Assembly (NCBI RefSeq): GCF_963678975.1 | Contig: NC_089275.1 | Span: 17,496,220-17,560,219, forward strand | DNA length: 64,000 bases | Direction of reading: 5' to 3' | From: Dysidea avara | Lineage: Eukaryota > Porifera > Demospongiae > Dictyoceratida > Dysideidae | Part shown: positions 1 through 64,000 of the stretch, piece after piece | Layout of the letters: every line of letters starts with the position of its first letter | How positions within the stretch are numbered: the stretch's first letter is position 1 | Translations under genes and position numbers: made by a program | Notes under the pieces: generated by a model | The model's database searches: none | Seen by the model: the letters and a program-made list of their open reading frames with translations, nothing else | What the model was told of the DNA's origin: nothing

Positions 1-419
1 TAACTGTCTAACTCCAATGCCAACACATCCACTGTACATGCACGACACTTTGAATAGTTTACTATAATGTCAATAGTTCAGTCATAATTTGTGACCACTG
101 AGCAAAGACCGGCTGTTTTCGCAAAATTATATTTTGCCAAAAAACTGTATTGAAATACTGTACATAATATACACTGGGTAAAAATACGCATGCTATATGA
201 AAACTTTACACACACTTTAATCGTTTTCGTATGCACTGCTCATATTAATAAACCTATATACTACTGGATTTGCCTGTTTATGGAGTAAGAAAATGTTTCG
301 TGATCGCATAGCAGAGTTTACAGAGTTATGGGTGTTTATTTAAAACAACGTTCACCGTTGTCATTTCTTGGCCTTCTTCTTTGTCAACATGGAGCAGTAC
401 AGGGAAAGCATTATATTGA

Positions 420-690
420 GCCAAGTCCCATCTTCATAGCTTGTTTCAATCATGAGTTTATGATTGATTATCTAAGCGCATGTAATTTATTTCCCGTACT
501 GTTACTGCACAAATTGAGTTTATCACTGTTCCAACTGTCAAGCTCTATAACTCCAAGACCATTCATCATAAAAGACTGAAACTTTGGCTGTCCACTCTTT
601 TGTTACTATAGATTACAGAGATGCAATAAAATAGAATTCAAGGAATGTGCAAAAACAACCAGTTTTTGCTCAGCGAGTCACATTTTATTA
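420..690. repeat. Dispersed repeat, copy 1
   Basis: This stretch resembles 25370-25625 along most of its length: shared blocks include GAGCCAAGTCC, ATAACTCCA, CATCATAAAA and AGAATTCAAGGAATGT, in the same order and orientation. No long reading frame is shared, so it is a non-coding interspersed repeat of unknown class. The hAT-like element starting at 696 sits at its right end. Confidence 0.55.
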
Positions 691-695
691 TGCAT

Positions 696-1696
696 GGGTG
701 TAGGAACAGGGGGGGCCACAGGGGCCAGGGCCCCCCTAGTCTGTGGCCATGGATAGATAGAACAGGCCAGGGCCCCTCCAGTTTGCAGCAGGAATCATTT
801 TTACAGTAATGCACCATGTGAAACGTAATAATTATAGATCATTGGCCTACCTGGACGTTGATAACCTATGTTCCTTTCTCACCGATTAAAATGTTGATCC
901 TGGTTTATTTGAAATAATATTAGAGGCGCTTAAAGTGATAATAAGCTATGTCACCTCACGTGTAATTCGTGTTAGAAAATAATTAAAGAACTGTGCAGCT
1001 GCAGAGAGTTAACTTATGTCTCAGTCTCACTACCAGAAAACTCTGTCAGAATTAATTCGTAGTCGTGGTAGACCTATTTCAAAGAGTCCAGTTAGTGAAG
1101 GAGCTTCTAGCAGTTCCAGAGCGGTTCTAGCGGAGCGGGTAGTTTGTTCTAGCCCTGGCTCCCTAATAATGAACCTTTGATGGAGGAAGCTGAATCAGAG
1201 CATCCCACTTCCCAGAAGACTACGGATCTGCGAAGTAACGCAGAATGTAGCTAATACTCAGGGGGGAAGACGTTAATTCATTAATTCATCCCGCATAGCT
1301 ACAAGTAATTTATAACTTCTGGGGGGTATATATAACAACATGAAATTAGTTCAAGTAACAGCCTCTTATTAATTGTGTTTTGTGATGATCATATCATCAG
1401 TCCTGTCACGTCATTAACATGCATGGTAGCTATACAAGGTTGCTATAAGATTACTTATCTAGCATAACTGTGATTATGATTATTGGCTAAAATTGCCTCC
1501 AGATTCAACCTCATAGCACCTATTTTTCAAAATTTCCCTGGGGGGGGCATGCCCCCAGACCCCCCTAGAAGGAGAGCATGCTCTGAATGCGCTTCACGCA
1601 CTGTGCATGTACCCACAAGTAGCTACACCCTCCTCCGCCACTGCTTTAGTTACCAATAGTGGCCCCCCTATAGTTTTTTGCTTTGCTACGCCCCTG
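696..1696. mobile_element. hAT-like DNA transposon with 8-bp target duplication
   Basis: The element is bounded by perfect 8-bp direct repeats TTATGCAT at 688-695 and 1697-1704. The ends are imperfect inverted repeats: the left end holds a GTGTAGGAACAGGGG block followed by GGGGGGCCAC, and the reverse complement of the right end holds CAGGGGCGTAGCAA followed by GGGGGGCCAC. An 8-bp duplication is the usual hAT signature. The interior has a short plus-strand reading frame at 1016-1180 (54 residues beginning MSQSHYQKTLSELIRSRG, serine-rich). It could be a relic of transposase N-terminal sequence or chance. No transposase domain is visible, so the element is probably non-autonomous. Confidence 0.6.
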
Positions 1697-2211
1697 TTAT
1701 GCATCTATCAATGTTAAGCTCCACTACCCCAGTACGGGCAACGTCAGGCTTTGAAGTTTAAAATGTGGAGAATTTGAACAAGTGGTTAAAAGTTCCTACT
1801 TGAGACATGTTAAGCCCCGTGTCAAATCCCTTCTTATCCTTGTGTCAGGTGTGGGTATTTGACATAACAATTTATCCCCAGGTTGGAGAATTTGACTTTC
1901 AAACTGTCACAACCTCCCCATACAGGTGCATTATGAACTTTTGACTCAAATATTACACAAAAATTCAATGGAATATCATTGCCAGTCACGCTATAAAGCA
2001 TTCTATGATCATACATTCCATGGCATAGCTTTCAGCATGATGTAGCTATATGTATTAAAATTTTAATTTTCCGTCTTGCATAACAAAATTAGTCACGTAG
2101 TTACACTACCATAGGATAGTATAGATAACCTAGTCTCGTGCCCAGACCTTTTTATTATTTTTCTTTTTGAGTGGGGGACGAATTTCCCTCCAGACTATAT
2201 GATTCACTTAC

Positions 2212-2391
2212 TTTCTCTCCAGCTGACTGGTTGATATCAAAGATGCTAACATTAGCTCCTTCCTGTGCCAGTCGTTCTACAGTCGCTAGACCAATCCCTG
2301 AAGCTCCTCCAGTAACTATGGCCACCTTGCCATCAAACCTCTGCGTAGTTTGGTCTGTCCGTTTCCTCTTTGGCTCAGGACTTGCAGACAT
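2212..2391 (-). CDS. Short-chain dehydrogenase/reductase, first coding exon (partial gene)
   Basis: This is an NAD(P)-dependent oxidoreductase of the SDR superfamily; the substrate cannot be told. The exon encodes 60 residues from an ATG at 2391 and ends at a GTAAGT donor (2211-2206), phase 0. After a lysine/arginine-rich leader it shows the classical Rossmann start GKVAIVTGGASGIG (TGxxxGxG coenzyme loop) and, after the second strand, FDIN, where the aspartate suggests NAD(H) preference. The catalytic YxxxK and later strands are not in this exon. I could not find them between 1 and 2200, so the rest is probably beyond the left edge or in exons too short to see. It is on the same strand as the aldehyde dehydrogenases and downstream of them. 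Confidence 0.8.
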
Positions 2392-2935
2392 TTTCTTGTT
2401 ACATGCACACTCTATCCAGATGTGTACGAGTACTGATGCGTTCGAACTACACGGATTATAACACTACAACACAGAAACGTTAGCTTGTTTTCACGTACCA
2501 GCTCTACGATGCAGTTCAGTATGACCGGTTCTAAAATATTCGGTCACTTGAGGGGCGTGGCTTACTAGCACGTGCAATCTACCGTCTGCCACTGTATTAG
2601 CTTCGCTGTGGCGTCACCACCAACGCACAATAACTATTCAAGTAACAGGTGTTCCCATTTCAGCACCACCAATACTTCGTGAGGACCGAGTCATTACAAT
2701 TTTCTAGAGATATGTAATTTATGTACTCCTCACACATTTATAAAACGTTCTACACACATAAATCGTAAAACTGTTTTACACAAAATGTTACAAATTTCAT
2801 AATGTGCTTTAGTGAGATCCCAAGCTCTCTGATAATCACTGTGAGGATCACTGGAACTACAAAAAGAAAACCAAAAAATAATGCTAGCATTTATATTACC
2901 ACACATGCACATTACACGCACGCAGGCACACACAT

Positions 2936-3231
2936 TATTATTATTATTATTATCTACTTTACCAGTTAGGCACTGGAGGGTGCACACAGAAGGCAGAGCC
3001 TGTTCAAGGTGTTTACCCATAGCCTAGGAGCCTAAGCGAAAATCTTTGAGCTAAATATCCTGAAGTGAAACGGGACAAATACCTAGAAGGGCTGAAAAAA
3101 AGGCAACCCCATCGTGACTTGATCCGCAGGCCACCCAGATTCCGGCCAAGCACCACGCTTGGAGCCAACTTTGGGGAGGCCACCTAAGTAGGGAAATGTT
3201 GTTGTTATTATCTACTTTACCAGTTAGGCAC
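2936..3231 (-). repeat. SINE-like repeat with (TAA)n tail, tandem ends
   Basis: On the minus strand the block CCTAACTGGTAAAGTAGATA followed by AAT/AAC triplets occurs twice, ending near 3203 and near 2936. They bracket a 230-bp body. A 3' tail of TAA triplets, repeated after a second body, is how tandem SINE copies look. It lies immediately downstream of ALDH copy A exon 12, so a read-through reading of that exon would run into it (stop at 3217). Confidence 0.45.
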
Positions 3232-3261
3232 ATGCAAATACAGAGAACACCGATCACTTAC

Positions 3262-5874
3262 TTGTAGCACAATAGCGATCACTGCTACTGCTAAACAAGT
3301 CAATAGGATGTATGTTAAGAAACTTGATCCCTCCTTTACTTTGGGAACTAATAGCTTTTTACCCGTCTTAATATTTCCATCAGTGAATGGTGGGTATCGA
3401 ATTCTGTCAAGATAAAAATGTACACATGGACAAACAGATAAGCGATAACAGTAAAATGTATCTACAGACCTGTGAGATCTTCACACGCACGCACATACAC
3501 AAAGTACAATATTGTGGAATTACAGTGCTAGGCAGTAGGAAGAGCTTGGAAATAAACTTTGTAAAACAACTATACTTACAATAAACTACATATGATTAAA
3601 TTGCAACCATAACTTTATGTGCACATTGGTATACACAGTTGGGATTTACTTAAATTATTCACCATGGATTGGCAAAACCCAAGGTATAGTTTTAGCCTCA
3701 TTACACACTTGTACATACAAGTATGAAGGTATTTTAAATAAAGAAATGACAAACATCTACCCAATCATAAACAAATGCATGTAACATGCTTATCCTAGAG
3801 GTTACAGGAGCAAAACCAACTTACAAAAGTACCTGAACTCTCCATGAGCAGGTGAATAAGGTGGTGCATAGGTTTGATGTGAGACTTGTTTCTCTGAGTA
3901 ATCGCTTGATTAAAACCTATATATTATGGCATTTCTTTAGTATGCAATTTTTAAAAGATGATGCTTGATAAAAAATCATTTGAGCGAACTATGTGACTTT
4001 TTTTTTGTTGAGACAGTCCCATCTTATACAGCTTAACACACATATGTACTTCATCAGTGGTTCTGTTATTCCAGTGAAGGTTGAGTAGTAAGCCTTCTTG
4101 TGGGAGAATGTGTCAAATGTGAACTTGCCGTGATAGGCTCCCTGTCCACTGTGACCAACACCTCCAAATGGCAGAGTGCGTACTGTTAGAAAAAACACAT
4201 AACGTAAGTATTATTAACAAATCAACAATCTTGTTGGTGTGTTCACAAAGAGGTGTGAGTGCTTTATGTAACTTGGATGTTCCATCAATACAACAAAATG
4301 CTGGTTTGATATCAGGAGTATATGATGGGGAGGGAGAGTGTCGAACTGCACTATACGCTATGAATAATGAGCCCGTAAAGTGCTATGGCATTATTCAAAC
4401 GACTTGGTGATTTGTGTTGATTGGTGACTAGTTATAAGTGAAGTGGGTGCACTTTGTATATGTGACTACTGAGTGAAAAAATGGTGAACACCAAGCTAGG
4501 TTTCATCATGGTCGAGATTTCATTATTCAAGATTTCATCATGGTTGCCATCCCCTGTACTAGCAAAAGTGACACGTCTAAATGGAATTTCAGCCATTATG
4601 GACCACCTGACAAGGTGTTAAATTTGAGCAATCAACAGTGGTCAGGTTAAACAAGGGAATTAGTAAAACGCGGAATACGGAATAATGATAAGCAAAACTC
4701 ATCTTTTACAGATTGTACATATAGTTACATACTCTATAGCAATCATACTTTATTTACACCTTGCAACAGCTCTGCATGACACGCCATGGTGATGGATTGC
4801 TAAACAGCAGCTGGGCAAGCATTAAAAGGGACGAACGAGCACACAACACCAACGATCTACCTTCTAAACTTACTTATCTATACTCCTTAGTTGATATAGC
4901 TACAAAACGCCAAGACCTAGATCTATTCTTAGGTTAAACCAGCTGCCCTTCCTGTCCATACGACCGAATTTATTAGAGTCACACTAGAGTTCAGTAGGGA
5001 AGTCCAGTGGTTGTGTGTCTTTAAATGGATTTCAAAACTCTAGGTTTGAATCAAGAGTAAGTTAGCGAAGGTAGATCGTTCTAGGATGATTGGTTGTGTG
5101 CTTGTCCCATTTAATGCTCGCCAGCTGCTGTTCTATCCATCGCCGTGGTGTGCCATGCAAAGCTGTATAAAGTATGATTACTATAGAGCATGTAACTATT
5201 TGTACAATCTGCAAAATAAGTTTTGCTTATTTCGTTATTCCGCAATTCCGTGTTTTACTAATTTCCAAGAAACAAGGGTATACAGGCTATTTTATGGGCT
5301 CAATTTTCACACTCTACAGCGAAGTTCAACACTCTCCCTCCCCATTATATACTCTTGTTGATATTGATAATGTCTTTATACCATCACGTGTTTTGACATA
5401 GAACACTACGGCAACAGTTATCTTAAAAGTTAGGAGAACTTCGCATGCAAGTACATAAGCAACATACTGCTCTCATGCCTCCATCATACATGCCTAGAAG
5501 TAAATGTGTTGTAGTATGTAAATAAGTACCCAGCAGTGAAATACAGTAACTGTATACAAGCAAATTAATCTGTTTTCCAAAGCTAGATATGTATGATTGC
5601 CATATTAGAGTATTTCAGTCATATTAGAGTATTTCAGGCAACTGTATATTTTCGTGCAAACTTGCCAGCTTTCTGTCATTCAGCATACTGTATAACCTGC
5701 ACCCGTTACATTTGATTATGCTCAACATATGCTGTGAGCCTACTAAATCCCAGTTAGCTATCATACACAGCAATGATAACAAATAGCTTTGAGTGATTAC
5801 TGATCAGCACCAGAGTAGATCAATAGGCCATACTGGTTACTCTTAAAACACATCTGACTATTGGTGGAATACCA

Positions 5875-5917
<43 letters not shown>

Positions 5918-8900
5918 TATTTTTACCAGCAAAATGAACTATAACATCATTGAAACTGATAGCTCCAGATGAGGTACGAGTAGTTAGTTTCTCCTTCACT
6001 GACTTGTCACTGGTAAATGCACACAGTGACAACGGTTTTTCCCTAATGGAACATTACCAACACATGGATTAAATACTCAAGTATGACACACAGGACAGTA
6101 CAGGTGTATTGTATACAATAAGGTTTACTGCACATGTGGTAACAGTAAGCTATCTCTTTGTAAACAACAAATCAATGTATGTGTATAACAGTAAAGTTTT
6201 GGCTACTAGCAGATTTGGCTGATACTTTTTCACATCTCTACAGTTCTACTATAAGTCCACTTGTACTATTGTACCTACCCATCATTGATCAGATCAATAG
6301 CATCATCAATATTGTCAATACAAATGATCGGTAGAATGGGACCAAATATCTGTTGCAAAATAACACAAAAAACGTAGAAAAAAATAGATTACAGTACAAC
6401 CAGGTACATCACACATGTAAAGTGTACTATGTAAACAATTTGTTTTCTACATGTGCTCAATTCTGTTGTACACACTAAAGGTAATGGATATAACATACTT
6501 ACACACCTCATCTTGCATTATTGTGTCATCAGGTTTCACATCAGTGATGATGGTGGGCGCTATATAGAGATCGTCCCTGTCTGATTCTGATTTCCCTCCT
6601 AGTACTACATTACCACTACCATCGAGTAGTGCGTGAACACGACTAGAAATAGTAACACAACATGTACATGAACTACAACTGCAGTTAGCTCACTATGTGT
6701 GTAGTACATGTATAGGCTATTTGAAGACGATAAATCGTCAAGGTGGCCAAATAACCACCAACTTTGAGCTTTGAAAAAGGGAATAATGTCAGGATTTACG
6801 GAAGACTGAGTGTAGAACATGAGTCGAAAATAAAATGATACAATTCGGACCATTTAAAAGTATTTAATTTCTTGCAAGAGAAATGGCAATTTAGTGCATT
6901 CATGAATTATTTTGCTATTCAGTAATTACATTGCTATGCACTACTAAGGAAGTGTAACTCCAACAAACCACCTTAAAGAAGTATCTTTTCAACTGTGTTA
7001 CGGTGTGTCTATCACATCTTATAATGGATTTTTCTAGGGGTCAAAGGGGGAATTTGCCCCCCCCCCCCCCCCTGAACTCTGCCTCAACCAGCCCAATGAT
7101 GAAACAATGATAAATTGATTTGAAATCATAAAATTTAGTCGATGGCTAGCTAGCTACAATAAAACAAATTTAGCCTAATTTAAGTTCTGCCGCCCCTCAA
7201 TTTCTGAAAAACTCGGATTGCCCCCCCCCCCCCCCCCTGAATTTATTTTCTACAAAAATCCTTGTAATCGCCTAGACAAATTCATTTTTTTTGCTCACTC
7301 ATACAGCCCATTGTGAAAGGCATTCGTAACATCTTCAGCAATTTGTTTCACCTGTATTTCGTAACAACCTGCTGCCTACTTGGAAGGTTAATACTGGTGC
7401 TGTACAATGCCTTAATTTCTCAAATACAGGCTGATTTTAACACAATTGTATTTTGCTCACGTGGGTGGAAGGACAAACATACAATTTTTCCAAAACAATT
7501 ACAGTAACCAGGTGCACGCCCCGCAGCCGGATTTTGGCCAGCTGCCGGGGGAAATGTACCCACCCATCCAAGCTCTTAACATCAGTACTGTATGTCAGTG
7601 CAGATAAAACACACACACACTACACTTGCACAAAGACAGATACGAGACTTACTCAAACTGTCGTGCATTAATCATCCGACTATAATCCTTTGACTCTTTG
7701 GGATTCTAAACCATTAACATATGCAACAATACAAACAGAAAGACAATAGTTACTCACCTCTCCATAAAACTGTTTCACAGCTGTCTTTATGCTAGTGACC
7801 AGCTCATCCCTGATTGACTGGTTACACAGGATATAGTCCGGTGCCAAACAGGTTTGACCACAATTCACATACTTTCCCCAGGCAATACGCTTGCCGGCAA
7901 CTTTGATGTTAGCTGAACTATCCACTACACATGGACTGGAAAAACAGCAAAATTGAAACGACCATATACAGGTATTTTATGCGTAAGTACTTTACATATA
8001 TCTATAAATCTCAGGCTGAGACTCAATAACAGTACTTCAGGGGAATACAATAAGCACATCTTGAGTTAAGTATGTACCATCAGTCACCCAACAATCAACA
8101 CATGTGGCACTGACACTACAAAGTTTGTATAAACTTGCCATAGGACTACAAAGTAAAAAAAATAAAAAAACTATCTTTAGTGCTAAATTATGTACTGTTA
8201 GACAGCAAATTTTGATGGAAGGATAAGTTTACAAATCTACAATTCATCGGAATTAAACATTGATGAATATCAATAAACAGTAATCTCACTTCTTTCCTCC
8301 CAATTCCAAGGTTACTGGTGTCAGGTGTTCAGCAGCAGCCCTCATGATGATCTTTCCCACTCCACTACTACCAGTATAAATGATGTGATCAAACCTCTCC
8401 TTAAGTACTGCCTGGCATAATGGTACACCTCCACCAGCGACCATGTAACAGTCCTAGTTCGTAGCACAGTTGACAGTACAGTATATGGTGAAGTGTGTGC
8501 TATAGACACAAGTAGGTGTAAGTACATTGGCATAACAGTCCACCTAAAATGAGACCGGATTGGCAAAAAGATACCTTTTACATGCCAACAAACAATTGTT
8601 ATTACAATCTAGGATTTAGATTTTTCATGCAGCAAATACTGTAGCTTTATTTATGATAATTAAATGCAGTGATAAAAGGTTATGAGTTTCAAAGTTCAAA
8701 AAATGGGTTAAATTTAAAGAAATTTTGTGTGTGAAAAAATTATATCATGTTGCAAATTTATATTTCAGAAGGCTCAGTCTCACATATCAATGGTGCTTGG
8801 CCGTATTCCAAATATTTACAGCTTGTTGGTAGTACAATTCTATAAAGCGTATACCGGAAACTAATTGCACATGTGTAAAACCACCATGTAAGTACCCAAC

Positions 8901-11900
8901 TGCATGGTCACACTACGACCCTTTTTCAAGCTCACCGTAGTTTGTTGGTTGTTTTTAATATCGTCTTCGATATGGGTAGTGAAATTTTAGCACAGCTAAA
9001 GAAGTTATCTGATGGAATGGCGTTGATACGCCAAGACGTCGACGCGCTGAAACGTGAGAGCTCGTTTCAGCCTTGCACCTCTGAGGAGGTTGTCGACGAT
9101 AGAGGAGGGGATGATACGACAGACGATTCTGTCCAACCCTCTGGCCAGCCACTTGCTAACAGCAGTGGTGGCCTAGCGGCCCAGGATACTACTGCCCTCA
9201 ACCAGGGCTCCTTGTGGGCCGAGGAGATGGATGTCCGTGACCCACTGTTGGATGATGACTTGCCAACTAAGGGAGCAGTTCCCATCAATGTTGTTCCAGT
9301 GACCGAACGGATTGATAAGTTCCTAAATGAAGCATTCACTCTCAAGATGACGGGAGCTGACAGGCGATTTCTACGTAGTCTCTACACGCTGCCGCAAAAC
9401 CAGCTAACAAGAACCCATTCCTTGACACGATGATGGCGTCCGAGTGTTCCAGAGCTTCCAAATCGACGGACCGCTCATTATACATGCTACAAGGACTTAT
9501 CCTAGAAGCCATCGGACCGCTCAGCCAGCTCCTAGAGGCAGTGAACAATCCTAACCCTCAACTGACAATGGATCAGATATGGGATGCTGTCGAGACAGCC
9601 ATCACCCTTCTTGCTAACGCCTCCAACAAGACATCACTGATGAGGAGGACTAAAATCCTGGAGGAATACAATAAGGAACTGGTGTCCTTTGCTGCTGCCC
9701 AGGAGAGAGATTGGGCAAGTGCAGCCCTTTGCCTTTTTGGGCCAAATTTCCTAAAAGAAGCTGCGGACTATCTGCAGAATCTCCAGCTGATCCGGAAAGT
9801 AAAGCAGCCACCCCAGGGTTTTCGGCACCCCCCCCCCCCTGGAGTCAGCAAGGGGGGGGGGCAAAGCCTCACAGTCATGGAAACAAACCCCATACTCTCG
9901 CCCAGCCAATCAGAAGGTTCACCCCTCAGGAAGGAGGACCTTCCAGAAGAAGAAATGACTAGACTCAACAATTTGTAAGCACAATGTTTTGATGCTGTCA
10001 AATTCAATTGTTGTTTTGAATCCTATGTTGGTCAAAGCAAAGGGCATGGGGTTCATCTTGCCAGCTCAAACAGAGAGTTTGTTGCAGGTGGCAGGCAGAT
10101 TAGCTCTCTTTATCAACACCTGGAAGGTGTTTACGAAGGACTATTGGGTTTTACAGACTGTCAAAAGATTTCAAATTCCCTTTGTTGGGCAACCTGTTCA
10201 GGAAAGGAAACCAGGAGTGGCTTCCTTCCCATCAGAGCAACTAGCTCAAATGCAGGAAGAAGTCTCTTCCCTGTTGGAGAAAGGGGCAATAATTGTGGTA
10301 GACAGTCACACCCCTCAGACAGGGTTCTACTCTGTTCTGTTCCTGGAAGAATGGGCAAATGAGACCAGTTATCAACCTCAAAGCCCTCAACCAGTGGGTA
10401 GAAATCCCTCATTTCAAAATGGAAGGTCTAACCACCCTCCGAGACCTTTTGAGGCAGGGAGATTGGTTAGTAAAAGTAGACTTAAAAGATGCATACCTCA
10501 CAGTACCAGTGCATCCGGACCATCAATGCTACCTTCGTTTCAGCGTAGAGGGAGTTTACCTGTCTCCCATTCGGGCTGGCATGTGCCCCGTGGGCCTTCA
10601 CCAAGGTAATGAAAGCTGTGGTGACCTTGCTCAGATCATGGGGGACAAGGATAATAATCTACATAGACGACATCTTGATCATGTCAGAGTCTGCAGTGTC
10701 AGCAGCACAGTACTTAGAGGTGTTAATTCACATATTACAATGTCTAGGGTTCATCATCAACACCGAGAAATCGGTAATGACTCCAACTCAGGAGATAGAA
10801 TTCCTGGGCATGAGGGTGAACACCAATACCCTGCTAGTCAGCCTCCCAGCAGACAAGGTGAAACAGATTCGGGAGGAGATGGTCAGAATAGCCAACATGA
10901 CCTCCTTGTCAGCCCGACTCCTGTCTCATTTTCTGGGGAAACTCAGCGCAGCTACTCAAGCTATTCCACCAGCCCCACTGTTCTACCGTTGCTTACAGAG
11001 AGACTTACAAACAGCCCTAGCAGACAACAATCAGAACTACGAGGCTCTCCTATCCCTCTCGCAAGCCTCCCTAGAAGAGCTCTACTGGTGGAGAGAACAT
11101 CTATCCAGATGGAATGGGAAACCTCTCAGGCAGAAACCAGAGCAAGTGGCTATCAGCTCCGATGCTTCCCAGCTGGGCTGGGGAGTAGCTTGTGCAGAGA
11201 CACGCATAGGGGATGCCTGGTCTGCACAGGAACAAGCCATGCACATCAACTGCTTGGAGCTGCTAGCAGCCACACTTGCAGTGAAGACGTTCCTGAAGGA
11301 TGCTTCGGGCATCTCAGTACTTCTTCAGTTGGACAATACCACGGCGGTGGCTTACGGGGGCACAGTGTCGAGCCAGTTGACAGAACTGGCCAAGGAATTG
11401 TGGATGTGGGCTCTAGACAGGGAGATAGCCCTGTCAGCCCAGGAGTGTCCAACACCATAGCGGACATAGAATCCCGAACAGTCAGGGACAGATCAGACTG
11501 GATGCTCTGCCCACGCATTTTCTGAGTCATCGAGGAAGCATTCGGCCCTCTGGAGGTGGATCTATTTGCATCCAGACTAACATACCAGTTACCTCGCTTC
11601 TTCAGTTGGAGACCAGATCCTCTGGCAGAGGCAGTAGATGCATTCCAGCAGGATTGGAGCCCACTGAGGGGATTTGCCAATCCGCCTTGGTGCTTGATAG
11701 GCAGAATCCTGAGCCAAGCTCGTCAACAGCAAGCTCAACTGGTGCTAGTAGCACCAGTGTGGCAGGGTCAGACCTGGTACCCAGTACTTCTAGAGATGTT
11801 GTGGCATTTCCCCAGGCTGATTGCACCTATCCCATGCCTAATCCAGAGACCAACAGGCTCCCGGATGGAGATAATTCCTCAACTAGCTGTGTGGCCTGTC

Positions 11901-14900
11901 TCCAGGAAAGATTCTCTGGTAGCTTCCTTTCGGAAGAAGCTACTAAGTTCCTGCTACAATCATGGAAAGCCAAGTCAGACCAGTCTTATGACTCGCACTT
12001 CCGAAAGTGGGCTGGCTGGTGTGCTGGCAATCCCGTTTCAGGAGCCGCCTCTGATGTAGCAAACTTTCTGGCAGAACTACACAGGCAGGGCTACCAGTCA
12101 AGCTTGCTGAATTCCTTCAGGTCGGCCATCTCCTCGGCTCATGATCAAGTAGACGGAGTTACTTTAGGCAAGCATCCCTTGATTTGCCGGGTGCTCAAAG
12201 GAGCATTTAATGCCAGGCCACCTCTATTATGTTATACAGTCACCTGAAATGTGCAGACAGTCCTACAGTATTTAGAGGGCATGGGACCCTATCACTAAAG
12301 TTTGTCACCTTCAAGCTGGCAATACTTTTAGCATTGACCAGGCCATCCCGCTCTGCAGATTTAGCTGCCTTGAGGGTCTCTACTGGACAGAGATCTGAAT
12401 TATGTGGGAAAGATGGGAAAAAAATTCCCTGAGTGGCTTTCCCTGCCTTGATTGTTTTGCCAGTGTTGCTGGAAAGAACACTACTCCTTCAGGTGTAAAA
12501 CGTTGATGATCTAGCTGCACGAGTCGGTAACCTCCGCACTTAGACCACACAATGTTAGCAACTTGTTCATTTCTCTAGTGAAACCTCACAAACCTGTGTC
12601 TTCAGCAACCATAGCCCGCTGGTTACGAGAAGTGCTTAGGTTAGCTGGCGTTGATGTGAGCATTTTTTCAGCTCACTCAGTCCGAGGTGCCTCAACTTCA
12701 GCTGCAGCTGGCGTTACTACCAATGATATCCTTAAGGCAGCAGACTGGAGCTCAGACTCTGTCTTCAGGAGATTTTACTACCGTCCGGTAAATGATCCAA
12801 CCTTTGGAAGATCAGTACTAGCCTCTGGCACCACTGAAACATAGGTTCTAGCTGTGGTTAGCAGCTCGACTTCACTTATAAGTAGCTTGGAAGCTACAAA
12901 CACCATTGATATGTGAGACTGAGCCTTCTGAAATATTATTTCCAAATGGCTCAGATCATGCAATGATTGCATGCCATTTAGAATTATACGAAGAAGGTGA
13001 AGTCGAGCATTTCGATGGTCCCACCCATTCTGGGTTCGCTTTCAAAGGTTGAAGTGTGACCATGCGGTTGGGTACTTATACGGTGGTTTTACGCACGTGC
13101 AATCCATTTCCGGCATGCGCTTTATAGAATTGTACTATCAACAAGCTGTAAATATTTAGGAATAAGGCCAAACACCATTGATATGCTCAACTTCACCTTC
13201 TTCATATAATTCCAAATAGCATGCAATCATTGCATGATCTGAGCCATTTGGAAATTAGCCACAAAAAAATCACTTTGCATTTCTGAAAGACCAGAAAACG
13301 GTTATATTAACACTGGTGTTATCACTTTAAAGTTTGGCCTAGTTGAAAAGCATACAAACATGACCTCCCTACTGCAAGTGGTGTCATAATGTACAGGGGT
13401 AGGTGAGTATGGTATTAGAAGTAGCTATGTATAGTGTCAATTGCTACACATGTACCTTGTCCAAATATTGAGGTATCAACTTCATCATCACATTGGAAGT
13501 GTGTATGGCCAAATCACTGGGCTTTAGTAGTACTGTGTTACCTGTAGTGGATGTGCATTATACACATGTGACTGAGTCTGGGGGAAACTGGTTATAGGAT
13601 TGGAATTAAAATTTTAACCTTTGCTTCATAGATTTCCGTATCAAATAAGCACAGTTAAGTTGTATGCTTTTATAGGAAGACTCTGTAATCAAGCTAGTGA
13701 TATGAGGAGCCCTGGACATAATATTTCATATTTATGCAGCTCTGATCCATGCAGTTGAATAAGAAACCCTGCCTCTTGTTCTAGATGGTTTTGAACACCT
13801 AACAAATAACTTGTTCTATCTCCTCAAGCTCCATCTTCCATTTGAAATCACAAAAACTGTTTGTTTACAAGGCCACCTCCAATAGGAGCATAACCACAAT
13901 GCCGGCGGCAACGACTCTTAACAAAAAACATTACATTATAGACATCCAATAGCTGGGACATAGAGCATGACAGAGTAAGTGTTCAAGTACAATGTAATTG
14001 GGGTCACATGCTCACACAAGCGTGCATGCACATGCATACATGTACACAATATGTATGCACTAACACACACAATAAATATATTCCTCTCTACCTGCAGCAA
14101 TGGCACCAGCCAGTGGCTGTAGTAGCAATACCACAGGATAGTTCCAGGCACTGAACACACACACTACTCCTAATGGGTCTCGTTGTATACACAATGTATT
14201 GATTATATTAGCCAGATCCTTCTTGACATGTTCTGGTTTCATCCACTCATCAAGATTGTTAATGGCATCAATGATCTCTCCTTTGGTATTGAGAAATTCA
14301 TTAAAGACCATGTCTTGTTTTTTCTACAATAAAAATATTCAATATTTTCAATTGTCATTTGTGCAAAAGTACATCACACATGGAGGCATAACTACAGAAG
14401 ACATAGCCAGTTCCCCTTCTATGAAAGAGGGTTGTCTGACTATTAGATGTATGCATGCACAATAAACCTACTGTGCTCACCTTTCTCAAGTCACGATGAC
14501 CAGCTTCTGTTATCTCATCTTCCTTCTCATCCAACATTCTCAACAGATTCTTCAATTGCTGTATCCTAAATGATTTCTCCCTAGTCTTTCCTGATCTGAA
14601 GCTCTCCCTGAGCTTTTTCACCATCTGCAAAACAATGTGACCAAATTTAATATATGTATGAAAAGATCCCATGTAGGCCTGTACACTGCCAACACAAATG
14701 GGGTTCTCTTTGATCACAGCATGGATACACTTCTGAACCAGACGACTGGCGACACTGACCACTGTACTTGGGTCAGGCTAAGACAATACCCGGTACCAGT
14801 GCTCGCAATGAGCTGAAGCACGGCCGGGACGTTATTTGGACGTCGACATAATACAGCAGAGAGACGGGGAGTAGAGAATAGCGGGTAAAAGTCGTGCGAT

Positions 14901-14985
14901 AAACATCACTACTAGTTCGGTGACTTACCCCAGGAATAGCGCTCTCGCTAACTTCTTCCAACATCTCTGCCTTCGTTTCTGCCAT
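3262..14985 (-). CDS. Aldehyde dehydrogenase class 3 (fatty aldehyde dehydrogenase type), copy A
   Basis: It oxidises aldehydes to acids with NAD(P)+. Class-3 enzymes of the ALDH3A2 type are membrane-anchored at the ER and take long-chain aldehydes. Twelve coding exons can be joined in frame: 14985-14929, 14624-14481, 14323-14092, 13541-13456, 8453-8290, 7935-7758, 7705-7653, 6642-6507, 6349-6279, 6042-5927, 4182-4050, 3403-3262. They total 1512 nt or 504 codons, close to human ALDH3A2 length. Visible motifs are SAWNYP, GSSGVGK (coenzyme loop), ELGGK (general-base Glu), CGQTC (catalytic Cys), FGPILP and PFGGVGHSG. Exon 12 encodes a hydrophobic anchor ([19 protein letters not shown]). Terminus: either read-through to a stop at 3217, or a tiny exon 2856-2848 (F-Q-stop) after a good polypyrimidine-AG. 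Intron 4 carries a DIRS retrotransposon. Confidence 0.9.
4655..5266. mobile_element. Foldback MITE in intron 11 of ALDH copy A
   Basis: The left 280 bp, beginning GGAATTAGTAAAACGCGGAA, reappears as reverse complement at the right end (ending about 5266), with matching blocks such as the ones around CTCTATAG, ATCATACTTTAT and ACAGCAGCTGG. The two arms leave almost no loop. No clean target duplication is evident. The open frames seen inside (5086-5401) are by-products of the arms. Confidence 0.7.
5879..5916. repeat. (GT)n microsatellite
   Basis: An uninterrupted run of about 18 GT dinucleotides lies just downstream (minus strand) of the donor of ALDH copy A exon 10, in intron 10. Copy B lacks it. 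Confidence 0.95.
7057..7237. repeat. Pair of poly-C tracts in ALDH copy A intron 7
   Basis: Two runs of 16-17 C (7057-7072 and 7221-7237) each follow TTGC or TTG and precede CTGAA. The flanks look like two related, partly repeated segments containing CTAG/TGGATTTTTCTAG blocks. This is probably a low-copy repeat of the GGGGGCATTTGCCCCCC type also seen near 52040. Confidence 0.5.
7758..7935 (-). CDS. ALDH copy A exon 6: catalytic cysteine
   Basis: The exon encodes [20 protein letters not shown], then [17 protein letters not shown]; the cysteine of GQTC is the family nucleophile. It is bounded by a CAG acceptor at 7936 and a GTGAGT donor at 7757. It is the best single exon for identifying the class-3 family, which has the WGKxxNxGQ(T/S)C context. 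Confidence 0.9.
8290..8453 (-). CDS. ALDH copy A exon 5: coenzyme-binding loop
   Basis: This exon starts in phase 0 (DCYMVAGG) right after the 4.9-kb intron 4 and ends GGKN split over a GTGAGA donor. It carries the YTGSSGVGK loop that contacts the NAD(P) phosphates and TLELGGK with the conserved glutamate. The homologous exon in copy B (24794-24957) has exactly the same 164-nt length and phases, with SPGIGK instead of SSGVGK. Confidence 0.88.
8783..8914 (+). repeat. DIRS left inverted terminal repeat
   Basis: The segment reads CATATCAATGGTG, then a stretch containing TTTACAGCTTGTTG and TTCTATAAAGCG, to CATGGTCACAC. Its reverse complement is found at 13054-13185 with roughly one difference per ten bases. 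Outside it lies a 23-bp tip, 8760-8782, not shared with the right end. Confidence 0.85.
8971..9978 (+). pseudogene. DIRS gag-like reading frame, frameshifted
   Basis: The frame starts [20 protein letters not shown] with a short coiled-coil-like N-terminus, continues acidic, and reaches a stop at 9431-9433. A second frame, open from before 9430 to 9978, continues the same protein style ([35 protein letters not shown]), so a one-base change near 9390 breaks the gene. The tail contains poly-C/poly-G tracts (9830-9860) that may be further length errors. Position before the reverse transcriptase supports a gag role. Confidence 0.7.
9989..11550 (+). pseudogene. DIRS reverse transcriptase-RNase H, frameshifted
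   Basis: The polymerase copies element RNA. Visible in order are an N-terminal section ([20 protein letters not shown], about 10218-10280); fingers/palm with VDLKDAYL (about 10477-10500); the YIDD catalytic motif (about 10657-10668); GFIINTEKS; then RNase H with [21 protein letters not shown] and [11 protein letters not shown] (11150-11350). The coding sequence changes frame near 10355 and near 10600, and again near 11450, so it cannot make one protein. The downstream block [19 protein letters not shown], with WYPVLLEML (11560-11800), is the segment that follows RNase H in DIRS polyproteins. Confidence 0.85.
11880..12843 (+). pseudogene. DIRS tyrosine recombinase, broken
   Basis: The recombinase would integrate the circular DNA copy. 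An N-terminal SAM-like core-binding part is seen at about 11900-12230 ([33 protein letters not shown]). The catalytic part is in two pieces. [20 protein letters not shown] has the first Arg (frame ending 12432). [13 protein letters not shown], then [15 protein letters not shown], supply the H-x-x-R, the W and the tyrosine (12563-12843). Stops and a frame break between 12432 and 12563 separate the pieces. Confidence 0.85.
12901..13010 (+). repeat. DIRS internal complementary region
   Basis: Bases 12901-12935 are the reverse complement of the element's left tip (8760-8795). Bases 12938-13010 are the reverse complement of its right tip (about 13182-13255). The two halves abut, so the region can template the joining of the two ends, as in the DIRS-1 replication model. 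It lies downstream of the recombinase. Confidence 0.85.
13054..13185 (-). repeat. DIRS right inverted terminal repeat
   Basis: It is the inverted copy of 8783-8914, beginning GTGTGACCATGCGG and ending ACACCATTGATATG. It is followed by a unique right tip at 13186-13255, whose reverse complement forms the second half of the internal complementary region. Confidence 0.85.
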
Positions 14986-17794
14986 TGTCAGCAAGCAGTC
15001 ACGTGAACGAATTACTTTTAAAAGGCGCTTACCAGAATTCTGCACACATACGAAATGTTTAGGCGCCCAGTTATTAGTTTTTATATGCCTCAAGCAGAAA
15101 ATGTGGAAAGGCTCAGTAAACATGATCAGCTAGCTAATTCTTCTTGCTGACTAATGTCAGTATCACATGAGTATATTCCAGTAGCTAGTTATAGTATTGT
15201 GCCTACAGTAAAAGTACGTACTAGTAAGTTAAGCTTGATCTACTCAATAATTATATGAAGTGTTCAAGGCAAATGACAACATAGTAGTTTATGAAAAGTA
15301 GATTATCCCACCTTGTTCAGCAGAATCATCACAATATTGAATATATAATATGGGCCTACTATACTATTGTGTCACATTGGTACGAGATGATGATGATAGC
15401 ATCCTGTTGACATCTTGTATGTAGTTTGGCCAGCTACAAGCTGTGCTACATAGCTTGTAATTTTGTCTCACACAATTGAATGTCTAGATCAATTTACCAA
15501 GTTGGCACAAGTGTGATAACCTTATCATTGGCATGAGTTGGAAACTTTCTTGTGGGAGTTAAATGTCATAATTATTGAGCATTCATGTCTTATATCATTA
15601 GTAGAGTGCTGCTAGACTCAGCTTTGTATGTCCAATTACATGAAGTAATTTGTTCAGTATTAACAATGTGCCACTTTTCAATTTATTGTTGATGTGGATA
15701 GTCTTTGAACCATCTACAACATGACCCATGTCTATGTGATATTCATTAACAAAGACATACTGAAGAATTTTTTCCTTAGTTTGTTGTAAAAAGTTAGGAA
15801 ATGATTGCCACAGATGAGGGTAAGTTATTGTGTTGAGTGTAAAGGTTGACAAAGTGACAGAAGTTTTTCAGTGAGAGGTAATTGTAAAAGCACGCACTAC
15901 CATGTAGCCTACATATTTCAAAGGAGAATTTATTTTGTTAATTTCGTGGTTTGGGGAAAATTTTATCCTTAAAATATTTAGACCTCCATATATTTTGGGA
16001 GTGTTTACAAATCCACAAAAATTTTATTTTTAGCAACATTTCTCAACCTCAAAAAAATGCCCCTAGATATATTTAGGCTATACATATTATGGGACAATTC
16101 ACACACAAAACAGGTAAATGCTTCAATATTGTATAAAAAGAAAGATGATGAATTAACGTAAATCAAGATTCTAGAGCAAGAGGATGAGATCTGAGTTATA
16201 AGATTTCAAGCAAATATTGTAGTAGTGAACTTTTGGGAAACCAAAGGTTAACTCTGACCATAATTCACATGATCGATCTTCAGATGCATGCTAACAATTT
16301 ATCTCATATGTATCAAGGCTTGAAATGAGAGTATATGGAGCATATGAAGCTCAGGTTTTGCTAAAAATATATATAGTAATTGTTGTTTACTGTACATGTT
16401 TGGTTGTTTACTGTGTTGCATGTAATGAAAAATTCAGAAACAAATTTTTTTGTACGTAGAAGATAACACAAGCTAAACAGTGAGAAAAAGAATTAAAAGG
16501 TACATAACTACTTCTAAATATCTCATTATCTACAAGTATAATTATGTAGCAGTGGAATACCTTGTTCTAGATCAATTGTGATCATGCCAGATCTGTGAAG
16601 GGGATCTTATAGCCTTTCTAATTGCATTAATCCTTATGTGTATGGTACCAGCCTGATAATTGGTCACTTTACACTCCTAACATAGCACTATTCCTGGATG
16701 TAATTTTAAGACAATGGGTTAAACATATGATGAGTTATGACTCGTCAAACTTAAAAATTTGGAAAGGTTATTACAAGACCCTTTTTTGCAGATCCGGTCA
16801 CAATTTACTCTAATAGAGCAGTCATGCAAACAGTTGACAATGCAGTACAGTATATTCTAACAGAGCAGCCATAGGCTTTATGATTGTATTATGTCATTTG
16901 TGGTACTTTCTGATAAACAATACAAAATGATTTAGATAAGTTTCAGGGTTAATGCTTACAATGTTGAAGAGTTAAGGACTTGTCATAACCAAATCCCGTG
17001 AAACTAATTAAAAATTTTACTTACAATATTTAAACCAAGTTGTGTCCTCACATATTCTTCTACTGTTGTGTAATACGTATGGTTCTGTCCATGTGGGCTG
17101 TGATGTGAACTACAAACACCTTAGTACATGGCCACATACTATTTTATACGCATCCCATGGGTCATCGATCCACACAGTCACTTTGATGTCTTCTAGTGAT
17201 CACACATACAGTAGCCTTTTGTGTATACCACCAATAAATACAAGTGTACATGCAGAAATTCTTTGCTTAGCCATTAGTTAATGACACTATAGCAAACTGA
17301 TGTGAATTCTGAATATACATAACTATATACAGCAGCTGAGCATTGTATAACTACAGGAAGTTAAATTACTATAGCAATGCAATGAATTAAGTCAATTAGA
17401 TAATCTTTGGGTGAAGTTGAATTGAACTGTCTGTATTAAAGGATCTAAAAAACAAAACGAAGACAGTACTATAAACATGTGTACACATTAGTAATCTCTC
17501 ACACATATTATGTGAATGTGAGTAAACAAAAATATTCCTTAAACATTATTCATATACTGTATATATCGTATAGCCTAATATTTCGAGGGGGAAATTTTTC
17601 GCTGATTTTGCAATTTTGGGTGTTACCAGCAAAAATTTTATCCTTGAAATATTTAGGCCTCTATATAGTCTAATACATTTTGGGAGCATTTATTTTTAGC
17701 AATAAATGCTCAACCTTGAAAAATTTGTCCCACGAAATATTTAGGCTACATGCATACAGTGTGCACACACACAATTATTATAATGGTCACTCAC
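14986..17794. other. Spacer between the ALDH copies
   Basis: No convincing gene is visible. It holds two related short repeats near 15905-16080 and 17572-17746, both with AAATTTTATCCTT, ATATTTAGGCCT-like and TTTTTAGCAA blocks and inverted TATTTAGGCT ends. A right-hand hairpin-family tip (ATCCGGTCAC) is at 16784-16806. An 84-codon minus-strand open frame (15598-15852, with TYPHLWQSFPNFLQQTKE) is unrecognised. A possible 3-codon terminal exon for ALDH copy B lies at 17444-17436. Confidence 0.5.
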
Positions 17795-20700
17795 ATTTAA
17801 GATGATACTGATCACTGCTACTATCACACAGGTTAGTATGATGTATGTAAAGTAACTTGATCCATTCTTAATTGTAGGAACTAACAGCTTTTTACCCCTT
17901 TGAATATTTTGATCAGTGAAAGGTGGATACCGAATTCTGTAAAAAAAATGAAACAGTAGAAGAGATCAACAGCTATAGTACATACTTCATCAGTGGTTCT
18001 GCTATTCCGGTGAAGGTTGAGTAGTAAGCCTTCTTGTGGGAGAATGTGTCAAATGTGAACTTGCCATGATAGGCTCCCTGTCCACTGTGACCAACACCTC
18101 CAAATGGCAGAGTACGTACTGTTGGAAACAAGTATATTATAACCACTAGCTAATGCAGTGGTTGCTGTCACTTGATAAAACATGCACACTACAGTACACT
18201 TTTAGAAATGTGAAGCACTAATAAGGTGGTGGTCACATGGATAACGGGCTTACCTTGTGTCACCGTAGGACCACTGGAAAGGGTTTTCAAACTCCTTTCG
18301 CTATTCCATTAGCACTTTAGCAGCTTCCTCTATTCAATGCTCTAAGGATTAATTTATATGCATTTAACTGAAACCACTTTTGAAAGAGAGTGCTTGCTCT
18401 CAAAATCAGTTATGGAGCAGACAGACAGGGTGATACCATTGCATAATTATACTATAGTAGAAATATTAAAGTGCCTAAGCAAAACGTCAACTATATTATA
18501 ACCACCTTTAGTGATGTGGCACTGCACTATCAAAGTTGTACTGGCAGCATAAAACTATCATTATTGAGCTATACATTGCTTTGTATGCACAAATCAGCAA
18601 AATAGGAGTAAGCCATAGCCTTTTGACTTATATTTTAGAAGGGATCCACTTGTCAAGATTGAGATAACTGCAATATAGCAATCCACTGCTCAAATATAAA
18701 AGTCAGTTATACTGAAATCACGTACTCTAATAAAACAATTAAATGCATCTGAGAGATAACGCTCAGAATTTTTAATCAACATTAACAAATAAAAAAAAGT
18801 TGAAAGTCTTTGAAAACAGTTGTGATCGACCTTGCTAGTTGTAGCTATTTATAGGCTATTTAAGCAATGTGTTTTTTTAAAAACCTATACTTTGTACTCT
18901 GCGTGTCAGTATTAGAACTGCCACTTTTATCATTAATGATGCCTTTCTTCTACATGCAGTGATTTGCAATATTTAAATTGCAATCCCTAATTCAATCTTA
19001 GAAGCTTAAGTTTTCAAAACTTTTCTGTGGTGACATGCCCCAGACCCCTCCTAGATGAAGCATGCTTTGCATGCTGAGTTTTCACACTTGTTGAGTTAAT
19101 TTTCACTAGTCTCCCCACCCAAGATAATTTATAAACTCGAAACCCCCTCTGAAAAATTTCTAGATCACCATTGATATTGTCAAGGGTTTTAAGTTTTGAA
19201 GTTAAACAAAGTATTTTAAATGGGCGATTGACTTTCTACACAGCTAGACTGATTAAATGCTCTACATACAAACTCAAATAATACTTCATTACATATTCAC
19301 GCAATACACAGTAATTGTTCTTACCACTAAAATGAACTAATACATCATTGAAACTAATTGCTCCAGAAGAGGTACGGGTTGTTAGTTTTTCCTTCACTGA
19401 CTTGTCACTGGTAAATGCATACAATGCCAATGGCTTTTCCCTATTGGGATAAAATAAGTCAAAATTAATAGCCATGTACTCTTGTATTGTAGGGTGTACT
19501 AGTACAGATCACATAAATAAAATTAAAGAAGTTTGCCTATACCTGTGGCTACAGTAATAGTCACATGCATTTAATTCCTACTGTACTTTCATACACAGCT
19601 TGTCAGTAGTATAGCCATGACCAAAGTAAGGTTTAATGTCCACTAGTATTGCAGCAGGTAGATGACCTACCTTGTTTCATCACCTCTTATTCAGTGATTC
19701 TTATCCAAATAATTTTTTTCTTTTACTTGTTTGCTTTTTGGTAAGTAAACAAGTAAACATGGCTTATGAATGGTGAGCCAACACATACTGAAAGAATGGG
19801 AAATTATCATAAAATTAATTGTATGTCTGAACTGATGTGTGCCAATTACTGAAAAGCAACAGTCATCTTTCTTTGTTTTCAACAACCGGATGTTTTGCCT
19901 GTTTCACAGGATTACAAAATTTAGAACTGTACAAGAAGTACCTCAAGCTCTCCAACTCACTACAAAGAATATCTTTAATAACCATTATAGCCAATAGAAG
20001 CCAATTTTTTATGTTTATTTATTAATGCTTAACAGCACAAGTGCTGAAGGTCTACAGACTGCTCAAAGACTTACATAAGGCGTGTTAAAAACCAATGACA
20101 CACTTCCCATGAATCAACACTTATGTGGTGACAGAGAAAGAATATGGGATACAAAGGAGGACAAAGAGGATGAAGGTAAGAACACTACGTGTGGGGGTAT
20201 TTCAGTAGGTGAAAACATGTAATGGACCATAGCAACATTGAATGGTGAAGAAATCAAGCCAAGTAGCATTAACTACGGTGGAGTTATATGCTTTTTTACA
20301 ATGCATATTATTAAGGGTAAACTGTGCTACTGGTATATGAACCTACCCATCATTGATCAGATCAATAGCATCATCAATATCGTCAATACAAATGATTGGT
20401 AGAATGGGACCAAATATCTGTCACAAAATAACAAAGCAATTGACTAGCCATATGCTAATGTGTTTATACAATTATTACATGTGTGTGCATTTTAGGTGTA
20501 AGGACCATAATACTGTACATGGGTGGTTGCATAGTCATACTTGCATGAATACAGTTGAATGTATGTGATGTACAACTACCGTATGTGTAGTAGATCCTCA
20601 TTTATCTGACTGTTCTATTAGAGCATTTTGAGTACAAGTGTATGTTCTATTAGAGTATTTCAACAGAGCTCTGTATATACGTAAATGTTTATGCATGGGC

Positions 20701-23700
20701 TTCAGTTATCAAAACAATCCACTTGGCTTTATGAACACTTTTACCATTGTCTGAGACACATTGGGTTAGAAGAACTAAGGGTCTACTGTATTATGTAGCT
20801 ACTGAACATGTCCATATAAACATGCTTGCAAATGTTGTCTGTATATAAGGTGTATAGTTGACAAAGTTTGTATGTAACTGATGACAATCATACCTCATCT
20901 TGCATTATTGTGTCATCAGGTTTCACATCAGTGATGATGGTGGGTGCTATATAGAGATCATTCCTGTCTGATTCCCCTTTTAGTACCACATTACCACTAC
21001 CATCGAGTAGTGCGTGAACACGACTAGAAATGGATACATAAAATGTTTAAGTGAGCAAAATGACTTGTCTAGCTATATTACACATACAAACGGATTATAC
21101 CTAATTAGTAGTTATATGGGCCCAATTGAACCACCTTTATGCAGACCGAAACATTAAACTATGTTTCTCCTACCTGAAAAGAGCTCGAGCCAAAACATTA
21201 TAAACTACTTGAAAATTAGACCCGCACTGCATTATTTTATACCCTTTAACTGTCATCAAGAGTACGGGCGTTACTATTCAGTGGACTGGACTACTGGACT
21301 GACATATTTGTAGCTTTTGCACATCTATGGTTGGATTTTCGGAGTCTTGCTAGTAAGCTAGCACCCTTAGGGCACCTGCAGCCCACTCAAATGCTGAAGA
21401 TGAGGAGTGGAATATACGAAAACCGTATTTTACCATTCATTATGCCATTATACAGCACTTATTCCTTACCCTGTAATGCTGCAGGAAGTGCAGGGAATAT
21501 GACAGCGATAGTTAACCAGTGATCAACTTGCCAGTAGACAATATCTTTTGAGGTATCCTTAGAGCAAGCTTGAGGAGCAAGCTAGTCTTGCTGCCAGACT
21601 TCTGTTTCAGTGCAGGAGCTTATCAATTAAAGACTATAAGCGCCTGTCCTCGACGCTCGTGCTGAAAAATATCTAATGATTAGTAAGCCCCTGCACCGAA
21701 CTAGAGGTCTGGCCACACGAGACCAGCTAGCTGCTTAAGCCGGCTTGCTCAAAGGATATTGTCTACTGGCAAGTTGATTACTGGTTAACTATTGCTGTCA
21801 CATTCCCTGCACTGCCTGCAGCTTTACAGGGTAAGGAATTAGTAATAGTGGCATATTAAATGAGCGGTGAAATACAGTTTTCGCATATTTCACTGCTCAT
21901 CTTCAGTATTTGAGTGGGCTGCAGGTTCCCTAAGGGTGCTAGCTTACTAGCAAGACTCCGTAAATCCAACCACAGAATGTGCAAAACCAAAAACATGTCA
22001 GTCTAGTAGTCCAGTCCAGTGTTCCAGTCCACTGAATAGTAACACCCTCAAGAGTACACTCTTATATTGTTCATCTTGTTATATCATTCACCTGAAAAAA
22101 TACCTTACCAAAACATGTGTACTATCATCTATGACTGCAACAAGCCATATTGTACAAGACCATACCCATAATTGGTATTTTAAATCATTATTTCAATTTC
22201 TGCACTTATTTTGTGCTGATTTCTGTTAACATACATATTCTGCCTACAAACTTTTAATTCTTCATGCTCTCATATGTGACTACCTGAATAACTGAAAGTG
22301 GCCATACACAGCATGTATTAGGAAGTCATCTAAGAACCCTCACACTGATTTCTTCAACAGTTTATCATATACACTCTATACTGACTCAATCAACGTACAC
22401 ACCATAATATGAAATAAAGTATATTATGTAGCTACATATAGTGTACATATACTCACTCAAAATGACGTGTATTGATTATACGACCATAGTTGTTTGATTC
22501 TCTGGGATTCTAAACATAAACAAGATGCAATGTTTATGATACACGTACAGTAGAGATTTAATGTAACATTGTACTTGACAAACACCATTGCTTATGAACA
22601 CCTACTGAAATATTGATACAAAAAAGCCTGAATTGGATAAGTTGTTATTACTGAAATATTTTTAATTTTGTTACAGGCACCTCATATTCTACTGATGGTT
22701 TATGGCTGACTGATTAGTTAACAACAAACTCACTGCAAAATATGCAGTAAGAGTGTAACTACATACATAGATGTTGACATGTATATCTGTTGAATAGATA
22801 GACTTATAGTGGTATCAAAAATATTAACAAGTCTGTTGAAGACAAGGACAAAGCCAAGGAAAAAGCTGTAAATGAAACATCGTAACATACAAGATAGTAA
22901 CATCAACAAATCTTTTTACAGGGTGTATTTCATTATCTTTGTCCATGCCACCAATGTTATGTATTTCACATGAATTTATTGCATGGATGGGAGTAAGTAT
23001 ATATATAGTCACATACAGTAGGTGTACCGCTGAGGCACTACAAAATAGAGCATCAACTTTCACATAACAAAATTAAGTTTAAAAATGCATAAGCGCAACT
23101 TCTGTAGGCCACAAAATGCGGCAAATTAAATAGTGTGTCCCCTATAAATGACTACAGTTTAGCTGCTGGCCTCATGAATGATATAGAACAGTAGTTGGGG
23201 AGACTACAGAGAATTCTATTCAAGCATAGGGTTGATTTTAAAATGGTAACAAAAATAAAACAACTGTTTATGGTCCAACTCAAGAGAGCAGTGCTCACCA
23301 ACCAACACTTCAGTAAGGAAGAATGAACAATAGTGAACTGTTATATGTACTGCTGTTATGATACCCTTCTATTGTTCTTAACAAAGTGTCAATACCTTTG
23401 TGTCTGAACAAATTTTTTGCTATGTGCTTGTACGTGCAGCCATGCATGAATCAAATCAAACGTCAATATTTCTTTTACTAATCTCTATTTATCTCTGTTA
23501 ACATGTTCACAGTTAGTAAGTCACCTTAAGGCAATGTAAATTTGTACTCTTTTTTTGTCCTGCTGAAGTTATTATGCAACAGCGTTGAAACCGGGTCACT
23601 ACTGCTGACCCGGATGACCCACTGACCCGGATAGCAATCTGGGTCAGACCCGGATTTGACCCGGATTAATTAAAGCCGAGGCGTGCGATAAGAGCTATGT

Positions 23701-26700
23701 TTTGAGCGTTCGATTCGTGTTGAGTAAACAGGGGCGGATCCAGACTTTTAGAATTGCAACTTCAGCCTAGCTGTAGGTTGAAGACCAAAAAAAAAAGTCA
23801 TCACCTACTACAATAGCTACCCCTCACCATAGATACCCTCAGTTTCGTGCTACACACTGCACTTACTAATAAATGAGCGTGGCTGAGCGTATGTTTGTAA
23901 TGCGATAAGTAGGCGTGGCTCACGAAAGCGCTACGCAATAGCGTTTATAAGTTTCCATGTCGTCAAACGAACAATTTCGTTTCTCACGTGATCCAATCCG
24001 GGTCAGACCTGGATGATTTGTAAACCGGGTCAGACCTGGATGACCCGGAGAAAATGTGACCCGGTTGACCCGACCCGGTTTCAACACCGTTATGCAACTA
24101 CCATGACTGATGTCAGGTGTTACCACTCTATTGAAGGGTGGGTAAAGTGTTTCGAGTCTTAAAATGATGGACACAAAAGCTTGATTCAATGAATCTCTTC
24201 AGCATTGAACAGTACAGCATAAAATCAGATATGTACAGTTGAGGACTGCCACACTTGTGAATGGTTACCTCATGAGTGCAATGTTGCATTAAATCAGTGT
24301 CATGTGTGTAGGTAGTTTTGGTACAAACACATAATTATGTAGACAGACATACGTACAAGCACAATACACCAGAACTTTATTATTTTTATTATAATAATAA
24401 TTGCAAAACCTCGCAAGCGAGTATGTAAGTGCAATATATGTACAAAATTAATTAATATTAAGTAAGTAAGTTTACCTCTCCATAGAACTGCCTCACAGCT
24501 GCTGTAATACTGGCTACCAAGTCATCCCTGATTGACTGGTGACACAGGATGTAGTTTGGTGCCAAACAGGATTGACCAGCATTAGTGTACTTGCCCCAAG
24601 CAATACGTTTCCCAGCAACCTTTATGTTAGCAGAACTATCCACTATACATGGACTGGTAGAAACAAACAAAAAGTACAGAACTGCATACAGGCTATCCAT
24701 ACATACAAGTACAGTGTATGTACATGATGTGCATGTACAAATGTGTGTACTGTATGTATTGTATATACAGGCTGTACGTACATATTTACTCACTTTTTCC
24801 CTCCCAATTCCAAGGTTACTGGGGTCAGGTTCTCAGCAGCAGCCCTCATGATGATCTTGCCTATTCCGGGACTACCGGTAAACATTATGTAATCAAACCT
24901 CTCCTTGAGTACTGCTTGGCATAATGGTATACCTCCTGCTGCCACCTTATAACAGTCCTAGATAACAGAGACCACAATTAGAAATCACGATTGATGTACA
25001 CATAAGTACAATATGTATTTAATGCAAAGTTTCTAACAATGTTAAACTACATAGTACTCGGTACATATTCATGTGTGAACAGTACACTGCAGCATTCTAT
25101 CATGTATACGTACACAATACATAAATGTGTGTATGTGTACCGTATCCAAATATTGAGGTATCAAATCCATCATCAAGTTGGAGGTGTGTATGGCCAAATC
25201 ACTGGGCTTTAGTAGTACTGTGTTACCTGTAGTGGATTAGGTGCATATTATATCATGTGTACTTTTTCATGTGATATTTAACCATACATATTTCGGATAT
25301 ATACCACTTTGGCATCTCAGACGAAGTCACAGGGTTATATTCCACATACATATTGGCCTGGACTCCAGTTGAGCCAAGTCCTGTCTTTGTAGCTTGTCTT
25401 AGTCATGAGTTATGATCGATGAATGGAACACCTGTAATTTATTTGCATTGCTGTTGCTTTACAAATCAAGTCCATTGTGTCCATTACTATAACTCCAGGA
25501 CTACTCATCATAAAAAAACTGAAACTATAGCTGTCCACATTTTTGATAAGTGAGAAGCAAGAAAATAGAATTCAAGGAATGTACAAAAATGACCAGTTTT
25601 TGCTCAGCCAATCACATATTAGAGCCTATGCTAAAAACTCAAACCCACAATGTGCATTAAGCAGCTAAGACTAATGCTTTGTAATGCCTCAGCATCCAAA
25701 GGCATTTGTGATCAAGGCTATCATGATAATAACCCTAACCACAGTGCAATATCATGTGGGTAGTCCATTTCACCATGAATTTGTAAATCCATCAAGGTAT
25801 ATTATAATTCTCCATGTGGACAAAAGAAAAAGTCATTTCAACAAAGAAATGATGATGGTAAACTCTATTTCTACCTCATTGCAAGTAAGTGTCCATAACT
25901 CACATGCCCTTTACTGTACAAACACAAAATAAAGATTTTCTTACTCCTACAATCAGGCTAATCTGAAAGTGTATAGGCTTTGATTTGATTTGAGTTTCGT
26001 TTCACTGCATATGGAAGTGATTAAAATGTGCATAAAATCTGGGTGTGGTACATGTATTTTTACATTTCAATATGTCTTTATAGCAAATAGAATTTTGTAA
26101 AAATGGCCGGTTAAACCGAACACATGTATCTACATGGTACATGTCGTAAATTGGTTCCCATTTATCAAAGTCAGTAACCTATTCTTAACTTAGCACCTTA
26201 GCTTACTTTAAGTGTCCTATATGGCTAGAAATGGTACCACTAAAACCAGTAAAACCCACAATTGCTTTTGTAGCACAGCGTTGTGTACAGGCTGTATCTC
26301 AATTGTCTGAGCTCCGATGTGTCTCAGGCAATGGTAAAGGTGTTCAGATAAGTGAATTGTTTGGATAACTGAAGCCCATACAATTATACATAGAGCTATG
26401 TTGAAATACTCTAATAGAACAGTCATTTATACTTTCGGATAAAAGAGGGTACAGATAAATGAAGATTGGATAACTGAGGGTGTACTATAGTGGTATTACC
26501 ATTTACTCCAGATATCAGCTCTTTCAGCTGCCAGTTACTTTTACATGCCCTTATTACAGCCAATAATTATAAGTTTGAAGTTCTCAATCTTTTGACTGAA
26601 ACATCTTGAAATGTTGCCAGTGCATTATTACAGCTGTGAGATGTTTGTCAGCTGATTATCTGGCTGCTTGCATAGCCACACAAGTTGTATGGTGCAAGAA

Positions 26701-29700
26701 CAGAATGTGGATAACATAACCGTGATGTAAGATTCACAAAAACAAGTGAAATTCTTTATGCAAAAAAACAACTTCTACATAATTTTATAGCGAACAGTTT
26801 GCACACAGAAGTTGCAATTATTAAATTTGTATACTTACAGTAGCTAATAATTATAAGTGATGCATATCTATAGTCAGTGATGTAATTGTATGTGGTACAA
26901 GAATGTCATGGAATTTTGGAGTGCCAATTATAATATGTGACCGGATTTGCGAAAAGGTACCTTTTCCACACATTTGACATATCAGCAAACAAAGTCATGT
27001 AACAATTGACTCCTTATACTGATTAACTTGCTCTTAGTATCAAAATGTAGCCAGATACTGTAGCTACATTCATTGAAAATTTCAAGCAATTATATGCCAT
27101 GATCAAAAAGTTATGAAGCCTTAAAGTTCAAAAAAATGGGTCAAATTTTGTGTGTGAAAAAGGTACCTTTTCGCAAATCCGGTCACATATAATATGATTA
27201 TAATTCACTTACTTGCAGCTGAAAGACTTATTTTCATTACCATCATTAGGCACTTTCAAGTTGATAACAAGCAATGAAGTTCCCAAGTTGGAGTTTCTGA
27301 AGCAGAGTTGGTGGTTCAACGCAAATAGAGGGCAACTGCATAATTGCTAATATTTGTGAACACCTTTTCAGTAGTTGACTGCTCTATTAGAGTACCCATG
27401 TTGAGAAGAATTTGTAGCAGTACAATTGTCATAATTCTTTACAGTGTATTGATATGACAATGCTAAACATGTCCAGGTAGTCTTGAAAACAATTTGTGAT
27501 TGGATTTCAAATCACCAACTTCACAGACATCTGCCAAAATGCTTTGTACTACTTATACTAGTATTTATCAATATACGTAAATAAATAATTATCACAGTAA
27601 TACTGTATGTTGATCATGACAGGAGGAAGCAAGAAATAAGGGCTGTAATCATATGGCTTCATAATCCAAATTCAGTGAAGCTAATCGCCTGGCAGAAAAG
27701 AATCTCCCGACTGACCTGATTTGCCTCAAAATGGGTTTGTGACTAAGCATGGATCATTAACACTTTACAGTGACTAGCACTGAAGGTCTGACAGCAACAT
27801 GTGCTGCAGCCTTAGGATTACCTAGCCTGATTTCAAGGACTTTCACTTACTGACTGACTTACTGACTGATAGGGTGTAACAGAAAAGGGGCCAAAGTAAG
27901 GAAACAAATCCCTCCAGCCCCAGGATTCAAACTGCAGGTCACCCAATGTCTAGTCGGGGCCACACTCAGTCTTCCTCCAGGAGGGATGGATTTTCTTCCT
28001 TAAACCTAAAGTATTCATTGTTAACACTTTACAGTGACCAGCACTGAAGGTCTGAAAACAACATGGATATAAAAGTATTTGTGATTTAGAAGTATTTGTG
28101 ACATCAAGTTGAAATTTGTCACACATCCACGAGCCAAGGTGTTAAAAATGGTAAACACTATGGTGAGAGATTGCAAAACTGTAGCTACATGAAAAAATGC
28201 ACAGTAGTGCCTTGCACTTATTTGAGTCACGCACTTTTTACTTTCAGGACCACAAACTCACTGCTGAGATATTCTTCTAAAAAACTGTTTATTAATCAAG
28301 TTGATGTACTACCACCACAAAAAGGCACCCAGCTAAAAGCTAAATAGACAATTAATATATGTGACCAGATCTGCGAAAACCTGACATAATGGCACATTTT
28401 TCAAATTCTTTATTATTGAGTATGTATAATTTACTTAGTCAAGTGTATACTCTGGCCAAGTATCAGCCTCATATGGCAACAACTTTTGGAGTTACAGCCA
28501 TACAAAGTAGCAACAACAGAAAGATCGATTTGTACAGCAAGTATTGGGAAAGTAAATTACATGCACTTACAAAAACGGCTGTAACTTACAAATACAATGC
28601 AGTACAGAGTTGTAACTTGCACCATTGTATTTTCCATGAATAGGGGAGTCCATTACTGGGTAAGTTGTGTCTTCTATTACCATTCTTCACTGCATACAGA
28701 GACGAAATCAATGAAGAAAAATCGATCGTGTACGATCGTTTTGATGTGACGTAAACAAATGCCCATAACTTATGTATCCTTTAGTCTACTGCAACAAAAC
28801 AAAGAATTTTGAACTCCTCTTGAGTAGGCGAATTAGGTGATATCCAGGTGTTTATCATAGGACCCTTCCTTCACAAAGAACAAAGCGTTTAAAAAATTTA
28901 CAAATTTTTTTCAATTATGCAAATATTTTACCCATTGCAAATCAATGGCTTATACTGAAAATTTAGGCTTGCTCCATTATGTCGGGTTTTCGCAGATCCG
29001 GTCACATATAGTATAAATAACACATGCTATGCTGTTATTCATTTTAATTATACAATAGTTTAGTTTTGCTTGTAATAATGAAATTAATACAACATCAGTG
29101 TAGTTAATGTAATTCATCATCACAATTATGTTGTAGTTGGTAATACATTGTATACACTGCTAAGGAAGTGTAATAATTAAAACAAACCTCTTTAACAACA
29201 AAATACATACAGAAATATCTTCTCAACTACTTTATAGTTTGTCAGAGAAAGCCTCGAGCCTGTCCTTCAACTAGATGCAATTTGTTATTCCTGGTAGCTT
29301 ATGTATGTGGCTGCACTATTTTTCATTTGTTTGAAATCCTAACTCTTAACTGTATGGAAGGATAATACATGCTCCACATATACAACCTTCATTTCTCACA
29401 TACAGTACACACTGTTGTTAGTGAAAAACAGTTTCCTTACATGAGTGAGAAAAGACAAACATGGATACAAACAGACATGATTATCGGAAAACGTTTTCAG
29501 AAAATCAGGTGTATGCTTGGTAGAAGGGTAAACAGCGTTGCCCAATAAACAGTACCACACATGACACTACATGTGTACACACGTACACACAATACGTACC
29601 TGCAGCAATGGCACCGGCTAGTGGTTGCAATAGCTCCAAAACAGGATAGTTCCAGGCACTGAACACACACACTACTCCAAATGGCTCTGGCACTATACAC

Positions 29701-32700
29701 AACGTATTGATCACATTAGCCAGATCTTTCTTGACATGTTCTGGTTTCATCCACTCAGCAAGATTGTTGATAGCATCAATGATCTCTCCTTTGATGCTGA
29801 AGAGCTCAAAGAAGATTGTCTCCTGCCTATTCTACAAGATAAATATGTACATGTACAGGTGTACCTATAGGTAAGCCTCAGCACATGTACATACACAAAT
29901 AATATCAGGTAAATATAAATGATAGTGTATTGTTTGCTTTTCTATTGTAAGTCAACTATGTATGCATGTGCACACTGTATGCTGCGCCTTTGGACTTTGT
30001 TTTGTACACTGGAATCTTTACTACGTATGTGTACCTATATCTCTTGCGCCCGGATATACATAGTCTAGTTAGATACAACCAGCCATGGTACATGATAATA
30101 AAAAATCACTTTTTTGGCATGAATACATTTGAAGGAACTAGTTTTGTAACAAAGGTGAGTGGTTTGAGCACTAAACATGTTAGTTTACATTATACAGCAA
30201 GTCTCATGGGACTCTAGTAGATCCATCCATCCTGTGGGGAATATGATGATACCACAGGTATTTACTTTGACATCTTTCTTCATTACAAAAACAAGAGTTC
30301 AGAAAACTACAAAATGCTTTAAAAAACTATTTCACCCCACTGTGTTTAATACATTCTACCGTAAAATTATGCTTGCATAAACATGTGATCCGTTCACTGA
30401 AATTATATCAACCAATCAAGCACTACAACAATATGTATTATCCAGAGTAAATAATAAAAGATGAGAGAGTGCCTAACTCCAATATGGGCAATCAAAAATG
30501 ACAGCCATAAGTCTTTCTGGATATTGTGGTAAATTCACGCTTATGGTATAAGTGCTGATTGAGTGAGTTAATACTTAGTAGGTGGTTACTTTGAGTAGCC
30601 CCTTGAAAGTTAGTGTATGCAAGCCAAAGAGTATTAAAACACTGCCTGTAAATTCAAGGGAAGCCTGTGGACTTGTGGCTGTCATTTTTGATGATCCATA
30701 CTGGATACTCTCTCTTTTATTATTTATTCTTGGTATTATTAAAACATATAAAATAGTTAAATTTCAGATGATTTAAAAATTTTCGGTGCCTAAGTGAAGT
30801 TAAGGAGCTGAGGGTTACTGAATTACATAGTACTATTATGGTCTCAAACCCAGACACTATGTAGTTTTTGAATGACCCATTATGTTACTATAGTAACTGT
30901 TATGTAATAGTCATTACCTTTTTCTTTTGAAGAAGCCATAATCAGTTACCACTTACCAGAAAGTAATCTTATTGTGTAATATGATTACTTAAAGCACAGT
31001 AATAAAACTCATTAACAAAAAATCTCAGTCCCATAATTCATGACCTCAAAATAAATCCCTCAATTGATTTGCACATTTCAAAAATAACAATGGAAATGGC
31101 ATCATAGTATCAATTTACCAAATAATGAAGTGCACCATAATAGCATTTTTGGGACCATGTTAGCTGGCGTACTACATGGTTACTACATAATGTACATACA
31201 CTTAAATGGCTTTCTTGTCAGGGGTAGGGTTTGGCAGATTACGCAAGTCATTCCTTTGCTCAGTGATAAGAAAGCAATCTGGTCATGTGAGACTATGTAT
31301 TAATTACCATGACAAGGAAGCTAGCTAACCTTGTTAATAAGACAACTTCATTATATAGACTTTGGCCCCAAAAGTTTTATACATTATACATCAAGTTAGG
31401 ATTCATCAATTCATAGTTATACTGGCATCTCGATTAATCAGGTTACACTGTACCACACACATTAGATTCTGAAATGGTCATTATAACAAAGTGGTTGTGT
31501 TATGATAAGAATATCAAGTCATGTCAGTCTTATCTAGGACGTACACTTGACATGATCATGAAGCATACCATTTTATGACCTAACTGAGCTTTAACAAGGT
31601 GGTCTTATCATAGAGGTGGTCTGTGTAAACAGGTCAGTACAAACAAGTTTTGAGTTTTCAATTTCCACTGTTTCCAACTGCCTCACTGGATGGTTGTTGT
31701 ACCTTGACAGCTGCTGGTAACAGAAACGAGCCCATTAGCTGCACATGACCCGTAACTTCTTTTGCAAGTTTATTACTATTTCTCAGGTGGTGATGCATTG
31801 CCAGCCACTACTGTTGTCAGTTATAGGAAAAGTGTCCAAACAATTTAGACATGTCCAAAATTTAGCACAAAAATGGACTATATAATTATTTGAATATTTA
31901 TTATGCACATGCAAATAATAAAAATAATTACTGGCATTAAGGTAGTAAACTTGACTCTTTCCTTAACTTGGCTACATCAACATTAAAGTTAAACTTCTCT
32001 TTGGTATTGCACATGCACATACACACATACGCACACGCAGATCATGTACACATGCAATTAATTAGAGGGTTGTCTGCAATTACGTCAACGTACTTATAAA
32101 CACTACATGGGACACTTGTGTACTGTTCATGTGCTAATGCAGGAAAATCCTCCCAGTGTAAATTAAAAACAGGTACCCATGCATTATCTGCTTTTCCTAG
32201 TTATTACTAGATTTTCATTTAGATCGAATATTGTGAGTAAAGTTTCTTACACAAGGAAACAACAACCATATCAGTGGGCATCAAAATATGAAATTTTATG
32301 ATTATCTCTACCACTTGAACGTGATGTACATACACTACACACTAACAGCTACATGTTCCACTTACCCTTCCTAAATCCCGGAAACCAGCCTCTGTTATCT
32401 CATCCTCTTTCTCATCTAACATTCTCAACAAATTTTTTAACTGTTGTATCCTAAATGATTTTTCTCGAGTCCTTCCAGCATTAAAGCTATCCAAGAGCTG
32501 TTCCACCATCTGCAAAACAATGTGACCTAGTAAAGATGCACTGTACAATGGCCATGTAGCCTACAAGTACTACCAAGAGTCCCTACTATTATTAGCTCTT
32601 GGTTTAATGACATTGTATGGAAAATTTATGATTATATTACACAAACAGCAAAACATTGTAACGAGGGTGGAGCAATATTTATCCATAATAATTACAGCAA

Positions 32701-34263
32701 TTCACTTACTACAGTAGCAAAATTTTAAATTAAAATAATTCAGCATATAGTCACAGAGCAGGAAATTACATATAGTTACAAGATCACAGTATTATAAACA
32801 GTACTGCTACAGTGTGACTAGTGTTTATGAATAGAAACCCATAAGTAATGTATGGCAGCATTTGTGATCTACTACATGGTAGCTATAAGGAATCTGTTCT
32901 ATACTTGAGTCAAGAGTATATAAGTTAAGTATAGGTTAAAACATTTACTTTAGCAATGTAACTACTGTAGGTATGTATGCCTGCTAGTAAGTTAGTAACA
33001 TTCCTTTGTATCATTATCATTACTGAGCTTTTGTGATTTACTAGAGTTCAAAACTTCCATCTTTCTATATTAAGAGTTCTAGTTGAGAGCTGTTCTATTT
33101 TAGCAAAAACAAACTGTGTAGTTATTAGGTGGAACAGCAACGTTAGATTTCCCATCATTGCATGCAAGTGAAAAAGGAGGAAGGTAGGTTTAGGGTGCTA
33201 AAAGCCTTTTATTGCTATAAGTCAGAGTATGTAGTTTCATCATTAACAGTGTGTATGATAATAATTATTGCTTTAGATTTCTCACATGGGATAGCAATTA
33301 TCTCAACATAAATTTCTGCTACTTTATTCTTAGGAGTTGGTTGAATAATTGTTTTAGTACCTCAGATAATAAAGGCTTTCATTTTGTTCCCAGTGATGGA
33401 CTAAATAGAGCCATAATTGGTATACACTACTGATGTCTGCTCATCATTATTCTGTAGTGGAGTTCACTATTAATTTTGTAGTGACTAAGGTCACTGAATT
33501 TAGAGTGAGATTCACTACTAATGTCTACGGTGCAATATGTGTACATACATAAACAATAGTTTCTGGCTGGCTATTTATTAGGTACTTATGGCAGACAGGA
33601 TCATGTTACCATAATAGGCACCAGCATTTCCTGTGGTGATATCATACAAGTGTGGTGTGTAGTGGTCACCACACACAATGAGATGTAGTAATACTGTTGT
33701 GGTAGCTAGTAGCTACATGGTATCACATACCAAATGCTTTTTGGCCAGATAAGTTATGTAACACTTCAAATTATATGGACTAACAATGCTAGAATGATCC
33801 TCTGATATTGGGCGCTCTGCAAGGGCTGATGACAATCCCCTTGACCCTTAGTTAGTACTAGTAGTACTGTAATTGTAGTAGTAGAGTTAATTTGCTGTTG
33901 TGTTTGCTAGCCAATATGTAATGGATTCTTTCTATTATTGATAAAACTGTAATCAATTTTCAGGTAGCCACTATCATCAGTCATCAGCACTAAAGCTTTG
34001 AGAGGATGGCTAACACTCCCCATCATTTTATTGTGTAGCTAGCTATAGCTGTTTAGCTTTAACTACCTACAGTGTTTGACCATATACTGATGGACTGATA
34101 CCCTCGACCTCTGGATGCCATAGGAAGATAGCTCATAACGTCATGTTACGCATGACGTTGGTTAACCATCACTCACACGAGTACAACTTCATCATTATTC
34201 CTCACTCACTTCAGGAATATCATCCTCGTCAACTTCTCTCAGTACGGCTGGTATCTCTGCCAT
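17795..34263 (-). CDS. Aldehyde dehydrogenase class 3 (fatty aldehyde dehydrogenase type), copy B
   Basis: Tandem paralogue of copy A with the same role. Coding exons: 34263-34210, 32509-32366, 29831-29600, 25226-25141, 24957-24794, 24653-24476, 22509-22457, 21023-20894, 20417-20347, 19440-19325, 18118-17986, 17936-17795, totalling 1503 nt or 501 codons. Only exon 1 (one codon shorter) and exon 8 (two codons shorter) differ in length from copy A; all phases match. Motifs: SAWNYP, GSPGIGK, ELGGK, AGQSC with the catalytic cysteine, [15 protein letters not shown], and a C-terminal anchor ([19 protein letters not shown]). The N-terminus ([18 protein letters not shown]) and the start of exon 3 diverge most from copy A. 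The end after the GTGAGT donor at 17794 is unsettled. Introns are up to 4.4 kb and repeat-rich. Confidence 0.9.
21266..22047. mobile_element. Foldback element with perfect 10-bp target duplication
   Basis: A near-complete inverted repeat of 782 bp: the left end GGGCGTTACTATTCAGTGGA matches the reverse complement of the right end, and arms of over 250 bp pair (shared blocks around TCTTGCTAGTAAGCTAG and CAACTTGCCAGTAGACAATA). Identical 10-bp repeats TCAAGAGTAC flank it at 21256-21265 and 22048-22057. A 9-10-bp duplication points to a Mutator-like origin. It sits in ALDH copy B intron 7; copy A lacks it. Confidence 0.8.
23580..24089. mobile_element. hAT-like MITE rich in ACCCGG motifs
   Basis: Ends are inverted: left CAGCGTTGAAACCGGGTC, right (reverse complement) CGGTGTTGAAACCGGGTC. 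The 8-bp direct repeats TTATGCAA lie at 23572-23579 and 24090-24097. Sub-terminal regions carry many GACCCGGAT-type units in both orientations, which resemble clustered transposase-binding sites. The 510-bp interior has no transposase frame. Located in ALDH copy B intron 6. Confidence 0.75.
24476..24653 (-). CDS. ALDH copy B exon 6: catalytic cysteine
   Basis: It encodes [20 protein letters not shown], then [17 protein letters not shown]. The family nucleophile is kept; the preceding Thr of copy A is Ser here, a common family variant. Same 178-nt length and phases as copy A exon 6. Confidence 0.88.
25370..25625. repeat. Dispersed repeat, copy 2
   Basis: This second copy of the repeat at 420-690 lies in ALDH copy B intron 3. 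It ends with TTTTTGCTCAGC just like the first copy. Confidence 0.55.
26933..27190. mobile_element. Hairpin MITE 1 (TGTGACCGGAT-tip family)
   Basis: Left arm TATGTGACCGGATTTGCGAA, then AAGGTACCTTTT, is mirrored by the right arm ending in GGTCACATAT at 27190. Arms match for about 45 bp. The first ~20 bp are shared with the other family members; the inner arm sequence (GGTACC) is particular to this copy. Confidence 0.75.
27770..28055 (-). repeat. tRNA-like SINE/composite repeat, copy 1
   Basis: Read on the minus strand it matches 62944-63290 in order: GACCTTCAGTGCTGGTCACT, GGTTTAAGGAAGAAAATCCA, GGCCCCGACTAGACATTGGG, GCAGTTTGAATCCTGGGG, ACTTTGGCCCCTTTTCTG, then GGCTGCAGCACATGTTGCTG. The GTTYGAATCC block is like a pol III B box. 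The outer blocks partly repeat at both ends. It lies in ALDH copy B intron 3. Confidence 0.6.
28356..29010. mobile_element. Hairpin MITE 2 (TGTGACCGGAT-tip family)
   Basis: Left TATATGTGACCAGATCTGCG, then AAAACCTGACATAATGG, pairs with the right arm ending GGTCACATATA at 29010 (inner partner CATTATGTCGGGTTTT). Interior of about 570 bp contains no domain-bearing frame; a perfect inverted CGATCGTGTACGATCG lies at about 28724-28739. Confidence 0.75.
30444..30730. mobile_element. Foldback repeat in ALDH copy B intron 2
   Basis: About 70-bp arms are inverted: AATAATAAAAG, AGAGAGT and ATCAAAAATGACAGCCA occur at the left and as reverse complement at 30662-30730. No target duplication was identified. 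Confidence 0.6.
30735..32360. other. Rest of ALDH copy B intron 2
   Basis: AT-rich intronic sequence with scattered alternating C-A stretches near 32000-32040. I see no exon, RNA gene or long repeat. Confidence 0.5.
32560..34205. other. ALDH copy B intron 1
   Basis: AT-rich intron of about 1.7 kb between exon 1 and exon 2. The 60-codon plus-strand frame at 33251-33433 has no recognisable motif. Nothing else is supported. Confidence 0.5.
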
Positions 34264-34889
34264 ATTGGCTATGGTGAACGCTGATCGAGGACGCTAAATG
34301 CTGTAAGGTTTGGAGTTGCCACGTGACCCTGAATAGATATTTTAAAGGCGCTTGTTGAGAGATTGCGTGGTTAAACGCATTACTGGTATCTTATAAACAT
34401 GCAGTCTAGTTGCTGTAATTATGCTGTGGTTATCGCCACATGTTCAGTGATCATTATCTGATCTCCACGATTACATCACGACCGGGATCGTGATACCTCA
34501 ATGAATAACTTAATTTGTTTTCATACGCGTTAGTCAAATCGAAGGGGATTTTCATTCAGCTCACCTTCAGCAAGCAAGGCTGTTCTTGTTGGTCACGCAG
34601 TGTAGTCATGTCCCATAGTATTGGTAAGATTATCACAACATTGTAGATGTCTCGTAATATGTGGCTATTAATTTTGTACTGAGTGTTCATCTCATTCACT
34701 ACTCAGCGCCAGTGCGGTAAGGGCGCTTATACTCAAGCTTATACTAGCAAAGTCAAATGATTTTACAAGTAGAAGAAACACGACTTTTAGCTACAGCACT
34801 TTGTAAATGCTGCAGTTTGATATATAGGTTTGCCACATTTGCTTTTGTAGTAGCTAAGTAAACAGGTACAGTAGTCCAGACATCTCTAT

Positions 34890-35829
34890 CAGTGGCGTAG
34901 CCAGGAAAAAAATTTTACCGAGGCAAAGTTTATACTTTGACCTAACGTATAATTGAGAAGGTCTGCTTCTGACTCAACTGATACACAAATACTTTCAAGT
35001 ATGGGTGGTGCAGCATTTGGAGGTTGACTATCTGATTGGGTGGAAAGTGTTTCAGAAGACTTATAGCTTTTCTACCTGTCATAAGTAATGCTCCAGCTTA
35101 GTTAATGCTACAGTTTACCATGCTACAATTATTTTAGACTAGTTTAATTGTACTCAACACAATTAACTTACTCTGGAGATATTTTGAGTGGTCAGGACTG
35201 CAACGGAGGTCATAGTCATGCACACTATACTTTTATCGATATGATATGATGTGATGTGTAATAAGTGAAAGATTATCTCTTTCATATGATGCTCAACTGC
35301 ATGTGCTAAGCATGTCAAGCTAGGGAGTCTGGGGGCATGCTCCATCAATGAAAGTTTCAAAAACATGGCCATGCTTTGAAATGGCATGTGGAGACCATTT
35401 TTTGATTGTAACTGCTATTAATGCATGATATGCATGATCAATTAGCTCAGTTCATTGCCATGCAGTTGACTCATTGGAACTTTAGAAAAAACAATTAACA
35501 TTGATTTAGACCAAGCATTGTAATGAGAACAGTGGCTATAATCTGTATACTAAATGCTCTATAGTGAATGCTCTATTAGAGTATATTACGATAACTGCTT
35601 TATTAGAGTATCTCGATCTTTTTGCAAATTCAAGTAGCTGTAAAGTGGTCCAGCACCGTGTCACCATGGGTTCTAGCCCTGCTTTCTATTATGTGTGGTA
35701 CAGTAATGCTGCCTAGTAAGATTTTGAGTAGAAAATCTGGGGTGCCAAAACTCAGGCCTGCTCAGCCTGTTGTTGAGCATTTTTACCGAGGCAGCTTCCT
35801 CGGTTGCCTCAGTGGTAGCTACGCCACTG
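34890..35829. mobile_element. DNA transposon with CAGTGGCGTAGC ends
   Basis: The left end CAGTGGCGTAGCCAGG is mirrored by GCTACGCCACTG at 35818-35829. The sub-terminal TTTTACCGAGGC occurs next to both ends but in the same orientation. Flanking 5-bp repeats TCTAT (34885-34889; 35830-35834) are a probable target duplication. No transposase is visible in 940 bp, so this is a non-autonomous copy. It lies just upstream of the ALDH copy B promoter region. Confidence 0.65.
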
Positions 35830-36256
35830 TCTATTGTGGGATAGAACACCATTGATAGCCATGGCACAAAACAAGTGACGTATGTGGAATCACTTAAGTG
35901 CATGGCATCATCAATAAGCTATCATAGACATCTAAGTTGTATCCTGAAAACGATGAGCTGGACCACTTGTTTAAACTAACTTGTTTACATAGCTAGGAAT
36001 AGAGGAAGGTAAGCTAGAAGGGCTGAGACCCACCTCAGTGGGCTTTAATCCTTCAACTTCTTCAAAATAGTGATCATTAATGCCATACCTATTTGAAAAA
36101 AGTTGCTGCTTGGACCCGACTGATCCAATTTTGCATAGATTTTATTAGAATTAAGATCACATGACACCTAGAATTTTATTTGTAATTGGTGCAAAATGAT
36201 TGAGATACTCTAATAGAACAGTCAGTGTGTAAAATCTTGAAAGATAAACATTATCT

Positions 36257-36576
36257 AATCCAAAACAGCCAAGCTATAAAAAGGAGTGCGGCGCTCAAAA
36301 AGGCTATGGTGAAAAAAGATGTGAAATCCAAGGTAGCAGCCAAGAAAATAGCTGTGATGGTAGGTTAATGGTAAAAATTTTAATAACAGTTCAGGTGAAT
36401 TTTGGTACTGCTTCGTCTTGACACAAAATTCACCTGAATTGTTGTTATTAAAAATTTTACCATTAACCTACCATCACAGCCATTTCTTGGCCGCCACCTT
36501 AAATTTCACATCTTTTTTCACCATATCCTTTTTGAGGGCTGCACTCTTTTTTTTACAGCTTGGCTGTTTTGGATTA
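36257..36576. repeat. Large inverted repeat (hairpin) of composite copy 1
   Basis: The left arm CAAAACAGCCAAGCTATAAA ... GATGGTAGGTTAATGG is repeated as reverse complement after a loop of about 20-30 bp near 36400-36425. Arms are about 145 bp with few mismatches. Within the arm a basic frame reads KKAMVKKDVKSKVAAKK-like. Confidence 0.85.
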
Positions 36577-36769
36577 GATTTTGCTTCTTTTTGTATTTGT
36601 ATACCCCAAAGTCGGCCTGTGGCCGGCTTTGGGGCTTTTTAACCTGTCTTTTTTTCTTTACCACAGGAAGAAGAAAAGATGAAGCAAATGTTAAATACTT
36701 TAAATATTTCTGATTTTATCAGTAAATGTACAAATTATATATACAATACATATATTTGTTACAGAACTC

Positions 36770-37420
36770 TACATAGTGGTTTCTTTGTAACTGAACACTC
36801 TACAAGTTGAGTCCTTCTAGCTGATCTCTCTACAGGGTGAATTATTTGTAGCTGAACTATCTACAAGGTAACTTCTTCAAGCTGATCTCTCTACAGGATG
36901 ATTTGTTTGTAGCTGAACTATCTACAAGGTAACTTCTTCTAGCTGATCTCTCTACAGGGTCACTTGTTTGTAGTTGAACTCTCAAGCTGACTCTCTACAA
37001 GGTAACTTCTTCTAGCTGATGTCTCTACAGGGTCACTAGTTAGTAGCTGAACTCTCTATAAGGTGAGCTGATCTTTCTACAGGGTGATTTGTTTGTAGCT
37101 GAACTCTCTACAGGTGATTTGTTTGCAGCTGAACTCTCTACATGATGATTTCTTTGTAACTGAACGTTCTACAAGGTAACTTCTTTTAGCTGATCCCTCT
37201 ACAGGGTGATTTGTTTGTAGCTGAACTCTGGTTTCTTTGTAGCTGAACTCTCTACAAGTTGACTTCTTCTAGCTGAACTATGTAGTTGAACTCCTTACAA
37301 GGTAACTTCTTCTAGCTGATCTCTCTACAGAGTGAATTGTTTGTAGCTGAACTCTCTACAGGACGATTTGTTTGTAGCTGATCTCTTTACAGGTTACTAG
37401 TTCCTAGCTGATCTCTTGAA
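36770..37420 (+). repeat. ~60-bp tandem satellite of composite copy 1
   Basis: Degenerate units of the form GTAGCTGAACTCTCTACAAG followed by GTAACTTCTTCTAGCTGATC, TCTCTACAGGGTGATTTGTT. About ten units are visible, each itself built of two related halves (AGCTGA...TCTCTACA). Confidence 0.85.
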
Positions 37421-38524
37421 TTTTTTTCAGGGTGACTGCTCTATTAGGATGACTGCTCTATTAGAGTATCTCGATCTCGCACTTGCTACACCAAGTTGGA
37501 TTTTGTGTTATAACTCCGTGGCCTTAAGTCTGATTCTTCTACACCATTGCAGAGTCTTTCTAAGATGATTACTCCATCTGTACAGCGAATTTCAAAGCAT
37601 TGCCCAAGCTGTTTTTCTGGTAGGCGTGAAAGTAGTTTTTTTATTAGCTAATCTCGATTGCATAATTGTTACACACTGTTGGTTTTTTTGTTGTATCTTC
37701 CTGGTTTTTAGCTCGATTTCTTTCAAACCACAAAAGGTTTGAGGTTCAATAGTAAACCTATTCACCCACCGATTTTCAGCTTCTTCCCATAAGCAGTTTA
37801 TCCTGAAGGTGTGACAACATATTGGTGTTATTGTTCGTGAATAATCGCTCATAACTCTTTGCCTGTTAGTCCAGCCAAAGTTGGTACCGAGGTGCGCCTT
37901 TATAGCCCCCCCTTCTGTGTGCCAAATTGCACGGAAATCGGATAAGGTGTTCGCGTTTTATAGCAGTTTTTGTAAGTGTGCGAAAAGGAAGAAAAATAAG
38001 AAGAAAAAACGAAGAAACTAAGCCAATTTTTGAAGTCACATATCTCGGGAACGCTTGAAGCGATTGTGCTCAAATTTGGAATGTGGAGTACTGAAGGTGG
38101 AGGGAGTGTCCATAGCACAAATCGTCTTGTTTCGTCAAGGCAACACAGAGCTACGGAGGTGCGAAAATTGAGCTTTCATTCTTCCTGTCAATATACTCAC
38201 GGGTGTTGTGCGCCGGCTTCTTGGGCCGCACAACACACTACCGCGTGTCTTGATCTATATGGGCATGTCTACAACTGTACATATATAGCACAGGTCAAGC
38301 AGAGGTAGTGTTTGGTACTTGCATCAGACACATGACAAATTTCGTACCCCTGAGAACATTAATAACGTATATACCTACCTAGGGATGACTTTGTATATGA
38401 CCAATACTCTCAGTGACCTGGGATGTATGTCAGGATTCAAACCAGGTCGGTATGATGACCCACTGCCAGATAGTGATTTTAATCTTAATTAAAACTGGGG
38501 CATACGTCAAAGGTATTCAGCTAG

Positions 38525-39035
38525 CAGTGTTGGGAGTAACGCATTACTTATGTAAAGCGTTACATAATATTATTACTTTTGTGGTAACAAAGTAATATAA
38601 CGAAATACACTATAAAAACAAGTAATAAACTCAAGTTAGTTTACTTACAAATGTAACACGTTACCTAAGTAATATAGTTACTGTAACGAGTCTAATATTA
38701 AGTAATATTATTACTACAAGTAACGAAGTTACTAATCTCAGTATTTATCCTCTGAGTAATGCCTAGCCACAACGAAGTAACGAAGCCTACTGAATGAAGT
38801 TTATTCACCAGCTTCTTCTTATAACCAAGATTTACACATTGTCCAACAACGCAATCATGTCACGTGATAGTGGGTTGTTTCACACGTGACAGCTTAAGGC
38901 TGTGGACACAAAGTAATATAATATTTAACGTTACTTTATTTTGTGGGTAATATGTAACTGTAACTAAATAATTCAGTTGCAAGGAATATGTTATGTGTAA
39001 CTAGTTACTTTTACAAAGTAACTTGCCCAACACTG
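38525..39035. mobile_element. hAT-like MITE (CAGTGTTGGG ends)
   Basis: Ends CAGTGTTGGG and CCCAACACTG are perfect inverted repeats, flanked by the perfect 8-bp duplication TCAGCTAG (38517-38524 and 39036-39043). The 511-bp interior is a mass of GTAACGTTAC/AAGTAATA repeats in both directions, as in known hAT-type non-autonomous elements. Confidence 0.85.
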
Positions 39036-39098
39036 TCAGCTAGCAATTAAGTAAACAGCTACTTTTAAATTAATGATCAATCACGTAAGCCTACAGAC

Positions 39099-39399
39099 TA
39101 GTGATGTACCGATAAGAGATTTTAATTAGCCGATTATCCGATTAGCCGATATTGAAATTCACATATTGGCCGATACCGATAACAGATCCGATGTTTCTGT
39201 TAACCAAAATTTCACATGTATTTGGTAAAATTGTCATTTTTAAAACACTATTTTGGTCTTACTTTTATGAAAACAATATCATCAGGGTCTGTAAAATTAA
39301 TTGGCGGATTAATCAGCTAATATTACCGATACTGATATTGCAAAAGTGTGGCCAATAAACCGATTTCCGATTATTAACCGATTAATCGGTGCATCAATA
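39099..39399. mobile_element. hAT-like MITE (TAGTGATGTACCG ends)
   Basis: Left TAGTGATGTACCGAT and right ATCGGTGCATCAATA are inverted, with several CCGAT units inside. The perfect 8-bp duplication CTACAGAC lies at 39091-39098 and 39400-39407. 301 bp, no coding capacity. It lies only 55 bp after the preceding hAT element's target duplication. Confidence 0.85.
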
Positions 39400-40129
39400 C
39401 TACAGACAGTAATCACATTTCCTGTAAGTGGGTGTGTCTTTGTGGACTTCAACATACCTCACTGATTGGCTACATGTATGCCTTTACAGACAGTATCACA
39501 CATTCCCAATAAATGGGCATGACTCACAAAAGAAACTGGCAAGGCTAGTTTATCACTCATATATATTAAATCCACATTGTCAAGCTAATTAATTCATTTG
39601 ATGTAATCCAATATTCTTTCTGACCTGTACAAAATGCAACCTGGTTGTCCTGGTGACCCAACCCAGTTCCAACCCTGGTATATACGCATAGTGATTCTTA
39701 ACCACAACAAATATTCCAGATTGTGCCAGTTTTTACATGGACAGAAAACTAAAATTATTCTGACACATGTACCCAGCAAGTGTTAAAAAGTTGTTTTTAA
39801 TTGTGTTCTATGAAGAACTATTTTACTGATTAGCAGGCATGCATATAAAACCAAATGTGGAATCACCATGCTCCCTGCCTCTTCCATTATCATTCCTTTA
39901 TTACTGTGAATAATATTTTTTAATTTGTACTATAATGTTTGATCATTGTGCTACAAAATTATGAGTGGCTTCTTGCCTATCCTTAGTGTAGACCAATAAT
40001 CTGTGTGCTATGTTGTTCCAGTGGCTCTTGGTACAATGAATAGTTACATTACTTACATGATTTGTCTGAATTGTAGTTTTCTTCAGGAATTATAGTGGTA
40101 TGTGTTGATTGTTCTATCATGATTTGCAG

Positions 40130-43100
40130 AACATCACCATCCTGAGTTAAAGCAGTTGATTAATATATTACAACCTGTTACTAGTGGAGTAGCAAAGCGA
40201 TGGTATGATATTGGTGTACAGTTGTTGGATACTGACTCTGGCACACTGGATGTGATCAAAGGGAACTATCCCACGGATATCAGTACTTGTTGTAGGGAGA
40301 TGTTCAAGGAATGGCTAGAGAGGCAACCTGATGCTAGCTGGAGTCAACTAATACAAGTGTTGATTGACATTGGTATGAAAACATTAGCAGATAAAGTCAG
40401 AACTACCCTGAAACAAAGTGTGTTCATTGAGTATGAATATGCATGTTTGTGATTTGCTATATACGTTTGTACTGTACAACACACTTTCACACCTACATAA
40501 CTATGCCTTTAAATACTTTGTTCATGTTAGGCCACCCCCTACACCATTGTTCACAACCAGGAAAAATGTTTAATTTAGTAGACAATGCTCACCTGATGAA
40601 GTAAGGGTGTGACTGCTCTATTAAAATATCTTGATCTTTTGTGGTCTAAATTCTTCTCAGTTTTCTTATTATTATTACATTATACGAAGTCAGCGGCCTC
40701 AATTGCTTAGGTGCTCTGTTTACATAATGAATATTTGGTTTTGAACCCAAAAGCATATACACTTCTAGTATACTCAAAATCTGAGCAAAAAAATATCATA
40801 AAAAATGTAATGACTGTTCATTTATTTACTGTAGTTACTATCTAATCCAATACAGCCAAGCTGTAAAAACAGAGTGCGGCCCTCAAAAAGGCTATGGTGA
40901 AAAAAGATGTGAAATCCAAGGTGGCGGCCAAGAAATGGCTGTGATGGTAAGTTAATGGTAAAATTTTAATAACGACAATTCAGATAAATTTTGGTGCCGC
41001 TTGGTCAATTGGCACAAAATTCACCTGAATTGTCGTTATTAAAATTTTTACCATTAACCTACCATCACAGCCGTTTCTTGGCTGCTACCTTGGATTTCAC
41101 ATCTTTTTTCACCATAGCCTTTTTGAGGGCCGCACTCTGTTTTTACAGCTTGTTTGTTTTGGATTAGATTTCACTTCTTTTTTGTATTTGTATACCCAAA
41201 AGCCGGCCTACTTTGGGACTGTTTTAACATATCTTTTTTTTCTTTACAACAGGAAGAAGAAAAGATAAAGCAGATGTACTTTAAATATTTCTGATTTTAT
41301 CAGTAAATGTACAAATTATATATAATACATATATTTATTACAGAACTCTCCATGGTGGTTTCTTTGTAACTGAACACTCTACAAGGTGACTTTTCTAGCT
41401 TCTCTCTCTACAGGGTGAATTGTTTGTAGCTGAACGATCTACAAGTAACTTCTTCTAGCTGATCTCTCTACAGGGTGATTTTTATTGTAGCTGAACTAGC
41501 ATCTTCTAGCTGATCTCTCTACAGGGTGGTTTGTTTATAGCTGAACTCTCTACAAGGTAACTTCTTCTAGCTGATCTTTCTACAGGGTGATTTGTTTGTA
41601 GCTGAACTAGCATCTTCTAGCTGCTAGTCTCTCTACAGGGTGGTTTGTTTATAGCTGAACTCTCTACAAGGTAACTTCTTCTAGCCGATCTCTCTACAGG
41701 GTGATTTGTTTGTAGCTGAATTCTGTATTTTGGTGATTTGTTTGCAGCTGAGCTCTTTACAGAATGGTTTCTTTGTAGCTGAACTCTCTACAAGGTAACT
41801 TCTTCAAGCTGATGTCTCTACAGGGTCACTAGTTTGTAGCTGAACTGTCTACATGGTGACTTCTTCTAGGTGATCTTTCTACACGGTGATTTGTTTGTAG
41901 CTGAACTCTCTACATGTGGTTTGTTTGCAGCTGAACTCTCTACATGATGGTTTATTTGTAGCTGAACTCTCTACAAGGTAACTTCTTCTAGCTGATCTCT
42001 CTACAGGGCGATTTGTTTGTAGCTGAACTCTCTACATGATGATTTCTTTGTAGCTGAACTCTCTGCAAGGTAACTTCTTCTAGCTGATCTCTCTACAGGG
42101 CGATTTGTTTGTAGCTGAACTCTCTACATGGTGGTTTCCTTGTAGCTGATCTCTATACAGGTTACTTGTTTCTAGCTGATCTCTTGAATTCTCTTCAGAG
42201 TGACTGCTCTATTAGAGTATCTCGATCTCGCACTTGCTACACCAAGTTCGATTTCGTGTTATAACTCCGTGGCTTTATGTCTGATACTTCTACACCATTG
42301 AAGAGCCTTTCTAAGATGATTACTCCATCTATACAGCGATTTTCAAAGCATTACCCCAAGCGGTTTATCTGGTAGGCGTGACAAGCAGTCGTTTTTTATT
42401 AGCTAATCTCGATTGCGTAATTGCTACACGCTGTTGGTTTTTTCGTTGTATCTTCCTGGTTTTTAGCTCAATTTCTTTCAAACCACAAAAGGTTTGAGGT
42501 TCAATAGTTAACCTATTCACCCACCGATTTTCAGCTTCTTCCCATACGCGGTTTACCCTGTAGACGTGACAACATATTGGTGTTATTTTTCGTGAATAAT
42601 TGCTCATAACTCTTTGCCTGTTTATCGTAGTACAGCCACAGTTGGTACCGAGATGCGCCTTTATACCCCCCTTCTGTGTGCCAAATTGCAAGGCAATCGG
42701 ATAAGGCGTCCGCGTTTTATAGCAGTTTTTGTAAGTGTGTGAAAAGAGGAAGAAAATAAGAAAAAAAACGAAGAAACTAAGCCCATTTTGTGAAGTCGCA
42801 TATCTCGGAAATGCTTGAAGCGATTTCGCTCAAATTTGGAATGTGGAGTGCTGAAGTTGGAGGAAGTGTCCACAGCAAAAATCGTCTTGTTTCATCAAGG
42901 TAGCACAGAGCTACTGAGGTGCGAAAATTGTGTTTTCTTTCTTCCTGTCATTATACTCACGGGTGTTGCGCGCCGGCTTCTTGGGCCGCACGACACACTA
43001 CCGTGTGTCTTGATATGTAGTACATATGTTATAAGTAGTTTGTTTAGCTACTATACTGTTACTGATAATGAATTTGTTTCCATCATGGATCAGCCAATTA

Positions 43101-43779
43101 GACTGTTATTTTACACTTCGTAGATATCTTTGTGTCTCAATCTACCAAGAGTACATGCAGTGTAATCAAGATTCCTTGTGAAGCTAGTGTTGAATTTGGT
43201 GTTCTATTGGGGGAAATCCTTGAACTACTTAAAAAGAATGAAAGAACAAATTTGGACATTGTCAAGAGTATTTGTTCAAACTTGACTATCAAAGACGACA
43301 CTGACATGTTATATTTCAATGCTGAACAATTGAAGACAATAGAGGCTTATAGTGACATTGTAGCTTTATTCCGACAGCAGTTTAGATACTACTGGAGGTG
43401 GGATGATTGCACATTTTTAACTATTGTTGTTTCAAAATTAAAGGAAGGCATGACCTGTATTGAAATGATACAAATGTATAAGAAAAAATTGTGCAGTAAC
43501 CTTAAGCTGTGTCACATTTATGAGCAGTGTAGACAAGAAGGTTGTGACGTACCTGATGGATACTCTAAAATGGTCGCGATTATAAAGACCAAAACCTATT
43601 CAGATATCACTTTGAAAGAGTACGAAGAATTGAAAGAGTTCATTTCTAAACACTGTGGAGTAGAGTCCTATGTACTATGTCCATTCTGCAAGGCAGGTTC
43701 ACACTCATTGATACTGGAGTGGTACATTCCGTCAACTGCTGTCAAACACATGGTGGACATTGCTACTAAGAATACTTAA
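40130..43779 (+). CDS. Death-domain protein with a novel C-terminal module
   Basis: Two joined exons, 40130-40417 and 43124-43779, with the intron (donor GTGTGT, acceptor CTTCGTAG) holding composite repeat copy 2. Exon 1 is a death domain, the helical adaptor fold of apoptosis and innate signalling: VAKRWYDIGVQLL, MFKEWLERQP, SWSQLIQVLIDIGMKTLADKV with the typical W..L...L.xxG...LA helix 6. The second exon (217 residues) is unrecognised: a helical, Cys-containing region (IEMIQMYKKKLCSNLKLC, YEELKEFISKHCG), then LCPFCKAG and a closing LEWYIPSTAVKHMVDIATKN. It stops at 43777. No ATG is seen in exon 1, so at least one upstream exon is missing. The frame across the splice is consistent (one nucleotide carried). 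Confidence 0.72.
40848..43014 (+). repeat. Composite hairpin-satellite repeat, copy 2 (intronic)
   Basis: Same order as copy 1: hairpin 40852-41165, a degenerate GC stem near 41200, AGGAAGAAGAAAAGAT, satellite 41340-42200, TGACTGCTCTATTAGAGTAT at about 42200, tail ending TGTCTTGAT at 43014. It lies wholly in the intron of the death-domain gene. The terminal stem is altered (GTGTTGCGCG vs CGCACGACAC). The minus-strand frame at 42365-42691 is related to that of copy 1. Confidence 0.8.
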
Positions 43780-44365
43780 GTGTTTATCACTGAGGGATTT
43801 GTGTATTTGAAAATATCAATGTATAAGATAACTGATAGAAGAGAAATTGTAAGTTACTGTATAATTGCCATACTTGTTGTTAATTTTGTATTACATACAG
43901 CCTGAATTACAGCTTACTTACTGTACCAGTTGTTTTGTTTCATAAATACAGGGATTACTCATGCAATGGCAATGTATGTTATTCCACTTTTATATGTATA
44001 TAAAATTGAAGGGCCAGTGACAAAAGGGGACAAGTGCCATTTGAAAATTTAGGTGACCACATAGTGGACATTAAACGGATTTAGGGACATGATTGAATTA
44101 TAGACCGCCATGAACTTTTAAATTATGTTGTTTTTACTTAGTGATAAGATTATTCACCTGCCTAAAAGAGACAATTTTAATTTTAGAAAATAGAAACTTT
44201 AAATTGCACATATCCGCCTTTTTCACTTTATTCATTATTCATCATCTGATTTACGTATAATCCTTTTGACTGTGTGCTGTGCTGTGCTTATATTGTGGAG
44301 TACAATTATATGTTGTATTACGTACGTATTAATATTTTATATACATTCTGTTGTGATACATGTAG

Positions 44366-46939
44366 TATGGAGTGACTCGCCTGTGTCTTGCTGTTAAAAA
44401 TGGTCAAGTCAAACTAGTGGACAGTTTGATTAAATCTGGAGCAAATATCAATGCTGCATATAAAGTGGGAGGAGAACTAATTATGACTACATAATAATTA
44501 TATTTTTTTGTAGGATGGATGGACTCCTCTACATGTTGCTGCAGAACATGGACATGTTAAAATCATAGAGATGTTGATCCGTTCACAAGCAAATGTTAAT
44601 GCTCCAAACAAAGTGAGAAATATACATTTATTTAGCATATTCACTAAAATTTAGTAACCACGGATTCAGTAGATAGGTCCCTACTGGGATTATAAATTTG
44701 AATTTGTTTTGTCTGTTGTTGGCATCATAGGATGAATGGACACCTCTTCATGTTGCTTCCGCAAATGATCATGTTCAAGTAGTGGAGATGTTGATCAAAT
44801 CTGGAGCAAATGTTAACATTACTACTGGAGTGAGTAAATATTTACACTATCTTGTTGTAGAAGCATGGCTCCATTTTATCTGCAAATGTAGAGAGGAGTG
44901 ACTCCATTACATGTTGCTGCTGATTTTGGTCATGTTGGAGTGGTAGAGAAATTGATAATGTCAACAGCGAATATCAATGCTACATACAAAGCAAGTGGCT
45001 TTGTAATGCTTTGTTATGAATAAGTCTCTGTATATGTAGGATGAGTGGAGTTGTTTGCATGTAGCTGCAAAGAATGGACATGTTCATGTAGTGGATAAAT
45101 TGATTAAGTTTGGTGCAGACGTTAAGGCAGTTAATAAAGTTAGCATTAATATACATATTATTTCATTTGTATGGAAATCGGTACATTTCTTGTTTGCTTT
45201 TTGTTCCTGTATATATGTAGGATAACTGAACACCTCTACATGTTGCTGCTGAACACGGTCATGTTAAAGTAGTGGATGTATTAATAAAGTCAGAAGCAGA
45301 TATCGATGCTATCACTAAAGTAATGTAAACTGGTTATTCTGTATAGTCTTGTGAACTTGTGTTTATTATAGAACGAATGGACGCCACTACATATTGCTGC
45401 ATACAAGTGCCACATTCATGTGCAAGAGCAACTGATGAAAGATGAGACAATTGCAAGTAACACTGAGAAAGTGAGCTACCAAATATATACATAGTGTAAA
45501 GTGGAAGTATACACTCTAAATGATATTCACAGCATTAATGGTTCCGTATTTAAACCTTGAAGATGCTTTGCCATATCTCTATCTACAGAATCATGAACTC
45601 TGTGATGATGTTGTGTTTGTATTCATTAATTTTATAGAAGGATGTGGTTCCACCACATGTTGCTACGTACAACAGTCATATTCAAGTTGTAGAGATGTTG
45701 ATCAAGTGTGGAGCACACGTAAATGCTGTGGGAAGAGTAAGTATATATATATCTCCATACATCAGTAAGGTGTCATGGATATTACATATACATACATAAT
45801 ATGTGTATACTGTGTATATTGTGTCTATCTACACCGGATGTTAGTAGTTGAGTTTCTTTTAAAAGCTAGCTGTGTGCACATGCTATGTGATACTGTAGAT
45901 ATGTATGTGTACATACGAATAGCAGTTTATTTGAGTGCGTTATTTCTTACTTTCTTACTGTCATTGGACAAGACCCTTAGATTCTTTATACATGCTATCT
46001 TTCCTTGATTTAGTCCTGCACCTTCAACAGTAGCTGCACTTGAGCAGTGCCACAATCGATTTTGAAAATGAAGGCTTAAACATCATCTTCTAGCATCTAG
46101 TGATGGCTGATTTTGAATAGTTGCCGCATAGATTTTTGGAACTAAGGCAATGAATAAATACTGTGGCATTTGACCAAGTAAATACTGTACAATATAATTA
46201 TTACTATGATTGTCACACGTACATGCACATGACTACATACGTACTTTTATGTGTGATTTTCATGCAGTAAAAATGTAACAGTGCCAGCAAAAGTTGCATT
46301 GTGACTCAAATATATACAAACTGTAAACACTTGATTTGTACAAGGACAGCAGCAACTCAAATGTGCTGTTTATTACAATACAGCTATACTGTTTATATAG
46401 TTGGGTATTAATGTAGCATATTTCTGTAACTGTTAATGTAGGCACTCATATGCTTACTATGATGCCCCCTACTAACACAATTTAAATACTACATACTCAG
46501 ACAGTATAATTATACTTTTGTCTTAATTTTAGGTTAACTAAAAATCTGCAATTATACAAAAATTGTTCACATTTTAAAACCTACTAATTTATCCAAATAC
46601 TTCATCCAAAGTAGCTTGTAAGTTCAAGCACTCAATCAACCTGTTATTGTAACTGTATGGCAAAGTGTTTGTAATCAGTAGATGTCCACAATAAACTTTA
46701 CATTTTTTCACTGTAGGCTGGTGATATTCCATTACATATTGCTGCAAGGAGAGGTCATGTTGAGGTAGTTGAAGTTTTAGTACAAACTGAAGCTGATGTT
46801 ACTTGCACTAACAAAGTAATTTTCAATATCGCATTAAAGCTTCTAACTTTTGTGTAATACACAGGCTAACAAGCTACCAATACAAGAAGCAGTATGTTGT
46901 GGACACAGTGATATAGTTTACTACTTGATGGGGAATTGA
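44366..46939 (+). CDS. Ankyrin-repeat exon array (one repeat per exon)
   Basis: Ten exons: 44366-44464, 44514-44612, 44731-44829, 44892-44990, 45040-45138, 45221-45319, 45372-45470, 45638-45736, 46717-46815, 46865-46939 (stop). The first nine are exactly 99 nt in phase 0 and each encodes one 33-residue ankyrin repeat (for example DGWTPLHVAAEHGHVKIIEM), a protein-interaction module. Exon 4 uses a GC-AG donor (GCAAGT). Exon 6 has an in-frame TGA at 45227-45229, where neighbouring repeats have Trp in D-x-W-T-P. Exon 8 is degenerate (VVPPHVATYN). The array starts 590 bp after the death-domain gene on the same strand and may have been part of it, but that gene has a stop and no clear linking donor. 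Confidence 0.82.
45227..45229 (+). other. In-frame TGA in ankyrin exon 6
   Basis: The exon begins GAT AAC TGA ACA CCT. In exons 2, 3, 5 and 7 the same position is TGG, so one G-to-A change makes a stop. Because the exon is 99 nt and phase 0 on both sides, skipping it would keep the frame. Confidence 0.85.
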
Positions 46940-47936
46940 AAATGCATAGAGTTGAGTTAGACTAGGTAATGGATGCATGCAAAATTACAAAACTGTAATT
47001 GGTGTATATAATCACCTTTATACATATATTTGTAATAGTAATATTGCACACCAAAATATTTTTCTTTAGCATTGTATAGTTCCTTATTACCCACCACTAA
47101 GAGCAGTCACACATTATTACATATGCATGGCTAGGTGATGAATGAGTTTACATGTTACCACCTGCACTAGCTGCATTGTATCCATCATACTCAATAGTAA
47201 TACAAGGCACAACAGACATTATGTTCATTAATGTAAAGTTTATTTTAAATTGTGAATCCTGACATTGTAAGGGGTTTACCATTCAGGTATACAAAAATAG
47301 TCAGTTATTAGACCAGCCATAATTATAGTGTTGATGTCCTATTTTGGAGTTGCATTGGAGTGTATCATACAGTACAGTAGTAACTGTATATTAGGGACCA
47401 CAATGGTTATGCACTTTCTCACAAAAAGTATTGTCCAGAAACCAGCCTTAGTGGCACTTTGGTAGTATTGCTTAGATATAAGCAAGCCAAAAAGTTGCAG
47501 TATGACCCAAAATGCTTCCAATAGGTTGCTACAAATTTTATTTTTGTTTAGAGGAATTTTCTTCTGCTTGACCATCTATCTGACGCCTTCAAACAACCAT
47601 AACTCAATAACAGCTAAGACTACAGACTTGACTTTTTTACTGTTACTGTTTGATCGATGTCGCTTCAGCCTGAAAGGTCGTTTTTGGCATACCACAGAAT
47701 GTACAATGTGCATATCATGGACTTACTTGTGTCCTCCTTTGTGTCTATTTATCTTTGCTGACAGCTCACTTTTCAGCAGGTAATTAATATTATTGCTATT
47801 TAGGGAATGCTATCACATGATAGTAATTCTGGTGCTATTCTTTCTTTTGATGTGGTAGATGTGCAGATTCATCAGTCATAATGTTACAAAAAAGTAAGCA
47901 AACAAATACAATTAACGTATCTGATTTGTATCTTAG

Positions 47937-48572
47937 TTTGATGATTACACTGCTCTCTTGCAAGTCTGGAACTCGCTCAGGCTTGCCATGATTTGTACAT
48001 ATTTTCTGAAGTTAAACATCCAATTAAATCAGTTTCTTTGAAGATGAGTTCTAAACTAGTATGTAATCTTGGCTAATCATGTTTACATTCTATACATTGC
48101 ATTGCTATGCACTATTCTTATACTGTATGTGTACATAGGTTACACGACAACAAATTAGAAAAATGCTAAGGGAGCTGAGAATGGTGCCTAGATCATTTGG
48201 CCAGCTAGCAGATTGTTACAGTATGTATGTCTGTACACATATGTGACCGGATTTGTGAAAAGAGGTCTTCCACACACATTCAATTCTATGAACTTAGTAG
48301 ACAGAAGCTCAGCGTTTAAGTGGCATACTCTATAATCTGTATTTTTCTACATCAATTATAAGCTCAATTGGTACACACTGCTGGCATATTATGAATTGCC
48401 AAAGTTGGAAAATTGGATGTGTGTGGAAAAGACCTCTTTTTGTAAATTCGGTAACGTTATTCAGGTTAATCAAGTACATGCTATCTTGTATGTCATATAG
48501 GTATGGATTCTGACCAGTCATCAGACACTCATTCTAGTACAAGTTCTGGTCATGAATCAAGTGGTACAGATG
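47937..48572 (+). CDS. Putative exons of an unrecognised gene
   Basis: Three exon-like segments with good signals: 47937-48058 (acceptor TATCTTAG, donor GTATGT), 48139-48220 (VTRQQIRKMLRELRMVPRSF, donor GTATGT), 48501-48572 (SMDSDQSSDTHSSTSSGHES, donor GTGAGA). The last two join in one frame. The first needs the frame CHDLYIFSEVKHPIKSVSLK to match, but its 5' part is open in another frame (FDDYTALLQVWNSLR), so its boundary or an error is unclear. The end is a serine-rich acidic tail. This could be the 3' part of the ankyrin locus. No known domain is recognised. Confidence 0.4.
48239..48455. mobile_element. Hairpin MITE 3 (TGTGACCGGAT-tip family)
   Basis: Left ATGTGACCGGATTTGTGAAA followed by AGAGGTCTTCCACACACATT pairs with the right arm ending AAATTCGGTAAC. 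The inner arm (GAGGTCTT, CCACACACAT) is private to this copy. It lies in the intron between the last two putative exons. Confidence 0.75.
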
Positions 48573-48600
48573 GTGAGATGTGTTGTCCAACAATAATACC

Positions 48601-49244
48601 ATATGTGACTGTCTCTGGGAAAACCGGTCTTATCGCCCATTTAAAAGTATCGAGAAACGTTGGTTTTAAACATTCAGTGTGTTGTAGCTGGCCAATGGTG
48701 GTAGGTACGCATACCAAATTTTCACACGTTTCACAGCAATTTCTTACCTTTCTGATCATCCACTGAAGAAGTAGTCAGCAGCTAAGTTTCCCGCCATTTT
48801 AGATAGTTTTTAAACCGAGGTTGTCTGTATCAGACGAGCTCCAGAAGGGTGGGAGGCGGGGGCCCTGGAAGGTGGGCAAGATGGTGTTCCAAAATTGAAA
48901 AGAAACATGCTGGGATGAACTGGGCCAAGTTATAGGCCATTCAGGGCTCAGAACTGGCTAAAATGAAAGGAAATTTACAGCACAGGTCATTGTCCAACAC
49001 CACGGAGCTGTACAGCCACACACAGCCATCACCTGGTTGGCCAGGGCTCCATCAATACCCCAGACCACTTGTACGACTCGCCACTGTGCTCTGAAAAAGC
49101 AGCCAGCAAAAACAGACCACTTCACTCTGGTCGACTGTGGCAATGAAACTTGATAGTGCATTCATTAAGCTTTGTGTTTGTGTGAAAAAATCAAACTTCC
49201 TGTCTTGGGCGATAAGAACGGTTTTCGTAGATCCAGTCACATAT
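48601..49244. mobile_element. Hairpin MITE 4 (TGTGACCGGAT-tip family)
   Basis: Left ATATGTGACTGTCTCTGGGA, AAACCGGTCTTATCGCCC; right arm reads back as ATATGTGACTGGATCTACGA, AAACCGTTCTTATCGCCC. The private inner arm is CTTATCGCCC. Interior 560 bp is GC-richer than the surroundings, with no domain. Confidence 0.75.
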
Positions 49245-49249
49245 GATAC

Positions 49250-50885
49250 TTAGTGAAATGTCCACCTCAAAGTGTATCTGTATTTGATAAGTGGTGGTTG
49301 CACTCTAGTGAGATGTGTAGTGTAAATGCTGCCCTTGAATCAATATTGTGGCTATTACAATGCATTTAAATGCATACTAGTGGTAAAAGGGGTTGACTGC
49401 ATTCTGCAAGGATATTAATATTGATAAATTTTAATTATGGCCGTTATCAAAACTAATTAGCATTAACACCATTGCAACCATTTCTTGGCCGCCACCTTTG
49501 ATTTCACAACATTTTCACCCAGGCTTTTGAAAGCAGCATCATTTTTCACAGCTTGTCTGCTTTTGTGTGTTAATTGTGTGTTACTATTTTTTATGCCAAA
49601 ACCTATAGGGTTTTCTCACATAATATCACTACTATATAGCTGATGGATTTCTACTTCCTTTTAAAGTACAATATGCTAGTTTTTGACTAGTTGACTGTAG
49701 TATTAGGATGATTGCTTTATTTGAGTACGTTGATCTTGTTATTTAAAACAACTAAGTCATTAAAATTATCTCACATGATCAATTGCTAACATGTGTGGTC
49801 ACAGTGTTAAATATTATGGTAATTGAACAGTCACAACTAATACAAGTACTGTTATATCTATAGCTACAAAACTGATTGTTATCAGTCAAACTATCCTCTC
49901 CCTTTCATATGATAGTAGTGTGAATACTTCAAATAATTTTATGATGTTTACATATACACACACCTGTAAGGAAGTGACATTATGGAAAAATAAATTAATG
50001 CCTCAGTATAGTTTCCTTTATAAGGAAAATGATGAGTACAAAAGATGGCTATAGGCACAGAAGACTGGCATTATTCAAACTCAAAAAAAACATGTATTTG
50101 CTCTAGTGCATAAATTGCTTTTGCCTATATAGTTTAGCCTCTAGTTTGGGACTGTGGTCATGGAGGAGGCATGTAGACCAAAAATTCAGTTTGGCTATTT
50201 TAAATTTGAACACTTCTGTGGCCATTACATTGTTTACTAATGCTGGACTTGACTTTAGGTATACTGTGCCTCTTCCATAAAGATGTTATATCAATTCAGT
50301 ATGATACTTTTTAATTGGCAGCAACTTCAGGGTACCATTGTTTTTGTGTACCATCCTACTGTATGATACTGTTGCATACGTACACTGTAAGTATGTATGT
50401 TTTGCTACTGTTTCAGAAGGATAGCTGACTTGTGTAGCTACTTTGACATTATATGGAACTTACCTTTAAAGTAGAAAGTAAATGTACAGGAAGATACCTG
50501 AGCTCACAACAATTTTGTAATTTGTAACTTTTGTTGTTTTGTATTTACAAATTATTTTTACCAATGTACATGCATGTTTCATACCCCCATAATTGTGTGG
50601 ATAAGTGTAAGTATTTCCTTTGTATTACATAATTAAGTTTGTGTTTTGTGCAATGAAAAGTCACAGAGAGGGGTGGTCCCCACATCTTCCCCCTTGGTAG
50701 TGGTCCAGAAAGTTTTTAATATCTTTCAGACTGAATCTGTGTATACAAACATCAGGTGAAAAACATAGAGCACCATATACTGTAGATTTTAAGCATTTTT
50801 TATTGTGCTCATGACCTCGATCACATCACCATGCATAACGTATTCTGTAAGCCAAAGTGCTATTTACATACCTTTGTATTTGGAT
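49250..50885. other. Gene-poor stretch with a relic of the composite hairpin
   Basis: At about 49440-49570 one arm of the composite hairpin is recognisable (CCATTTCTTGGCCGCCACCT, TGATTTCACA, TTTTCACC, CACAGCTTGTC), followed at 49690-49737 by a degenerate copy of the CTCTATTAGAG motif. The rest is AT-rich and shows nothing I can support. Confidence 0.5.
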
Positions 50886-50889
50886 AAAT

Positions 50890-51523
50890 AAATGTGACCG
50901 GATCTTGGAAAACCTACCTTTTGGGCACAAGCAAACTTTTTGGGAAAACTCAATTGAAAATTTCAACATTTTTTTCAATATTAATTTTTTTTGCACATTT
51001 GGATAAAGCAACTATTAAACCTTCTTGCTGTGAAGTTTCACACCCATAGCTTCTTTTTCTTAGGAGATATGGATGATTATATCTGACCATGTAGTAATTT
51101 CACATGCGTGGGACAACAATTAACTTACAAATTAGGTGATTTGTTCAGGTGCTGGAATGGCTAAAACTTAGTCTTAGACAATAATACATGGCATTTAATT
51201 GCATAAATGTACCAAGAATACTTCATTAAACTATCAGAAATGTCTTTTAAAGTATTCTAGATAGTAAAAACGGAATTATTGGTAAACAAAGTGATTTGTC
51301 ACCATTTGTCACCCTTAATCACTCACAGAACTCAATACATTACCATAAAAGTTAGTTTGTAATGTATAGGAGAGAAAATTGGCCATATCTCAGGAATGCT
51401 TAAAGATATTAAGTTGAAATTTTGACACAAGAAAGATAAGCACCCAGTACCTTATTTAAGCTATAAAACAGAAAATTGACCAATGTGCCAAAAAGGTAGG
51501 TTTTCCAAGATCAGGTCACAAAT
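50890..51523. mobile_element. Hairpin MITE 5 (TGTGACCGGAT-tip family)
   Basis: Left AATGTGACCGGATCTTGGAA, AACCTACCTTTT; right arm reads back as TTTGTGACCTGATCTTGGAA, AACCTACCTTTTTGG. The private inner arm is CCTACCTTTTTGGC. About 634 bp, no coding domain. Confidence 0.75.
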
Positions 51524-51594
51524 AATCTACCATAATTGCATATTTGATAATTTAATTGCAACTGTTCTACAAAGGATCCACATAATATTTTGTA

Positions 51595-51840
51595 GCCTCA
51601 TATGCATGTAACTCTGTGTAGCCCTTTGTAGCCTCATGTAACTCTGCAACCTCATGTAAGTTACATGAGGCTACATTGGGTTACATGAGGCATGAGGCTA
51701 CAAAAGTGTTACACAAGGCTACACAGAGTTACATGAGGTTACACAAGGTAATACACAGGGTTACATGAGACTATACAGAGTTACATGAGGCAATACACAG
51801 GGTTAAATGAGGCTACACTGAGTTACATGAGGGCAAAAAT
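51595..51840. repeat. Short tandem repeat with an inversion
   Basis: About ten copies of a ~20-bp unit of the type GGCTACACAGAGTTACATGA. The first 60 bp (51595-51655) carry it inverted (CCTCATGTAACTCTGTGTAG), so the left part can pair with the rest around TCATGTAAGTTACATGA. Confidence 0.85.
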
Positions 51841-52775
51841 AACTATAGCTAATTAAGTGAGTGAGTGAGCCCCCAGATACACATTACCACAGAGAAGGCA
51901 ATAGAATGCCCACAAGTGGATGTGGAAAGGGGTAAAAAAACTAGTTACAGCAACACACACACAAATGTAATTATAATAAATAATAGAGTTGACAACATTC
52001 AAGCATCTTCAGACTATTCAGGGACAGAGGCGTAGCTAAGGGGGGCATTTGCCCCCCCATCACTAAAATTTAATGATTTTTAAAAACCTTCGTCACAAGT
52101 TTACCAGTATTAAACTGAAATGACTGTAAATTATGTACAGTACTACGCGGTATCACCAGGGGTTGCTAGTGAGCGCGCACACACAACATTCAACTCGTTC
52201 GTGAATCCATCGAACTAAAATATTAGAGACATACTTCTATATTTAGCCTAGATTACCCGCGTGATAGAACATTAATTTGAATCTAAAAAGAGTGACCCGT
52301 TTCTCCGTGGCAGGAGTCACAACTCACAAGTGACAAAGGAGACCGGATGACGCTACGAACCTACTACCTATGAGGTGATAAAGTGTTAGCTAAATAAATG
52401 TACCAAGTTTATTTTATCGAGTCGATCACACTGAACCTTTGTACGTACGGCATTGCAGTCTGTTTTTACTTTGTCAGTCAGTCAGGTGGATCAGTCAAGC
52501 TTACAAGTTCTGCTAGCAAGACAGGTGGGATTTCGTGCAATACATGGCATTTCAATTTCGCCGAGTGAAGTGAGTGAATACGTCATCCCGTCAGTAGTGT
52601 GCTAGGACTGCAGCACAGGCTGTGGCTAACGTAAAGTAACTTGTATTTGCACTAAAGTATTAGCTCTACCGGACTGTGGATGAATATGTTGGAGTACAGT
52701 TGTGGCACGTGCGATGATGCTCGACGAATATAGCTACCTCGATTGGAAGCAGTCAGTACTGAAATAGTTACGTAG

Positions 52776-53246
52776 CTAGTTGTTTAAGCTGTAATAATAC
52801 AACATCGTATGTTGGCTAACCCACCATTGGGTCATTAGCCTTTTTTGCAATCCTGAATGATTTTGAGTGTTTCGTGGGGGCATGAAAAACATGATGTCAT
52901 AGAAATCCAGTGTATACATTAAAGGCAATAGATCTAGTTTGAGGAGACGAGTATGATAGCTAGATTCATAGTCTTTAAGGATGAATTTAGTTGCTTGTCG
53001 CTGAATCTTTTCTAGGGTAATAGTGTCCTTGATCAAGTATGGATTCCACAGCTGAGAGCAATAAGTTAACTGAGATCGAACAAGAGTTATGTATAGAGTT
53101 TTTTTGGCTTTAACAGAGTGACAGTTACTAAAAGCACGCCTTAGGAGGCCGAGATATCTATAAGCCTTGGAAGTTATATGTTTGTAATGATTCTCCCAGG
53201 AGAGGTTGTCAGAAATCTCATTTTGAATCTGAAAGTTAATTAACAC
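52776..53246 (-). pseudogene. Non-LTR retrotransposon (LINE) reverse transcriptase, C-terminal fragment
   Basis: A 156-residue frame has the signature of the post-catalytic thumb of LINE polymerases: KAYRYLGLLRRAFSNCHSVK, TLVRSQLTYCSQLWNPYL, LEKIQRQATKFILKDYESSY, LLPLMYTLDFYDIMFF. The catalytic YADD part and endonuclease are missing, so this is a 5'-truncated dead copy, as usual for LINE insertions. Confidence 0.85.
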
Positions 53247-53573
53247 CGACAGTTCATAAATGACAAAGACGCCGGCAAGTAGTGGCCTAAAACACTTATT
53301 TCAATGGTATCATAAAAAAACAAGGAATTCTTTGACGATAAAATTCTGACTGTAACTCCTGGTACTCTCTCTTCCCTTGTTTTCGATTCCTGGGAGATTT
53401 GAGGTGTTCAACTGAATCTAAAGGACACGTCAGTTCTAACAAGGCCACTGAGTTGCTCAGTGCTTTCATTGTAAAAAACAATATTTGGGCGATATGAGGT
53501 AATCAGGAGAGAAGGAGGGATTGTTGCCTATGGAGAGCCACTTGCACGTATACTAGGAAGCGGGTCAGCATAA

Positions 53574-53934
53574 GGCCACTCCAAATGAGAGTGTAGTTTC
53601 CCGTCCTCCGCCCGCATCACGTCTGAGCACCCGCACTAAATGGTCATTATTGTCATTATTTTTCCAAAACCACTTCCTGTGATGCTTTCTGGAAACTTCT
53701 CATGGAGCCTTTTATTTTGCGTTGCTAAAAAGCACGATGAAACCTAAAATAAACGGTTCTAATGGTTGCTAGCTTGCAAAAAAGCCATTTTCATGACCTT
53801 GAAATCTTCTCAAGATCGAGATACTCTAATAGAACAGTCGAATCTTTAATAATGAATAATGATAATAAGCCTCCCGCCCGCACCGAAAAATGAAAACCTC
53901 AGGACGGGAAACTACAGTCTTATTTGGAGTGGCC
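53574..53934. mobile_element. PIF/Harbinger-like MITE
   Basis: 361 bp with about 34-bp inverted ends: GGCCACTCCAAATGAGAGTG / CACTCC-type right end reading back GGCCACTCCAAATAAGACTG, both continuing TAGTTTCCCGTCCT. It is flanked by TAA on each side (53571-53573, 53935-53937), the 3-bp duplication typical of PIF/Harbinger. It contains one inverted copy of the CTCTATTAGAG motif (about 53816-53840). Confidence 0.75.
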
Positions 53935-55140
53935 TAAAAGAGTAATGAGTAGCTACTTTATTAATGAGTAACTACATTTCATAGCAATTTCGTATGGCTG
54001 GCTGTCTCTAGTGTGTTTACCTAGCGCCGAATTGTGCTCATGCTTATTGCATGCTACCTAATACGTAGAGTACTTGCGCTTTCCCACGAGCTACAGTAGA
54101 GTTCGTATGGGCATGCGCGTTATATATATATTGGCAACAGACCGGAAAATTACGGTACACTGAGTCCGGCTCAGGCGTGCCAGCTTTGGTCCCGCCTCCT
54201 ATACAAAAAATTAAAAAGCGCCGCCATCTTAGGCAAGAAACTCTCCCCCCTTCGCTGGAGCTGTAACAATTTCTAAAGATCCATAATCGTTACTTTACTT
54301 TGTAGCCTCGTTTGTAGCAGACCTGATGTTAAGATAACAGTTCAGGTAAGATGATATAGGTTATAACCTGTAACCTGTGCATGCAGTACACTGACAGCAT
54401 GCACGAACGGCGACAGCTAAATGGCTTGCCGATGGCCTAGATCCAGCTATTGCTATCATGCACAGTGACACAAGGTTTAAGCTTGAGTAGCTAGCTATAA
54501 CGTGCCGGGTGAATACTGGCCGCTGAAGGGCGTGGCCTATATGAATCACTGCCTACAATAAAGTTTTGAGATACATTAAGGGTGTAGTATTCCAAGTGTT
54601 ACCTGGAAATAACATATAAGTTAGCTATACAACACGAAAATGGTTTGGTTTCATTGTGCACTGATCAGGCTTTTGTTGTGCTTGCTGCAGCTGGGTGCCA
54701 TTTCTTCTCATTCGTGAGCTACTATGACAATTGGGCCAGGAATGTGTTTTGTAATGTAGACAGGCACACACATGCACACAAAGGAATATAGCTTATTGAA
54801 AAGCAAACAGGTACTTGCCTACAGTGCAGCTCATGGCCAGATGTATGTCCACCTGCAGTAATAATATAGAACATCATTAAGTTGTAAAGACATGTAGTGT
54901 AGGTGTCAGGGAAATGCTGTGTGACTTGTGTCAGAAGTGTAAACTAGACAGAGGCTATGATGACCATTTGCCACAGGGTAGCTATTATCATTGCATACTG
55001 TATAATAATTTATTATGCAAATATTGATCAAAATCTATACTGTATATATGTAGGATAGTAGTAGTCTGGATCAAACCATTTTAAACTAGCTACTTTCAGT
55101 TACTGATCTTAATGTGTTAATACAATTTGGTCAAGTGATA

Positions 55141-56507
55141 ATGAACCAAGGCTGCCAAGGCATTGTCAAACTCAGAAAACCTGGTAAGTACATATAGCTA
55201 TTACTGTAATAGTCTCAGAAGGGAGACTCATGTACGTATAATTATACAATTTGTGTTTGTCCATGAATAAATGGCACATATTCAGAGCTCTTGTATAGTA
55301 ATTGTTAGCTATATTTGAACGTGCAATGACTAGTGGGGTTAAATTATTGCATGTTACTACTCTGTACGTATACACAGGAGTGCTCATTCTATGCTAATTC
55401 ACATGATATAGACAATTTGCTAATACATTATGGTCTCGTTTTCTCTCCGTCCTATTAAAGCCTGTAAAGCACTATTAAAACTATCTGTCAAATGGTGTTT
55501 GTGGCTATGCAATTGTGTTCTTCAGACTTGGTATACCTAAATGTCACTAATAATCCTAGAGGATAGCTAAACCCTCTGATAAATAATATTTAATATGGCC
55601 TCAACCAATATTATAGCATTCATGAAATATCGCAAATCTTTTTATACACCTTTAGAAATTATTGCTGCCATGATTTATAATAAACTGTGTATGTGACTGG
55701 GTCTGGTAAACTGGTCTTATCTCCTATGGTGGAAGTTAATTGAATTTTCACCGTGAACACGAAGTTACATGAATACACTATCAAACTTCAGTCTAAATTA
55801 TTCAGTGATCTGATTTGCTGGCTGCTTTAATTTCCCAAGCCTATTGCAAGCTGTTCAGGAAATCTAGAGCCAAAATTATTCAGTGATCATGATCTACTTT
55901 GCCTGGCTGCTGTAATTTCCCAAGCCTATTTGCAAGCTGTTCAGGCAATCTGGGGCCTTAATGGACCACCAGTCAACTAAGGTACAGCTTTGTGCTGTTG
56001 AAAAAGACTTGTGTTGCAAAATTCCTTTTTGTCTGAATACCATAACTCGGCCTATGTCATCGCTACGCATTTCTCTTTCATTTTGACAACCTTTTCCCCT
56101 CCCCCACACATGAACGAGTGATCTAGTTTTATATAAGTCAAACATAGAAGGTTTCTTGTGTGCGCAACAGTGGTATTGTACATGTATGTAAGTGTATATA
56201 TATATATATATATGAATGATGTACTTTCTTTCTCTTTGTATAGCTAGCCAGATTGTTGATGCCAACAGTGTTACTGAGATTCTAACTGAATACTCACGAT
56301 TATGGAGGCAAATTGGTCTAAAATTAGGCTTGAATTCAACTGTCCTTGAAAATTTTAAAAGAGATGGTACTGACCAAAGGGATCGTTTTGAGAAAACACT
56401 GAATGCTTGGCAGAGACTAGCTGGAAGTAATGCAACTTGGGGTGCATTAGAACTTGCAATTACCAATGCAAATCGAGAAGATCTTGGGCTTAAATCTCTT
56501 CCAAAGT
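55141..56507 (+). CDS. Death-domain protein, 5' exons
   Basis: Exon 1 55141-55183 (MNQGCQGIVKLRKP, donor GTAAGT) joins in frame to exon 2 56244-56507 (acceptor TTTGTATAG, donor GTAAGT). Exon 2 is a death domain, a helical adaptor fold of apoptosis/innate signalling: VTEILTEYSRLWRQIGLKLG, LENFKRDGTDQRDRFEKTLN, AWQRLAGSNATWGALELAI, ANREDLGLKSL. The pattern W...G..LGL at helix 1-2 and W..L..A at helices 5-6 fits the family. One nucleotide is carried to a following exon that I could not place; the exon-like block at 57098 does not fit convincingly. Exon 1 rests only on its ATG, donor and phase match, so extra upstream exons are possible. Confidence 0.65.
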
Positions 56508-57097
56508 GTAAGTTGTGTACATACTGTAAAATATTGTGTTTCACTAATGCTAATTTCTAAGGACAGTTATGTTTTGTTAATTAACAATTCATGAGCATGC
56601 AGTATAGCTAGCTACAGCTTTAGTAACGCAACACTTTCTATACACCTACAGATTAGATGAAGTAATTCATATAACAATACAAAAGTATGTATCAAACATT
56701 TAAGTGTACATAAAACAAGTTGATGTTGTGCTACTTCTAAAAACCAGGCGCCATGCAGCTAGCTAACTCATCTGGAATTAACTATAGACAGTATATGCTA
56801 CTTTGAATTAACCAACTATGTATTACTATTCTACAATAGGGTAGTTTTGGGTTGTGCAATAATGCTATTAGCTAATTCTCGAATTTTGTAATTCATGAAA
56901 TATTCGTAATTCGTTCAATTACGTTGCTATGCACTGCTAAGGAAGCGTTTGTTAAACCATAGATAATATACCCTAACAGGGATTAGTGACGCGCTTAATC
57001 GTTAGGCAATCCTCGTTACGGTCACGTGAAAGTATTACGTAGTGCGCTGAAGTAAACATGATGTAACAATAGTAACCGTATTAAGAGCTCGAGTACC

Positions 57098-57711
57098 ATG
57101 AACGTAGAAGAGACATTGTGTGTACTGTAGAGGGAGCTAATGAAGTCAGGTGTGCAGTTCACTCGAGAAGGTCTGTGCTAGGAGTGAACTGATGGCTAGG
57201 ACTGGCAGAATTATTAAAGGAATACGTCCTGGAGTTGCTTCATGTCTTAAAGAAAGAAGACAGTCAGGAATACTTTGAGTCTTTTTCCGAAGCCCGAAAA
57301 GACTATCTACAATGCAGTCAGTGCTACACGTAAGTGGTATGGATGGAATTTGCAGACAGTTACGAGCTAATAAATTGCCAAAATATTGGAAGGAATAACA
57401 GAACCGATACAACTAACGAAGCAGCAAATTTTTGAAGAAATACTGACATCTATGTTCAAGACACACGTGGAACAACCAGCTGAAACACCAACCGAGTTAA
57501 CGGTGGGTAAAGAGAATGTATTGAGGTATGCTTGCGATGTAGCAAAGAAACTGTACCAAATCGTTTTTGGAAGCAGCATGGGGAGAAGTACACAACATTT
57601 GTGGAATGCTTGAATAGAATGAAACCAAACAACAAAGACTCTGCATCCAGTGACATAGTATACAGTCCCAGTGGGTTAAGATTATTAACAGAGGTGGACT
57701 ATATGAAGTAA
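57098..57711 (+). pseudogene. Unrecognised coding remnant, frameshifted
   Basis: Protein-like text continues across several frames: MNVEETLCVL then stop; ELMKSGVQFTREGLC; LAELLKEYVLELLHVLKKED; SQEYFESFSEARKDYLQCSQ; after a gap, LEGITEPIQLTKQQIFEEIL, VGKENVLRYACDVAKKLY; then, one base shifted at about 57560, RFWKQHGEKYTTFVECLNRM and SGLRLLTEVDYM. Stops and shifts occur between good segments, though a short intron (donor GTAAGT at about 57330) explains one gap. I do not recognise the family. Decayed gene is the simplest reading; unannotated tiny introns are the alternative. Confidence 0.4.
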
Positions 57712-58136
57712 ATTATGAATTTTTGTTTTGCAGTTTAAAGAAATTGAAAAAGCTATGCAAGTGAGATTAAAAACTCATCTTGAATGCAGGGAGTAAATGC
57801 CACTGTACAATCAGTCGGGAGAGAAACACTGGAAGTTGTGAAGAGTTATGTTAATGTTTTGTTTTACTGGGATGTTGTAAGCAATAGCATACAAAATGAT
57901 GAGTAGAAGGTTGAATTATTAACTGCCATCATAAGCACATGGTTAACTATCTGTGGATATAGTATAACATCACTATGGATAGACAGTACAAATACTTGTC
58001 GTGTGTCAATAGTAAGAAAAAGAAAGGACATCGCAAAGGAATAAAGAAATTATGAAGCAATATCCTATATTGTAATATACATTGTGATATTATATAATGC
58101 AGTATAATTATTATAGCAGTAATAATAATATTGCTT

Positions 58137-58276
58137 CTATGGTTTACCACGCTTTCTTTGTTGTGGTAGTGGTGCTTCATCATTAAAGCCTGCATGTGGT
58201 TTCTTTTCCCAGTTCTTGTGTTGTCTTTCATTAACACCTTCCTTTATCCCATCAGTGCAGATGCAAATAGCTATGC
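58137..58276 (-). CDS. Possible terminal exon of an unknown gene
   Basis: After an acceptor TACTTACAG (58279-58277) a frame runs AIAICICTDGIKEGVNERQH, KNWEKKPHAGFNDEAPLPQQ, RKRGKP to a stop at 58137. The composition (charged, ending in KRGKP) is protein-like. No upstream exon was found and the family is unknown; it could equally be a transposase tail. Confidence 0.3.
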
Positions 58277-58279
58277 CTG

Positions 58280-59965
58280 TAAGTACTGGTACCTGCATGT
58301 ACAGTAGCCATGTGTATTATCACTGTAGTCACCAGGAATATGCCCAATGGCTACCTTTTACCAGGTAACCTTTAAAACAACTTTATGAGTACAATGTTAA
58401 TTAATCATTGTGTTAATTACACTCATCAAACAAAGTTATTCACATGTTCACAAGCATGTTTAATAAATTTCTACTATGGGGGAGTGAAAACTACGAAACC
58501 CATTTTCAGTTCCCTCAAAATACTTTACCAAAATAAGGAAATTTTGAAAAATTAAAGTGACAATTATACTTCTTGGAGTTATATGCTTGCACTGAAACAA
58601 TTCTCTTTTTATAAATATCACTTGTTGCTTTGAAAAAACTACAAAAGTGCTTGTGGGCAGACCCCGTGCATTATGTCATAATCATATCAAATAATTCAAT
58701 TGACGCATGTCAAATAAAAAAGTATGCGACTGTCGGTATAAAAATTTGATGTAAATTATCGGGAAGTTGGCTTATAAACTTTCACCCCGCATGGTCAGAT
58801 GGTCTCTGGTTGTATCCATGAAGACAGCAAAAGAGATGGATAGCTGAGTAATATCACGTCGAGTATCTTGTTACTAAGATGCTGGGAGTGAGATAACTGA
58901 CGCGAACTGGTGAAAGCGACTCGCTCTCACAGACGCTACGTACTGACCTATGGTCGACTTCAAGCTGCTAGCAATTGATCCCCTTTATGAGTACTGAGTG
59001 ATACTGCCGCTGACAGAGCTGACTGCCAGGACATATTTACTCTGTCAGAATGCATCATGCTAGTCGGCTAGCCTAGTATGAGCTACATTAAGCTATGAGC
59101 TAGCTACATTAACTTAAGCTATAAGTTACATTAGTGCAGTCTTATACTATTAAACTCCAGACTCCTTTAGTGTTTGACATAGCCTTTTCCTTAAATTTGC
59201 TCTGGGCGGGCAGTCATTATTGTACTTGAATGCCTACTGTATTATTGAAGTTTTACTTCCCAGCAAACCTGAGCAGGTGGTTTATGAATATGTAATGGTT
59301 TTCAAGATGTACATTTTTCTTATAGAAATAAAACAAACTTTTTCTTAACTGTAAATGATGACACATGTAAAGTAAAGGCCATGCCAACTTGATTAGTTGT
59401 TTCACAACCCACCTTTTTCATAGATTGAAAAATTAAAAAATATATTTTTGTCACAGTGAAAATGAAACTAAAATACCAGTATATAGAAATTCTGAACACA
59501 ATCTTCAATTTCATCCAGTGACACATAGGTGTCCCAGTGTTGGTTTAGTGGGTAGGCATGTCAGTGCTATGGATGTGTGACCATGCTAGCAGTAGCCGAA
59601 GGCTTTGCTGTTTTCTTTGTTGTGAGTGTCTGTATCTCATGCTTATACAATGTGTGTAGTACGTGCATGTGTGTAGATTTCCCATGTGTGTAGCTCATGC
59701 TTGAATAGTTTTGAGTGACAGTTAAAATTGAATTGTTGGAGAACATTTTTAAACCGGCATTGTAAAGTAATCCACAGTGGAACACTCAATGTATTTCAAA
59801 CTTGTTTTCAAATGATTAATTAACACTAGATTGTGTGATTATAGACTGATTGATTGCTAATATTTATATAAGCAATATATAAACAATAGCATAAATTTGT
59901 GTACGAATTATGTGCAACTGTTATTGGTAATGTACTAATGTTGAATCTTTATGTCTTTTACAGTG
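58280..59965. other. Gene-poor stretch
   Basis: AT-rich to mid-GC sequence without a supported gene. The part from 58780 to 59060 is GC-richer. No paired inverted ends or target duplications were found. Confidence 0.45.
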
Positions 59966-59970
59966 CTAAC

Positions 59971-60819
59971 TCAAGTAAATATTGAATTGTTTTTTACAAA
60001 ATCGGATGGATTTCCATCACCTCTGACAAAGCTGAAGTACAGCATGTACCCTTGTGGAGTGCAGATCTTCAAGGGAATGCCACTTTCACCAGGGATGAAA
60101 TGACTTAATGGCCTCCTTTGACGTAAATAATATTCAACTGTGCTAGGACAAACATAACAATAGTCTCCTACAGAGTTTAATCCCCGGAAGTGCCAGCCTT
60201 CACCAAGGAGTTTGTTGAGATCACTGAAGTTGGATATGCGATATCGTGGAATCTGTTTTGCCCTCTGATGTTTATACCCTACAGATGCCAACCCTTTCGC
60301 AAAGGTTTCCTTGTCAAATGGCATGGTTATTTTGACAATAGGGTTGGATCTCTTAGTACCTGATGTTACCAGTGATGACATTATGCGTAGAGCCAAATCT
60401 TGGCGAAAATCATACTTTTCAGACAAAGCACAAGGGGATTCAATGTTGAATAATCCAGTTGGATCTCTCCACTCGTCAAATTCTGTACCAAAGCCGATGT
60501 AGTGCACCTTCACCCGTCCTTGTGCATTCTGTTCAACCACAGACACTGGGTACAGAGTAGCATCAGGTGTACACTTGGATCTTCCCAAGGATTTTCCCTT
60601 TGTTGATTGCCTGTAATTGAAAAGGTGTACGTATATGGTTTCATTTTTCTCAAAGTGTTTGTTTGTAGTGTGGTTTACCGCAATACATGATGACGGCAAG
60701 AATCACAAGCTACTGAAACAGGCTTAGAATGTTTATAATATAGCTTACCTTGGAAGCTGCACGTCAGAAAGCTTTTTAAAATCAATAGATACACCTCGCG
60801 TTCTTCTAGCATCAGCCAT
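59971..60819 (-). CDS. Chromo-barrel/Tudor-knot-like protein, two exons
   Basis: Exon 1 60819-60749 (MADARRTRGVSIDFKKLSDV, donor GTAAGC) and exon 2 60610-59971 join in frame to give 236 residues. Residues about 40-85 read YPVSVVEQNAQGRVKVHYIG then FGTEFDEWRDPTGL, the beta-barrel pattern V.V.Y.G....DEW of chromo-barrel/Tudor-knot domains that bind methylated lysines or RNA. The remaining 150 residues, with PRYRISNFSDLNKLLGEGWH and IPLKICTPQGYMLYFSFVRG, are unrecognised and may be a second domain. It is a compact gene with one 138-bp intron; the start is the first ATG, with a short basic leader. Function beyond a chromatin- or RNA-reader guess is not supported. Confidence 0.78.
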
Positions 60820-61084
60820 GCCTGGATTGAGAAACAGCTGCAGTTTTGTAGTGAAGGCGGGACTCTGCCGATCACGTTATTATGAACTTAATGCATTCTC
60901 TGTGGTGATTTTTGTTGTTGGTGGTGTTTGTAATATAGATGAGGAGCCTAGGCCTTTTCACGCGCCATAGACAGGCAGGCCAGTTTGTGTTGATGTGGCC
61001 GTTCTACTGTATTAGTACGTCACACAGGAATTTAATACTGACTTTATTATAAGTATCAAGCCATGACTATGCGTACAACTGATA

Positions 61085-61240
61085 CGATTACAATTCTTAT
61101 GGTTGCAACAATACCATGCACATAAAATGGTTACAAAAATATAATAAATTTATACATAGTTACAACAATACCACGCACACAATATGATTACAACAATACC
61201 ATGCACACAATAAATATGATTACAACAATTCTGAGCACAC
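61085..61240. repeat. Short tandem repeat
   Basis: About five degenerate ~30-bp units of the form GATTACAACAATACCATGCA followed by CACAATA. Confidence 0.7.
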
Positions 61241-61467
61241 ATTCTTTCGTTTCAAACAATGCAAGAGTTTTTATTGTAATGGATTATATTACATTAATGT
61301 TATTAGGTTATGTTAGAGGAAGAAGTAGAAAGCTTTTGTGTGCTGCAAAGGATACATCATGATCAGAGACTCAAGTACTGATGACCATGCAATGCTTGCA
61401 AAGACCAGTCACAGCCTGTATAATATGATGTCACTGTTAACAAGTCACTGAGTGCAGTATTGTCATA

Positions 61468-62160
61468 GAGCAGTGGTTTTAATGAGGATCAAGTGACGAA
61501 GAAACTAATGCTAGAAATGGCCACAGGTATCCAATAGGTTGTCCATGGTGACGGGAATGTGTTACAATGGAATGGCATGCTAAAACAGTGCAAAGTATGA
61601 TTTTAGTTATACATGTACATATAGACAGTTTATATGTGGCAAGGATACAATGGTGACTGTTTGCAGTGTTGTCATTTCATAAGATAGAGCAGTGATTTTA
61701 ATGATCAAGTGACGAAGAAATTAATGCTAGAAATGGCCACAAGTTCCCAATTGGTAGTCCATGGTGACGGGAGTGTGTCACAATGGAATGGCATGCTAAA
61801 ACAGTGCGAAGATGATACATGTACATTTAGACAGTTTAAGTAGTCATCTGTATGTAATACGTGGCAAGGATACAACGGTGACTGTCTGCAGTGTTGTCAT
61901 TTCATAAGATAGAGCAGTGATTTTAATGAGGATCAAGTGATGAAGAAATTAATGCTAGAAATGGCCACAGGTTTCCAATTGGTAGTCCATGGTGACGGGA
62001 GTGTGTCACAATGGAATGGCATGCTAAAACAGTGCGAAGATGATTTTAGTTATACATGTACATATAGACAGTTTGAGTACAGTCATCTGTATGTAATACG
62101 TAGCAAGGATACAACGGTGACTGTTTGCAGTGTTGTCATTTCATAAGATAGAGCAGTGAC
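61468..62160 (+). repeat. ~220-240-bp minisatellite, three units
   Basis: Units start near 61468, 61685 and 61910 at TAGAGCAGTG(A/G)TTTTAATGA, and a fourth start is cut at 62149. Each contains ATGCTAGAAATGGCCACA, CCATGGTGACGGGA, AATGGAATGGCATGCTAAAA, CAGTTTA/G-type and GTGTTGTCATTTCATAAGAT blocks. Spacing grows 217, 225, 239 by small indels. All units can be read as HGDGxVxQWNGMLKQC. Confidence 0.85.
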
Positions 62161-62943
62161 TTAAGGATGAAATAGTGAATGAAGCAACAAAGGCAGAAGA
62201 AACTAGCAGCCAGTCTGTGATACAAATGTTAAGTTGCAAGCATTTTTGTATAGTAAGTCTTTGCTTAAGAAAAAACAAAAGCGAGAAAACAAAAGGGGGA
62301 GTTGACTATCACCTACCAAAGCACAGTAAACTACTATTTTAGAACAGGCTGGAACATTTGGAACAGGAAAAGAGTGCAAAGTATGATTTTGGTTACTTGT
62401 ACATATACACAGATTAAGTATATGCAAGGATACATCAGTGACTCATTGTGCAGTATTGTCGTTTGAAAAGATTAAATGTGTTAGAGGTGTGTACCATGAG
62501 CATAGAAGTTCAGACACAACAAACAACTTCACCTATGTCACACCATAAGTCTTTCATTATTGCAATGGCTGCTTATCAACTACAAAGATGATAAACAGCT
62601 GCCAAGCAACTTCCACACTGTTATAGTCCAAACTATCGGCAAAACTGCTCCAATAATGATAGCTAAATCATATCATCCAACCAGTTTTGTGGCCAACTTA
62701 TATAATCACCACTTAATACGTTGTGAATCTTTCTTCCTAAATCTGCAAAACTGAGTTAAAGTTGTGTTAAGGTAATTACAATCGGTACTGCCTCACAGTA
62801 TACATCTTCATAACTTCAAATTCACTATTAACCTTTAACATTTTACCTCCTTCATTTCTATCCACTCATTACAATGGCTGTTCAGCTTAACTGGTAGGGT
62901 ATAACATCCACGTAAACACTGTATCATTAAATTTGCAACTAGG

Positions 62944-63290
62944 TTAGGTAATCCTAAGGCTGCAGCACATGTTGCTATCAGACCTTCAGTGCTGGTCACT
63001 GTAAAGCGCTAATAACAATAAATACTTCAGGTTTAAGGAAGAAAATCCATCACTCCTGGAGGAGACTGAGTGTGCATGGCCCCGACTAGACATTGGGTGA
63101 CCTGCAGTTCGAATCCTGGGGTTGGAGGGTTTTTTTCCTTACTTTGGCCCCTTTTCTGTTACACCTTTTCAGCTATAAGTCACTAAGTCTAAGTCCTTGC
63201 AATTAAGTTAGGTAATCCAAAGGCTGCAGCACATGTTGCTGTCAGACCTTCAGTGCTGGTCATTGCAAAGCACTAGTAACAATAACAAAA
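62944..63290 (+). repeat. tRNA-like SINE/composite repeat, copy 2
   Basis: Same block order as 27770-28055 (minus). GCAGTTCGAATCCTGGGG at about 63103-63120 matches a pol III B box better than copy 1, with GGCCCCGACTAGACATTGGG upstream in A-box position. The flank AATCCTAAGGCTGCAGCACA ... GTGCTGGTCA occurs at both ends (62950-63000 and 63210-63260). Confidence 0.6.
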
Positions 63291-63448
63291 TAATTAGCGA
63301 ACCTTGCTTAACACGAGTGTCCAGATCTACATGGATCACGCCTAATCATCATTTAATTCTGTCAAGGTAAATAGAAGTACTGTAATCTTGCTTACACCTG
63401 TCCGAGGACCTGCCTCAATACAAACTCCTGTTGTATTCTTATATTTTA

Positions 63449-63594
63449 GCATGATAGGCGATCAAGCTGAACGACTAGCTGAACGGCGACGAGGAGTAAC
63501 CAACAGAATTTCAGAGGCAGAAGCAAATTTGAATCTTAAAGGAAATCCCAACCTTTCTGGCCAACGAAGATCTAATGATGAGCTGGTTATATAA
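63449..63594 (+). CDS. Possible coding exon, unrecognised
   Basis: After TTCTTATATTTTAG an ATG (63450) opens MIGDQAERLAERRRGVTNRI, SEAEANLNLKGNPNLSGQRR, SNDELVI and a stop, 47 residues. It is strongly charged and helical at first, like a coiled-coil segment. The composite repeat begins over its last bases, so the true exon may have been truncated by that insertion. Confidence 0.35.
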
Positions 63595-64000
63595 TCTAAT
63601 CAAAAACAGCCAAGCTGTAAAAAAAGGTGCGGCCCCCAAAAAGGCCATGGTGAAAAGCGGCACAAAATTCACCTGAATTGTCGTTATTAAAATTTAACCA
63701 TTAACCTACCATCACAGCCATTTCTTGGCCGCCACCTTGGATTTCACATCTTTTTTCACCATGGCCTTTTTGGGGGCCGCACCTTTTTTTACAGCTTGGC
63801 TGTTTTGATTAGATATCACTTCTTTTTGTATTTGTATACTGCAAAGCCGGCCTATGGCTGGCTTTGGGGCTTTTTTAACCCATGTGTTTTTTTCTTTACT
63901 ACAGGAAGAAGAAAAGAACTTAAAGAAGAATTTTAGTACTTCAATTATTTTTGATTTTATTAGTAATTATACAAATTATATACATATATTTATTACATGC
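63590..64000 (+). repeat. Composite hairpin-satellite repeat, copy 3 (cut by window end)
   Basis: It begins ATAATCTAATCAAAAACAGC like the other copies. The left hairpin arm is shortened (63598-63660) while the right arm is complete (63660-63816). The stem AAAGCCGGCC-TAT-GGCTGGCTTT with T-run and TTTCTTTACTACAGGAAGAA follow. The satellite and tail lie beyond the window. Confidence 0.8.

Follow-up and report, generated by a model that had tools for sequence, protein, structure and literature searches.

Canonical Helitrons use A^T as their target. Foldback, or palindromic, transposons such as Tetris and Galileo have long inverted arms, with internal tandem repeats in some of them. In the parts of the literature cited here, canonical Helitrons are recognised by a 5' TC, a 3' CTRR and a 3' hairpin, and the FoHeli elements of Fusarium end in sequences other than CTRR, carry hairpins at the two termini in certain subgroups and form joined-end amplicons (PMC5148889). 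The sections cited on HINEs describe a left module, a satellite array and a right module with a 3' palindrome, with no target duplication; Cg_HINE was likewise reported there without a partner (PMC4067079, PMC7492417).

In this study, we analysed a composite repeat in a 64,000-nucleotide stretch of Dysidea avara DNA (the window) together with its copies elsewhere in the genome. A preliminary description stated that this repeat fits no standard class. This was not supported, as the insertion pattern, the 3' hairpin, the head-to-tail junctions and the layout of module, tandem repeat and module are those of non-autonomous rolling-circle elements. The repeat is probably a Helitron-like non-autonomous rolling-circle transposon, inserted precisely between a host A and T, and this class assignment is the most likely one although two textbook features fail, the CTRR^T end and the subterminal inverted repeats. 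It is distinguished by its 5' end, a giant near-perfect palindrome. A literature search by title found no Helitron-like element with such an end, which is weak evidence of absence.

Results

Structure of the element in the window

As the preliminary description had claimed, the window contains two full copies of about 2 kb whose modules follow the same order. This order runs from a palindrome of ~327 bp through a short middle and a 30/61-bp satellite to a conserved tail of ~0.82 kb with a 3' hairpin. The exact copy ends were set by taking A^T as the junction. Copy 1 (36254..38253, plus strand, 2,000 bp) is flanked by A at 36253 and T at 38254. It is composed of a 5'-terminal palindrome (36254..36579), a middle module (36580..36753), an array of 61-bp satellite units of 2 x ~30 bp (36754..37424) and the conserved tail (37447..38253), with the 3' terminal hairpin at 38205..38234 and, further on, the end ...GTGTCTTGA^T. 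Copy 2 (40841..43013, plus strand, 2,173 bp) lies between A at 40840 and T at 43014, and consists of a palindrome that starts at 40841 and ends at 41169, a middle module (41170..41332), a satellite array (41333..42184) and a conserved tail that includes the 3' hairpin (42201..43013). The limits given earlier, 36253 and 43014, are the flanking A of copy 1 and the flanking T of copy 2. The satellite, described as ~60 bp, has a period of 61 built of ~30-bp halves. The hairpin said to have 145-bp arms was also found, but its arms are somewhat longer: in copy 2, a 128-nt inverted pair (94% complementary) runs on into a 34-nt pair, and ~327 bp are filled. In the middle of copy 1, a putative GC-rich hairpin (36604-36634) and a putative splice-acceptor-like stretch with its AG end at 36665-36666 were read by eye.

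A third copy, reported near 63590, was confirmed on the plus strand at 63595..64000, after an A at 63594; the left arm of its palindrome is shortened, the middle module follows, and the window end cuts the copy. The single-arm relic reported near 49440 was located at 49442..49559 on the minus strand, with at most 78% identity to the arm.

A host death-domain exon-like frame (40132..40451, plus strand) lies between copies 1 and 2, outside the element, and gives its context. Pfam confirmed the death domain that had been described upstream of copy 2 (PF00531, E 1e-8), and a Pfam search with the frame at 43132-43776 gave no match. Judged from the sequence, copy 2 plausibly sits in an intron of this death-domain gene.

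Ends and target site

Fifteen copies were picked for having both ends in view. They were 1.9-4.9 kb long, satellite length being the main difference, and all 15 had the same ends. The element has the layout TCTAATCC...GTGTCTTGA and was inserted between a host A on the left and a host T on the right in 15/15 of these copies. A 5' TC followed the host A in 15/15 chosen copies and in 21/21 listed heads, a result that is not fully independent since the heads were found by a match starting with the host A. The tail end has the form TGTGTCTTGA^T, and 26 of 29 aligned tail ends were TTGA then T, not CTRR; the exceptions were L026 (TTGA then C), L020:6512-6578 (TTCA then G) and L025:2186-2251 (truncated).

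Three empty sites were gapless at the insertion point, indicating that insertion was clean and that, apart from an ambiguous AT, nothing was duplicated. L012 and L025 were identical in 173/182 columns, and the other two empty sites showed ~78% identity; in L017, L018 and the window, the empty-site relatives of L019, the site is A^C. Longer target duplications were absent in 14/15 copies, and L021 had 4 shared letters including AT.

Between the 10-pair 3' hairpin and the last A there is a distance of 19 nt. Three of its pairs were changed on both sides, which 0/500 shuffles reached; this covariation is modest, as partners slid by +2 still gave 2 two-sided changes. One inner position was C.A in 26/29 rows. 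A second hairpin of 6 bp lies just before CTTGA and ends 5 nt before the last A, and no covariation was found in it.

No terminal or subterminal inverted repeats between the element ends were found beyond chance. When the first 40 nt were compared with the last 150, the longest exact inverted match was 7 nt in both window copies; 47 and 54 of 200 shuffles gave matches at least as long, and only TC...GA was common to the two ends. This bears on whether the element belongs to the Helitron2/Helentron branch (HINE) and not to the A^T-inserting branch, which would still be rolling-circle movement and a sub-case of our preferred explanation. The modules around a satellite array, the 3' palindrome and the lack of target duplication are as in the cited descriptions of HINEs (PMC4067079, PMC7492417). 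However, subterminal inverted repeats were at chance level in the two window copies and insertion was at A^T, not TT, which makes this membership rather improbable.

Joined ends

We found 139 exact head-to-tail junctions, 2 tail-to-tail places and 0 head-to-head junctions. Nesting in random orientation is expected to give ~2:1:1, and the observed 139/141 stands against an expected two thirds (P about 4e-22). The head-to-head count may be an underestimate, because such joints would be very long palindromes. Among the first 100 junctions listed, 10/11 neighbours up to 30 kb apart had the same orientation; these include a run of five junctions on contig C3, at 35.13-35.15 Mb, spaced by 8.7, 4.1, 6.0 and 5.2 kb. 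The polarity of the junctions fits rolling-circle (Helitron-like) movement.

The same polarity is unexpected from random-orientation nesting of a cut-and-paste DNA transposon, or of a palindromic MITE that gained a satellite and a tail, making a 2-bp AT duplication. A^T insertion is indistinguishable from such a duplication, and the AT...AT flanks fit it equally well; a T precedes the left A in 13/15 copies, so that the left site resembles TA^T, and a foldback MITE would look much like the 5' palindrome. Since the two ends share no inverted repeat beyond chance and palindrome and tail stand together in complete copies, we consider a cut-and-paste origin unlikely.

Coding capacity and RNA motifs

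The longest frames of the tail consensus were 135 and 155 aa; among 21 copies, the first was open in 2 and the second in 6. A protein encoded in the tail was rejected, as the frames were rarely open, showed no excess at third positions and gave no Pfam match above the cut-off. A search of Rfam over 36100-43200 gave five matches, all under the gathering scores and three of them within the copy 2 palindrome, and no ribozyme at E up to 5. The stem-loop 3' end could also be that of a SINE-, Penelope- or retrozyme-like retroelement whose 3' end is structured, and tails lacking an exact head might then reflect 5' truncation. This reading is very unlikely, given the clean A^T insertion with no longer duplication in 14/15 copies, the lack of any Rfam ribozyme family in that interval, 3' ends at which no poly-A was seen and a tail without a conserved coding frame.

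Abundance and unity of the element

In the genome, exact matches to the 3' end numbered 7,406 and those to the arm start 9,739, and reversed-pattern controls gave 0, so chance is excluded and the repeat is not a local duplication. The best 40 scored candidates were spread over 14 contigs (C1-C9, C11-C15). The family is very abundant and the sampled copies are young. In the first 4.86 Mb of C1, 21/35 exact palindromes were accompanied by an exact tail at most 8 kb away and on the side where it belongs; this is about the expectation if nearly all had one, because the exact pattern fits only 17/29 sampled tails. The 36/63 exact tails of this region without an exact head up to 8 kb upstream, and the plainly nested loci L012 and L025, could be read as the outcome of local segmental duplication or of independent modules nested by chance, but this is hardly credible. 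Heads lay upstream of 27/63 tails, against downstream of 11/63 and a random mean of 6.1 (maximum 14 in 500 runs), 15/15 chosen copies had the same two ends at different sites, and the three clean empty sites largely refute this reading. The composite repeat moves as one unit, as had been proposed, and is not only a local segmental duplication of independent modules.

Search for an autonomous partner

An autonomous relative had been suggested as a check, and Rep loci proved plentiful. Helitron Rep is abundant in the genome: 150 of 230 candidates were scored, all 150 listed passed the PF14214 cut-off, and many had long open frames. An autonomous element with these ends was not found in the downstream DNA of only seven Rep regions (L049, L050, L051 with L053/L054, L052, L055, L056 and L057), picked by E-value class among the scored matches. 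L049 and L050 have a common 3' end of a hairpin and CTAG, and L051 (continued in L053) and its twin L054 also end in CTAG, so both Helitron families with readable 3' ends terminate in this way. Just beyond the CTAG end of L054, 36 bp match the beginning of the element's tail, but the tail itself is missing. Downstream of L052, matches to the element were at chance level only. L055, L056 and L057 gave no match to the element's 3' end; the offsets at which they were cut were guesses, and in L056 and L057 there are other frames in between, so these three regions may fall short of the end of the Rep element. Among 20 Rep loci with ~1.5 kb flanks, which are too short to include the 3' end, a diverged tail was present only at L043, upstream of Rep and on the opposite strand. 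This tail was read as an unrelated insertion.

Similarity between palindrome arms

Arms were compared in 15 of 19 heads; L017 and L025:3092 were dropped because the right end was unrecognisable, and W:63594 and L015:5419 because of arm deletions. Identity was 96.0% within copies and 94.7-95.1% between copies, and 0/5,000 permutations were as high (n=15). The own partner was the closest arm in only 4/15 copies. Minor states occurred 88 times in one arm versus 20 times in both, and some of these 20 are subfamily markers. Before W:63594 and L015:5419 were dropped, there were 24 shared states (permuted mean 10.7, maximum 54), an excess not beyond permutation. These results are only suggestive that arms may be homogenised within copies.

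Discussion

We observed exact ends, A^T insertion, empty sites, junction polarity and variable element length. In the mechanism that we propose, a Rep/helicase, presumably from another element, would nick at the TC of the 5' end. One strand would be displaced through palindrome, satellite and tail, and displacement would halt at the 3' hairpin/TTGA signal. The single strand, or perhaps a circle, would then be integrated at a new (T)A^T site. Head-to-tail multimers would arise by missed termination or by copying round the circle, slippage or recombination during copying may change satellite length, and the palindrome arms may pair so that one corrects the other. As a tentative extension, the element might represent a separate rolling-circle branch, in which the ~0.33-kb near-perfect 5' palindrome is the recognition or start structure, kept symmetric by arm-to-arm copying, and the TTGA^T terminus is served by a not-yet-linked Rep.

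With its abundance, the youth of the sampled copies, exact ends, clean empty sites and 139 junctions in one assembly, the family is an extensive natural archive of the ways in which termination, concatenation and the growth of internal satellites may proceed in rolling-circle elements. It is unusual for thousands of copies to carry a long 5' palindrome, and one may ask whether this palindrome is required for mobility. Where the palindrome lies in transcribed introns, the question is whether double-stranded RNA is made.

Comparison with known systems

Like DINE-1, HINE and Cg_HINE as described in the cited sections, the element has two end modules around tandem repeats, a palindrome near the 3' end and no target duplication as judged by empty sites. 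Unlike DINE-1 and HINE, it lacks subterminal inverted repeats (the HINE criterion is about 11-15 bp), and it differs from Helentron and HINE in inserting at A^T (15/15) and not at TT or a T-rich site. Its 5' end is a ~327-bp palindrome, whereas that of HINE is a short inverted repeat.

The element shares with Helitron1, as far as the cited account goes, a 5' TC, a hairpin near the 3' end and the lack of terminal inverted repeats, as well as insertion at A^T with no target duplication beyond the ambiguous AT at the three empty sites. It differs in that it ends in TTGA and not CTRR and its 5' palindrome is giant. Its two 3' hairpins, 19 and 5 nt before the last A, do not clearly match the 10-12 nt spacing of Helitron1, and a Rep-coding relative was not found in the 7 regions read. 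Similar to FoHeli in the portions cited, it has a non-CTRR end, terminal hairpins and joined ends; FoHeli, however, is described there with short terminal hairpins and asymmetric inverted repeats, and the latter were not found in the element. The long inverted arms resemble those of foldback transposons, but the palindrome of the element stands at one end only and its other end is unrelated sequence.

Results

The window (C4:17496220-17560219, in a genome of 550.8 Mb and 108 contigs) contains two complete copies of the element on the forward strand, at 36254-38253 (copy 1) and 40841-43013 (copy 2). In both, the palindrome is followed by the middle module, the satellite, the conserved tail and the 3' hairpin, in that order. 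This confirmed the two full copies of the preliminary description, as well as its third copy, which starts at 63595 and continues past the window end, and its single-arm relic at 49442-49559, on the strand opposite to copies 1 and 2. The initial ~27 bp of the tail (around CTGCTCTATTAGAGTATCTCGATC) also recurs by itself at 35594-35619, 36198-36224 (-), 40602-40637 and 53813-53839 (-), both close to the element and in other parts of the window.

The ends were examined in 15 copies that could be read at both termini, and all 15 show A^TC...TTGA^T (^, junction with the host or another element). This set omits L024 (tail cut) and the L027 dimer head; L021:7451, W:63594, L015:1752 and L025:323, whose own 3' end was outside view or not found; and L013, L018, L023, L026 and L028, with no intact head in view. 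Element length ranged from 1,909 to 4,924 bp, and all tails but one measured 811-836 bp, the exception being L011, for which an internal match was picked up. TTGA was followed by T at 26 of the 29 aligned tail ends. Joining the left and right flanks of the element yielded three empty sites, all gap-free at the site: L012 against L025 (173 of 182 columns identical), L019 against L017 and L018 (~78% identity) and L020 against L021 (~78%). A^C stands instead in the relatives of the L019 site, namely L017, L018 and a third one within the window (72% identity). As for a target duplication, a 2-bp AT duplication and an A^T insertion leave identical letters, because the element starts with TC after A and ends with GA before T.

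T preceded the flanking A in 13 of the 15 copies, and TA preceded 3,337 of 9,739 exact heads genome-wide. Since inner arms should make up about half of all heads and are mostly preceded by A (10 of 11 sampled, rather than T), TA may precede roughly two thirds of outer ends, compared with 31% T in the window. It preceded 10 of 16 sampled outer heads with an exact 18-mer.

The 21-nt 3' end CACACTACCRTGTGTCTTGAT had 7,406 exact matches genome-wide (3,679 and 3,727 per strand) and the 30-nt head ATCTAATCCAAAACAGCCAAGCTGTAAAAA had 9,739 (4,867 and 4,872), while reversed-pattern controls for both gave 0 matches in the genome. Each palindrome has two heads, and the first 100 heads listed (C1 to 4.86 Mb) formed 35 exact pairs, the other 30 being single arms, from which we extrapolate roughly 6,300 palindromes for the whole genome. 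Among 21 tails that span at least 700 bp and share at least 85% identity with the window copy, the median divergence from their own consensus was 3.2%; because similarity guided the choice, the actual spread of ages may be larger. Alongside these are older tails (~66-75% identity); as some also have a palindrome or satellite upstream, the layout may be older than a subfamily split.

Within C1:0-4.86 Mb, a palindrome or arm lay at most 8 kb upstream of 27 of the 63 exact tails and downstream of 11, compared with a mean of 6.1 and a maximum of 14 with an upstream head for random tail positions (500 trials). An exact tail was correctly placed for 21 of the 35 palindromes. Because only 17 of 29 sampled tails (a non-random sample) carry the exact pattern, nearly all palindromes may have a tail. 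The converse does not hold: for 36 of the 63 tails no exact head was found within 8 kb upstream, and copies truncated at the 5' end or carrying a different head are hence common.

The head-to-tail joint GTGTCTTGA^TCTAATC had 139 exact matches genome-wide. The tail-to-tail joint GTGTCTTGA^TCAAGACAC, self-complementary and hence counted on both strands, occurred in 2 places, and the exact head-to-head pattern in 0 places genome-wide. Adjacent insertion in random orientation predicts ~2:1:1; 139 of 141 was observed against two thirds (P ~4e-22). Head-to-head joints would be very long palindromes, which DNA or assemblies may fail to retain, so tail-to-tail joints provide the better control. The patterns are 16, 18 and 16 nt long, a difference too small to account for the excess. 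Among the first 100 junctions listed, 10 of 11 neighbours <30 kb apart had the same orientation. A run of five head-to-tail joints on C3 (G000:C3:35130555-35154601) may be a segmental duplication; its spacing is unequal. A run of three was seen at C5:11361987-11377636.

In the 10-pair 3' hairpin, standard pairing was found in 84.2% of cells and an inner position was C.A in 26 of 29 rows. Three pairs were changed on both sides, a number that no shuffle reached; covariation support for the hairpin is modest, because partners slid by +2 still gave 2 such pairs. The 6-bp hairpin directly 5' of CTTGA was 93% paired and had no covariation. Identity between arms was 96.0% within a copy and 94.7-95.1% between copies (15 copies). 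Six changes common to both arms of one copy and seen in no other of the 15 are suggestive of arm-to-arm correction within copies, which would produce such changes. One of them (column 8) recurs in the excluded heads W:63594 and L025:3092, one-arm-only changes were far commoner (88 vs 20 in both arms), and the excess was not beyond permutation when all 17 palindromes were included. The tail has no conserved reading frame, and no Rfam ribozyme was found across 36100-43200. By eye, the arm at 36254-36380 holds a lysine/alanine-rich frame with a GTAGGT donor-like site at its end, and the middle module at 36640-36690 holds an acceptor-like site, CTTTACCACAG|GAAGAAG; these are possibly captured exons.

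Helitron Rep genes abound in the genome: at least 150 matches to PF14214 were scored, all over the cut-off. For the 3' region of a first Rep group (L049/L050), the best 40 of 2,871 candidates, query included, were scored; the others were 97-99% identical and stop at query positions 1,158-1,184, which we read as an end after a hairpin and CTAG. A second group (L051/L053/L054) had a 99.7-100% twin that also stops after CTAG. These very high identities suggest that both Helitron families with CTAG ends were probably active recently. The preliminary description had suggested looking for autonomous relatives with a Rep/helicase, transposase or RT; the 3' end of this element was absent from all seven Rep regions read downstream, some of which may stop short of the Rep element end. 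The Rep enzyme that would mobilize it is therefore putative.

The window also contains a death domain, which is indicative of an animal genome. The element could affect the death-domain gene through double-stranded RNA or through use of the splice-like middle-module sites. Between copies 1 and 2, 38530-39040 and 39100-39400 hold inverted or repeated motifs (GTAACGAAGTAAC; CCGATTAGCCGATA) and appear MITE-like by eye. Of the overlapping frames at 9430-12247, one encodes a reverse transcriptase domain (RVT_1, 1.7e-9); the adjacent frame resembles a tyrosine-recombinase start, which we take to be perhaps that of a DIRS-like retroelement. At 61465-62159, a unit of 228 bp is tandemly repeated 3.1 times with 87% match.

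Discussion

DINE-1/HINE elements combine end modules with central tandem repeats and a 3' palindrome and leave their target unmodified (PMC4067079), and Cg_HINE of oyster carries satellites in the same layout, its partner also not found (PMC7492417). Both are described with 11-15-bp subterminal inverted repeats and insertion in TT, whereas no such repeats beyond chance were found in the two window copies of our element, and insertion is not in TT. Canonical Helitrons are defined by TC and CTRR and by a hairpin that lies 10-12 nt from the end (as quoted in PMC5148889); here the end is TTGA instead of CTRR. The same source describes non-canonical Helitron ends with hairpins at both termini. According to a review (PMC12628747), central arrays of Helitrons/Helentrons seed satellites, and rolling-circle copying can yield tandem runs. 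The element most likely works like a Helitron and is assigned to neither named branch, because it shows neither the TT and subterminal repeats of HINE nor the canonical CTRR. The earlier view that it fits no standard class is not supported: this is a real and abundant mobile element whose kind, Helitron-like, is understood and whose 5' end is unusual.
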